In this document: positions 1 to 64,000 of the stretch, one piece after another
How positions within the stretch are numbered: position 1 is the stretch's first letter
Layout of the letters: each line of letters begins with the position of its first letter
Assembly: GCA_030062745.1 (NCBI GenBank)
Contig: CP099839.1
Coordinates: 30,413,904-30,477,903, forward strand
Source: Capitulum mitella
Lineage: Eukaryota; Arthropoda; Thecostraca; Pollicipedomorpha; Pollicipedidae
DNA length: 64,000 nt
Direction: 5' to 3'
Position numbers and translations under genes: made by a program
The notes under the pieces: model-generated
What the model saw: the letters and a program-made list of their open reading frames with translations, nothing else
Told to the model about the DNA's origin: nothing
The model's database searches: none

Positions 1-633
1 TTTTGCAAAACATGTTGGGGAGGGGGCTGAACAAGGAAAACGGATAATCCTACCCACAAAACAGACAGCATTCTTCTCGGACTTGACTCACTTTCTTTCC
101 AAAGTTAGGAAGGGGCTTGAACCAAAATTGGGGGACTCAAGCCTCCAACCGCCAAATGAATGGCAAACTACACCCTTGGCTCTAGGCGTTACCTGCCCTT
201 GATATCATTTACAATGTAAAATAATTGCAGATGGTAGAGCCAGGTTCAAGACGAGATGTGTGACTGCGAAATCGGCTTCAGTTTGGCAGTTCCACGATTG
301 GGTGAGATTGGTTATTCCTTTCTCTGAGACAGTTCATTCCTTTATTTATGAACATGTTTTTGCTTACAGCAGCCAGCAAGGTAGTCTTGTATGCATTTTT
401 ACACCAGTCTGTAGAATCAAACATGTAGTAAAATGACTATCAGTAATTTTCATAGAACACATCAGAATGCAACTCCCTTACATCATCAAACATTTGAAAA
501 TTTGATTCACTGGTGACAATTTTCATCATCCATCTCAGGGTACATGGTAAAACGGGCAATGTCAGGTGCAGACCAGGCGAAAAATACTAGATAAAATGCC
601 AAAAAACAACACCCTATCTCAGATGGAGTTAAT
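1..633. other. No feature seen
   Basis: Moderate-GC sequence without recognisable coding or repeat structure. ggttcaagac at 243 resembles a tRNA box B, but no box A or fold accompanies it. Confidence 0.5.
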
Positions 634-1185
634 TCAGCCGCGGTGTTCGACGATTAGTACCATCCTGCGTTGTGTGGGCCATCCGCCGACGATTCCCAGA
701 GCCTGATTATGCGGGGTGCAACGGCTTCCGGAGCGTGCTCCAGGAGCTTTGAGCCACCCACAGCCCCCCCCCCCCCCAGCGCCGGCTGCTCGGCGCGTTG
801 CTGCGGCGCCGGCCGCTCCGGTTGTGCTGACCCCTCTGCGCGCTCCGCGGCGGCGCTGGATGTACCGACTCATTTACGGCGCCGGCCGCTCCGGTTGTGC
901 TGACCCCTCTGCGCGCTCCGCGGCGGCGCTGGCGACGCCGGATGTGCAGACACCTCCGCCAGTTCGGCAGCGGCGCGGACAGCGCCAACTGCTCGGCGCC
1001 CTGCGGCGGCGCCAGCCGCACCGGATTCGCAGACTCCTCGGCCAGCTCGCCGTCGGCGCCGGCGGCGCAGGATGCACCGATTCATTCGCGGCGCCGACAG
1101 CTCCCGTCGCGCCGACCCTTTGCGCGCACCGCGACGGTGCCGGCGACGCCGGATGCGCACTCCTTTGCAGTGCCAATTGCTTGAG
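634..1185 (+). repeat. GC-rich degenerate minisatellite
   Basis: A near-exact ~57-base block starting ggcgccggccgctccggttg appears at about 820-860 and 879-935, with a step of about 74. Looser copies of the same theme (cgccggatgtgcagac, cgccggatgcgcac, ggcgcaggatgcaccg) follow to 1185. Overlapping open frames on both strands are a by-product of GC content. Confidence 0.6.
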
Positions 1186-1714
1186 AACGAATGATGCGTG
1201 ACGATTCAGCCCAGTGTTCTCCTTGATCGCACGTATACAGTTAAAATTCGATGATTGACTAGACACACTCCCTTTAACAGCCAGCGGAAGATTAGCCAAC
1301 GAGCGTCACAGCCGACTGGCGTTGGTCGTGGAGCAGGAGCATTACGATTTAGCTACTTCGTTTTAAAACAAACCATTACGCAGTCCGTGCCAGCCTACGT
1401 TTAAATAATAAGGTCATCAACACAATCCGTGTTTTGAACAAATTTGTAGACTCAGTCCCGGACCCAGTCTGGACGACTGGATCAGGTGGTAAGATCCGCC
1501 GGATTGGTCCGAGCATAGTCCGTTTCTTACTATGCTCGTGAGCGAAGTCGGTATAATTTCCTGGTATCAAGGCACTGGACGCTGTATGGATTTAAGATTG
1601 CGTGTCTCTGCCCGGTGTTCCAGCCCTCTTTTTCGTCGTCAGCAGGGCCGTAAAGTCGGAGTGGTTTAGTGGGATTCGTCAGACGGCGCGCTGCGGTCCC
1701 GTCGCCGTCCTAAG

Positions 1715-2535
1715 TCGCTTTGGTGATGGGTGAGAAGTTCTGCGTGCTGCTCTAAAGGCGAGTTTGGTTTGATGTTTGTTTCTGGCAGGGCCCGTCTGGT
1801 TTTGCGTTTGTCTTTGCGACCCCTGTTGCGCATGCCCGTGCGATTTGGTAAGCAAACTGTAATAAATGTCATGTTATGCCGCGGCGCGTTGTTACTGACT
1901 CCAGTGAACACTAAAAACAGTTTTACTCCCGCTCAAAGAGTTAACCCTATAGACGGGTTGAGAGGATCAACAACCATTTTTCCACTCTACCCTCATTCTG
2001 AGGGTATCTTACCCCTCCTCTGAGAATTACTCTTCTGACATATTCCTGCCCCAGGGGTCAACCCCAAACCAAGAACCCTCATCATGTTGGTAACCAGTAC
2101 CATTTATTTCCGTGCTTGGGACTCGGAAAACCATCGATTTTGGAGTAGGAGATCCGTCCACTTATTTATTCCCCACTTGGGAGTAAAATTACTCTCCTGT
2201 TGCAGGTTCCCTATCCATATCGTGCCAGTAACTACAACCTCAGTGTACTCCTGCTCCGTGGGCAAACTCAGTCCGCCAACTTCTCGCCTCAAATCCACAT
2301 GAGGTTTGACCTGTTCCAAGTGGGTAACAGCACGCTGCGGCGTCACATGGCATTATTAGGTTCCCTAACCAAATCACGCATGGGTGTGCGCGCGCCAAAT
2401 CACGGGTATGCGCAACGGGAGATGCAAAGCCAAATGCAAAACCACACTCGCCCCGCCAGAAACAAAATTAAAATCAAATTCACATTTGGAACAGCACGCA
2501 GAACCTCACACTTGCCCATCGCCGGCGACTTTGTG
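1715..2535. mobile_element. Foldback element with ~200-base inverted arms
   Basis: The left arm 1720-1905 and the reverse complement of the right arm 2320-2530 align over their length at roughly three quarters identity. Shared blocks include gttctgcgtgctg, gtttctggc, ggttttgc, gttgcgcat and the gatttggt-to-gccgc segment. The right arm has an extra internal duplication containing caaatcacg. The spacer is about 410 bases. No flanking target duplication was found, so the outer limits are approximate. Confidence 0.55.
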
Positions 2536-2674
2536 CGGCACTTTGAAGCCACGATCTGTTTTCAAGATCATGTTGGTCATCAGAACCGCGGCGTTTTCAT
2601 ACAGTTCGGAGAACTAAGTTTATGTGCTAACATCACAAAGGTGGCTTCCTAAATGAGCAATTTCGTGACGTAAT

Positions 2675-2801
2675 CCGCTGCCGACGGCGGCGGACGGCGC
2701 GCTCTTGCCGCCAGAGCTGGCGAAGATCGCCTGCACGCCGGTCACCAGCGAATCGTTGTACAGGCGGGCGTCGAACGGCACCGAGTAGTCGGACCCCTGC
2801 A
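2675..2801 (-). CDS. Candidate orphan coding exon, product not recognised
   Basis: On the minus strand gttttcag is followed by an open stretch reading VQGSDYSVPFDARLYNDSLV and on through TGVQAIFASSGGKSAPSAAV. Nearly every codon ends in G or C (only GAT and TCT do not), the same bias as the K2P exons, while the flanks are AT-richer. This is the best-looking coding island outside the K2P gene. Weaknesses: no consensus GT donor follows (the nearest is gtcacg after GSGL), the other exons of its gene are not visible, and I do not recognise the family. It could be an exon of a minus-strand gene, a decayed exon or a captured fragment. Confidence 0.45.
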
Positions 2802-4959
2802 CTGAAAACATTCTCACCTGCGTAAGATGACTTAACCTGTGTGGAAAAGTTTTGCATAAATTTTACGAAGCAGCCAAAAGTAACTGCAGAGTGTTGCCAG
2901 TTAACACCTGAATTTACCAGACAGAGATGAGAAAAATACCTGCCTCGTGTGTTGTTATCCCTGCCGCGCCGAGTTTGAACCCACGCGTTACGAGTGACAC
3001 GTTGGGCTCGTAGAATGGGAGTGGATTGCCTGCCGGCATGTCCGCTTACCATTTATCAGCGGGTGAATGACCTGATGTATTCGGGAGGATTTTGGTGCGC
3101 ACAGTGCTGCAAGGGCGCCATGTTTTTGAGTGATGAAACGCGAGGGAGTTCGGAGATGCTTCCGACTGATTTGCGTGTTGATCGTCCAGTAGCCTGTGTA
3201 AGTAGAACAGCCTGCTGAGTTGACAGATCATACACTGTCACCAGAACTATTGTTGCGAAATTGTTGATGCTGTGCTCTTGGCGTAGGCGCTTGCTCAGGC
3301 ATGCAAAGCAGTGTTTTCATTGTGCCCATTTTAGGCTCGTCACAAATGCAGCACATTTTCCGACGTGGCTACCTAGTGCTCTTCATACGAAATTGCATCG
3401 TGGTCTGGATTCTGCCATTTCGTAAAGCATCCCATGTTTAATTTTCTTTTATGTGCATTTACATTGCACTCATTCTGTTGTAGTAATGCGCATAAATAGT
3501 AATGTGCTGGTGGCGTGATGGCGTGATGGCCACATATTACACATATTAGCCGAAGTGATGCAAAATAAAATAACAAAACGGGACGGGAGTAGTTTTGGCA
3601 ACGAAGACGAGTCTTGAATGCATGCATTGGTGTCTTTGTGATGTTGACGTTGGGTAACACATACCGGAAGCTGGCAGACCGCGGACCTGCTCCATTTATA
3701 CGTTAGAAACGAGTACATTATCCGTCCACGACGTGTCAGATGGCCTTAAAGTGATCCCTAAAACACGGGTAGGCTTTTGGTTTGCCCGGTACCACCTGGT
3801 ATACGTTAAAGGGAGTGTAGTGTGTACATAGTAGCAGTGTGTACATAGTAGTAGTGTGTACATAGTAGCAGAAAAGCTTGGAAATTCTCATTGGCCAAAA
3901 TAAAATGGGCTACATCCGCTGAGTAGCCAACATTTAGGGGGAGGCTAGGTTGCCGGGCCCTCGGCTTGGCCCGCCCAATCATTTACAGAAATCGACACCC
4001 CTAGTAGGATTAGCCATTTTCCTTGCTCAGCCCCCCTCCCTCCCCGACATACTTTGCAAAACTACGCCCCGCCTAGAATAAAGAGATCAAAAGGAATCAG
4101 AATTTGTTCAAACAAGTACCGATGAGACCATGGGTGTAGAATTGAAAAGAAAAAAAAATAGAATTGTAGAATAGAAAAGTATTCATTAGGTCCCAAAATT
4201 TGGCATAGCGAATCTACAGCGCATTAATTTACAGGACAAGAAAATACATGAATGGATCAAGATACTGTTATGGGGTCCCATACCAATAATTTCCTTTGGT
4301 ATGGAAAGTTACCCTTGGTTGAGACTGCTGGTAACTATTCGTAACCCAAGATGACTACGTGAACAAGTGAACATTGTGATCTTGTCTCGGGTGTGCTATT
4401 TTTTGCATCACATTCTGATCATTCCCAACCCACTCATTGGTTGCTCTTCGTGCTTTTGCTACCGTCCCCTGGTGCTGTATTTACACCCGTACAGCTGTCG
4501 ATATCGCGGATTTGAAAAAAATCAAAATCATATGAGTGAATTATCATTGTTCGAAGCCCCAAATGCGCTTTTCATCGCTGTCATAAATCATAGCTAGGGT
4601 CGAGTATCTGCTGGAATGTCTTTTTGGAAAACCGAAAAGATTAGACATACTCCCTCTAAGCGTTCACTACGCTGTAGCGTGAAACGACAATCAGTGGCAC
4701 GGAAATGTGGAGTGAGCGAAAAGATTAACACGAGGTTCTGTGGTGAAGGCAGCGCGTAAACACGCCCACAGCGGGGCGTGAATCCGGCAATAATGAGTGA
4801 AGAACCGTTATGCAATGGGTATGCTCACGACTGTCCCGAGTGTCAAAAACGTCTGTGGTTTGGCCAGCCTGAAAATTTTGGTTTTACTCGTCATCAGGTA
4901 AACATGTTTTCAGTAGTCGACGGTGCGGTGGTACCAGACCTCGTCGGTGGCTCGCGTGG
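2802..4959. other. No feature seen apart from the 17-bp triplicate
   Basis: Short random frames only. The triplicate at 3818-3870 is the only ordered structure. Confidence 0.5.
3818..3870 (+). repeat. 17-bp triplicate
   Basis: gtgtgtacatagtagca occurs three times in tandem, with gtgtac at 3822, 3839 and 3856. Confidence 0.85.
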
Positions 4960-5190
4960 CCGAGAATTTCTTGCTGGATCAGAGAGCGACCACGGTGTAC
5001 CACTGGCGGCGTCACCGGGCCAAACACCGGACAACAACGGACAACGGCGCCACTAGGCCAGAACACCTGACAACAACATCGGACAGCGGCGCCACCGGAC
5101 CATAATATGAGACAAAAAAAAACACCCGAAAACGCCGTCACATGGCCACAGCACTGAACAAAATCACCATCAGTGGCGTCATCGGGCCAT
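4960..5190 (+). repeat. Degenerate ~50-bp tandem repeat
   Basis: Recurring gacaacaacggacaacggcgcc, gacaacaacatcggacagcg and weaker versions to about 5190. Only three to five units, strongly diverged. Confidence 0.5.
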
Positions 5191-5848
5191 AACAGCTTAC
5201 CAATGGCGCGTCGTTCAATACACATTGCATCACATCACGTGAAGGTGCCGAAATCACGAAGAAAACATTCAGCGCGTAAAGTTAACCCGGTACACGTTCA
5301 GGTCGAGAAAAGTAGTGCTAACATTATCACCGCCTCAGTGAAATGTTTCTGCACCGAAAAGCCGTGTGTGCAGACACTGATCGCGCATATACCGATCCCT
5401 CCCCTCCTCATAACCCAGGTACGGGAGGGGGCCTTTCTCCGGTCCATACCGCATTTGAAAAGACATGCCCAATGTTACGGAACGCTCCGCGTCCTAGGTT
5501 CTGAGCTGCGGGAAATTCCAGCTATGCATGTGCCACTTTATCAAAATCCTGGAACTGCGCCCGACGTACGCACCAAGCTACCACTACACGCAACAGTTAC
5601 AAATGACCATAATAACAATTATATTACCATTGCGACAAAAAGACTGCGTTGCAGACGAAACATCTGCAGTTCTAGCTGAGTGTCTTACAAGCTCTCCTGG
5701 TCGGCCTCCACATCACCGGGCCTTCTAACGAGTGAAGCCTGATCGGGTAGCCATGAAAGTGTGCACAGTTTCAAACGTCTTGAACACTCCCTCCCCGAAA
5801 ACAGATCGCACGGTGCCATCGGAATCATGGCAAGACCATGACAATGCA

Positions 5849-5878
5849 GACAAGACAAGACAAGACAAGACAAGACAA
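5849..5878 (+). repeat. (GACAA)6 microsatellite
   Basis: Six perfect copies of the pentamer gacaa. Confidence 0.95.
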
Positions 5879-6462
5879 TCAGACACACACCTAACCGGCT
5901 GAGACTCGGAAGATTGACTAAACTCACCAACCAAGACGGGTTATCTTGACGAAACTCAAGATTCTCGCCTGTACGAAGTCTACATGACACTCCTCAAGTT
6001 TTCTCGGTAAAGTTCCCGAACAGCAAACGATATCTCGCAAAAACATAGAGGCCACCCAAGGTCACCAACATTTTACCATCAAGCCCAGAACTTCTGGATG
6101 TTGGATGGTCACGTACCATCAGACGTAGTAAATACCAGAATAAATTTTGCTATCGCAAAGCACCTTCCTTGAAAGTTACATGCAGGACTTGGCATCTTGC
6201 ATTTGATCTTGATTTTTTTTGTCGCTGGTGAACTAGCGATTTTGTAACACCGTTTCATATCCCATTTTTTACATATGATTTCGGTTTTTCGCACAAACCT
6301 GTGCATTCGGTGCATTGGGACAAAGGTAACTGAGGGTTTCAGACAGGAAGGATACGCCAGCTTATGTGTGGAGTGTCAGTCATCCACAGATGCCACGAAT
6401 ATTTGTCATGACTGTCATGAAACAGTTGGCACTGCGGGATAACCATCACTGTGAATGGACCA

Positions 6463-6568
6463 CATAGGCCGGATAGGAGGTGTCCTGTCCGGCCTATGTC
6501 ATCACTGTCCTCATCATATAGGATAAAGGATATAGGCCGGACATCAACATATGTCCGGCCTATATCCT
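6463..6568. repeat. Two adjacent hairpins sharing one stem sequence
   Basis: Hairpin 1 (6463-6498): CATAGGCCGGA pairs with TCCGGCCTATG. Hairpin 2 (6527-6568): AGGATATAGGCCGGACAT pairs perfectly with ATGTCCGGCCTATATCCT across a 6-base loop. The core TAGGCCGGA thus occurs four times in alternating orientation. Confidence 0.85.
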
Positions 6569-7900
6569 GTCACTGTCCGACGGGGTGAGTCGGGCTGTTT
6601 GAAACAGTCCTATGGGACGGAACTTGAGAACGAATGACGAAATGTATATCACAGAACGGAATAGGAGGCACTGAATGCAGTGGCACACTGATTTTCTTCC
6701 CTAGTCTCTTACTTCGCCTTCACAAGACCTTTGTCTGTCGCGCGTTTCAACTAATTCGCCGTTGTGAACACTGCCAGTACAAGAATTTAGCCATGCTTCG
6801 ATAGAATCATACACTTGTTGGGATACTGTATTCTCTAGTAAGCCCTGGTACTGTCTGCCTCATTGGTCTCGATGCGACTTCAAACTCAAAACAAACTGCG
6901 CTAAGACGATATGACATTTGCCGATAGAGTAACAGTTTGTTTGTTGGCGACTGCGGTTTGTCGGCGTTTTCATGCAGTTCTCTGTGTTACTGTATTTATC
7001 CTATAAAGACTTCACGCGCTGCTGTATTTACCCCATTCCTTTCTTTGTGTGGATGGCAGTCAACACGGTACGGGCAGCTGAATTCGATGGCCACTTGAAG
7101 AAATTATGATCGGGTGACCACCTTCGCTCATGCACATTTCTGAGGTTTCTCTCTTTTGTTTGCCCTTAAAAAGTTTGGTTGAAATTTCCATCCATGTAAC
7201 AAACGGCGGCCCGAATCCAATGCAAAAGCGGTGCTGAGGATACGCAAGAAACGTTTTTACAGACATACACATTTTCTAAGACTTTTGAACGCTCGAACTC
7301 AAAACTCCATGTCGTCACCTCCGTCGGTATCATAGTCCTAAGTTACACGGCTCTTTCCAGTTGCTTGCATACTGAGAATTGCTTACACAAATATAAGAGC
7401 TGTAAATCCGTTGTCTTCAGACGGCCTGTCGGAACTCGGGGCGCTTGATGTCTGACAATACCGATACTGCATTCCACTCCGATATGGTGTAGAGAACGTC
7501 GAATCTTTGCAATGAAAATTACACGTACATGTAGCATGTTCTTTTGCGCCCCATATCCACCCAAAACATCGTATTGCGCTGCAGTTTGGTTAGAGTCCAT
7601 TATTTCTTAAAGTCACGCAGGTCCTAACGAGGATTGTTTGCAAAAAGCGATCACTTGTCGGCATAGTCTGACTAAATTCACAGTCGAAAAGACCTAGTGA
7701 AGTAGGCACAGCTCAACACTAGGGATCCCCTGCATAAAAATGGACGGTTTTCGTATTCAAGACGGTCTCGGCTCCAGCAAACTGTTTCGACAACCGAAAA
7801 ATAGAGCATCTCCAAATGGGTCTCGTCCCAAAAGAAACTGAACGTCCAATCGGGAGCCATTATGCGCGTGCAACAATAAACAGCTCGTGTCATATATGTA

Positions 7901-7923
7901 TGCGTATATATATATATACATAT

Positions 7924-7979
<56 letters not shown>
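7901..7979. repeat. (TA)n/(CA)n compound microsatellite
   Basis: Runs of ta, then ca, then a long ta run. Confidence 0.95.
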
Positions 7980-7981
<2 letters not shown>

Positions 7982-8070
7982 GTTGCGCATTGCCCACTGT
8001 ACCCGCCTTGCCAACGTAAGTATAACGGAATGCATGTTGCTTTTATTTCTCAGAACTTAGGATTCGGTCC
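7980..8070 (+). repeat. Dispersed repeat family, partial copy 3
   Basis: The end block cggaatgcatgttgctttta and the following tttctcagaactt match 57775-57805 closely. Homology upstream is lost at the adjoining microsatellite. Confidence 0.5.
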
Positions 8071-8175
8071 GGAAATGAGCAGTTCGAAACTAGTATCAGT
8101 GCAAACTATGGCTTGCAGGGGGACGCAGCAACCTTGTTTTACGGAATGAGAGACGAGTCCTAGACGGCCGTCCAG

Positions 8176-8445
8176 ATGGCCGGCACCTTCGACCCCGCAG
8201 AGAAGACCGGCCTGGAGCACCAGGCTCTTGCGCTCGTCGTGGGTTATCCGACACTGGTTCTGCTGGCGCAGGACGCACCATCCAGTGGCGTCCCACCAAC
8301 TTGGCTCTGGACGATCGGCCGCGGTGGCCTACTGGTACCACACGAAACGTGGGCGGCTACAGTGGAAAGCTTTGAACTGCTCTCCAGCATCACGATGTAC
8401 CGCACCGCAGGCCTTGGTGTCGTCTTGGTGTCGTCTGCCGGCTAA
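8176..8445 (+). CDS. GC-rich 89-codon open reading frame, unrecognised
   Basis: An ATG-to-TAA frame of 89 codons sits in a local GC-rich island and starts MAGTFDPAEKTGLEHQALAL. Roughly two thirds of third positions are G or C. The minus strand of the same island also stays open in another frame (containing PSWWDATGWCVLRQQNQCR), so the reading direction is uncertain. No family is recognised, and the frame alone could arise by chance in GC-rich DNA. Confidence 0.2.
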   Translation: MAGTFDPAEKTGLEHQALALVVGYPTLVLLAQDAPSSGVPPTWLWTIGRGGLLVPHETWAATVESFELLSSITMYRTAGLGVVLVSSAG

Positions 8446-8973
8446 CTCTTGAGAAATGCTGAAGGAGAAATGCTGTACTCAAGGAGAAGTACTCAAGGAA
8501 GAAAGTTGTTTCTCCTTGAGAAGCAGCACATACTCGATCTCCGGATCGTTCACAAGCATGTCACCACTCGACTACATCGCCGGTTCAGGTAGCTCAACCA
8601 GGAGAGGATGGAGGCATCCGCGGGACGACGCCAGACGAAACAGCTCCGGCAGCATGCCAAAAGCTCTGCGTGAACTTAGGGTGAAGGCTGTGTGCAATAT
8701 GTCACACCGAACGAGTCTTCTGGATGTTCATTTGCAGTTAGGTCCAGCTGTTGGAAGCAAATGGTTGTGTGGTCATTTAAATTTATATATTCTGCATACC
8801 GGATAATCGGCACAACTCCTCTCAAGGCAAAATCTTCCTCTTCGCGTCGTCGATGTCTGAGGTTTGATATACTACGAGAATTCTGTGGACACGACATTGT
8901 GCATTGCTTCCAATTAAGGTACAGGGTCAAATCGGTGGCATGCATGTTGAAGTGAGCATATGACAGTGTGGAC

Positions 8974-10192
8974 TTAACCCTATTCCCGGAGGGCTAGACG
9001 GTATGGCCGATTCCCGTGAGAGGGGGGGGGGCGGATTCGGCCCCCCTGAGATCTCGAGAACTACACATCCGATTTTATCGCAACAAACGGCAATCGATTT
9101 GCCATGATGTTAACTAAATTTTAAAAAAGAGACTTTTAAAATTTTGAAAGGGGTGGATACAGGGGGCAAAAATATCGAAATGGGGGTGTTTTTGGAATTC
9201 TTTTAAGTCTGTTGTTCACGGACCAATTTTGATGAAATTGACATGGATCAAGAGATTATGGATAGGGCTTTTACCATTGATACGCACATGTGATATTTTG
9301 ATGAGAATTCATAGGCGTTCACAGGGTTTCAAACATAGGAGGATTAGTTTTCCAAAAACTAAATGAAGAAAAAGGATAAAAACACCTTTTTGGCTTCTTC
9401 TAGTCATGTCATGCTAAACAAGTACAAATCGCATTACAGTGTTTGCATAATGTTAGCATGGGTGGTGCCAGGGACATGAAAAAGGGGGGGGACAGTCATG
9501 GTCATATGCTCTTCAGGTCAACTTGTGCCCTTGACCCTTAAATGACCTCCAGTGACCTTGGAGTCACTTGAAATGATGTGGTGCGCATTCAATATTGTCT
9601 GTAAACGTTTTCAATCATTTGAATTCACTCTATTTCAAAAATTCAATTTCATGGCTATTGTGGTAAAGGGCACGCGCACTGACATTTTAGGTCATAGCTC
9701 CGTGACCCGACCTGATATCAAGCTGAAACTTAGTACACAAGTTGAGGGCAACATCCTACGTCATATGTATTCCGGATTTGGCATTTCAAAAAATACCGCT
9801 GAAGTTATTGCTATAAAACCAAATATTGACTTTTGACCTTGACCTAACCTTGTAAAGTGACCTCAGATGAACAAAATTGTATTTGAAAGCTGCCCAACCA
9901 ATTAGCTATACATCCGTATAAAGTTTTAAGCTCTATCTTAAAAAACGTTAATTTTGGCAGTCATTTTCCTTTTATCCTCAACAGGGCCAAAATTGGCCTG
10001 AGGTGCCTCCCAAAAACGTTGCCTGGCTCCGCCCCTGAGCATAACAGAATTTCGAAATTTCGCCACAGTACGTGGAAAGAATAGCTAAGAAAGGTCAGTA
10101 AGTTTCGTAAAGCTGCATTAAACACCCTGGAATTAGCAAGTGGAAAACCCGAGGGGGGCCGATTCAGTCCCCCTTGCCGGGAAAAGGATTAA
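8974..10192 (+). mobile_element. TTAA-target (piggyBac-like) non-autonomous element, full length
   Basis: Starts TTAACCCTATTCCCGG and ends CCGGGAAAAGGATTAA, 1219 bp with TTAA at both edges. The subterminal regions carry long G tracts with cggattcggccccc-type sequence in inverted orientation. The interior has repeated TGACCT/AGGTCA half-sites around 9520-9560 and 9835-9870, and a closing block tggctccgcccctgagc shared with the other copies. The 94-codon frame at 9552-9836 is not conserved in the other copies, so I treat it as chance. Confidence 0.78.
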
Positions 10193-10263
10193 GTGTGTTT
10201 TCGAGTTTGGCAGAATGTCTGTTCCATTCATCGATCCTCCGCTGCCTTGTTGGGATTTTGATA

Positions 10264-10282
10264 CATATATATATATACATAC

Positions 10283-10318
<36 letters not shown>

Positions 10319-10347
10319 ATATATATACATATATATATATATATATA
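10264..10347. repeat. (TA)n microsatellite
   Basis: Interrupted ta runs, located 70 bases beyond the right edge of the TTAA-type element at 8974-10192. Confidence 0.95.
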
Positions 10348-11118
10348 GGCTGTCTCTTGACTGCCTGCCATTGTCGAGCACATGGACTTATATTTGCAGT
10401 ATTTGGCGCTTAGGCAGTGCATGCATGCTGATTAAGTCATTGACAGGGCGAAACAGTGTAAAAAATCTTCGACAAACTTGTGTAGTTTGGTGCAGATGCC
10501 TGTTGTTATTTAGATTTACGTGATCCTAACTTTCGGAGTAAAATGATTTTCATGACCTTCTCTACCTTATATTATTAAATAATGATCTCCGCATGAGCCT
10601 TTTCCATATGCTGGCAGCCGAGAAACCGTTGGGCTGCAATTAAATGCATTACTGAATTAGTTATTAGAAGAAGTGGCCGTTCATTGTGACATCCTCCTGT
10701 TCTGAAATCAGATAGCACTTCTCTCCATTTACCTACTCGAAGGACCAGTGGAACATGTAGCGGAAGTTACAACTGCATTTCGGTAATTTATCACTTTGTC
10801 TCATGGCCAGCGCTTAGGTCCCCCGCTGCGATGGTGCATGATATGATAATGATGCAACCGAAATAATGTGGCAGTGGCCAAAGCGGCATGTTTAAAAGAA
10901 TATCCCAACATGTATTTACCCACTAAGAGACACCAGTTAACCAGCCAGCCCCAAAAATGTTGTGCAAATTACATTTACGTACCTCCTGTGCTATGCAACT
11001 ATTTGATGTCTGCCGGCTTTGGTGTGAGTTAGTGACGTCATGGTAATGCTACAAGGATCGTGCGATGAAATCGCCGGATATTTTACCTTTATTTATACAT
11101 ATACGTATACATAAATGC

Positions 11119-11162
11119 ATATATATATATATGTATATGTATATGTATACGTATACGTATAT
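11119..11162. repeat. (TA)n/(TATACG)n microsatellite
   Basis: A ta run followed by tatgta and tatacg repeats. Confidence 0.9.
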
Positions 11163-11562
11163 GGTATACACAAGGTACACACGGCTTTGGTCAGGAGAAA
11201 TCCAGTGCACCAAGTCAAAATTCAATTGTACAGGAAAAAAATGCACGTGAAAAACAAAAAGACTACCTCAACATTGCAGACACTGAAAAACAACGAATAT
11301 AATATCAAACAGCAAGGCACAGCGAGCAATAAAAAGGGCCCAACTTGTTTCGAGCCCGAAACAAGGAGGGGTTCCCTTAAAACGAAAGCCTATGAAAGAC
11401 ACCTGCTACCTTACTCAACCTACTGCAAATACTCTGAAAATGGTGAATGTCACCGAAACGTCAGTGGAAATATAACTTAACTATGGAATGAATCTTGGCG
11501 ATTTAATTCGCAATTTGCCGATAAATACGAAAACCTTAACACGAAACATCGAACAAAGATAA

Positions 11563-12785
11563 TAACCCGTCCCCGACGGGCGGCGGTTGACTGCCCCCCC
11601 TGAGGTTTTTCTGGGACTGCGAGAGAACCAACAAACACAGAGTCACGAAATTTTGTGTACCTATTGCTGCATCAATTTTACATCTTGTGTCAAAATTTTG
11701 ACCCCAGGTCAGGTCAGGTGCCTGTTCTATGTCAGGTCAAACAAACCCATGTCAAAAAAAGTTTAGCGCCCCGTAACCTTTTCGCAAAACAGGATATCTC
11801 AATAATACTTTCAGGGATTAGTGACCGTCATAAATGCAACAAATCTGCTATGTCAGATTTTTCGGAATTTTCCGGGTCATTGACCTAAGGTCAAGCCCAT
11901 TTTTATGACATGTCGTCGTTTTTTCGGAAATTGACGAAATATTTCATAACATTTTTAGTGTGGAGTGCAGTAGACATCTAGTTACCGTCAATGGGCAAAG
12001 TATCAGTCACTTCCAGCCATTGACCTGAGGTCAGGTTACGAATAACTGTAGTGAGCCAAAATGTACCACCGTCAAAATCGACGATGAATTACTCAGAATG
12101 GGTAGCAAATGGCAGAGCTAGCTTGCACAGACGCCAGTAATACCAGGAACCTCAGAAAGTCTGAAAAAGTAGCATATTTTGGAAATAAACAGGCTTTCGC
12201 GAATAAAGCTTCGCCAACTTTGTAGATTGATAACTAACCAATTTTTCCAAAATTTAAGCATGAGAAACCATTACAAAAACCACAGACATCAATAAAATTG
12301 ACATAGATCGCCCTTTTTCGCGAAAATAAAGGAACGTCAAAATTGGTTCTCGTCAATTTGGTCCCGCATACGGCAGCGGCGCACCGCGACAGCTAGCGGG
12401 AGAATTACGGTGTCTTTCACTCAGCGTTTTGTCGTATATATTGAACAAATCTGGGAAATTAGACGTGTATCGGCATCCGCGGACCTTTACTTGTGCGCTG
12501 GTGCCTTTACTTATGCGTTATTAGTCACAGCCCTTGAGATTCAGGCTATTTCTCGGTCTCATGCAGTTGGCTATGAGAAAACATATATAGGGCATAAATT
12601 GGCTTACATATTATCTAAAACTAAAAGTGAGACCAGTTTCGAGCTCTACTCGTCACAGGCTTTCCAACGGTATCCTTATTTTTATCGTGCGACCAACCGT
12701 TCGTGAGTTAGAGGGGGGGGGGCAGTCAACGGCCACCTCCAGTCGCCCATGTTCCAGACGGACCGACGGTGGTGCGCGGGATAAA
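11563..12785. mobile_element. Non-autonomous DNA element with GC-rich inverted ends
   Basis: The left end reads aacccgtccccgacggg then cggttgactgcccccc. The right end carries the inverse, ggggggcagtcaacggcc, then cgcgggataaa. The edges resemble degenerate TTAACCC ends. The interior contains several AGGTCA/TGACCT half-sites (11703-11745, 11880-11893, 12022-12036). It is about 1.2 kb, like the TTAA families, but has a different sequence. Boundaries are approximate. Confidence 0.45.
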
Positions 12786-12846
12786 ATGTCGATATACTCT
12801 GGCATTCAATAAGGCATGTATTAATGAAAATATCCTGCCTAAATAC

Positions 12847-12848
<2 letters not shown>

Positions 12849-12888
<40 letters not shown>
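12849..12888. repeat. (TA)n microsatellite
   Basis: About 20 uninterrupted ta dimers. Confidence 0.95.
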
Positions 12889-12890
<2 letters not shown>

Positions 12891-13069
12891 GCCCACGAAT
12901 TACGCATTTAACGAATAAACCAACTATGATAGGACCCTCCACCTCTCAAAAATAGCACCAACAGGCCATGAAATCATAAGAGCGTAAGACGAGCCAGATT
13001 TATATTTGTTGTTCTCCGAACTAACGAATAACCCAGCTCCAAGCGATACAAGCGAAGCAACTCATATTA

Positions 13070-14320
13070 TGTGTCAAGATATTGTCTGTGTGTTTAGCTG
13101 TGGTCGAAGATTCTGATTTGTAGAGATTGCAGAACTTTCAGGTCGGCATTGTCTCTCGCTGTTGCCAGAGTTTTGACTGTGATATTGGTGTTCGTTGCCA
13201 CTGTTCCAGGTGTCATTGTCAATCAGGTGCTCACCTAAGGGTGTGTTTGCTCTCAGAAATCTGGCATCCCCGAGGTGCTCGTTCAAAGTCTGGCATACCC
13301 CTGATAGTATGTTTAATTTCTCCGGCACCAGCGATTGCAAGTAATTTATATTGTACGTTTTTTGTTGTACACCAGCCTTATATACCTTTGATGCAAGTGT
13401 GGCACGTTCTTCTAGCAGTACGGCAGGGGGGTTGTTCAGAGCAGAATGTCCCAAAAATGATTTCAGTATGGGTCTTCATTTCCACGCTACCCTAAAATAT
13501 TCAGACTGGACGAGCGTACGGTTGAGTTCGCCTGCCGACATAGTTTGTCAACAACGACAGGAAGTTCCATGTAAACATAGTTAGTTCTGTTGCCTCTTTT
13601 ACTAAGACTTTGCTGCGGATCTACGACAACCATGAGGACGTGCGGCACGAGCAAATCAATGCAGCCGATTTGCAGGGTATCCGTTTTGTGAGAAAATGAA
13701 CGCCATTTTCGCTATACTCCCTCACATCAACTGGCATCGGACGAAACTCGTAATGATGTCCACTTCTGCGAAGTTAGAACGGCTTTTCTGGTGGCCATTA
13801 TGTAGGCCGAATCGTAATGTTCTTAACATGTCTTTTTTCGTTATAATTACCCCGCGATCTGAAGACCTGAGCCCGTGGCGGAGCCACTGTGTATGGTGTA
13901 CATATGTGCACCTGTCATGCTTAAATTCCTTACGAGCCATGTCTGAGACAAGTCGTTCAATCAAGGCGATTTTATCAGCGGGATGTGAAATTCACATTTC
14001 GTATTCATTTCCTGGTCTAGAAAGTGTGTGCCAGTGGAGTGCACCATTCAGTGTGGCAGTTCGGAACAGGCAGATTTCCCGCCGGGTCTGTCACCGTTGG
14101 GTTGGTCCCATAATTTGGATGATGTTTGAAAGATTTAGGAGAACGTATTGGACCGTTCATCTTTGGCACAAATCCAGTGAAGATCCGTTTACTTGCGGTC
14201 ATGGTAGCACTCAGTACGGCACGAAGGGCTTGGCGGCAGCCCTGCCACCTTTGAATAATTTGAACATTACATCTATGGTGTTGCATGGTAACAAACTGGT
14301 GAAAACTAGCCCTTAATCTA
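13070..14320. other. Region with long unrecognised open frames on both strands
   Basis: The + strand has a 206-codon frame (13696-14316). The minus strand has frames of 126, 80 and 89 codons (13074-13454, 13722-13964, 14017-14286) that could be pieces of one decayed reading frame. GC content is moderate, so the + frame is longer than expected by chance, but I recognise no domain in any of them. An old transposon body is the likeliest reading. Confidence 0.25.
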
Positions 14321-14479
14321 TCAACCTTTAAAAATCTCGTATACTGCTGCCTTTGGCTGCGTCAGGTATTGAAATTTTCCGCAGTGCCAGAGACATGGCG
14401 TAAAAGCTCATCGTGAGCCGCCATTACTCCTTTTTAAGACACGCCTGCCAGCTGGCACATAATGTGAAAGCATCAAGGT

Positions 14480-14760
14480 GCTGACTCCCGCTTGCAGGAC
14501 ACTAGGTTGGCCGCACCTTGCTTCACACGCCCGCGGTGTCACGGCAGACGGTGCGCACGCCTGACGTCGACACCGCCTCTGGCAGCGCAGCACCGTATCA
14601 GACGCACCGCCGCCGCCGCCCGCTCAAAGGTCAGCTGATGCTGGCGCCGGCCGGACCGCCTCCAGGCAGACGGCGCTGGTGGCGCGCGCGGCCTCAGGCG
14701 GTTGGCTTGCGGCCGACGGGGCGGCCGGTGTGACGGCTGTGGGCCGCTGGGCCTGCTGGC
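14480..14760. other. Small CpG-rich island
   Basis: About 280 bases of GC-rich DNA with open frames on both strands and no recognisable peptide. Confidence 0.3.
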
Positions 14761-17138
14761 CCACGACTGTGGTGCTTTAACCACTGGACAGCTGAGGAGG
14801 CTGGCGGAAGCGTGGGCCTTAGCTTTGAGCTCTGTGTGACGATATTTTTCGACATGGAATTCACAAGGTACGTTCCCTAATTGCGACTGCTGCCTGATAA
14901 AACTGTTAAGAGAATGTTTCATTCTGAATGCTCCCTTGTTTATCGAATTCAGGAGCCACGACGATTGACGCCTGTTTCGTTGTCTAAATTACCTTGACCC
15001 TTTTTCTTTTGCACCTTGCCGCTCCGAGTGTTTTCATATTGCGCCTCCACACGGATGTCGGGTTATGATGTCTGAATTGGTCTAGTGTAATTCTGAGATT
15101 GGGCCGTTTGATTTCGAACGTCACTCAGTTTTTTCCATGGGGAGGGGGGAGGGCTGCAAAAACTTCTGGCTCCACGGTCTGTGAGCAGATCGGTCGGCCA
15201 TGGATCTCACGTATTGTTTTAATGTACTAGGCAGACGTCGCACACCATTTCATAACGAAATCCTTCAACCAAGTTTCATTTGCCCTTTTTGATAATGATG
15301 GCAATTATAATGGCTTGGGGTCCTGTGCAAAGGAATGGATAAACGGCGCGGCAAACAGTTTCCGTGAGTGCCAAGGTATCACCTGTAGAAAATATGTTCC
15401 ATCATTTAAGGGAAGTGTGATGTTACCGGTCGCATTTAACTTGAATGCTACCACCATCTTAAGCCGACGCACGAACTACGTGAATATTTTACAGCAAGCC
15501 AGCAAGAAAATTCACCGATGAAACTACCGTTCACCGATGAAACTGCACCGTACGCCTTGAACCACGTATCTCCGGGTGTATTTAAACCTGCCGTTCGCTG
15601 CACAACGACCCACTGTGATCCAACCCTGCCATTATTCAGTCGTCATTTTTTGATCCGTGGTATTCCTGCGCGGTGAAAATACTACAGGTTTGCTGACGCC
15701 TGTAGCGTCGGCAGTTACCCTGTTGTTACGTAAACAGTTAACGGAGTCGTTGAAAGGCCACTTCCTGTGCGCCCCGTGTCGGCGTTCACCCGTGGCCACT
15801 CCCGCCGAGTGCCTGTCCGTGCCGACTCAGTTCGGGTATCGTCGGCGGAGCTGTCATGTCGCAGAGCTGCTGTGACGTGACGCGCCAGTTGTCACCATAA
15901 AGCCGTGGACCAAGTCCCCGGGAGTGGACGACTGTTTCCGCCGTCTCCAAACGGAAGCAACCGACCCCTCTGACACCTGGTCGCTGCCGAGTTGCTGAGG
16001 TAACTCCGTTGCGACCACCACGCTCCAAACAATGGAGATGTCATTACCGGGTGACGATTGCAGTGACTGAAGTGACGACTCTCTACGCCTGTCAGCCAAA
16101 GTAAACTGGAGCTTAGTAGGAAAAATGTCTCACATGACTTTGAGCAGTCGTGGCTCTGTAAGTAACAAATCAGAGAACATGCAACGACACAAGTTAAAGT
16201 TGAAGCTGACAGTAAATGGAAAACTCGCAAGCATTACGCAAGCTCATTGTTGTTTTACGTTCCTGCGTGGAAAGCTTATTATTGAATGCTGCTTAAAATT
16301 ATAGACAACTACGAAAAATTTGTTGAAAGGTATCCAGAGTCATAACGCATTCTTTTCATTTGCGTCTTTTCTGCTCGTAGCACGGTTATTACCTCAAAGC
16401 CACATTCATGGGTGGAACTACAATGCAAGAGTGATGCACTTGTATCTCCATCTCAGCGAAGAATTAGCATTCGCAAATAAGACATTACGCATGAAGAATG
16501 CTCTGCAAAAGGCCTTTTGTATCCCCATTAAATTTGAAGAAGTCCTTTGACCGCATCAACGCTTATAAACGTCAGTGCTGTTTTTTTTTACGAGAAAGAT
16601 GGATCAAAGAGGATACACTTGCCTTATTTTGGCCTTTTTCTGCTTATATTGTTCAGAAAACTCGCTGCAGAAACCCTCAGAAGCTGCCCTAAGTACACAA
16701 TTTGTTCTAAAGAAATGAACAAGAAAATATAGATTTCATAGATACTTTCGGAGTGTTAAGAACATGAATCCGCCTATTGTTTTCCATTGCATCTTCAAAC
16801 ATATACTTGAAATTCGGTTTTCAAATTACAGGCCTATATTTGCCAGAAGTACGGCAGTAGATGGATCAGATTCGTGTGTTTCTTCGCCCTTTTAATTTCA
16901 AGGGGATTTGTTTCTTATTGCATTCTCTCGGGACGTGGTGTATGACAAGTGCCGTGTGCCCGCATGTATAACGCAATTACGGATGCAACGTACGATCTTG
17001 TCGAGGGACCCGTTTGTCCACAGAGAATGGCTTTCGCGTCCCAGTACATGCATAGGCTCCAAACGCCTATGAGGCTCGCGTTACGAAGATCTGTGTAGAA
17101 CTGCCAACGACTGTTACCAAGTTCAAATCGATATCGTG

Positions 17139-17187
<49 letters not shown>

Positions 17188-17869
17188 CGGAATAGCCGGG
17201 TCGCAGAAAACCTCGCGAAATACTTTTTAGTGGCCTCTCTGTTACTGAGCGCTAAACTAAAAAACGTAAGGATCTGTCCGCAGTTTCATTAAAACGGGTT
17301 CTTTTTATTTCATTCCCGCTTAGTAAATGAGAATTTCTAAGAATAGCTCTAGGTCCGCCCCTAATCAGTGTTGAGTAGTTCTGAGCATGCCCTTGCAGTT
17401 CAGTAGATTGTACATTACGACGAATATAATTTATGACATGCAGATAATCATATATCACACCAGGTGACTTGATATAATGCCATTTTTCATTTTGCTGTAT
17501 TTCTGAGGCTTTTGGGCGTTGCTGGCGAGTTGTCCACCATATCCTTTCAAGAGGCAGAAATCATTTTTTAAGAACTTTTTTTTACATTCCGACTGACTGG
17601 AATGCCAGTAACTCAACGCACACCGACCTGACTTTGTGACCTGATCTGACATTCCAGCCGTTTTCTTTGCTTTCTTTCGCATTCTGTTGAGGGCCATTAA
17701 CAATGCAAACAAAAGGGCAAGGGGTACCTTTGGAATGAAGCTTCTTGGGTTCCACAACCGTGATCAATAGGTTGCTATGTAAGGGCAGTCATATGACTTT
17801 CCCGACGTAGGGTCATGGTCTGATACAAAAGCTCGCTACAAAAGGGATACATTGAAGCAAAATTCATAG
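14761..17869. other. No gene seen
   Basis: Only short frames; the (GA)n run is the sole ordered feature. Confidence 0.5.
17142..17183. repeat. (GA)n microsatellite
   Basis: About 20 perfect ga dimers. Confidence 0.95.
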
Positions 17870-18858
17870 GAGGTATTTTGACTTGTTTTAGTTCCGCTGT
17901 TCATGGACCAGTTTAGATTGCATGGATCGAGAGGTAGTCCATGTGATGTTTCCCACTGGTCTATACGTTTGAAATTTTGAGAAAATTTATAGGCTTTCAC
18001 AGGGCTCGGAAAATGGGAGAAATGCTGTCATGAAAACTAAATTGACATAAAAATTAAAAAAATTTTTGTTTGGCTTCTACAAGTCATGTTATACTTCAGA
18101 ATTTCAAACCGCATTACACTGTACATAAAATGTCGGCATAGGTGGCGTCAGAGACATGACAAAGAAGAACTATCATGGTCGCATGTTTATCAGGTCACCT
18201 TACGACCCTTGACCTTACATGATCTTAGATGACCTCAGAGTCGCATGGAATGTCCTTGAGTTCTTGTGTTTGAAACCGTCTCCGATCATATGAATTGATT
18301 ATATTTCTCAAAGTCCTGTTTATGTCTGTCGTAATATAGGCCATGCGCACGGACATTTTAGATCGCCTCTCCGTTACCCAGCCTGACATAACCTTGAAAC
18401 TTGAAATACAAATAGAGGGCAGTGTGTTGAGTGACATGTATTCCGAATTTTGCATTTTAAGTATTCAGATCAAAAATTTTAGCGTAAAAGAAAATCGTGA
18501 GTTTTGACCCTGACTTGACCTTGCAAAGTGGCCTCAGATCAGCAAAAGTATTTTTGTATGTTTGCCGAGCTATTTACCTATGCACCCATTTAAGGTTTTG
18601 AGTTCTTTCTTAAAACTCTATTTTTGGCAGCCATTTTTCTTTTACCTTCCACAGTGCCAAAATGGCCTGAGGTGCCTCCGAAAAATGTGGCCTGCCTCCG
18701 CCTGTGAGGAAGATGGAATCATGAAAATTTTGCGTAATATGTAGGAAGAATAGGGAGGTAAAGCGACCTTAGTTTCGTAAAGATGGTTCATAAGCCCTAA
18801 AAATATCGAGCGAAAAACCGTTGGGGACTTCTGTAGTCCACATGCGGGAATACCTTCA
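17870..18858 (+). mobile_element. Old, diverged TTAA-type element copy
   Basis: It aligns through the interior of the family: the ttcatggaccag block, the AGGTCA-rich block at 18195-18240, the gtgcctccgaaaaatgtgg block, and the degenerate end gcgggaataccttcaa. The 5' edge is not recognisable. It is clearly more diverged than the copies at 8974 and 39129. Confidence 0.6.
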
Positions 18859-19974
18859 AGAGTAACAAATGGTGTTAACGTATGAATTTCAGTTTTTACG
18901 ATTTTTGCGGAACGCAGCCTTATTATGATCGGTTGCCTGCTTTTGAAAATGTAATTCGACATATGAAATGGTTGTGAACATGTAGATGTGCATTTTTAAC
19001 GCCTGTAACGACATTATAGAATAACTTATGCCATGATTGCACGGGCTTTCGTCTTTTCCGTGTGTGTTATATGCACATTTCACTGGGTGTTCTTCTCGAT
19101 GACGTAGTTCGTAATGCATCTGTGTGAGAAGAAGATCTAGGATATCGTGTAGGATATCTCAGATCTCATAATAATAATAAAATATCGAATGTTCGAGTCG
19201 ACTCGGTAAATTTCTTTAATTATCACCCGCTTCGAGGTCATCTTGAAGCTACAAAAACTGCTTTCCTGTGACCATTGCTGCAAAACTATCAACATGTAAC
19301 GCTTCCAGCGTTTTTTTTGTCCTGGCTTAGCTTGCATAGGCAGTCTGTTTAGAAAATAAAATTATTTTCTGCTCTGATTCACATACTGAATGCTCACTAG
19401 CCAACCTTCAGCAGGCCATGGCCAAATTTTCCATTACGTGTTTTATTATCACATTCGTTACGTGTCACATGCCATTTTATCCAAAGCCACCGTGAAATGG
19501 CCATGGAATATGGAAAAATGTTGGGTTAGTAGCCGCCTATGGAAATTAAGCACGAGCAGCACCCGATTTGAGGTGCCCAGCGTCATAAAACAGTATGTCA
19601 CTTCTGTACTATTTGCGTGGGTCTGAGCTGTTACTGAAACGGTGCATGTAAATAAGGCCGACATCCTGCTTCTGTGTCGAGCAGCACGCTGCAAGGAATA
19701 CGGAAGGTTGGTGGTGGCTGGGTCCGCTGATTGTTGAGCTGGAGCCGACGAGCAAAAGCGTCGCAACCACATTATTATTGCTAATCTTACTGGCATTTTG
19801 TAGCGGTGCGAAGGTAAGATCATGGCGAAAAATGTTATTGGAAGGAAAAGAAAAATAGAGGAAAGCAGCATTCGCATGTTTATTATGTTATGATCCGACT
19901 GCGTTATAAAAAAAAAAACGTTTCTTTATCGCCACGACTGGGCGCAACAAAACTGAAACCAAGTTTAAACTTCT

Positions 19975-21108
19975 AAACCTGCCAATACTCTTGGGGGAGG
20001 GGGCTTACCACTCTCTGTGGCGCATTTTTTAGATATTCCCCAAATCAATGAGTTCGGCGTCCTAAAACTTTTAGTACCTTTTTCTTACATCATTGGACAC
20101 ATACTGGTAAACATGTGGAAACGACATAATCTTAGGCCAAGTCTTTATCACGTCATAAAAACGACCATGTTTTGAAGTTCGACGTTCCGTTGTACTTCGC
20201 TGCCACATGGCCGTGCTTTTGCAATACGTGGTGACTGTGGCTTGCTTTGCAGATCAGCATGACCTGTGAGTTGGTATGAAGCACCTCTGATCTCATTCTA
20301 GGTCATCCTAGGTCAAATATGTATTTTACACCTTCTGGGTCCTGTGAGCATTCTTCTAAGAAAAGGAACGGGATGAACTGATTTTTATATGTGGCCAGAT
20401 ACATTGTCGAATTTTCTTGTAACATACTGCACCTACAACTTACAGAACTGTTTCTTGCTACAGTGTAACATTTTGTAGTTTGCCCTTGGCGTTTTTATGC
20501 AGATTTTAGCTTGACGAGGAAACTGGTGGCGTGTGCTTGACGTTCTGGATGACCGTTGTGAAGCCTTTGCAACGCTTTTGTAACATTCCGCGGCAATGTG
20601 GAACATGGTCCACATTTACTTGCAGGGTCTTCAAAGGTGCCAGATGGAAATCAGTAGTGCGCTCGTGATACTCGGGGTTTTAAACTACAAGATGTTGCTT
20701 TGCTGTATGTGTACTGTACTTAGGGTTATTTCAAGGTTTTTCTTGGCCCAAAACTCTCTGAAAATGCCTTGCTGAGAATAGCCGTATCAAATGAATTTCA
20801 CCCAGCCCGTTACCTTGACTTTTGATGACGTTGGATCAGGTATCGTTCAGAATATGGCATCAAATTGTCATTAGGCAACTCATGAGAAAAGGGTCACTTT
20901 TGGGTGTTTGGCCTCACCTGTGGCGCTTCAGACGTAAAAAATGTATATGTTACAGGACCGCACGGTCTAGCGCTATCGATTGGCGTTTGAATCAGCGGAA
21001 TATGGCAATTGGTTCTTCAGACAGATGGGTAGGGGGGTCGTTAAACGCTCCTTTCCCCCCCACCAGTGAGTGGAAGGTGGCGAAATGCCCCAGTCATTGC
21101 CGGTTTTA
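19975..21108 (+). mobile_element. Uninterrupted copy of the second TTAA-type family
   Basis: It aligns end to end with the split copy at 38866-44970: G-rich opening with ggcttacca, interior with the tcattctaggtcatcctagg block, and closing cattgccggttttag. The ends are more decayed than in the other copy (no clean TTAA), so the boundaries are approximate. It shows the empty state of the site where the other copy carries its insertion. Confidence 0.6.
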
Positions 21109-21581
21109 GTAATTTTTTAGAACAAACCTACCAAAAATGACATCTAACTATAGGCATTCAGAGTATGTGGTTTAGTGAATGTGTTTTCATATGCTGTTTT
21201 AATAGGCATTGGTATTCTCATATATATTTGTCTTGTTCATTTATTCCATAGGTGATACTGTTACAGACAGCAGAACAACGAAAATGAGTCGTATTTCTTA
21301 GATTTGTTGTTGAATGTTAAGTCCAAAATGTGTCTCGTTACGGGAACTGAAATTTTTCAGTTGTTTTAAACTTTATCCGATTGATTGTCAAGGTAATCTT
21401 TGGGATCGGAGCTCGTGCTAAGTGAAGACTGTTGTTGCATAAACTCTGACCATGATCGAGCAATTCATCTAATCCAGTAATTCTACGTAGGTAACGGCTG
21501 ATTTTGTGGTGAAAGTTTTACATGCTGCCAAAGCTGAGACACGACCTTGTGGAAGTCAGCATGACCCTATGCTACAGTACC

Positions 21582-21584
<3 letters not shown>

Positions 21585-21621
<37 letters not shown>

Positions 21622-21640
21622 TATATATACATACATATAA
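21585..21640. repeat. (TA)n microsatellite next to a perfect hairpin
   Basis: Long ta run with one gc interruption; a 13-bp perfect hairpin follows at 21661-21700. Confidence 0.95.
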
Positions 21641-21660
21641 TATGCACAATACTGCAGTTT

Positions 21661-21700
21661 TGGCGATTGGCCAATACTATATGGTACTGGCCAATCGCCA
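21661..21700. repeat. Perfect 13-bp hairpin
   Basis: TGGCGATTGGCCA (21661-21673) pairs with TGGCCAATCGCCA (21688-21700) across a 14-base loop. Confidence 0.85.
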
Positions 21701-21705
21701 GCTAA

Positions 21706-24239
21706 CACGAGGGCCGAATGTCAAGTTACCAGGCAACTCGAACTTATCTTGTAAGGATGGGGTGACGGACGATGCGCGGACGGTGCTGCCAGTGACGGTA
21801 TCGATCTGTCCATTTAATGAAATCGGCGTGATTTCTTTACGATGGATAATGTTTGAATCAAGGTTTACAGTTATTAGAACTCAGTAAGAACTCGGAATTG
21901 TTGACCAGATATTTCCCATGACACTGCACTCAGTGTTGTCCAAACTCCATACCAGATCATCACTTAAGTCGTATCGTGAAAAGTGGGGACACGAGCACCC
22001 TGTATAGAGGTCCAAAAACACGCTGGACTGTCTCTACTGCCCTTTTCGGGCCCACAACCTGTCTATTCAGCCCCAGAAGTCTCCTCAGCGCCAGGGAATT
22101 GCAGCGAAATGTAACTGACGAATTCAAAGAATACCACATTTTTAGCATTCACGAAGTGCAACTAAGAAGGGTCCTTGTGACTCATCGGTAGCTGTATAGG
22201 TACCTATAGGCATCTACTTATTCAGCTTGTATGCCTTTATGTTTTATGTCGTAATCAGCTAGCTACAGCCAATGAACGAAAGGTAGAGGATCCTTTACAG
22301 TTGGGGGGGAGGGGGTGGAGCTCCAGCCCCCCCAGCCTGTCAGCCAGCCCCCTCCCCATAGCAAAGCAAAATGACCCAAATGCGGGGGAAATCAGTACCT
22401 GGGGGAACCCCAGGTTGGTCGACCCAGGGCTGATCCCCCCGCCTGATTTTGCGATCGTACACCCCTGCATTGAACTAAGCATAACAATACCATTAGTACA
22501 AACACCAGTAACAGATGTTTTTGCCCTCATTTCAAAAACAACAGGAACATGAAAAGTCATTGTCGGTGTGAACCGAACCTAACGTCCCAGTAATTGGTTA
22601 CCCACCATTCTGTGATGTCTATGCCCACCATCTCCCTGTAGCACCAAAACCGTCATTCTTCGACAGAACGTCACTCTTCAGGAGAATACGGCTGGCTCGC
22701 TGACTGCGTATTCTTTTGAGGTTTTTCCGCATACTCCCGAAGAGGTACCCGTCATATCCGCACTTCACTTTTTGCCATGATGGATATGGCGTCCTGCGCC
22801 CATGAGCTTGGCCTTAACACAAGCACAGTGCGAGCCTAAGAAAACCTGAGCGATATCTCTAATGGCGGGCGCGTGCGGGCGAAGTCTTTCATGTCCGAAC
22901 CATGGGTTTAATTCCTGTGAGGGCTGCGGGGACATGTTCCCTGCAGTTTTCCAGAAATAACAGTTTGGCCTCCCCTTATTTTTAAGATATTAAATAGGCA
23001 TTCCCCACTGGCAACGCAATTTCATGGACTTTTGAAATCTAAGAGATTTCAACCGCAGTTTGTAATGCAATACTCGAAAAGATGCTTTTTGCCCTCCGCA
23101 CTGCGCATTGCAGTCAGCTTGCCCCCCCCCCGCCTCCCTTCCTTCGATTTCTGAACCTTTGCTGTACCCATGATCCGAAATAACTTCTCGAATATCTCCA
23201 GCTTCCCGGCAACCCCTTTTACGCAGCGGCGCACACGCTTCCATTTATGTGGTTTAAGGATAACCGCGTTGTGAACTAGACGGAAGGGACGCAGGAGACA
23301 CTCTTCTGACGTCATGTCTTATAGTTCACTCCCTTTTATGCAACTATGTGCGAAATAGTGGCGAAAAACAAAACATAAACGTTGGTGAACGATTTCAGTG
23401 TACTTTTCTTCCCCTTCATAGCACAGCTTCTCCAAGGAAACATTTCTACTTCCATTGACGTCATAAGACGCGATGGCGTAACGTTACTGGTTCCGAAAAA
23501 TTGATTGCGGGTGCAAAACTCGTATGGGTGAAAATCCAGTCAGGAACTATTGAAAGTCACCCATTCGGCACTTGCCTTTTGAAACTCCTGCCACTGCTCT
23601 GCCCGTGTGTCTGACATCCTGTGTCATCCAGGGCTCCTGCCCTTTAACGGCAATGGAATGTGTTAGGCGGTTGGCCCGACGGAACGTTTCGTCCTGCCGC
23701 TAGCCTGGGAGTGAGGGTTATCGCCATGACTGCGGAGGGGAAAAGGGACTTCTTAGCACGCTCATATGCTTCCTTTGACTTTCTGCAGCTTCCCAGAATG
23801 GCCCCAACTGGTGCTGCCAAGTAAGCAAGGTTTTGGACGTCTGACCCTGTGACTAGGTGACACTTTTCGTCTTATTGAGCTGACAATGCCCCATCTCATG
23901 CGTAACTACTGAGTCGCTTTAGTACCAGCTTTTCTGCCCAGTCGGCACTTTGCCACTGACGTTGGTTCAGACCAGTCAAGCGAAGGGCCACGATTTGGCA
24001 ATGACCTTGATGTGCCCTAAATCCCGAATATCGTAACGTAACCAAACCTGGGAACATACAGTAATGACCCGAAAGCTGCTTTGTAGGCCTTTTTGGCTTT
24101 TTGTCATGCTGATATTGACAGTGAAATTCGACCGTTACAGTAACTAAGGACTTGTATTTGTAAAGTCGGGTTAAGCCGAGCTGAAAAGAAACAACTGGTA
24201 GAAGGGAACTTCCACTCACCAGTAATTTGGGCTATCATT
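21706..24239. other. No gene seen
   Basis: G- and C-tracts at 22300-22440 resemble the subterminal regions of the TTAA-type elements, but no matching ends were found. Otherwise featureless. Confidence 0.45.
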
Positions 24240-24635
24240 CAAGCACCAGAAACCTGACCGGATTTGTTACTGCCCTGCCGTGACGCTGGTAACCCCGCCT
24301 TCCCCAGCCTTCCCCAGCCGTGGCTCGTAATCCGCCCCACTGCCGCGATCCGCACGAGCAGGTCACGCGGTCTCGGCGACGGCGGCGGCCGGCTGTGCGG
24401 CTCGTTGGCGGCCTGGCCGGCGATATAACGGCCGGTGTCGGACCGATCCTGGCCGCAGCCGTCGCCGCCTCCAATAGACGTCGGCCGCCACGCTAATCCG
24501 CTAATCCGACAGAACTGGCGGCCGGCCACTTTATTGCCGCCACCAGGTGCGACTGTCGAGGCCGGCGACCGTCTGGTGACCTTTGCTGCGGCAAGAGATC
24601 CCACGACCGCGGCTGGTGAAGGGGTGTGTTGATTG
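24240..24635. other. CpG-rich island next to the 24.6-kb minisatellite
   Basis: GC-rich, with minus frames up to 121 codons, no recognised product. It passes directly into the compound minisatellite, so it may be its diverged edge. Confidence 0.35.
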
Positions 24636-24639
24636 CAGC

Positions 24640-25720
24640 TCTGACCGGAGGCCGGACTGTTGAGCTCAGCTGTGGCTGGGGTTTCGTGGAGGTAGTCTGT
24701 TGATCCCAGCTGTGACGGCAGGATGGCCTGTTGACTTGTGCTCGAAGGCGGCTAGTCTATTGACCCCAGCTGTGACTGAAAACTGGTCTGTTGACCTCTG
24801 CTGATGACCCATGACATTAATGATTACGTTCCGGACCGGAGGAAGATAGGGTGGTCTGTTAGTCCCAGCTGTGACCGGGGGCTGGTCTGTTGACGTCTGC
24901 TGATGATCTATGACGCTAATGCTAACGCTATGACGAACTGAAGTTTATTTAGTTTATTTAGTTTATTTAGTTAACTAGTTTATTGGCCCCAGGTGTGACC
25001 TCAGGCTGCTCGGCTGACCTCCTCAGTGACCGGAGGAGGATGGAGGTGGTCTGTTGACCCCAGCTGTGGCCGGAGGCTGGTCTGTTGACCTCTACTGTGA
25101 CCGGAGGAGGATGGAGGTGGTCTGTTAACCCCAGCTGTGACCGTAAGCTAATATATTGACCCCAGGTGTGACTGGAGGCTGGTCTGTTTACCTCCTTAGT
25201 GATCGGAGGATGATGGTCCGTTATGGTCTTTTATGGTCTGTCTGAGGATGGAGAAAGCCTGTTAACCACAGCTGTGACCGGAGGCTAATCTGTTGACCCC
25301 AGGCGTGGCCGGAGGCTGGTCTGTTTACCTGCCCATTGACCGGAGGAGGTGGTCTGTTAACCTTAGATGTGACCGGAGGCTGGTCTGTTGACCTCTGCTG
25401 TGGCCGGAGGATGGAGGTGGTCTGTTAACCCCAGCTGTGACCAGAGGCTGGCCTGTTCACCTCTACTGTGATCGGAGGAGGATAGTGGTGGTCTGTTGAC
25501 CCCAGCTGTGACCGGAGGCTGGTCTGTTGACCTCTGCTGTGACCGGAGGAGGGTGGCGGTGCTCTGTTGACCCCAGCTGCAACTGGAGGCTAGTCTGTTA
25601 ACTCCAGGTGTGACCGGAGGCTGGTCTGTTCATCTCCTCAGTGACGGGAGGAGCATGAGATGATCTTTTGATCCCGGCTGTGACTGGCGATGTGACCGGG
25701 ACTGTGAGCGGGGCTGTGTC
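24640..25720 (+). repeat. Compound minisatellite, ~1.1 kb
   Basis: Many interleaved copies of CTGTTGACCCCAGCTGTGAC and CCGGAGGCTGGTCTGTTGAC, with variants such as ggaggaggatggaggtggtc. The basic step is about 31 bases, and higher-order units of about 70 appear where the two variants alternate. A short T-rich decamer repeat (tttatttagt, about 24942-24983) interrupts it. The array is upstream of the K2P gene. Confidence 0.85.
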
Positions 25721-25832
25721 CGGTGGCTGAGGGACGCGGAGCGTGGTCGCCGACCGCCGATGGCCTGATCACTCTAAACTCCAGCCCTGTGCCACGAAAA
25801 TGGGGTATCTCCAGATCCTGCCGTGATGAAAG

Positions 25833-27040
25833 TTTACCCCTATTCCCGGCATTTTGGCGGAATCCCTCCCCATCGGGTTATTTGCTTGCCAATTCCAGGA
25901 TTTTTGACGCAGCTTCACAAACCCTGGTGACTTTTCCTAGCTACTCCTTCTACGTACTGTGACAGAATTTTATAATTGTATCTTGCTCAGGGACGGAGCC
26001 AGGCAACGTTTTTGGGAAGCACCTCAGGTCATGTTTGGCCCTGTTGAGGGTAAAGGACTGCCAAAAATAGCGTTTTTGAGATGGGACCTAAAACGTGACA
26101 TGGATGTATAGGTCAAGAGTTGGGCAACACATAATTACAATTTTGTTCATCTGAGGTCACTTGACAAGGTAAGGTGAAGGTTAAATTTTAAAATTTGGTT
26201 TTGAAGCAAAAATTTTGGCGCTATTTTTTACATGACAAACTCGGAATATGCATGACGTAAAATGGGCCCTCTACTTGTGTACCGATATCCGATCTATAGG
26301 TCAGATCACGGAGCTATGACCTAAAATGTCCGTGGGCGTACCCTAGATCACTACAGCCGTAAAATGGAATTTTTGAAATAGAGTGAATTCAAATGTTTGG
26401 ATTCGTTTTCGGATGATATTCAATGCACACAAGATCATTCCAAGCGGCTCTAAGGTCACTGGTGGTCATTTAAGGTCAAAGTTCGTAAGTTGATCTGAGG
26501 AACATGTAACCATTGCAGGCCCCCATTTTTTCATGCCCCTGGCACCGCCTATGCTAATATTATACAAATATTGTAACACGATTTGTACTTCTTCAGCATA
26601 ACATGACTAGTAGAAGCCAAAACAAGTTCTTTTAACTTTTTCGTTTATTCAGTTTTTTTTTTAAAAAAACTAATCCTCCTATTTTCAGACCCTGTGAATG
26701 CCTATGAAACCTCTCAGAAGTTGAAATGTACAGACCAGTGGTAAAAGTCCCATCCATAATCTCCCCATTCATACCAGTTTCGTCAAAATCAGTCCATAAA
26801 CAACAGAGCTATAAGAAGCAAAAATATCCCCATTTTGACTTTTTTGCCCCCCCGTATCCAACCCTTTCGAAATTTTGGAAGCTTCTGTTTATAAAAATGT
26901 AGTTTACGTCATGGTAAATCAGTTGCCGTTTGTTGCGATGAAATCGGACGTGCAATTCTCGAGATCTCAGTTCTCGAATCCGCCCCTCCCCCCACGCTGG
27001 GAATCGGCCATACCGTCTAGCCCTCCGGGAATAGGGTTAC
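25833..27040 (-). mobile_element. TTAA-target (piggyBac-like) non-autonomous element, full length, inverted
   Basis: Same family as 8974-10192 but in reverse orientation. The left edge is TTTACCCCTATTCCCGG and the right edge CCGGGAATAGGGTTAC, about 1208 bp. The motif ggccataccgtctagccctc near the right edge is the complement of the opening of the + strand copies. The target duplication has one mutation on each side, so this is an older insertion than the one at 39129. Confidence 0.75.
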
Positions 27041-28619
27041 CACATGATGCCTATTAAAAGAAAATTCTCTTTCTGAAGCAACTAACTCAGGAAAGCAGAC
27101 CAGAAGCCTGAAAATCAGAAGCGATTTAACAACGCAACGATTTAACAACACACGGGAGTTGCCCAGAATTGTCATGGATGAATTTTTCATGCGCTTTTGC
27201 GGCACACAAAAAAACTCATCACGAAACTAAACTGAATATCGTTTCAAGTTAAATTCTGGTAAAGTAAGCAGATGGCAGAAAAATTCAAAAGCATTTGTAC
27301 TAAACGCTGCGATATGGGGCAACCTTATTTTCTGAAGGGGCAAACCCCTACCTTTCCCACCGTTACTGCAAGCAGTTACCTATCGCCTGGAGTATGGTTT
27401 TTATATGAACGATGGTACTTACCTCAGCAGCGACGTTGAAATAAAAAAGAAACGGAAACATCAGCAAAATGCAAGGACGGAATCTAATCCGTTCGGTGGC
27501 GCTGCTCACTCTCAAGCAGTAAAGAAGCAGAAAATGTTACATGCTCCTTTTGTGCGCGGACTACCAAACTTGCCATTCGTACCATGTATACCATGACCAG
27601 CTGATGCACTTTCCGGAGAAGTGCAGTCCGTGTGGCATAGGCAGTTAATCTCTCTCGCCGACGGCATCAACAATCCGAACATCAGCGGCAGGCGAAAAGA
27701 TCGGGAATAAATCATTCACCTGTTGGTTTTGAACACAATCAGAACCTCACCGATAACGCTGGTATTTCCGTTTCGCCTGGGACGCTGTCTGCCAGAGATT
27801 GTAGAATGGTGCAGAACGAGTTCACTGGTCCTCTCCTCACAAACAGAAAGATGTGTCCCTGTATCGAAGCCAGTGAAGCTATTTTTGGTCGAACATATGT
27901 TGTTGTAGGGGCTTTGTGCGTTTTTCTGTGGTTCTGCTGAGTCATGCTTATGCGCCTGTTTCCGCCCTTCGCGACAGATTCCACCTCAATGATGTTTTCA
28001 GAGTTAGGTTTGGTTGGTGCGAAAATGTTGTTGATTATGTTTTGGGGACTAGGATTTTTATTGAAAATATCTAACAACGTCCGAAAAATTAACTGCGCAA
28101 AAAAGACATGTCCTCAAGCCATTCGCTGATATGACTCAGCCCAGTCCTTCTGACAGAGTGCAGTGGCCCACGTGTATTTGTGACATCGTGCACAGCGGAT
28201 AACAGGGTACGGTAGTGTAAGACACAGGATAAATTATTCGTAGGAAATCGTTTTAAATTCCGTAAATATAGATTTTAAAGATGTACACAACAAATCGACT
28301 TCGAAGACCACAAACTACAACTGAACTATCTCAGCCCAGGCGTATGTTAAAGACGAAACATTTCCTTTATTTGTGGCGTTGTCCCTTGTGAGACGCCATG
28401 ATGTCAAGGAAAGCTATTACATGAGGGGATTCACGATTGAACCACTGAACAGAGATGAACTGTGTGCTGTTTTCAGTACCTCTTTTTCAGATAGGGCGGC
28501 CACCGTTGCCATCTGCGGCGGCTACAGCGTGACGGTTTCACCGTGACACTTGCACCGAATGTTTCCTGCCGGCAGCGGCTGGAAGCCATGACTATGACAG
28601 GGGCACGGGCCGTCGTCGA
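27041..28619. other. No gene seen
   Basis: Short frames only, no recognised motif. Confidence 0.5.
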
Positions 28620-28860
28620 GGGCCGGGCAGATGTGGGCCGGCCAGTGAAGCTGGCCGGTGCCCGCTGACCGGGTGGGCCGGCCAGTGAAGCTGGCTGGTA
28701 CCGGCTGACCGGGTGGGCCGGCCAATGAAGCTGGCTGGCACCGGCTGACCGGAATGGGTCCAGCCGGTGAAGCTGGTTGGTACCGGTTGACCGGAATGGG
28801 TCCGGCCAGTGAAACTGGCTGGTACTGGCTGACCGGAATGGGTCCGGCCGGCGACGTCCC
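28620..28860 (+). repeat. 40-42-bp minisatellite
   Basis: Six units of the form GGCCAGTGAAGCTGGCTGGT plus accggctgaccggg. The first spacings are 40 bases and the later ones 42 (28641, 28681, 28721, 28763, 28805, 28847). The two-base difference marks two sub-arrays with different unit length. Confidence 0.85.
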
Positions 28861-29133
28861 AGATTAAATGAGTTCAGTGCGGCAGCTGTGGTCTGGGGCC
28901 CGTCCGACCTCAAGCGAGGCCCCGCGACCCACTGGCCCGTCGTCATCAAACGGTGCTGCAAAAGGGATCAATCGTGCGCCAGGGTTTAAAATCCCTAGGA
29001 GCTTTAGCTTAATGTGTGGGAACAGGTAGAACTTTATAAAATCTACCAGCAGACTTGCAATTTTTTTTGTGTGGCCTAACTCAAGGTTTGTGAGACGACT
29101 GAGGATAATATCAAGCTTCGGAGAGTTTTCAGC

Positions 29134-29280
29134 TTAACACTATTCCGTGCGGGGAGTAAATTCTGCTCCCCTTCGGTTTTTTGCTCGCCATTCCCGGCCG
29201 TTTGGAAATTGCTTCATGAAACTTGGCGACTTTTAAGTACCGTTTCCACGTGTCACAAAGTTACCTCTTCCAGAAGTGGT
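29134..29280 (-). mobile_element. Truncated TTAA-type element end
   Basis: TTAACACTATTCCGTGCGGG is followed by gattttgc-like and ccattcccggc sequence and aacttggcgacttttaag. This matches the right-hand end of the family in reverse orientation for about 150 bases, then homology stops. Confidence 0.5.
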
Positions 29281-32200
29281 TCAGAACACACTTTTGGAAC
29301 GTATCTTTGATCAATATCGCGTTTTCTGGGGATCGCGCACTTCGACGTGATCATGTACAGTTTTGATGTCCATTATAATGTCACTGACAGTTCAGATGGT
29401 CAAAATATTTGAAACCATCACACGTTGAAGTATTTTTAAGAATAAGTGATGATCATTGTTGGATCCAGGAGCATGCAAAAGGGTTTATTAATATTTCCCT
29501 TTTCCTCAGACTTTATGACTCATCGTAGGAAGAAAAAATCGAGGTCTCATATAATGCCAGGGACGTCTCTAGGCATTGGTTTTAGGGTACACGTCAGTGG
29601 GCCTAAAAGACATTTTATCTCTGTGATTGGTTTTGTGAATTCCACATGTATTACGATCAAATGCTTTATATTTCAATAAAAACAAAAATCAGAGGCGGCT
29701 CCAGGGTGATATAAAAGGGGTATGCCATTATTTCTTGTTGCTTGGAATTATGACTCAATTGACGAAATAAAGCACAGGTATCACCATGTCATTAGTTATC
29801 GACCCCTTTTTTCTGGTGCCAGAATCCGCTTATGAGCACTTGGAATGCGTACATAATATAGCATGTGTCACATACGGAAAAATTTTCTTGACACACATAA
29901 TCTCACTAGATTCAAAAATATGACCAAAATTTTCCATCTTCCCAAAATACCCCTTTTTATATGCCCTGGTTACGCGCATGATTCTGTTATTTCAAAATGC
30001 GATACGCTTGTAATCTCAAAATCCGGACTTCATGCACATCATAAAATGATATGTGCAATGTGTTTGAATATGATAGCCAGTTACCAATAGTTCACCATCT
30101 ACAAAGGTACCCCGCTTTTTCCGGCAACTGGATCCGCCTTTGGACATTTGTGATGCGTATGTGTTATGGCATGTGACACATGTGGAGGAAATGTTTTCGA
30201 ATGCAGACAAGCTCGCTACTCTCAAAATATGTTGTAAAACAAATTTCGGCGCGATTTACCGGTGGCCAATTTTCCCGGAAATGGCTAGTGATATATTGTA
30301 TTGCATGCCAGGTTCATGGGTGGATTGCAGGATAAACACGTCCTTGATGGAGGGTAATTACGCAGCTGATTTATATGGAGCAAAACGTCGCTACGTACGT
30401 ACGTAGGCAATTTCAAATTAACCTTACATCTGTTTAGAACTCATGAAGTAAATGTTAAGCTCCTGGTGATACGAATTCCAATTGTCATTCTGATCACGGT
30501 CAGGCAGTTACTGATTTGGACACGAACGCGCGGCTTAATTTATCTGTGCAACATTTTTGGTATTGCGTGATTATACGACGAGACATTACACCGTGTGCAA
30601 TGTACATCACATACTTCCTGAAGAATACGATGTTTAACTAAGTTGAACCGGAGACTTAGCATAAGAGCTGCTTAAACAACAGTTCCAGAGAAAGCATGTC
30701 CAATGACATCTCAGTTCATGCCGTCAAGCCTCAAAATCACAGCAAACGCAGAATGCAGGATATCAGCAGGAGTTCCTCTTTGCACAAAACCCACGGCATA
30801 CGACTGATTACGTCTTGATTTCATTCGTATCGCTCCAAGATAAAAAGGCCGGTATCTTTGTTGTATGACTTCATGGATTTCGTCGTGTGAAAGTTCTACT
30901 CCTTTTCTCTTTGGTATGCCTTCTGTCTCACCGGTCATGCGTCGTTCATCCAAACAGGCAACGCTTTTATGGATTAAAGTCGCTTCACTTAAGGCGATGG
31001 ATACTCGACCGTTATGTCGAAGCACTAAAAACCAAACGCTGTTTTCTGAACAAGCATTCGGGCGGGATCGTGGATGCGCTCACATTGAACGAGGGTAAGC
31101 GTGGCTCTTGCGGACGATGTGTGAGATGCAGCAAATGAAATAATTTGACATTCATTGTGGTCTTTTCGGCCGACAGCCGCCTCGGAAACATGCACATTGC
31201 AGATCATCGTCTTAGGTGGCACCCAATGTCATTGGCTTCGGTTTGCATGATTTAAAATGTTTAAATGGACTTCTGTTGTGAAAGGTATATTTTATTGAAA
31301 ATTACGATTCTGACAGTCTTTGGTAGATTGAGTACGAATATGTCATTGGTTGATATACCTTCACTTTGGCTGTACAAATTTCAAGGTTAAAGGGAAGCAG
31401 AGGATATGTTTAGGACATAGCAACACCAGCTTTCATTTTGTCCACACCGATTTTCTGTTAACTTTACAACGATATATGCTTACTACACTATGTGATGGCT
31501 ATGTTTTGTAAGTTGTTGGTGGTAGTCCATGGTGTTGTTATTGCAGCGCAAGCCGATGTTTAGACCCATGCCATTCGTTTCCCCAATGGAACCGGAATAT
31601 GAAGACTGCCAGGCCACCGTGCTTGCGTCCATGGTTTCTGCGAACTCCATCCGATATCCGCCATACAGTTTTGCGCACACCAGTACTCATGCATGCGGAT
31701 TTTTTTCTCTATCTAGCATCTTTCTTTTGTCTAGCATTTTTCTATCTAGCATCAGATATTTAGCAAACGGTCACTTTAAGACGAACTAATTTTGAAACAT
31801 GTCTCTCCGTATTCAGAGCTGCAATTGGTTACCACTCATGAACAATGACACTTGGAAAGATAACATCCGCTTCTTTGTTCGGGCTGCCCCATCTACGCCC
31901 AAAACACATGTGACGTCATTTTTTAGCTTGCCATGAGGCAGTGTTTTTAGGAGACTGAATTTCAGACCTAAATAAAATAGATGAGATGACTTGGGAAAAA
32001 CTAGCAAATCCGAAATTAAATATGACGTACACTGACAGTTTGTTATTGGACCAAATAATGCCGGAAGTTTCTCGCAAAGGAAATGGACTCTGTCTTGAAA
32101 TTGCCCACACATTTCCAGAACGCATGTGTTATTCCGTAAGAGAATGAAACTACTTTTTCCTCAGCTGAAATCTGAATTCCACGGCTTCCAGCAGGGAGCA

Positions 32201-33159
32201 AGTGTTCCTGAGAATAATTCCAGCCGTGCCCACGGCGGGCATTACGAATTCGGTCCGGCCAGTTGGCTGCGGCGGCACGGTTCTACCATAAAACTACCAT
32301 AGTGACACACACCGCAGGGGCTAAGGCCAGGCCAGCTTTGCCAGAAGTGCAACTTGGTCAGCCGCTTCGGAATGGCTTAAGTTTTTACAACGTGACAGCT
32401 GTCCTGAATGCGGTGAAATCAGGCAGTCTGAGAGTGGTCCTTGGAAGCTGTCCAAAGGCTTAAGCTGAAGCCGATTTAGTGGTATGTCATCCGGCCCACT
32501 AGGAGGCGCGGGACAATGGATCCGGTCATTCGTGGCTCGTGTTAATCGGTTAATCATTCGCCTCATTCTCTAGGAGCCAACCTGCAACTGCTTATGATGG
32601 CAAGGTTATGTGATGATAATCGACCCATCACCGTGCTATTCAGTGATCTGCCTGTCAGTGGCCAAACGAACTGATTTACCAGTAGCAATTCACTCACGTT
32701 TGACCCTGGGTCCATGAAAGAGATCTCCACAAATGGGATGTCCTGGTCAAGAGGTCTGGATGATTTGGAAAGCCGTAAAATCATTGAGAGACCCCTGTTG
32801 GCTGGTTTTGAATGGGCGACCCTGGGTCCCTTTTACGCTGGCAACTGGCACCCTAAAGACAACAATTAAAGCAAGCATCTGTGTTAACATATTATGGGTA
32901 ATAACATAACTGTGTTGCCTAAACGTAATAAATGTTCAAACATAATTGTGTGTAATACTGTATTAAAAAGAGACAAAACTAGCCTGGCATCATGCCAAGC
33001 TACAACCGCCATTGTGGTACCATTGTGGTACTACCACCATTGTGTTTGTAAGCACTATAGTTGTGAATCTTATCTGGCCAAAGCTCTTCACCCCGTAATC
33101 ATGTTTCTAAGAAGGCTAAAAGGTTATAAAAAAAATCACACAGAAGCCTTATCTCAGCC
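29281..33159. other. Upstream region without recognised genes
   Basis: 29440-30240 contains loosely repeated themes (atgactca, aaaggggtat, gcatgtg-cacat), suggesting an old tandem or foldback repeat. A 104-codon minus frame (30711-31025, beginning at a GTG) has no identifiable domain. Nothing else stands out before the CpG-rich flank of the K2P gene. Confidence 0.4.
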
Positions 33160-33524
33160 TTGCCTCAGCCCAGTTTACACGACCAAGGCCAGCCGGGCTC
33201 ACCGTCCAGGTGCGGTGTGTTCGGCGCGGCCGCCCCAGAACTGCCGTGGGAAATCGATGTCGGTTCCGGCGTCAGCACAGCTGTCGGGTGTCGGACGGAC
33301 CGGCCGGAATCGACGGAGACGAGTCTGTCTCGCCTCTTCCTCGCTTCTGAGTCCTGCCGGCCGGCCGGCGCCAAGCGGCGGCTCGTGCCGCGCCCGTCCT
33401 CAGGTCCCCCGTGTCGGCAGGACGTCTGGCAAAGAACGAGCGGTGACTTAGTGACTGTGCGCTGGTCGTGCCGACAGGGTCACCTCGGCGCCAGCGCCCG
33501 CCGCCCAGAAACGATGACGTCACC
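33160..33524 (+). promoter_or_regulatory. CpG-rich 5' flank or untranslated leader of the K2P gene
   Basis: About 360 bases of GC-rich, CpG-rich sequence lead directly into exon 1, whereas the sequence upstream of 33160 is AT-richer. It may hold the transcription start and 5' UTR. I see no TATA box at a convincing distance and cannot place a start site. It could instead be a coding or noncoding extension of exon 1; the frame of exon 1 stays open back to at least 33468. Confidence 0.35.
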
Positions 33525-33680
33525 ATGGGCGAGAGGAGCAGCGAGCAGCACGCGCGGGTCAGCGTCACGTTCGTCAGCGCGCCGTCGTCGTGGAAGAAGG
33601 CGCGGGACCGATTGCGGAAGGCCAGCAGCCACTTGGGCCTGATCCTGGTGCTGGTGGTGTACACGGCTGGCGGCGCCAAG
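33525..33680 (+). CDS. K2P channel exon 1 (N-terminus and most of TM1)
   Basis: 52 codons from an ATG in good Kozak context (caccATGg) to AAG|gtaacg, phase 0. The peptide starts MGERSSEQ, has a basic stretch SWKKARDRLRK (residues 22-32) just before the membrane as in many K2P N-termini, and enters TM1 at about residue 37. An in-frame ATG at 33468 would add 19 residues rich in Pro and Arg. I prefer 33525 because of its context and because K2P N-termini are usually short. A further ATG at 33514 is out of frame. GC is very high, like exons 2 and 3. Confidence 0.82.
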
Positions 33681-36600
33681 GTAACGGGGCTGCTGCGGAT
33701 CGACGGATGGTCAGAGGCCGGGAGTTCCGCAGATTGTGACACTGGAGTGCATCGCACTATGCTAGTTTAATGGCCGTTGTGTGTTGTATTTTAATGGCTC
33801 ATCGTCGTATTCTAGTTTAAATGTTACCACGGATTACGCCCGGGGCAAGACGCGGACGGTCGTCAAAGCGCATGTGGGGGAAGAGTTATATTAACTGCGA
33901 GCAGAGTACGTCATCTTTGTCCCGCGCTTCTTTGTGGTCCGATCAGAGCAACAATAGCAAGTGAGTGGTCGGTTGGTTATTTTGGTGGAGGCTTATGACC
34001 TGTCGGGTCTGATTTCAGTGCTGTTTGACTGAGGTCAATGGCTAGATGTGGGGTATCGCTGTAGTCAACTGGAACGTAACCAGACCCGCTGTCGTGATTC
34101 TGACTATCTTTGCCGTTGTGGTACAAGCGATTCTGTGCGCCATATACTACAGAAGCGACACATCTGCATGATTATCTCCTTCATTAGTGATTCATTGTTT
34201 GGAGAGGCGTACCTCGGGAGCCTTTATGCACCATTGCCCTGATTATACTAAGTAAGGTATCGTTCCGAAGTGCCTAACACTATCAGTTTTCTGTTATTTC
34301 TTATGTGTCTCTTTTACGGATAAAAAGCATGACTGGTAAATGTGACGTTGTTCGACTTTTCACGCCGAAAAGGCATCCGATGACATTTGCCACAGCGCCA
34401 ACGTTACCCACAGCCTCACCTATTTATTCACCAAAACGCAGTGCTGCTATACCGTTAGGCTACCGTAATTCGTATATTCAACTGTCTGCCCATGCCTAAT
34501 TCCCGCCTTTGCGACCGGTCCTGCAGCTCGCGGCCATGCCCCTGGCCATGCCTGCCTGGCGGAACGGCGTATCTTTTGGGGGGCTCCGGTTCGGCGTTAG
34601 CCAAGCAGTGCCAACGCGCCTGTCGTTTCGACTACCAGTACGAGTTTGTTTTGTCTATCGTAATGCCCATACCCTCCGTCTGCCACAAATGCACACGTTA
34701 CCGCCGTCAGCCTCTGATGGCTGGCCTCGGGCACGTCAGTTCCCCTGAAGCCTGTGGGGCCCTTCGCACTGTAGCGGTGATGCTCGTGGTTCGGCGTCAG
34801 CTAAGTTTACAGATGCAAAGCTTCGTGTTTAATTCATGGCTATCATCCATGCTCCTTAAAGTGTCGCATGTCAGTGACAGGTCGGAGAACTTCATCCAAA
34901 CAACCAAATCAGGCAGCTGGCTACAGGAATGCAAACGTTGGAAGGACATTAAAAATACTAAAGCAGTTGTAAAATATAAATTATCATGTCGTGGACCCTA
35001 CATGACGCGATTGCACAGGCGCAGGCGGGGTTTTCTTATGGGAGGGGGGGGGGAGCTCAGTGTGAATTGAAATCATACGAAAACCACCTGATGGGAAGAC
35101 AATGTGCAGTGGTTTTCACAAAAAAATGCGGGCCCAAGGGGGACCCGGGCTCCTTCTTTAGCTGCGCCGATGCGCGATTCCTAGAGAAGGGTAAAGAGCC
35201 TACGTCAGACAAGTGGCAAAAAAGGTGAACAGTTTCTGAAATTGCTCGTAGTGTAAGCAAATGCAGGGGGTAAATAAGCGTTGGATATTCCAGTAGCGAG
35301 CTGTGTGTAACGGCTAATGCAGAGGACAGAGATGCACAAAATGTCAAAAACACCACCTACAACAGCTTAAAACCTCAGATCTGCCACACTTCCAGTTGGG
35401 CCATATTTCATCATACTAATCGAAATGATACATTAATCGCCTCCTTGCAGGGCCAGTGCATGGAGGCGCCAGCATTTTTACAGCGGCTTCTTATATTGCA
35501 TGCCTGACGTTTGTATTTTACTGAAATAATGATTATCTGTGACGCGTCAGCTATAATTTTAGCTAATGTCTGTTACCCGAGATGTTAGGCAGGTTGGCAG
35601 ATTTGTGCACCTCAGGCAGAGGACTTCATTTGTGGACTGTGGTGTTTTTATAAGGTTTGGATCACGCATTCCGTGAAAAATGCGTAAACGTGTGGCTTCT
35701 CTTCGCGATGCTCTGTCTCATCCCTTGAACAAAGGCATGGTGCTTGAAACGGATGCACAACATTCATGAAATGAATCTTGAAGCTTGATAAACTTTATTC
35801 CCGGGTGGCTAGTCGGTATGGCCGATTCCCGGCCGAGGGGGGGGGGCGGATTTGGCCCCCCTAAGATCTCGAGAACTACACATCCGATTTCATCGCAACA
35901 GACGGCAATCGATTTGAAATCACGTAAACTACATTTTCTAAAAAAAGGAAATTTTCAAAGCTTTGAGAGGGGTTGATACAGGGGGCAAAAATGTCAAACT
36001 GGGGAGTATTTTCGGCCTTGTTATAACTCCGTTGCTTATAGGCCGATTTCGATAAAATTAACATGATTCGAGAGATCATGGATGGGACTTTTACCATTGA
36101 TATACACATGTGAAATTTTGAGAAAGTTCATTGGCACTCACAGGGTTTCAAAAAGAGGAGGATTAGTTTTTGAACAGCTGAATGAACAGAAAAGGCAAAA
36201 GCGCTTTTTTGGTTTCTGCTAGTCATGTTATGCTAAAGAAGTACAAATGGTATTATGATGTTAGTATAATGTTAACATAGGCGGTATCAGGGACATGAAA
36301 AAGGGGAACCACCATGGTCACATGTTCTTCAGATCAACTCGTGACCTTTGGCCTTAAATGACCTCCAGTCACCTTGGAGCCACTTGGAATGATTTTGTGT
36401 GCAGTTAAGATTATCTGAAAACGTTTTGAATAATTTGAATTCACTCTGTTTTACAAATTTCATTTTACGGCTATTGTGATATTGGGTACGCGCACTGACA
36501 TTTTAGGTCATAGCTCCGTGACCCGACCTGATATCAAGGTGAAACTTAATAAACAAGTGAAGAGCGAAATAGAATTTCTAGATTTTGTCACAGTACGTAG

Positions 36601-39600
36601 AAGGAATAGCTAGGAAAAGTGACCAGGTTTCGTGAAGCTGCATCAAAAACCCTGGAATTGGCATGCAAAAAACCCGAGGGGGCGGATTAAACCCCCTTGC
36701 CGTGAATAGGCTAAAGCGACAGAGGTTATAGCTGAATAATTTAAATCCTCTGGCCCATTTCTAAGCTATGAACCAACATAACACAGATGTCTCCCAAAAT
36801 CTAGTTTGGCCTACATATGGATATCATTAAAGACCAGAGGAGACGTTCTCGCTAGGCATTGATATCGTAATTCTTGTGAGACACCTATCGTGACAGTGAT
36901 CGTATCCATACGTTGCAAAAAAGACTGGATTTCGCAAGTCACTGAGATTTTAATGCGTACCAGGCCTCGGGCAAGTGACTCGTTCGCCTAGGAAATCCTT
37001 CGCACCAGAAAGTCTTAGTGTGTGCACTGACTTCTCTTAGCTGCCCATCATGTCCTGGAGTGTGTGACGAGCGCCTCCGGATTGCTCCCAGTTTGATTGT
37101 CGGCTTTCACACACATTTAACGGCATCCTGTGGAACCATCGCTCGGGCCAGCTTGCTGGTCGTGTGACGGCCCTTTGACGGTGGCGAGTCGTGTGGCGGC
37201 CCTTTGACGGTGGCTGGTCGTATAAGGGCCCTGTGGCGGTGGCCAGTCGTGTGGCGACGGCCAGGCATGTGACGGTGATTAGACCTGTGACGGCGGCCGG
37301 TCATGCGACTGTGGCGGGTTGTGTGACAGCGCCCGATCATGTGACGGTGGCCAGTCGTGTGACGGCGATGTGACGGTGGCCGATCATGTGACGCCCGCCG
37401 GGTCGTGTGATGGTGGCCTGTCTTGTGACGCCCGCCGGCCGCGTGATGATCCTGTGACGGCGTCTGCTCGTGCGACGGTCTAGTGGCGATTGCCGACCAT
37501 GTGGCGGTTGCCGGTCATGTGACGGTGCCCTGTCGTGTGATGGTGGACGGTCATGTGACCGTGGACGGTCGTGTGATGGCGGACGGTCGTGTGATGGTGG
37601 ACGGTCATGTGACGGCGCCTGGTCATGCGACGGTGGACGGTCGTGTGGTGGTGGACGGTCGTGTGATGGTGGACGGTCGTGTGATGGTGGGCGGTCATGT
37701 GACGGCGCCTGGTCATGTGACGGTGGACGGTCGTGTGACGGTGGACGGTCGTGTGATGGTGGACACGGTCGTGTGATGGTGGACGATCGTGTCATGGTGG
37801 ACGGTCATGTGACGGTGCCCGGTCATGTGACGGTGGACGGTCGTGTGATGGTGGACGGTCGGTGCCGCAGGTGTTCCAGGACATTGAGCTGCCGCGGGAA
37901 CGGGCCGAGTTTGACCGGGTGTACGGCCAGGTGATGGCGCACCGCCACCGGCTGGTCGGAACCATCGTCAACAGCTCGGAGTTGGCCGGCTCTGAAACGC
38001 AGCTCCGGTAAGGAACAGAGGGGAGACGGAGAGTTTCCGTCTTTGTGTCATTTGTTCTTTCATTTGGTTTTTAACCTAGGTCTCTCCAAAACTTCTAACA
38101 TTAATGACAAACTCGAATTTTGTTCCGAGCTTTAGAATATTTCATTTGAAAGGGTATGCGGTCGAAGCCTACCACAAATCCTGTCCTACCACCGGGCCGT
38201 CATGCTCAGACAAAAGACTGTACCGGACTTTCGTGCTGTTCAGACACGGGACTGTATCTGGCTGTCGTGCCGTTCAGACGCAGGGTTATATCGGGCTGTA
38301 GTGCTGTTCAGACACAGGGTTGTACCGGTCTGTCGTGCTATTCAGACGCGGTTGCACAGGACTGTCGTGCTGTTCAGACACGGGACTCCTCGTGGCCGTC
38401 ACGTTACGGCTCAGTTGGCGGGTGCCTGTGGTTTTACGGCGGACAGCTCTGGCACACGTGCCTCATTCTAACCCGGTCCCTGAGTGGGGTCCGCTGCTCC
38501 CCTCCCCTGATTGGCTGCCCACTGGCTAGCGCCGGCTTTACGACGGCGTTAGGGGCCACTGGAGACCACTGGGGGCCGGCTGACCCAGCTCGAGCGTGAG
38601 CAGTCGCTCGTGTGTCGAACGGAGCTGACCCACAGGGCGTAGCACAGTGATGAGAGGTGGTATGGCGGACCGGCCGGCCGACAGGTGAAGCCCACCGACG
38701 GCTGCGGCGACGGACTCTTTGGGTTTGTCGCCGCGACCCGCAGAGTCCTCTAAAGCTGGGACTGGCGTTATTGGAACTGGCAGTACACATGGGACTTAAA
38801 AAATCCAAGTCAGCTCTTTTGTTAAGATTCTCACAACAGCTCGCTGATATGTGACATTATGCGTATTTACCCACTATATACGGGGGGTATTTAACGCCCC
38901 CTCCCCGGCACATTTCTTAGGTATCTCCCAAACGAATAGACCCAGCGTCTTCCAACTTTCAGCAAAAAGTGAAAAAAGTTGGAAATGAGGTCATCCTAGG
39001 TCACGCCTTGATGACGTCTTAAAGACAGTCTTGTTTTACGATTCGACATTCACTTTTACTTCACCACCGGTGATTTTACGATGCATGATGACTGTGGTTT
39101 GCCTTGCATACCAGCATAACCTGAGAGCTTAACCCTATTCCCGGAGGGCTAGACGGTATCGTCGATTCCCAGCAGAGGGGGCGGATTCGCCCCCCCCCCC
39201 CGAGATCTCAAGAACTACTCGTCCGATTTCATCGCAAAAACGGCAACCGATTTGCCGTGACGTGAACTGCATTTTTATAAGAAGAAATTCTCAAAATTTT
39301 GAAATGTGTGGACACGGGGGGCAAAAGTGTCAAAATGGGGGGTACTTTTGGACTTCTTATAACTTCGTTGTTTATCGACCGACTTCGATGAAACTGGCAT
39401 GAATCGAGAGGTTATGGATAGGGCTACCATGGGTCCACAAATCTGAAATTTTGAGAAAATTCATGGGTGTTCACAAGGTTTCAAAAATAGGAGGATTAGT
39501 TTTCTAACAGCTGAATGAACAAAAGAGGCAAAAACATTTGTTTTGGCTTCTGCTAGTCATGGTATGCTAAAAAAGTACGAATCGCATGACATTGTTTGTA

Positions 39601-42600
39601 TAATGTTAGCATAGGCGGTGCCTGGGACATGAAAAAGGGGAAACTGTCATGGTCACACGTTCTTCAGATCAACTTCTGACCTTGGACCTTAAATGACCTC
39701 CAGTGACCTTAGAGTCACTTGGAATGATCCGTGTGCATTTAATATTATCTGTAAACGTTTTCAATCATTTGAACTCACTCTATTTCAAAAATTTCATTTT
39801 ATGGATATTGCGGTCTAGTGTACGCGCACTGACATTTTAGGTCATAGCTCCGTGACCCGACCTTATATCAAGCTGAAACTTGGTACACAAGTAGAGGGCA
39901 CCCTTCTACGTCACATATATTCCGGGTTGGGCATTTAAAAAAACGGCGCCGACATAATTGCAAGAAAAACAAAGTTGGATTTTTCACCTTGGCCTGACCT
40001 TGTAAAGTTACTTCATATAAACAAAATTACATTTGCACATTGCCAACTATTTAGCCATAGGTGGGCACTGGTCCGTTACTCCGTTACTCCGTTACTAACG
40101 AAGTTACTTTTTTTAGTAACGGAGTAACGGACCCGTTACTTTTATTTTACTGTAACGGACTGAGTAACGGAAGTTACTTTTGTGGTCCGTTACTCCGTTA
40201 CTTTTTGGTCCGTTACTCCGTTACTCCGTTACTCCGTTACTTTTTAAACTCCTTACAGACACCGCCGGCTTTATTTGCATCGGCACACCCATTGGCTACT
40301 TGAATAGCCAACACCCAATAGCGTGCGGCGATACAAGCGCGGCTGGGCGCGCACTCAGCTGACAATCGCGGCGTAGACTTGTTGACAATATTCGTCAGCT
40401 GATAAACGTTGACGGCAAGCTGGCAGCTATGGTTCAGTATAAAGGCCAGCTGACTTTGGTCTCTTTTGGGACAAAAGTACTGAATTATACGTAAGTTTGA
40501 TATGACTTAAAATGATAAATTAACCAGTCGTCATTTTTCAGGCTAAAAGATATCAAAGTTATTGTCATTTATACTGGAACAGCCAGCTGACAGCAGTTTT
40601 CAATGTTGTCTCAAGTCCGTCACGGATTGCTTACCACCGCCACACGGTTCCCCGCCAAGATCACTCAAGGCTGTTGAGCACATGATTACTGCCGCCATGG
40701 CCTTGGATCTGTGATGTCCATGGGGTGATGGAGTGGTGATTGATTCTTGACTGGCCTGAAATTTTAACTACCTGACACTAAAATGTCCCATCAAGGCGTC
40801 TTTACGCCGCCACTGGAGGTCGAAAACCTTGACTCCGAGTCCGACGGTGCCTCAGCTTCGGAGGCAGAGGACGAGCCCGGTCTGGGTCACCCATGGCCAT
40901 ATCCAGAAACGTACTTTGAGTTTAAGGAGGAGGGGAAAAACGTCATTTTTACGTATGTTCTGTGCCGACCGAAAGAGGTTATAATTAAGGGTCACAAGAG
41001 TAGCCTTTCAAGCTAATGGCACATATCAAGAGGAAACATTATTTACGGTATTTCCAGGTGATTATAAATTCCACAATAAGTTGTCAGCAGTGAAGCATAA
41101 TTATGAAGCTTGTCGACTATTGCTTGGACTATTTGCCTTAACCATATTCTCTGCAGGCAGTGAGATTCACATTACCCTGGGGGGGCAGATCTGCGGTAAT
41201 CTACCTTTCGGCCGACGCTTACGCGTAATTTTTGGGGACGCGGAAGTGGCAACACAAGTTGTGTGAACAATTTAGCCCATTCAGGTATTTTTCTAGGCAC
41301 TGGCCCCTACTGGGTGTGTAAACTGACTTGGTTAGGTAACTCTTGAATTTTGATTCAGTTGACACATGTTTGCCTTCAGCCGATACGAGCTAATCAAACC
41401 AAAAAACAGGCAAATTGAACCTAACAAAAAATTAGTTTTACATGCCCATCTAGGGCAATCCCTGCAACCATACAGTAGGTTTTGGTTAGGTTAGGTTAAA
41501 TCATTTTTAACTTGGAGGACAGGCTACATTGTCCATGCGATTCGAGTTACCACTCCTGCGTTCCCGAAAAAAATATCAACTGGCCGAAACACCTTTCGGC
41601 TGACACATTATTTTTTGTAGACGCAGAAGTGAGGACCCAAACTCAAACATGATATGAGCCGTTGCCACTTTTGCACCTTCGAAAAATATGCATTGGCCGA
41701 AAGGTGAAGATTACCAATTCTGCCCCCTCCCCGCCCCGCCCTTCCAGAGATCTCGAGATTCATTCGTCCAATGTTGATGGGATGAATGCCATTTAATATG
41801 TTTCAATGAGATCTCCAATTCCGGACCCCAGAAATTCAAAAATTGCGAAAATAGGGCGTGGGGCAAACAAACTCCAAAATTTGGGGATTTTTGAAAGGTC
41901 ACTGCGGCCGTGTTTACCAACTAATTTTCATGAGAATAACACGGTTCAGCTTGGAATGTCCAAGTCTTTTATATACCGAAAGCTGAAATTTAAAATAGAA
42001 AACCATACGCAGTTCCAGGGAGGTCAAGAAGGGTGATTTTTGAAATAAGAAATTTCCTTTGTTTTTGTTTGTTTTGGGTGATATAAACATCAGATGTACA
42101 ACTAGCAAGCCAGTTTAAGTTTATATGTAGCGCAGAGGTGGATCCAGGTAAACAAAATTGGGAGGGCACCATAAGCACAACAGTGTGCTCCCCCATTTTT
42201 TCAGTACCTGGGTGTGCGTTCGCCTGAAAATGTGTGTGTATACGCATTGTTTAGGATGTGTATGACTATATAAATGAGTCAGTGATCTTTATGTCTACTC
42301 AAAATGTCACGACAGTGAACCGCACAACTTTGCAGCTTCACGTACAGCACATTACCACCGAAAACGGGGGCTTGGAACCGCCTCTTCGGGACCGATTTTT
42401 TTTTAAATGTTGACAAAACACGTGTTTATCAATTCCATGAAATGCCAGAAAATCTTGTGGCGCTGCGGCAAACAGTGTGGGAGCGACAAGCAAAAAGACA
42501 CGGGTAGCAGAATCTGCCCCCCCCCCCCACAGGGAATAGGGTTAAATGAAGTGTTTTTAACCCGTCTCCGGCCGGGCTCAGAATGCCCTTTGCCCGGCCG

Positions 42601-45600
42601 GAGGGGGAAGGGGCGCGGATTTCCGCACCTCCCAGGATCTCGGCTCCGATATATCGCACGGAAGAAAGGAAAACACCGGCGGAAAGGTTTTGTCAAACCG
42701 GGACGAAAACATTCAAGAGCTTTGACCTCAGGTCAATTTTGAGGCCACCAGACGCCATGAAAGGTCAAAACGCGTCCTTGGAATTAGGTAAATAGACACA
42801 ATACCGTGTCCCTGAAAAGCTGAACTTGAGCGACATATACTGAACCGTAAGACAATAGCGAGTTCATTGATATCAATTTTGGCTTTTCACAGGGGTCAGG
42901 TCAGGTCACGTCATCGTTCCAAAATGTTCCACTTGTGAGCAGCTAACATCCTCTGTTGCATCTTACTTATGACCATGTTTTTATAGCTAATTTGTCTTTT
43001 CAAGGGTGCTGAAGAGCTACTAAAGCACCTTTTTTTAGTATTTTATTTCACAACAATAAAATTCATATCAGTCATGTTTTTTTTGAGTCCTTCGTCGTTT
43101 GGTATTAAAAAAACGTCAGAGGTATCAGGAATCTTACCTCAACGCACGCGTACGTACACAAACTAATACACACACATAATTTCGAAACAAAACAAGAAGT
43201 TTGCGAGACCGAAACGAGCTCTGAACGGAGACCATTATGTTCAGGGCGGATACTTCGAGAGGCATTGTTGATCAAACCCAGTCGATAGATGTCCGCTGTT
43301 TGTCGCATTCTGCATGCGTCCGCTCCAGCGCCGGTTGTTCCCGCTCCGTCGGCGCCGCGGGCAATGAACAGGAATTCGTTGGTTTGAACATTGTGGCTAA
43401 CACAGTGGTAGAATACCCGCCGCGGCTGTTGTCCCGGCGCCGCCGACTCTACAACGGCTGGTGAGGGCAATGGGCAGCTAGCGGAGTGTTTGGGGTAAGC
43501 GCTTTTTGTTTCTTTCCTTTGTATTTGGAATGCGTTTTACAACCACAAAGCAGCATAAAAGACTTAAAACCCGCGTTCGCTTGGTTTTCACTGCATTTCA
43601 AAAGAAACGGAATAACGGAGTAACGGTAACTTCCGTTACTTTTTAAGGCAGAGTAACGGAGTAACGAGTAACGGACTGGCTTTTTTTAGTAACGGAGTAA
43701 CGAGTAACGAAGTTACATTTTTTAGTAACGATGCCCACCTATGTATTTAGCTATACATCCATATCAAGTTTGAAGTTTTATCTTAAAACTCTGTTTTTGG
43801 CAGATATTTTCCTTTTACCCTGAACATGGCCAAAAATGGCCTGATGTGCCTCCCAAAAACGTTGCCTGGCTCCGCCCCTGAGCAAAATAGAACTTTGAAA
43901 TTTTGTCACAGCACGTAGAAAGAATAGCTACGAAAAGCCACCAAGTTTCGTGAAGCTGCGTTAAAAAGCCTGGAATTGGCAAGCAAAAAAAAACCCTAAC
44001 GGGGCGGATTCAGCCCCCCCCCTGCCGGGAATAGGGTTAATAAAGAGCTCCAATGACCTCACCCTAGGTCATCCTAGGCCAAATATGCTTCTTTCGCTTT
44101 CCGGGTAAAGTTAGAACATATTTTGCAAACGGGGCTGAGTAAACTGATTTTTGGATGCAGCCTGAAACCTGATCGATTTTTTATCATATTGCACATGCAA
44201 CCTATACAGTGGTTTGTCTTAGCACTACAATATTTTTTTGTGTGACCTTTGACAGTTTTATGCAGATTTCGACTTGGCAAGTAAATTAATAGCGTCCGTT
44301 TGACACTAGATGACCGATGTGAAGATATCAGCCTTTGCAGCGTTGTGCATTATTCTGTGGAAATATGCTACATGGGCCACATTGATTTGTAGGGTCATCC
44401 AGAGGAGGCAGATGGAGTTCACTATCGTGCTAGTGATACTCCAAATTGGAAGTTACAAAATCCTGCAATTGCATGTGCACGGTAATTGCGGCCATTTCGA
44501 GGGCTTAATTATACCTAATCCTCTTCGAAGGTGTCTTTTTGAGAGATTCCGTGCCAGATGGGCCAAGAAACGTGCATTGCATGGCCTGTTGCAAGGGACA
44601 TCATGTTTGACCTTGGTTGTGGCCTTGACCTTTGACGTCCTTAGGTTATGTCAGAATATGGGACCAAGTTTCCAGAGGCATATTGCAATGCGGAACAAAA
44701 TATTCAGTCTCGGTCTGCTCTTCTTTGAGGTTAAGCGACTCTGGGGAAAGGGTCAGTTTTTGGGTGTTTGACCTTGACCTGTGACGTCATTGCTGGCCTA
44801 AAAGTGAAACAAATGTGTATGTCATAAGACAGCACGGCTCGGCGCTGTCGTTCGCCATTTAAATCATCCAGTCGATTGGTTCTCGGGATAGACGGGGGAG
44901 GCATCAAACGCCATCGCCCCTTCGCAAGGTACTGGAAGGTTGCGAAATACCCCAGCCAATGCCGGGTTAAAATGACAGAAATGTGGCGGCAACGCTAGGT
45001 GTTTGAGATGAGCCTTTCCACGGCCATCCCATGGAGATAAGCTAAAAGCAAAAACAGTAGGAAAGGGAGGGAATGCTTCTATAGCCAGTATAGCCCCGTG
45101 TCTACGTCTATACTAGTATGCACTGAAAAGTTACATAGGAACAGATGTAATTTCTAGAATATTGATTAACGTTTAGTGTCTGGGAAGAAGGACGAATGGC
45201 TCATGGCCCTGGGTTATGTTGCAACGTCCCACGTGGGTGTCATTGGGAGGTGCAGGCATGAAGCATAATTACCTTGTACATCAATACTCCGTGGAATATT
45301 CTGCAATCCCGGTCGCTCAGGACCCAGGGGCTGCCAATTGAAATTCAGTCTCGTTTGTTATGCAGGTGATAAATTTTATGTAGCGCCACTTTGGAGGAGG
45401 ATATTTGCGATATCAGATACCTTGTAAAAGACACAGTATGACGTAAAGCCACAATGTGAAATAGGATGCACGAATCTCGGCCTAAATGACTTTGGTAGCA
45501 GGCGCAAACATACGAGTTTCCGAGTACATAACCGTGGCAGTGTCTTTGCGACCTCAGTACTGTACTGCCGCTTTCTCAGCGCAAGGCTTTAGGGTATAAA

Positions 45601-48600
45601 GCTTACCCTGCATCGTACCCCGCCACGTTTGAGATACGTAAAGTCGTACGAGTCGCGCGTACTAATATGAGCAGTTTGCCAAACAATTAGCCACAGCACT
45701 AGCTGTGAACGTAAGTCCTTCGATTCAAAAGTGTGTGGCTCATTCATGAGTTTAGCATTTAAAGTTTTTCTGGTATATTTCAGAACCTTTCCGTGCGTTC
45801 CTGACATTGCCTTAGAGCCATTGTTTACCTGACCGGGCAACTAATCACAATTACATTTTACATTAGGTTAAAGGGCAATTTGTTGGTCGTAAGCTAAACT
45901 TGTTTCCCAGTTAAAACTGTTCAAAAGCAGCAATGCGGAAGACCACCTTAACTCCAGCATCTCCTCATGATCGGCTTCCAAAGGCTGCAACATCCGCTGC
46001 ATATGGTCAGCGTCAGAAGACTCTAATCCGAGGCCCGCCACGAAGCCTAGTAGGTTATTTCCACTCGTAGCCGTGGCTCTTTTAATTGTAATAAACAGCG
46101 AGTTCATTAAGTATATACTGATGTCGGGAATGATGGTAATGCAGTATCTAATTTAGTGCCCACTATGACACCTTTTGGGACGCGTGACAAGCGCGGCCTG
46201 ACACCAAGCCCTAATATCCTCAAGTTTGGGAGTATATTTTCAAGTCCAGTTTGGCAGGCGGTTTTCTTTGATACAGTTTGCAGTACAGACGGATAATTAT
46301 CAACATATATCAGCATTTTTCCCTCGAGATATTTCAAGATTAAACATTACCCGCGCCCGTAGTACTGTTCGCCGTCATTCACTCTCGTTCTGCTAGTGAT
46401 TCTTTTTGGCATGAATTCGAAGGACGAAGGCGATAGTTACTAGATTTCAAGGTATTTTATATTGCATGACATCATACAGCTCCCACTGATTTAGAGCAGT
46501 CGAAAAATACCTGTAGGAAAAGGCATCAGACCGAAAACATCATTCCAGAAATAAGTATTTGAGTGGCAAAGGATGTAAGGAAACACAGTGCGAATATAAA
46601 TGTACACAGTTCAAGGGATTGGGGTGTCTTGTGACAAGAATATTACGGCTACATGTCCAGGGGCTGTGAATTTATTAACTTGCGGAAGCGTTAAAGCCAA
46701 GCCGGGCTGGCAGCTCTAGTTGATTTTTTCCCCTGCCAGATGAAGTAAGACTTCCTCGCTTTTCTGCCCCGCTTGTAATGAAACGTATTTTGACGTGTGC
46801 GGTTGAATATGTGTACCACAATTGGATTTTTCTGTCACAGATTTCATCTTTACTTGGCGTCTCTTTGAACGACAATATGACAGCCGTTATATCACTTCGA
46901 ATCCTGATCTAGAAGGCGATATGTCTCTCGGACTGTCGATTTGACGGGCGTTGCGTCGTCTCCCCGGTCGCTGGCCTGGCGGAGCCGCCTCGCTGTGGCG
47001 TCCGCGGACGACGCACGCCGGACCTTCGGCTGGGCGTGGCCTGACCTCAGTGACCTCTCAGGTGCGGCCCTCAAATGGGCTGCGGCACGCCGCCGGCGCG
47101 CGACGCGCGCTGGCTCGCGTGCCGCGAGACATTGGTGGGTTTTACACCTGAGCGCGGCCGATGACGACGAGGTAACGGCCCGCCCAGCGGGGCTGCCGTG
47201 CTGGCGGCGTCGTGCCGGGCTCTCGCGAGCCATCATCCCGCCGGCTGTGGCCGGCTGGCGGCGTCGGGCCGGCGCGGCCGATGGCCAGCAGTGCCGTGCG
47301 GTCCGCGCCGTCCGCGCCGCGGCCGGCCCGGCCACAGGCGGCGTCCGGTTAGTGCGACGGCCGCCTGTGAGCCTTGTCCCGTCCCATTGATCCAGAGCCG
47401 CTGGTGCGGAGCGCGCCTTCGCGCGGACAATCTCCATTCGGCGTTTCTCGGGCGCCGTTTGGTCGACAGTTATGCTCGGGCCGGGTATTTCCGCCGTGCT
47501 CCTGGCTGATGACGGCGGGCGGCAGCCGCGGCTGGCCGCGAGCGGTCGGCTCCGGCCGGCGGTGGCCGCCGCACGGCTCGGCGCCCGCTCCAGCGCACTA
47601 TTTGCACCGATCAGCCGGCTGATCGGCAGTCGGCGGCGGTCCCGCGCGGCGTCAGCAGCCGCCCGGCAGCCATTCAGTTAAGACTAGTGTACACGAGCGG
47701 TTTTGTCTGCTGCGGTGGCAGGGCGACCGCACTCTGCAACAGCTGGCGGTGGTCGTCACGTGTTTGCTTACGTTATACGTACGTCCTACTTCAGCATGGC
47801 TATGGCTCTACCTGTGTCGCAGCCTCGAAGGTGTTGCGGTATTTTTGGATTCGAACCAGGAACGTTTTGATTCGGAGTCCAGCACGGCGGGCACTGCGCT
47901 GTCGAGGAGATCAATGGAACGTGTGGGCGGATCTGTCGCTGGAAAAGCCTCCTGCCACCAACATTCCTGATCGGCTAATATGTATGGTCGCTGATCGCTA
48001 ATGACCAATGATAAAGTTTGAATAGGCCATGAAACATCAACAGTCGGTGAGCCGCGGCAGTCGTCAAGCAGGCAGGGCCGTTCGAACCGCGCATAGGCGC
48101 GTCAGAGCCGCACCTAGGCGCGTCAGAACCGCGCATAGGCGCGTCAGAGCCGCACCTAGGCGCGTCAGAACCGCACCTAGGCGCGTCAGAACCGCGCATA
48201 GGCGCGTCAGAACCGCACCTAGGCGCGTCAGAGCCGCACCTAGGCGCGCGTGGCCGCGCGTTTTTGCCGCTCGTGAAAATGGGGCTTGAGGTTCGCGGCC
48301 AGTCCATGCTCCAGTTTAGGCGCAGGAGGCTACAGCTGAAGATTGGGGGGAAGCAGGGGGGAGGGAAGGAGGGTTCTGCAGCTGTGGGCCGGCCCGGCCT
48401 GGTTGGACGAAGTCAATACGCTTAGTGCATTCTCTTGCTCGTGCTTTTCGAGAAACACTTTTATGGTAACCCGGAGCTCAGTGCCTAGGAAAATGAGTAG
48501 CAATGCTGGGATATTTTTTGAAGCCGTAATAATGGGGACTCTTCGGGCAGTTGAATGATCGGCATATCGTTTTTTTCCACTAGCTGAGTAGTGCACAGAT

Positions 48601-50783
48601 AGGTATATTTTATGTGCATGATTATCGTTTAATTCATGAACTGTCTTGTGTCTTGAAGCGTTGCCAGTAAATGACAGCACCTGCGTCAAACAAACATGGT
48701 AGTACTGTGATCTAAGTAGCAAAATCTAAATTTAAGTAGCAAAACAGGATAACTTTGTATATCGGCCAGGTCTGTCTAGTCTTAACAAAGAGGCACGTTG
48801 GTTTGAAATGCGATGCCAAGGTTGCGTTGCCAACAACTCACGGAATGCATCGTTTATGTTGCCTACGTCACTGGTTCTAAACAGTTTACGGTGTTTCCAT
48901 CACATCCTGTTTTTCTCACGTGTCTTTATCCTGTTCTAGGCTGGATTTGTGACAAATAAGGCTGTTGATGTTTGGGTTGAATCTCTCACTGGCTCAAGCG
49001 TAGTTGGGATCGCAGTGTGTTATGACATTGAAATGAAGCTTTATTTATCATGGATACATGATGTAACCACAGACGGGGGCCGGGGGACTGTCTCCTCCAA
49101 TTTTGGCAATTTTGGGTTCTGTCCCCCTGTTCAATTCTGGTCGGAAAACTAGCGTTTTTCGCAATTTTGCATTGAAAAAGAGGATTTTGTGTGAGATTGC
49201 CCCCCGCCCGGATCCTGATTTGTGCGCCCTCAGTTTCTGGGACGTGGCTACACCCAATTGTGGATGCAATGTTGTCTTGAATTCTGTCGGGGCGAAAGCA
49301 GTATTGCTGTGGATCATTACTTAGCAATCTCTTCCTTGTTATGGAGAAATTATTATTTCGTTTGCCACCGTATGAACAACAAAAACCAAACATCGCTTTT
49401 ACATTGGTTTTGAATTTTCTCACGATGTGTTCCGGTGATATTTGAATTATTGTGTCATTAGCTTTTAAATCATGTTTATTCATCTTCATATACGAGCCAT
49501 GGTTCGTAATATGGCGTTCTTCTATACTACAATGCAAAAATCATTTCAAGCACTTAGCATTCGAAGGCGAATTACTGTAAATGAAAGGATGGCAAGGACC
49601 CAAAGTACATGATTCAGACGACACCAACGTTGTCATTTAAGCAGTACTGGCTGACAAATAGCACGGAGCGTCTTGTTTAGGACACGACTTAGCCTCTTCT
49701 GTTAAATGCCCGTCACGTGATCTAGCCGACACCGGCGCGGTGATCTCAAGACGGAGCGTTTCCTGCGACGGTACCTGTCTGTCACGAGGCCTGCACGACA
49801 GTGAACTCCTGCAGGATAGTCTGACCATTACTCCCGGCCACGTGACCTTTCCGACGTGGATTTCTGCAGGATGGTGTGACGTTAATTGTCTGTTACGTGA
49901 CCTGTTCGGCAGTGGACTCCTACAGGATAGTGTGACGTTAACTGTCTGTTACGTGGCCTGTTCGGCAGCGGACTCCTGCAGGATAGTGTGACGTTAACTG
50001 TCTGTTATGTGACCTATTCGGCAGTAGATTCCTGCAGGATAGTGCGACTTTAGCTGTCTGTTACGTGACCTGTTCGGCAGTGGACTCCCGCAGGATAGTG
50101 TGACGTTAACTGTCTGTTACGTGACCTGTTCGGCAGCGGACTCCTGCAGGATAGTGTGACGTTAACTGTCTGTTACGTGACCTGTTCGGCAGCGGACTCC
50201 TGCAGGATAGTGTGACGTTAACTGTCTGTTACGTGACCTGTTCGGCAGTAGACTCCTGGAGGATAGTGTGATGTTAACTGTCTATTACGTGACCTGCCCG
50301 GCAGTGGACTCCTGCAGGATAGTGTGATGTTAACTGTCTGTTACGTGACCTGTTCGGCAGTGGACTCCTGCAGGATAGTGTGACGTTAAATGTCCGTCAC
50401 GTGACCTGCCCGGCAGTGGACTCCTGCAGGATAGTGTGACGTTAAATGTCTGTTACGTGACCTGCCCGGCAGTGGACTCCTGCAGGATAGTGTGACGTTA
50501 ACTGTCTGTTACGTGACCTGTTCGGCAGTGGACTCCTGCAGGATAGTGTGACGTTAACTGTCTGTCACGTGACCTGCCCGGCAGCGGACTCCTGCAGGAT
50601 AGTGTGACGTTAAATGTCCGTCACGTGACCTGCCCGGCAGCGGACTCCTGCAGGAGTACGAAGCCGAGCTGCTCAGCGCCGTCAAGTCGGGTATTGACCT
50701 CACTCCCGGACAAACCAACTACAAATATAAATGGAACTACATACATTCCCTGTTCTTCTCGTCCACCGTACTGACCACCATCG
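33525..50783 (+). CDS. Two-pore-domain (K2P/TWK-like) potassium channel, 5' three coding exons, partial
   Basis: Three exons (33525-33680, 37871-38007, 50641-50783) join in frame to give about 146 residues before the gene runs out of the window. Seen: a basic cytosolic N-terminus, TM1 beginning at SHLGLILVLVVYTAGG (residues 35-50) and ending in VFQDIE (53-58), a charged extracellular cap with an NSS sequon at Asn86, then W129 and a pore helix ending SLFFSSTVLTTIG (134-146). Known of the family: K2P subunits have TM1-cap-P1-TM2-TM3-P2-TM4 and dimerise to make background K+ channels in the plasma membrane; the TM1 and TTIGYG signatures fit. Splice phases are 0, 2 and 1, with donors gtaacg, gtaagg and gtgagt. 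Intron 3 splits the first Gly codon of GYG, which as I recall is a conserved K2P intron position. There is no cysteine in these exons, so the apical cap disulfide of TWIK/TREK-like channels is absent. TM2 to TM4 and P2 must lie beyond 64000. The subfamily is inferred only. Confidence 0.88.
33681..35788. other. Intron 1, proximal part
   Basis: No exon-like island. A 192-codon + frame (34492-35070) is Cys- and Arg-rich and unrecognised; I treat it as chance. Confidence 0.5.
35789..36714 (+). mobile_element. TTAA-type element copy with internal deletion (intron 1)
   Basis: It opens ctttattcccgggtggctag and continues gtatggccgattcccggcc, as in the full copies, and ends ccgtgaataggctaa. It is about 0.93 kb. 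The interior jumps from aaacttaataaacaagtga to gaatttctagattttgtcac, omitting roughly 290 bp present in the other copies. Both edges are mutated. Confidence 0.7.
37150..37866 (+). repeat. 18-bp minisatellite ending at the exon 2 splice acceptor
   Basis: Units of the form GGTCGTGTGATGGTGGAC or GGTCATGTGACGGTGGAC. Units are diverged at the 5' end (37150-37480) and nearly uniform from 37530 onward. The array stops within about five bases of gccgcag|GTGTTC. Because 18 is divisible by three, both strands show long open frames here (for example His-Asp-Arg-Pro repeats on the minus strand). These are repeat artefacts, not genes. Confidence 0.92.
37871..38007 (+). CDS. K2P channel exon 2 (end of TM1 and first cap helix)
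   Basis: 137 bases, opening in phase 0 after gccgcag and ending CTCCG|gtaagg in phase 2. It encodes VFQDIELPRERAEFDRVYGQ and onward through the first extracellular cap helix, with a potential N-glycosylation site (Asn86-Ser-Ser). F-x-x-IE directly after TM1 is the K2P signature. The acceptor is preceded by an 18-bp minisatellite rather than a pyrimidine tract, and a 34-bp tandem repeat begins about 190 bases downstream, so this exon sits between two arrays. Confidence 0.87.
38200..38395 (+). repeat. 34-bp tandem repeat just downstream of exon 2
   Basis: Six imperfect units built around GTCGTGCTGTTCAGACACGG. The ttcagac core recurs at 38239, 38273, 38307, 38341 and 38373, giving spacings of 34, 34, 34 and 32. 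It lies in intron 2 about 190 bases after the donor. Confidence 0.85.
40783..41070 (+). pseudogene. hAT transposase N-terminal BED zinc finger, broken
   Basis: A 77-codon frame begins MSHQGVFTPPLEVENL, has an acidic linker, then WPYPETYFEFKEEGKNVIF and VLCRP, the hydrophobic/aromatic spacing of a BED finger. The finger's distal His pair appears as MAHIKRKH but only in a different frame, just past the TAA that ends this frame. The position expected to hold the first zinc Cys is Tyr58, with Cys61 retained. The copy therefore carries a frameshift and a lost zinc ligand. Its place inside a hAT element supports the assignment. Confidence 0.6.
41700..42545. mobile_element. Probable TTAA-type element nested inside the hAT copy
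   Basis: The right edge ends agggaatagggttaa, matching the family terminus. The left part, from about 41715, has a C-rich stretch followed by agatctcgagattcattcgtcc, which parallels agatctcgagaactacacat near the start of the main family. The left TTAA edge is not identifiable. The interior is diverged or of another subfamily. Confidence 0.4.
42557..42790 (+). mobile_element. Left end of a further TTAA-type element inside the hAT copy
   Basis: TTAACCCGTCTCCGGCCGGG begins 12 bases after the TTAA that closes another element end (agggaatagggttaa, 42531-42545). The new end opens with a perfect 12-bp hairpin, 42566-42577 pairing with 42592-42603, loop 14 bases, and runs into AGGTCA-containing sequence. 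No matching right end is seen, so it is probably truncated. It resembles the left end at 11563. Confidence 0.4.
44971..46929. other. Intron 2, featureless stretch
   Basis: Short frames only; no recognised repeat. Confidence 0.5.
46930..47680. other. CpG-rich island in intron 2, no gene recognised
   Basis: About 750 bases of strongly GC-rich, CpG-rich DNA with overlapping open frames on both strands (181 codons minus, 149 codons plus). The conceptual peptides are Arg/Ala/Pro-rich and unlike any family I know. It could be an alternative promoter, an eroded minisatellite or an unrecognised exon. Confidence 0.4.
47836..47903 (-). pseudogene. tRNA-like sequence (degenerate tRNA or tRNA-derived repeat)
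   Basis: On the minus strand a box A-like gcgcagtg is followed by ctggactCCGaatca, resembling an anticodon arm, and by ggttcgaatcc, an exact box B. The spacing fits a tRNA. The T-stem 3' side (CCAAA) and the acceptor stem do not pair, so this is not a functional tRNA. Could be chance apart from box B. Confidence 0.35.
48085..48250 (+). repeat. 21-bp minisatellite
   Basis: Eight units of GCGCGTCAGAACCGCACCTA with cgcata/cacctagg variants alternating. Seven-codon periodicity gives open frames on both strands, which are artefacts. It lies in intron 2. Confidence 0.9.
48251..49739. other. Intron 2, mostly featureless
   Basis: A 183-codon minus frame (48986-49537) is unrecognised. Near 49070-49240 a G/C-tract pair (gggggccgggggactg, attgccccccgcccgg) resembles transposon subterminal sequence. 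Confidence 0.4.
49740..50653 (+). repeat. 56-bp minisatellite ending in the exon 3 splice acceptor
   Basis: About 16 tandem units. From 49925 to 50653 the period is exactly 56 over 13 consecutive steps; the first two or three units (49740-49925) are diverged and of slightly different length. Each unit contains tgacctg-ccggcag followed by CGGACTCCTGCAG, identical or nearly so to the real acceptor plus the first 13 bases of exon 3. The last unit becomes the exon. Units also carry TTACGTGACC or TCACGTGACC. Confidence 0.93.
50641..50783 (+). CDS. K2P channel exon 3 (second cap helix, P1 pore helix, TTIG filter)
   Basis: 143 bases. The acceptor is cccggcag|CGGACTCC: starting at 50641 completes the split Arg codon (CG|C) left by exon 2 and reads GLLQEYEAELLSAVKSG, then W129 and the pore helix SLFFSSTVLTTIG. 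The more obvious acceptor 13 bases later (ctgcag|GAGTAC, 50654) would break the frame with exon 2. The donor is ATCG|gtgagt, phase 1, inside the first Gly of the filter. The first 13 bases of this exon, CGGACTCCTGCAG, are present in every unit of the 56-bp tandem array immediately upstream. Confidence 0.88.
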
Positions 50784-51229
50784 GTGAGTCCCTTCTGTTA
50801 TCCACTTTTGTCTATTTTAAGGATGCATATATTGGTTTTATGTGACTTAAAGGCGCCTTGATGTTACGTCTTTTGAAGGATCGGTATCGTGGATGTGGTG
50901 TATTGTGAAGTATAGTGCAGCACATTCATCGTACTGTAAAACAGCATTAAGAAAGGGCGGTGGCTGAAATCCTACCTCTCTCCCGTACCATGTTTGCGCT
51001 TTTTTGCCCTGATGCACTGTCATTTAAACTTTCAGTAGTTATCTACGCGGAATGCTTTTTGCGTGAGCGCTGCCTCTGGCAGAGACGTTACCCGATACGA
51101 CACGGGCCGCAGATTTAGCTCTGCCGAACTGGTGCCTGCCGCCTCGCTAATGTGCCGGCTCACCCTCGCCGGCATGGCATCGGGCTGGGGAAAACATCTA
51201 ATATATGTCTGTTTTGACCGCTAAGCTAC

Positions 51230-51725
51230 GGCTACCTGTCGCCGTTTATTCCGACAAAACTGCACCGGAGCGTCGGCGTCACGTGAGCTGCCTGACCGTC
51301 GGCGACGAACGCGCACCGTGCGCGCAACCCGAGTCGGCGCCGCCTGCCAACGTGCTGCGTGGCAGCGTTTAGTCTGGCAGCGCGCAAACCGGCATCGGGG
51401 CAGCACGCCAGGCCGGCGCGGGTCGGCGGCTAGCTCGGTAGCTCGGCAGCGGTCTCGTGCCGCGCCGCCGCGCCGCGGGCTGCCGTTTATCAGCGCCGCT
51501 CTCCGTGGCGGCGTCCGTCGGCCATTATCCGGCCGCCTGCCCGGGCATGAAGCCCCTAGTCCGACCACAGCTGTGCGGCCGCCGCCGCGCGGCGCTCCGC
51601 TGCAGTCAGGTGCGCCGGATTGTGTTGTTTGGCGGGCAGTGCAGGCTCGACTCGCGGACGATTTTCCGCTCGCTTGTTATGACGAAGCTGGGCGATTCGC
51701 GTTCGAGGCGTCACATGAGCTCTCA
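51230..51725. other. CpG-rich island early in intron 3
   Basis: GC-rich sequence with open but unrecognisable frames on both strands (up to 139 codons). It sits 450 bases after exon 3. No channel sequence (TM2, GYG continuation) is present in any frame. Confidence 0.35.
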
Positions 51726-53399
51726 TAAATTAGACTGGCGTGACAGCCATTGGTTTACGCATGGCGAGTCGCTGCCAGAACAGTTCGGCTTCCTTTATAT
51801 CGATTTTTACTGCGGATGCTCTCTAGCCGGAGTGCAGTCTTCTTGCCGACGTATGCATGCACCGCCACTGATGTGAAATGACGAAAGGAAACCGCAGCAT
51901 TGAAAGATCGTCATTTTACGTTCGTTTTATATAATTTTAAACCATTACGTCAGATCAACACAAACCAAATCAATCCTAATTCCACATCATTGCATCATTT
52001 TGAACACTTGAAATGCATTTTATCAGCTATCGTTAGTCTGCGTTTTTTGTCCGTTGCGGAGGGGGACTAAGACTTTAACTTCTTGCCCGACATGCATTAT
52101 ATGTATATGAACGCTATACTTTATCCTCACTGCATGACATTGCAGATTTACGTTTGCTGCTCTTAATGAGCAGCTAGATGCCTGCAATCCATGGAGTCAT
52201 TTCATTCTAACTCTGCTATACCTTTACATGCTACTCCAGTATCCGTTCACTTTTAATGCACGATAGGTCATGTTATACTAAGTAACATAGCATTCCTGCA
52301 GGTACTTATCTAATCACTGAGATGCTATCATATCCCTTTTGCAGCCCACACTCACGCACATTTCGTGCCATTCCATTCCGAAGCTTGGTTTGTCCCCGTG
52401 GGAACACACATCGTGAGGGGTCCCTACACGTGCGTGAGGAACGGGTTCACGATTTTGGGTGTGGAACGTTAATTTGAGTTGAATATGAGGGGTACGAAAT
52501 GCTTGCGTTTGGCATGAAAATCGTTTGCGTTTCGAGGTCATTTGGTGAGGGATAGCGGTTTCGTGAGGCGATTTCCGTCCGTGGCTTCTGTCGTGTCCCC
52601 AAAGCGCAGAAGCTCCCATGACTGGACTTGATAGCTGATCTGCCAGTGATAGTGCCATGAATGAGGACTCTAAAGCCATAGCCATATCCTCTTGATGGAT
52701 TTGTAAGATTTTTCCTGTGACGTTACGTGACAAGATTTGCCGGCCAATTTACCGGCGGCCCAACGTCTATAATTCACCTTATTCGTAAGATGCTATTGTA
52801 TTCCAACTGCACGCCGTCCACATCCATATCACGTTCCGTCCGGTCCTGAGGCCTCAGCACTCCATCCTTCGGTGTGGTGTGCCGAGGTGCATGATTTTGT
52901 ACATCACATCAGGGCTCTGGCATCGCGTCATGCAACCTGCTCAAGATAATTATTGTTAAACTTCAATTTCTTCCATGTAATCAAAATCCTTGATGTTCAT
53001 GCTTGTAATGCAGATTACTGGCATTGAGTGACCGTTCATAGGGGTTTGCTGTTCCGCTGGATGGTTCACGTTAAATCTAAACGTGTCTTGGTGCTCCTGT
53101 AGTATTGCATTTAGTGAATGTGTTGACATGAGAGCTGCAAGGATTTTCAGCAAGAAAAAACGCGACACTAAATTGATCTGCTGAGAAATATGAGTATTGT
53201 ATAAGTCACTTCTGTCCCTGATGCAGCGTTGCGCTTTTCCTGTCATATATACCTGTAAGCCAAATGGCTACTTGTCTGCATTACCTTTGCAATGCCGTAT
53301 TGGTAAGGCAGTTTTGCAACAGCGACGAGGTGCACCTGGCATGATAAATCCGACAAAACCGCTGCGTGTCATGGGGACTGTACATCACTCAGCAATGCA

Positions 53400-53810
53400 C
53401 ACCGGCACAGTCTACCAGCGCAGGCGTCCGGGCGCGGGGACTGGCTGCGTGTGGCTGACCGGTTCTCCCCAGGCGTCGGACAGAGCTGGCCGACCGGTCG
53501 TCCGCGTCGCCGACCGGCCGGCGGGGCGTGGTCGAGCCGGGTCGCCTGCGGGCCTGCGGACCGCCCCCCCCACCGGTGACACGTCAGCCAGTCTGTTTCC
53601 GCCCGGTGATAAACATTGGCTGCGGCGGGTATAAACAGGCCTGGCCGGCACCGCCAACTGGCCGCCGGCCGGACCGACTCGTGTTACATTGCACCGACAC
53701 TGAGGTTGGCCCGGGCTGCGGACTGTTATCCCTGCGCAGCTCAGACCGGCCCTGGTCCTGTCGGCGGAGAGGTGGGCAATGGAGGATGGCGGCACCTCCT
53801 GAGCGCCGAT
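53400..53810. other. CpG-rich island in intron 3
   Basis: GC-rich with repeated gaccgg and ccggccgg words. Frames of about 130 codons on both strands look like composition artefacts. Confidence 0.35.
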
Positions 53811-54063
53811 GTTGGCTTAGTGCCTTTAGTGGGCTTAGTGGGCTTAATGCCTTTAGGCCCGATCGCCACGATGCGATCGTAATCGATTGCTGTATGGGAA
53901 TCGCTGGACATCGCTGAATGGCCGGAGCGTTGCAGTCTCAGTTCGTCGCCAAGATTTCGAAGGATTCGAATGAGAGGATTCGGTCCGCCATATTTCCTTC
54001 CGAACTTTTGCCCTGTATCCGAATATCAAGCCGACATTCCAACGCGTCGGTTATGTTAACTAA

Positions 54064-54108
54064 TCTAGCACATGTGCTGTGAGAATAATCTAGCACATGT
54101 GCTGTGAT
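54064..54108 (+). repeat. Tandem duplication of a palindromic block
   Basis: ctagcacatgtgctgtga occurs twice in direct tandem, each containing the palindrome AGCACATGTGCT. Confidence 0.85.
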
Positions 54109-57100
54109 AGTGGCAACTGAAACACGACTCCCCTCCCCCCCTTGGCGTTGGCTTTGTGCCTGAAGCTGTGTGTGATGAAGTGCACGCCGCCAGTTATCTG
54201 ACCCACACTATTGCTCACGGTCTGGTGACGGCTGTGAGTGTGGGTATTGAATGACAATCCAAGTGAGGAAGCGGCCTGAGTCTGAATGCCAACATCTTTG
54301 CTCTGTTTACTTGCCTGTGGTAGCAGAGACAGATGCCAGCACCAGGGGCCTCGTAGCGTCACGTTTTTACGGGTGACATCACTGTCAAATGCACTGATAA
54401 CATGCTGTAGCCGCGGCATGCCCAAGTTGACTGGAGCGTTTGAATGCAAAAACCAAAGCTCTGTCCACAAGGAAACTTTTTTATCGCTTTCTGTGCTGAA
54501 TGCCGTGCTGTTTCTGTGCTGAAGGGACCTGGTGTGTCTATGTTCAGCACATGCTTTAACGTAAATTGCGCGGCAGATGGCGAAGGGTATTGCTATCCGA
54601 ACAGGGGAAAGAAAGCGGATTTGGCCCCACATTAGCTTGCGCCGCCAGAGGGCCTTCGAGCAAAACACCAATTAACAGGTGAATCACAGCTTAAGTAATC
54701 GCACTCCGCGGCACCTTATAAATACGCGCAGACGCAACAAAACAAAGAAAAATTAAAGCATCCTCAACCAATCCCAGTTGCCTTACGGACATGGGTGTAT
54801 TTGTAACACAGATTTGTAACAACATGTTTAGTTACTGCGCCTCATTTGAAACTTTTGCGCAAAATGAGTTTGACCTTTTGATGCCCAGCGCCATCTAGCT
54901 TTCTCTCGCTATTGAGCGGCTGGTTCGGCCCGGCCTGTGCATAACGTTCTTCTGGAAGATAGTGATTTTGCGACCATCAAGCAGCGAATTGTGAAGCCTC
55001 CACTAGATTATAGCGGAATTCTTTAAATGGCATGTATTTTTATTTGCATTGCGTTAGCTTCAGTCATTGCATATTGCATATTCAGGGGCGTCATATCACA
55101 TATTGGCCCCACGTCCGTCTCCCCCAACCGAGGGAGGGGGACGTAGGGCCAACAAGCTAACCTCCCCAAAATCTGGGTTTCTCACCGGATTAAGCCCACT
55201 TTGTTTTGAACGACGGGAATTTGTAAGTTGTTTTGCTCTTATTTATCTCATAAAGAATGCATATACCCGTATGTTCACCGCGAAATCTGTCACAATTCTC
55301 TTCTAATTGGTTTATATCACTTTATGCCTTATTCTGTACTTCCGCCTATCTCTGGTGTACTGCGGACGTGCTCTTCCTTGTTATTGTTTATTGCCTGGTT
55401 AAAACCGACAGAAAGTATTGCGAGCCCAAACTAATATTTGAGGACTCAAATCAATATAGGAGGCAACAATTCAGAAAGAAATACAAATCAACAACCCTGT
55501 TTGGCTTGCAACCTCTTTCTTCCATGTAACTGGTTCGGAAGTATTGCTTTATTTTTCCACGGTTGTGTTTAAACCGTTGAGTAATGGCTGCGAGCAGTAC
55601 CATTGGCGCAGGTGACGTTTAAATGTGCAATTTTTGGGATGCGAAGTACAAATAGATTTTAGAAAATGATGTATTGAGAAATGCATAAAGGGTAAATAAT
55701 AATGCAAGCGGCAATGAAGTAGGCTTCGCTCGTAACGCGCCCCACAAGACGTCTTATTAGTAAGAAGCATTAGGAGTGCAGTTATAAACCACATTGGGAT
55801 GAATGAAACCCAGCTTGATCGAAAGACACCATGTCCTCAGTTACAAGAAATCTTACGCTGAATGTAATGGTCATACAATCTTATGGCGGTCACCCTTCAG
55901 TCCATGACAAGTTGCACTCTCATAGACGGCCCTCGCCGTTCAGCTTCAACAGTGATGTGTGTCTAGAAAAGGCTTTTCACGTGCTTTTTTATTGTGTTTT
56001 TCCATCTCCTTTTTACAGATTTCGGAACGAGTTATCTATATACTATTTGAGTGAATGATGCATGTTTTCTGTCTGTTTGTCTGTTCGGGAGACGGGAATA
56101 TGTGCTCCGGTTTAAGACACAAACGTGTCGATGGACTGGCACATGACGTGTACTGTTCGAAAAGTCTCGCACGCTATCAGTGAATCGGATAATTTCCGTC
56201 GCGCAACGGCCTGTCGCTGACGCTTGACCTTGGGATAAATCCTGACCTTTCAGGTCATGTCATACAAAAAGATTTTACTTTTTTGCACTACAAGCGGGAT
56301 GTCTCACACGTTAGTCCCCGTCTAACAACGGCACAGCCATTTGTGGTAGTAAACCAGATAGCGTAGCTTCCGGTCGTTCATATGACATGCAGTTTTACTG
56401 ACTGAGGTCAGTTGGTCGCATTCCAGGTCAGGCCAGCATATGCCCTTTTCAACAGAATCCGCCCCCGACGCTACCGTGAAGGCAATTTGTTAGGTATCGA
56501 TGTCTTTGTGCAAATCCAGACGGCTTGAAGCGATTTGTCAAACCACATTCATGTGGAGAGCAGAAAAATAGTGGAAGGACAACCGACGTCACCTGAGGTC
56601 AAGTGCCTCATTTCGTCCTGAACAAAACGAATTGGATATGCACTGCAAATTGCCAACAAAAAATAACAAATGATGTCGGACTGCGTATCTAGCTTCGAAA
56701 CAACATAACGCGCATACATCTGTTTCGTGCCGCGGCGGCGGTCCGGCTTCGAAGGTCGCGCGTGACTGTGGCGGGCAAAAGATTATCGATCAATCCGATC
56801 GGTCATTATGCATCAGAGCGATCAGCCTCCATCGCGTCAAAGTTGAATCGAAAAGTTCTCTGGGTATGATAAGTCATTACAATATGGCATTATAAGCACA
56901 TTGCGAAAAGTCGGGTTATGACCCAACGTGACCCATCAACATGTCATATTAGGTAATGTGCTACTACCATTATAGGTAATGTTGCACTGCGAAAGATAAT
57001 TCCGATTAGCTACTTCTGAGAGGGCTCAAAAAAGTCCAGGATGAAAGGAATATATTGCTTCGTATTTGTAAGTTTGTATGTTTGTGTACGCGCGCGCATG

Positions 57101-57599
57101 CGTGTGTGCATGTTTGCATGTTTACGTGTTTGGTTGTGTATGGCTCACAGCACCAAATTGGGTATTCAGAAACCCATGTTTCAGATGTCTACCAAATCAT
57201 GGTATTGAAAACGCATTAGGTTTTCCTCAAAATACGATGTTCGTGGCCTAACTTGACCTTGATCCTGACTTTGACCTTTTGTAGCATCTAAGTACGCATT
57301 TCCGACGCATGCGTACATTTCCGGGATGCAGCCTGCAAAGTAATCAGCAAATATGGTATGTGGGGTGCACTTGACGCGTTGCTCGCACATTTTACAGCAC
57401 TTCGCACTTCGGGTCGTAACATGCCCTCGAGAACGAGGTCATATCTAACAAACCAAATGTTAGAGAGACTTGAAATTTTCAGGGAACCTGCGGAAACAAT
57501 TAAAAGCTGCTGCTGAAAAAAAATCAGACCTGTGTCTTTAATAGCATGGCGTGTGTCGAAGAAAAACCACCTGGGGATGGCATCCGTCTCTCCCCCCAT

Positions 57600-57810
57600 G
57601 TGCGGGCGGGGTTAAAGGCCAAAATGAACTTTTGTAACGTTTTCTTTGTTTACCGTTACTATCAGACTTGGAGACGGATTTGGCCTTTCGTCGAAACGAA
57701 AACTCAAAAGGCATTGGCATGTGGTACAGACTGCGCAATGCACGTGTTACCCGACACGCGCATGAATGTGCAACGGAATATGTGTTGCTTTTATTTCTCA
57801 GAACTTGCGA
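57600..57810 (+). repeat. Dispersed repeat family, copy 1
   Basis: It aligns over about 200 bases with 58895-59090: both contain cttttgtaacgtttt or cttttgtaacgtttcg, atcagac-t-gag, a cgtcga block, and end in tgttgcttttatt. Read on the minus strand the end contains AATAAAAGCAAC, resembling a polyadenylation signal, so it may be a SINE-like retroposon. No target duplication was identified. Confidence 0.55.
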
Positions 57811-58894
57811 TTGAATCCAGAAATCATGGCGATTCAAAGTTGGTCCACTGCAAACTACGGAATCCAGATTGGCGCGGAAACTCTGCTTAGCGAAGTAAAC
57901 AGCGAGCCATTATTTCAGAAAAGCGTTTTTCTCTATGCCTGTCCGGCCGGAGGTATGTGTGATCGGCACGTGCCGCGCATTATTTGAAAGGCCTCGCGCT
58001 CTTCCATTGTATGCTAACTTTCATCACGCTGTGGCCTGTGCTGGTGCGTGATGCGCGCTTCAGTCGAATTTTTAGACGAGGTTGAACGAGAATTACCAAC
58101 AGCGTCAAACATCGTCTCGGTTTCAGCGAGTTTTTTCGGTAACCACGAGTCGGATCGACTCGAAACGCGTCAACTCAGAACGGGAGTTGAACGGGCAGTC
58201 GCGTAGTACGCACCACGTTTGAGGGTTCGCGGCACGCGCCACGCGCAAATGGTGGTAACGTAAAATTGAAACATTATTCAGGAGTGAATGTGGCGCTGGC
58301 GATCCCGAGATCGCAGTGACCATGAAAAACCACCACGGTGTAGTTCCGTGAACCGCCTTTCGTTCGTAGCCACAGCCAAACGCCTTCGTCCTACAGTTTG
58401 GGCGCCACACCACCCGTAAGGGGACCAGGCACTCATTCTGGAATCTCTTGTCGGCTCCAGTTCATTATCCTGTAGAATTTGTGCGCTTTTTTTAATTTAG
58501 AATTATACCGGCGTGTAGGCCGTTCTAATGCGCCCCAAAGCCACCCGAAATATGATCGTATTTTGCCGCGGTTCAGATGCAGTCTGCAGTCTATCTTTCG
58601 TGAAGTCATACATGTCTGAATGCGGATTTTTCGCGAAAAATCCCTCACTGGCTGCAGTGTTCGGCCAGATTTGCAATCAAAGAAGCTGACTGACGCGTAC
58701 GCAACCAAATACCGGGGATTCGCTGCGTAAAAAGGTTGGCCGCTCTTTGTTATCAAAGCGGTCATGGTTCCAGCAAGCTGTATCGACACCTCAAGGTCAC
58801 AGCGACTCGACACGGGTATCGTCTCGAAGAGAACGCTCATTGGTAAGGCATCATCCACGTACAACAGTGGGCAGCACGTGCCAAGCTCATAGGA

Positions 58895-59090
58895 TTACAG
58901 ACCAGAATGGGCTTTTGTAACGTTTCGTTTTATTCTGTAGCATCAGACCTAGAGGCCGATTTCGCCTGTCGTCGACAAGGAAATTGTAACCGCATCGCAT
59001 TTCGGTACAGGCTGGTACGCGCCGCGGTACCAGGTGCCCGCCTCGGGCAGGAGTGTATAACACAATACATGTTGCTTTTATTGTACAGAG
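58895..59090 (+). repeat. Dispersed repeat family, copy 2
   Basis: Second copy of the family at 57600-57810, about 1.3 kb away in the same orientation, diverged and with a rearranged middle; it ends catgttgcttttattgtac. Confidence 0.55.
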
Positions 59091-59095
59091 CCAAT

Positions 59096-61149
59096 TAGCT
59101 GTCTAGCTATCGTTGGTTTGCCGATTCGATTATTTAACGATCTGTCTCAAAGTTGAACCCGGTCCGTTAGCGTGGTTACTGAGTACAAACATGTCGGAGT
59201 TGGCATGTGTCGGTCTGAGGTCAGAAACGAACGAGCAGAGACAAACAATCAAACAGACTGGACTGTGATGATGCAATCTGTTTGGTACCGACGCCCGAGC
59301 ACCACCTCAATGACCGTGTTGGCTCCGACCCGGCGGAGTGGTGCCTGATGTGTTAGATGACAAATGTCAGTAGTCGGTTCTTGTATACCTTAGTATGGGG
59401 ATTTTCAAATTGTCGACTCCGGTGACGTATAATGGGAGAAGGGTCGCATTGAAGCACCGTGACCTCAGTGAACAAAATGAATACTGCACGAGCAAAAAGC
59501 CATGTTAGACGGTCATTCCGAATTGGGCACCACATGAATGCCTACAGGAGGTGGTCGTTTGGCCCAATTTTGCGGCTTGGAGGACGACCGGGAGATTTAC
59601 TTGTCTGCTCAGGGTGCTCGTTACTGTGACGGATCGGCCGTGTTCGGCAGGAAATAGTCTGATTAGATTCAACACCGACCCGAAATAGCCCATTAAGCTA
59701 TTGCCAATGCGGTTAAAAGGCCTTTACAAGCTTTACGCTTGGTTGGAAGCATCGGAATGGGCTGATATGCAAATGCAACTCGAATTTATTGTTAGCACGT
59801 AGTGAGCGACCAGAGGGAGAGCAGGGACATGGTGCCATGGACCTCCACCTTCCTCATTTAGTTTTTTTTAACATCGACAGTTTTACTTAGTTCGGAATAT
59901 CTTATACTTGTTTGCGGTGAGAAAAGAGGAAGGATGTCGCTGTTACATCCCCTAATACGACTCTTGAAATATATTCTTGGAAAAGGCAGCTTGAATGGAT
60001 GATTAATACGTGTACGTTTATTTAGGACACCATTTCGTTACTTCAGCTTTAAGCATTCAGAAAAAAATAGGGGACAACATTCAGCCTAGTTTGCTGCAAC
60101 ATTGAAGTTGACTGTCTGCATTTACTGCCTCGTCCATCCCAGCTGAATTATGCTGGCCATTAAGTCAGGCCACGTATTCGATAGCGAGACACGGTGAAAC
60201 ACTAATCAAGCTTCAGCAGTGTGCCGTATGGGTGGAAAGAAACTTGTGAGACATATTTCTCTCACATCTTCGGGTCAGCTCTCCTATGGCACGAGTAGCG
60301 CCCACAACTGCAAATGTGTCGTTTGCTTTGCATCTTGCAGGTTCACAGGTCTTTCACTAAAGCTATCTATGGCTTCAGAAGTAAATAATTTACTATGCTT
60401 CAAAGGTAATTATCGTCCAATAAGGACCACTGAAAACCGAACAGCTCTTGCGAAAATAAGAAACCATTTAAAGCTTCTGAATCGATTTTATGTCAGACCC
60501 TGTGACATGTTGAGCAGTGCAAATAACAGACAGTCTGAGCGTCATTGTCATCATAGGACGTAGTGAGCCTCTAAGTCAACAAGGATTGAGTTAAACGTTC
60601 GGTATGGGCCAGCGATAGTGATTTTTCGGGCTGATAACCACGTTACATCGAAATATACGGCTTTCACTAGGGATGTTCAGTTATTAAGGAGTTACTTACC
60701 TTTTTCCACCATATCCAGAATTTCGTACGCTATGTGGTCCTCGTGACTGTTTAAGGAGTGATGTTCGTTTTCTTTAACTCTCTTTCAACAATTTGTTTTT
60801 TTCAGTTGTGCAGTATCGTCAGCGATGTACGCGCCTGAGGTTTCAGCTGTCAGCTTGTTGGGTAGAATACTAAAATAGATCGACAAAAGTTGCATTTCGC
60901 AGTGGGACGCCGCAAAATATACATTTCAAACATCATTTAAAGACGTGCTTTTTAATTTTCAAAATAACACCATGTACAAAACGGACGACCGGATGAGATA
61001 TCCCGGATTACGTGAACCCCTAACAACCTCAGGCCTGCCTCAGTAGGGCAGCCCACGGTGGAGCGGCTCTGCCGCGCCTCATGGGCCTCCCAGGCGACGT
61101 ATACGCACCATCAGTCCCGTCCCAGAGTTGGCTGACAGGCGGGAGTGTC
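59096..61149. other. Intron 3, no gene seen
   Basis: Only short frames, including an unrecognised 114-codon one at 60219-60563. Confidence 0.45.
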
Positions 61150-61735
61150 CGCGGCGCCTTGCGCCGGCGCTGCTCCGTCGGCGTCTGAGAGGAGCACCCT
61201 GAGACCGCCTCTGGGACCGCCGCGAGGCTGGAGGGGACGGTGGTCGTCGGCGTCTGAGAGGAGCACCCTGGGACCGCCTCTGGGACCGCCGGGAGGCTGG
61301 AGGGGACGGTGGTCGTCGGCGTCTGAGAGGAGCACCCTGGGACCGCCTCTGGGACCGCCGCGAGCCTGGAGGGGACGGTGGTCGTCGGCGTCTGAGAGGA
61401 GCACCCTGGGACCGCCTCTGGGACCGCCGCGAGGCTGGAGGGGACGGTGGTCGTCGGCGTCTGAGAGGAGCACCCTGGGACCGCCTCTGGGACCGCCGTG
61501 AGGCCGGAGCGGACGGTGGTCGTCGGCGTCTGAGAGGAGCACCCTGAGACCGCCTCTGGGACCGCCGGGAGGCTGGAGGGACGGTGGTCGTCGGCGTCCG
61601 AGAGGAGCACCCTGGGACCGCCTCTGGGACCGCCGCGAGGCTGGAGGGGACGGTGGTCGTCGGCGTCTGAGAGGAGCACCCTGAGACCGCCTCTGCGACT
61701 GCCGGGAGGCCGGAGGGGACGGTGGTCGGGCCGCA
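61150..61735. repeat. 69-bp minisatellite in intron 3
   Basis: The gagaggagcaccctg core recurs every 69 bases (61187, 61256, 61325, 61394 and on), about eight units. Because 69 is 23 codons, several minus-strand frames stay open, the longest 331 codons (61079-62074), and the peptide changes frame in mid-array after a one-base indel near 61580. That is expected for a noncoding GC-rich array and argues against a real protein. Confidence 0.9.
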
Positions 61736-61769
61736 GCCTCCCTCAGACGGGCAGCTGTGGCCCCGGGGA

Positions 61770-62110
61770 CTGCACAAGAACGGAACGGTCCCCGCCGCCG
61801 GCAGAGAACCTCGAACCCGTACCCAGGACAGGAACGGAATGGTCCCCGCCGCCGGTAGAGGGGACCGAGCCCAAAACAGAAACAGAACAGAGCTCACCAC
61901 CTGCACGGAGACTGAGATCTTAAGCCGTGACAGGTACAGAATGGTCTCCGCCGCCAGCAAAGAGCCTCGGAACCAAACCCAGTACAGGAACAGATCAGAC
62001 GTCAATGCCGGCAGAGAGACCGAGATGCTGGCTCTGGACAGGAACAGGTCAGACCAGACCACCAACAGTGACACTGAGACGTGCTGCGTCGCTGGCAGAG
62101 CAATTGGCCG
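61770..62110 (+). repeat. Degenerate ~51-54-bp tandem repeat adjoining the 69-bp array
   Basis: GGAACGGTCCCCGCCGCCGG recurs as near copies at 61836 and 61938, with aggaacag-type spacers. The array decays rightwards. It explains the 136-codon + strand frame here (61722-62132), which I do not call a gene. Confidence 0.6.
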
Positions 62111-64000
62111 TCCGCTGAGGATTGTCTTTTGACCGGAACACGTGCCTACTGGGCACTGGTGAATTTAATGTCATTCACGACACCCTATACTTGTCACAAT
62201 TCAAACAGTATGATTCAAGACAGCTGTTGTAAACTGACCTAAGACGCCACTAGCAATGGCAATTGATATCCGTAAAACCGATACAATCCTGGAGACGAGA
62301 ACGGCCGCAGGCCTTCTGCAAAGAGGGGAGAGGGGCCAAATCTTCATCCATGCAATCCTAAACTATCCTCAAATGTTGGATTGTGGCGGGATGTCAACCA
62401 CTTTTTTTCGCCATTTTCCGGATATTAACATGTATTTAAAAAAATGGTTGGAAAACAAAAAACAAATTCTTGTCCGAAAAAAGGAGACCAAATGGAGATC
62501 GTTCAGTTTCAAGTCTGCAGAATTTACCCGCTTGCTGCGGACTGACACTGTCCAAAAACGTTTGGGTCACACCTTAACTTTAGCCACATGCGCACTCATC
62601 ATGAGATAAAGACTATATTGTCTTTGTCGGAAAAGAAGGTTATTGCGAACCGCTAGCAACGAGCCACGCATCATTATCCCGGCGGCGTATTCTCCATACT
62701 CTGTCCGAGGGACGCTGGAGGCTTTAGAGAGAAAGCGATGTACGACCTGGCTGCCCTTCCTCCGTTCAAGCCCACATAAGTTATTATACTGACACGGACG
62801 GTCTTGAATTAGTTTAGTCGTCTCCATTGTGATCTGAAGCGCGATGACGTGTTCGAAAAATCTCGTGTCATGACTATACTGTAGGGTGCTGCGTGACGCG
62901 GTATTAGCTTTAAAATGTTACATGCCACAGGCGCCGCCCAAGGGGTGTCCGGGCCCCCCTCTTAGGCCCACATTTGTTGTGAAAACCATTGCATATCGTC
63001 TTCCCAGCGGGCGGTTTTCGTATGATTTCAGTTCACACTGAGCTCCGCCCCCCCCCCCTCTTAAGAAAGTCTTGGCTGCGCCCCTATTACATGCTGCTAA
63101 GCATTCTTAGTTATGTAAAGTTAGTAAGCATGCCGCATAATGAATGTTCTAGAAGTTTTTGCCACATTTTATGCATTAAAGTCGTATCCTGCGTTGCCTT
63201 TATGGCTTGAGTCATAATTGACACTTCTGAAGTTACTGCAAGTATGTTTGATTTCGCTTCGTGTCTGGGTGATGTAGTATCATAACCAATGTAGTAGCCA
63301 GATAGTCACTTGTGCTGCATTTTGTGACCCTATGAAATGAAGGAAAACGCGCACGCCTTGATGAATAAATGTCCAAAACAACAAAAGTCCCGAAAGCCTT
63401 CAACAATTTTGCAAATCCCTCAGAAATGTTACCACTTTTTTGTACTTCGCAGATTTTGATGAGATCCTGCCCAGCAGAGGCTTACACGGCTGTTCTTTTC
63501 CTTAGCCGTCCCGCTCCACAGCCAAAGCACCCTACCCGCAGCCAGCCGCAGCTTTAACCGGAGGTCCAACAGTGCGCCATTGGCCAGCCGTGTCGTTTGT
63601 TTTGGAATTTCATTTAAAAAACATTTCTCTAGGGTAAAGCGATGCTTGAATATGAATCAGGTGAAAAAAACAACACAGCTGTAACTCCTGAAAAGCTACT
63701 AAATGGCTGCATCGTACCAGTCTATCTGGTTACCTATCGTTCCACTTGAATCATGCTTTTTCGTATGACATGCGTGTATAAATGTAACCCAGCTTACTTA
63801 TCCTATTCCTATCATAGGCAAGTTGGTTGAACTGTTTGAGTTTGAGAAACCCACCATAGGAACATGTATGGATTGCCTACTTTATCCATAATTATTGACC
63901 AATCAGAAATTGAAACAATAACCGCAATGTGGCCTAACATCGTTGTGACCCTGTTGACCCACCAGATGGACTACCTTTCCTGAAAATGGCTTGCTAAACT
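62111..64000. other. Intron 3, distal part in window
   Basis: A 117-codon + frame (62256-62609) is unrecognised. Short segments with C tracts near 62950-63090 (aagtcttggctgcgcccct) look like transposon remnants. No exon 4 candidate. Confidence 0.4.

Follow-up and report, generated by a model that had tools for sequence, protein, structure and literature searches.

The stretch of the Capitulum mitella genome analysed here (64,000 nt of contig CP099839.1, positions 30,413,904 to 30,477,903; hereafter the window) carries a splice acceptor repeated many times in tandem, which raises the question of which gene harbours the array, which acceptor copy keeps the reading frame open and how the array came about. 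The array spans the intron 2/exon 3 junction on the forward strand (49767-50655) and was delimited by TRF and unit alignment, with a period of 56, 15.9 copies, 89% matches, 0% indels and a score of 1330, the highest TRF score in the window. Comparison with the consensus and inspection of the individual acceptors delimited 14 near-identical, in-register units (49870-50653, forward strand), each containing a CGGCAG acceptor and 13 exon-start bases. The unit reads, with few variants, CGGCAG followed by (C/T)GGACTCCTGCAG, with the intron/exon boundary at 50640/50641, and the rightmost part of the array extends 13 nt into exon 3. The CGGCAG acceptor was invariant (14/14 units), and 13 of the 14 units possessed, upstream of it, a GTTAA that resembles a branch-point motif. 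An earlier note on this DNA had described a unit made of the intron end and the first 13 bases of exon 3, kept in 56-base register through 13 steps into the exon, with at least 13 near-identical acceptors; TRF and the unit alignment bear out both composition and register, and the count comes to 14, 13 of them preceding the one presumably in use.

Each unit differed from the consensus at 0-6 positions, and 13 distinct sequences were found among the 14. The inner units showed 0-5 differences, and the exon-proximal unit (50598-50653, forward strand) was the most divergent, with 6; five of these six recur in unit 50374, at a distance of four units, a pattern suggestive of exchange within the array. 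Two further, decayed units lie to the left of the 14, one of them (unit 49814) off register by one base. The left edge (49764-49813) aligned to the unit with a score of 60, whereas none of 200 letter shuffles scored above 28, and a chance origin of the array was rejected on this value and on the TRF score. A dispersed repeat was also rejected, as a 252-bp array query matched the species' own 477-Mb assembly at the array only (5 overlapping places), by a method that passes over simple repeats and highly frequent words and in which an absent match is no proof.

Judging from the domain and structure matches of its translation, the gene carrying the array is a two-pore (K2P, KCNK) potassium channel, with the exons recognised inside the window on the forward strand. 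A probable first coding exon (19652-19813), recognised from its sequence and from matches of the joined exons, is an open frame with TM1, devoid of an in-frame ATG, that ends in LLLLILLAFCSGAK before gtaag (phase 0). Exon 2 (37871-38007) encodes the sequence following TM1 and extracellular cap, with the donor CG before gtaagg (phase 2); it was located by motif search, having been missed by a hydropathy scan for upstream exons, and is backed by a homologous exon in the C8 paralog, while on its own it yielded no Pfam match. Exon 3 (50641-50783), identified by Pfam, PDB and frame, encodes K2P extracellular cap and the first pore helix and ends in ACCATCG before gtgagt (phase 1). Exon 4, recognised from the joined translation, lies beyond the window (74667-75038 in window coordinates). 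Exon 3 alone matched Pfam Ion_trans_2 with an E-value of 4.4e-4 (20.5 bits, slightly below the curated 22.5), and all 36 PDB sequences matched by exons 2 and 3 at E<=10 were K2P channels (best E 0.0026). With exons 1-4 joined, the best PDB match was a KCNK3 chain over residues 96-237 (E 4.8e-29), TREK chains matched over residues 4-237 (E about 1e-25 to 1e-24), and Ion_trans_2 matched in two stretches (E 5.6e-32). The joined translation is open through both filters, TTIGYG (exons 3-4) and TTIGFG (exon 4), and so has, in a single chain, the pair of pore domains with filters of the GYG/GFG type that characterises K2P channels.

Each of the 53 [CT]AG sites in 49601-50660 was joined to exon 2 (phase 2). 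An in-frame, stop-free product was obtained from 50641, in the last unit, only, and the other 52/53 sites reached a stop. We infer from these reading frames, and from the acceptor position in the C8 paralog, that the last acceptor (AG ending at 50640, exon start 50641) is the copy in use. The earlier statement that splicing must use the last acceptor thus stands as far as this is the sole productive one among the 53 sites, but "must" is too strong for a choice deduced from frames alone. The pyrimidine count was identical at all 14 acceptors (10 of 16). Nothing intrinsic therefore singles out the last one, upstream copies may be used as well, and a preference for the last would have to come from context, for example exon definition.

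The C8 paralog, the closest one in the genome, was 84% identical to the focal gene over an exon-4 stretch, 69% in exon 3 and 58% in exon 2. Its acceptor, ggctcgggcag before GAGCCTACTGCAGGAGTATG, lies at the homologous place, with codon and phase equal to those of 50641, and it encodes SLLQ where focal exon 3 encodes GLLQ. At this exon 3 acceptor the paralog has no 56-bp array, only a 24-bp repeat in 1.9 copies; the focal array therefore arose, or that of the paralog was lost, after the genes parted, and the absence of an array from the paralog may be secondary. The exon-4 acceptor of the paralog lies about 40 nt from an array of 5.2 copies of 59 bp.

Acceptor duplication was surveyed in 61 exons, comprising 41 potassium-channel exons (50 loci, 9 of which were dropped as the same exon found twice) and 20 exons of kinases (the first 20 among 138 matches starting at profile position >=10, ending at <=253 and free of stops). 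Acceptors were chosen by a simple score, which misplaced that of L048 by 9 nt, and the 32 nt around each predicted acceptor were sought, independently of TRF, within about 280 nt upstream. The acceptor recurred upstream at 27-32 of 32 matches in 7/61 exons (6/60 without the focal exon), whereas in 717 control comparisons with introns of other loci the highest score was 25 of 32, with the 99th percentile at 20. At all six other loci the unit contained the acceptor and the exon start, with 9.7 copies of 56 bp at L062 (92%; the unit covers the bases coding for the GYG filter), 3.5 copies of 71 bp at L040, 2.9 copies of 57 bp at L045, 2.7 copies of 60 bp at the kinase exon L073, several overlapping arrays at L074, and two copies uncalled by TRF at the kinase exon L075. 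The L062 array (998-1536; C10 near 23261 kb) lies at the pore exon of a further K2P-like gene; its 56-bp unit is unrelated in sequence to the focal unit, and the equal period may be a coincidence. L073 and L075 are paralogous kinase exons, presumably GSK3-like, identical at 222/234 nt, each with its acceptor duplicated about 60 nt upstream. Their duplications may represent one event, which would leave five events besides the focal one; because both units contain exon sequence, their comparison would fit a shared as well as a separate origin. Local tandem duplication has probably acted at other acceptors in the C. mitella genome too.

In this sample, arrays were more frequent next to acceptors than next to donors. 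In the 41 potassium-channel loci, with the focal exon left out (TRF period >=10, score >=50), arrays covered 12-18% of the 400 nt before acceptors, and coverage further out fell to 9% (400-700 nt) and then to about 2% (700-1300 nt). After donors it was 0-4% over the first 700 nt, with 8% and 5% in the last two bins, which reach 1300 nt. An array lay <=100 nt away from 10/41 acceptors and 1/41 donors (Fisher p = 0.007), or from 8/39 and 1/39 when focal exons 2 and 3 were left out (p = 0.029). For comparison, a position picked at random in the 164-kb focal region is preceded by an array within 100 nt with a probability of 0.075, which the 9/40 acceptors exceed (p = 0.002). Three of the ten array-bearing acceptors (L029, L033 and L050) had two-copy repeats only; restricted to arrays of >=2.5 copies, the counts were 7/41 acceptors and 1/41 donors (Fisher p = 0.057), or 5/39 and 1/39 without focal exons 2 and 3 (p = 0.20). 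In the automated duplication test, acceptors exceeded donors by 7/61 to 0/61 (p = 0.013), or 6/60 to 0/60 without the focal exon (p = 0.027), no donor reaching >=24 of 32 (best 23, at L081). The donor test missed an array seen by eye at L060, so donors were undercounted. That array (1619-1741; C9 near 21255 kb) comprises 4.1 copies of a 29-bp unit with CACGCTCGTGCTGCAG directly followed by GTACGTGG, on the donor side of a potassium-channel exon.

A duplication bias toward acceptors over donors is suggested, rather than established, by this sample of two protein families from one genome, with heuristic acceptors and a post-hoc starting point. It may well be, though it is slightly less likely than not, that acceptors act as minisatellite seeds throughout the genome of this lineage, with about one exon in ten carrying a tandem acceptor copy and intron 3' ends exceeding 5' ends as hot spots.

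Other repeats occur along the focal gene. An 18-bp array (37500-37861, forward strand; TRF) ends 9 nt upstream of exon 2 and makes up most of an AG-free stretch of 387 nt (37481-37868) before the exon 2 acceptor, the longest in the window, where the second-longest AG-free run is 170 nt. The array before exon 3, in contrast, is rich in AG. Between the exons of the gene TRF also reported minisatellites with no adjoining exon recognised, with periods of 71 bp (24983-25630), 42 bp (28634-28849), 34 bp (38219-38381, starting about 210 nt past the exon 2 donor), 21 bp (48084-48248) and 69 bp (61176-61728).

The most probable account, which we favour with good though not full confidence, is that the focal array is a "mirage" minisatellite, a kind described in amphioxus, grown by tandem duplication in place with the acceptor as its anchor, the exon-proximal copy being in use and the rest silent or unproductive. 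A 56-bp stretch comprising the branch-like motif and acceptor of the intron 3' end plus the first 13 nt of exon 3 would have been duplicated locally in tandem, and unequal exchange or conversion would have made the units partly uniform. What would keep the exon-proximal copy in use is exon definition from the donor at 50784, favouring whichever acceptor lies closest, together with the stop to which every other copy leads, leaving the upstream copies as silent intron or as a source of degraded transcripts. The right end of the array would be pinned by selection on exon 3, while the left end decays.

An alternative that we consider unlikely is an acceptor ladder with a function, in which splicing to upstream acceptors at some rate yields extended, stop-containing exons, so that the length of the array would set the level of channel expression by way of unproductive transcripts. 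The intact AG and equal pyrimidine count of the 14 acceptors would suit such a role, as would the stops reached from the 52 other sites of the 53, and at the six other loci all 19/19 upstream acceptor copies were likewise frameshifted or stopped, two of the 19 with a frameshift and no stop within the stretch examined. Random intronic extensions, however, are assumed to be often unproductive as well, the C8 paralog has no such array, and amphioxus RT-PCR suggests regular splicing (PMC3087553).

Far less probable is a cluster of transcription-factor sites, in which the unit core ACGTGACC would form an intronic enhancer array. The palindrome CACGTG, present in 3/14 units, is missing from the other 11, and an E-box array was rejected as the main reading on this count; the units of the other acceptor arrays, compared by eye, are also unrelated in sequence. 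It is scarcely credible that the array only abuts an exon 3 that begins at 50654 or behind an unrecognised exon: TGCAG followed by GAGTAC resembles an acceptor at that position, but joining it to exon 2 shifts the frame and leads to a stop, and the paralogous acceptor lies at the place of 50641, with SLLQ opposite GLLQ. This start, which had been named as a finding that would overturn the earlier reading, was therefore rejected, 50641 being backed by frame, donor phase and paralog. Tandem arrays are error-prone in assembly and the copy number of 14 may be wrong, but a false expansion is hardly believable as the source of the array, since no observation of the analysis supports it, the 14 units comprise 13 distinct sequences and independent arrays occur at other exons.

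Mirage arrays have so far been on record for few amphioxus genes, and the same architecture now recurs in a small sample of exons from an unrelated arthropod genome. Such recurrence would make it testable why intron 3' ends duplicate in tandem, how the spliceosome settles on a single acceptor among a dozen equal ones, and if acceptor arrays contribute to the growth or gain of introns. Wherever an exon has an acceptor array, its gene model and the number of copies may be wrong.

Among known systems, genes in human segmental duplications also possess minisatellites at exon-intron boundaries, which can alter splicing; these repeats lengthen exons or form novel introns (PMC2812944), whereas at the focal exon the ordinary junction alone keeps the frame open. 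The human polyubiquitin gene UBC similarly has splice sites repeated within a tandem-repeat gene, AGGT dual-specific sites that act as donor and acceptor (PMC10809524); unlike these, the focal acceptor is followed by TGG, CGG or TAG, with no AGGT. The closest match is with the amphioxus mirages, tandem repeats across an intron-exon boundary that PMC3087553 describes for Adh3, BflGb6 and BflGb9, and PMC3902484 for troponin C and PGBD5. The earlier note's belief that no minisatellite made of a splice acceptor and exon start had been described was therefore mistaken; no arthropod mirage report was found among the matches listed from the open-licence literature. In BflGb6 the duplicated unit consists of the intron 3' end and the 5' part of the exon, and BflGb9 is a donor-side case (both from PMC3087553). 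By its sequence the focal array is a minisatellite of the mirage kind, with the same structure: its unit spans the boundary (50640/50641), its 56 bp fall within the 10-160 bp given for amphioxus units in PMC3087553, and its inner units are homogenised (0-5 differences) with divergent edge units (6 differences at the exon; unit 49814 decayed), as in amphioxus, where inner units are homogenised and boundary units excluded (same source). Splicing is suggested to be undisturbed in amphioxus (PMC3087553 and PMC3902484), there from RT-PCR (PMC3087553), whereas the focal array is known from DNA. It also differs in copy number, with 14 near-identical copies where the two BflGb6 haplotypes have 6 and 3 (PMC3087553), and in its arthropod host, in which recurrence was counted across a sample of exons; this recurrence is the new element beyond the known mirage cases.
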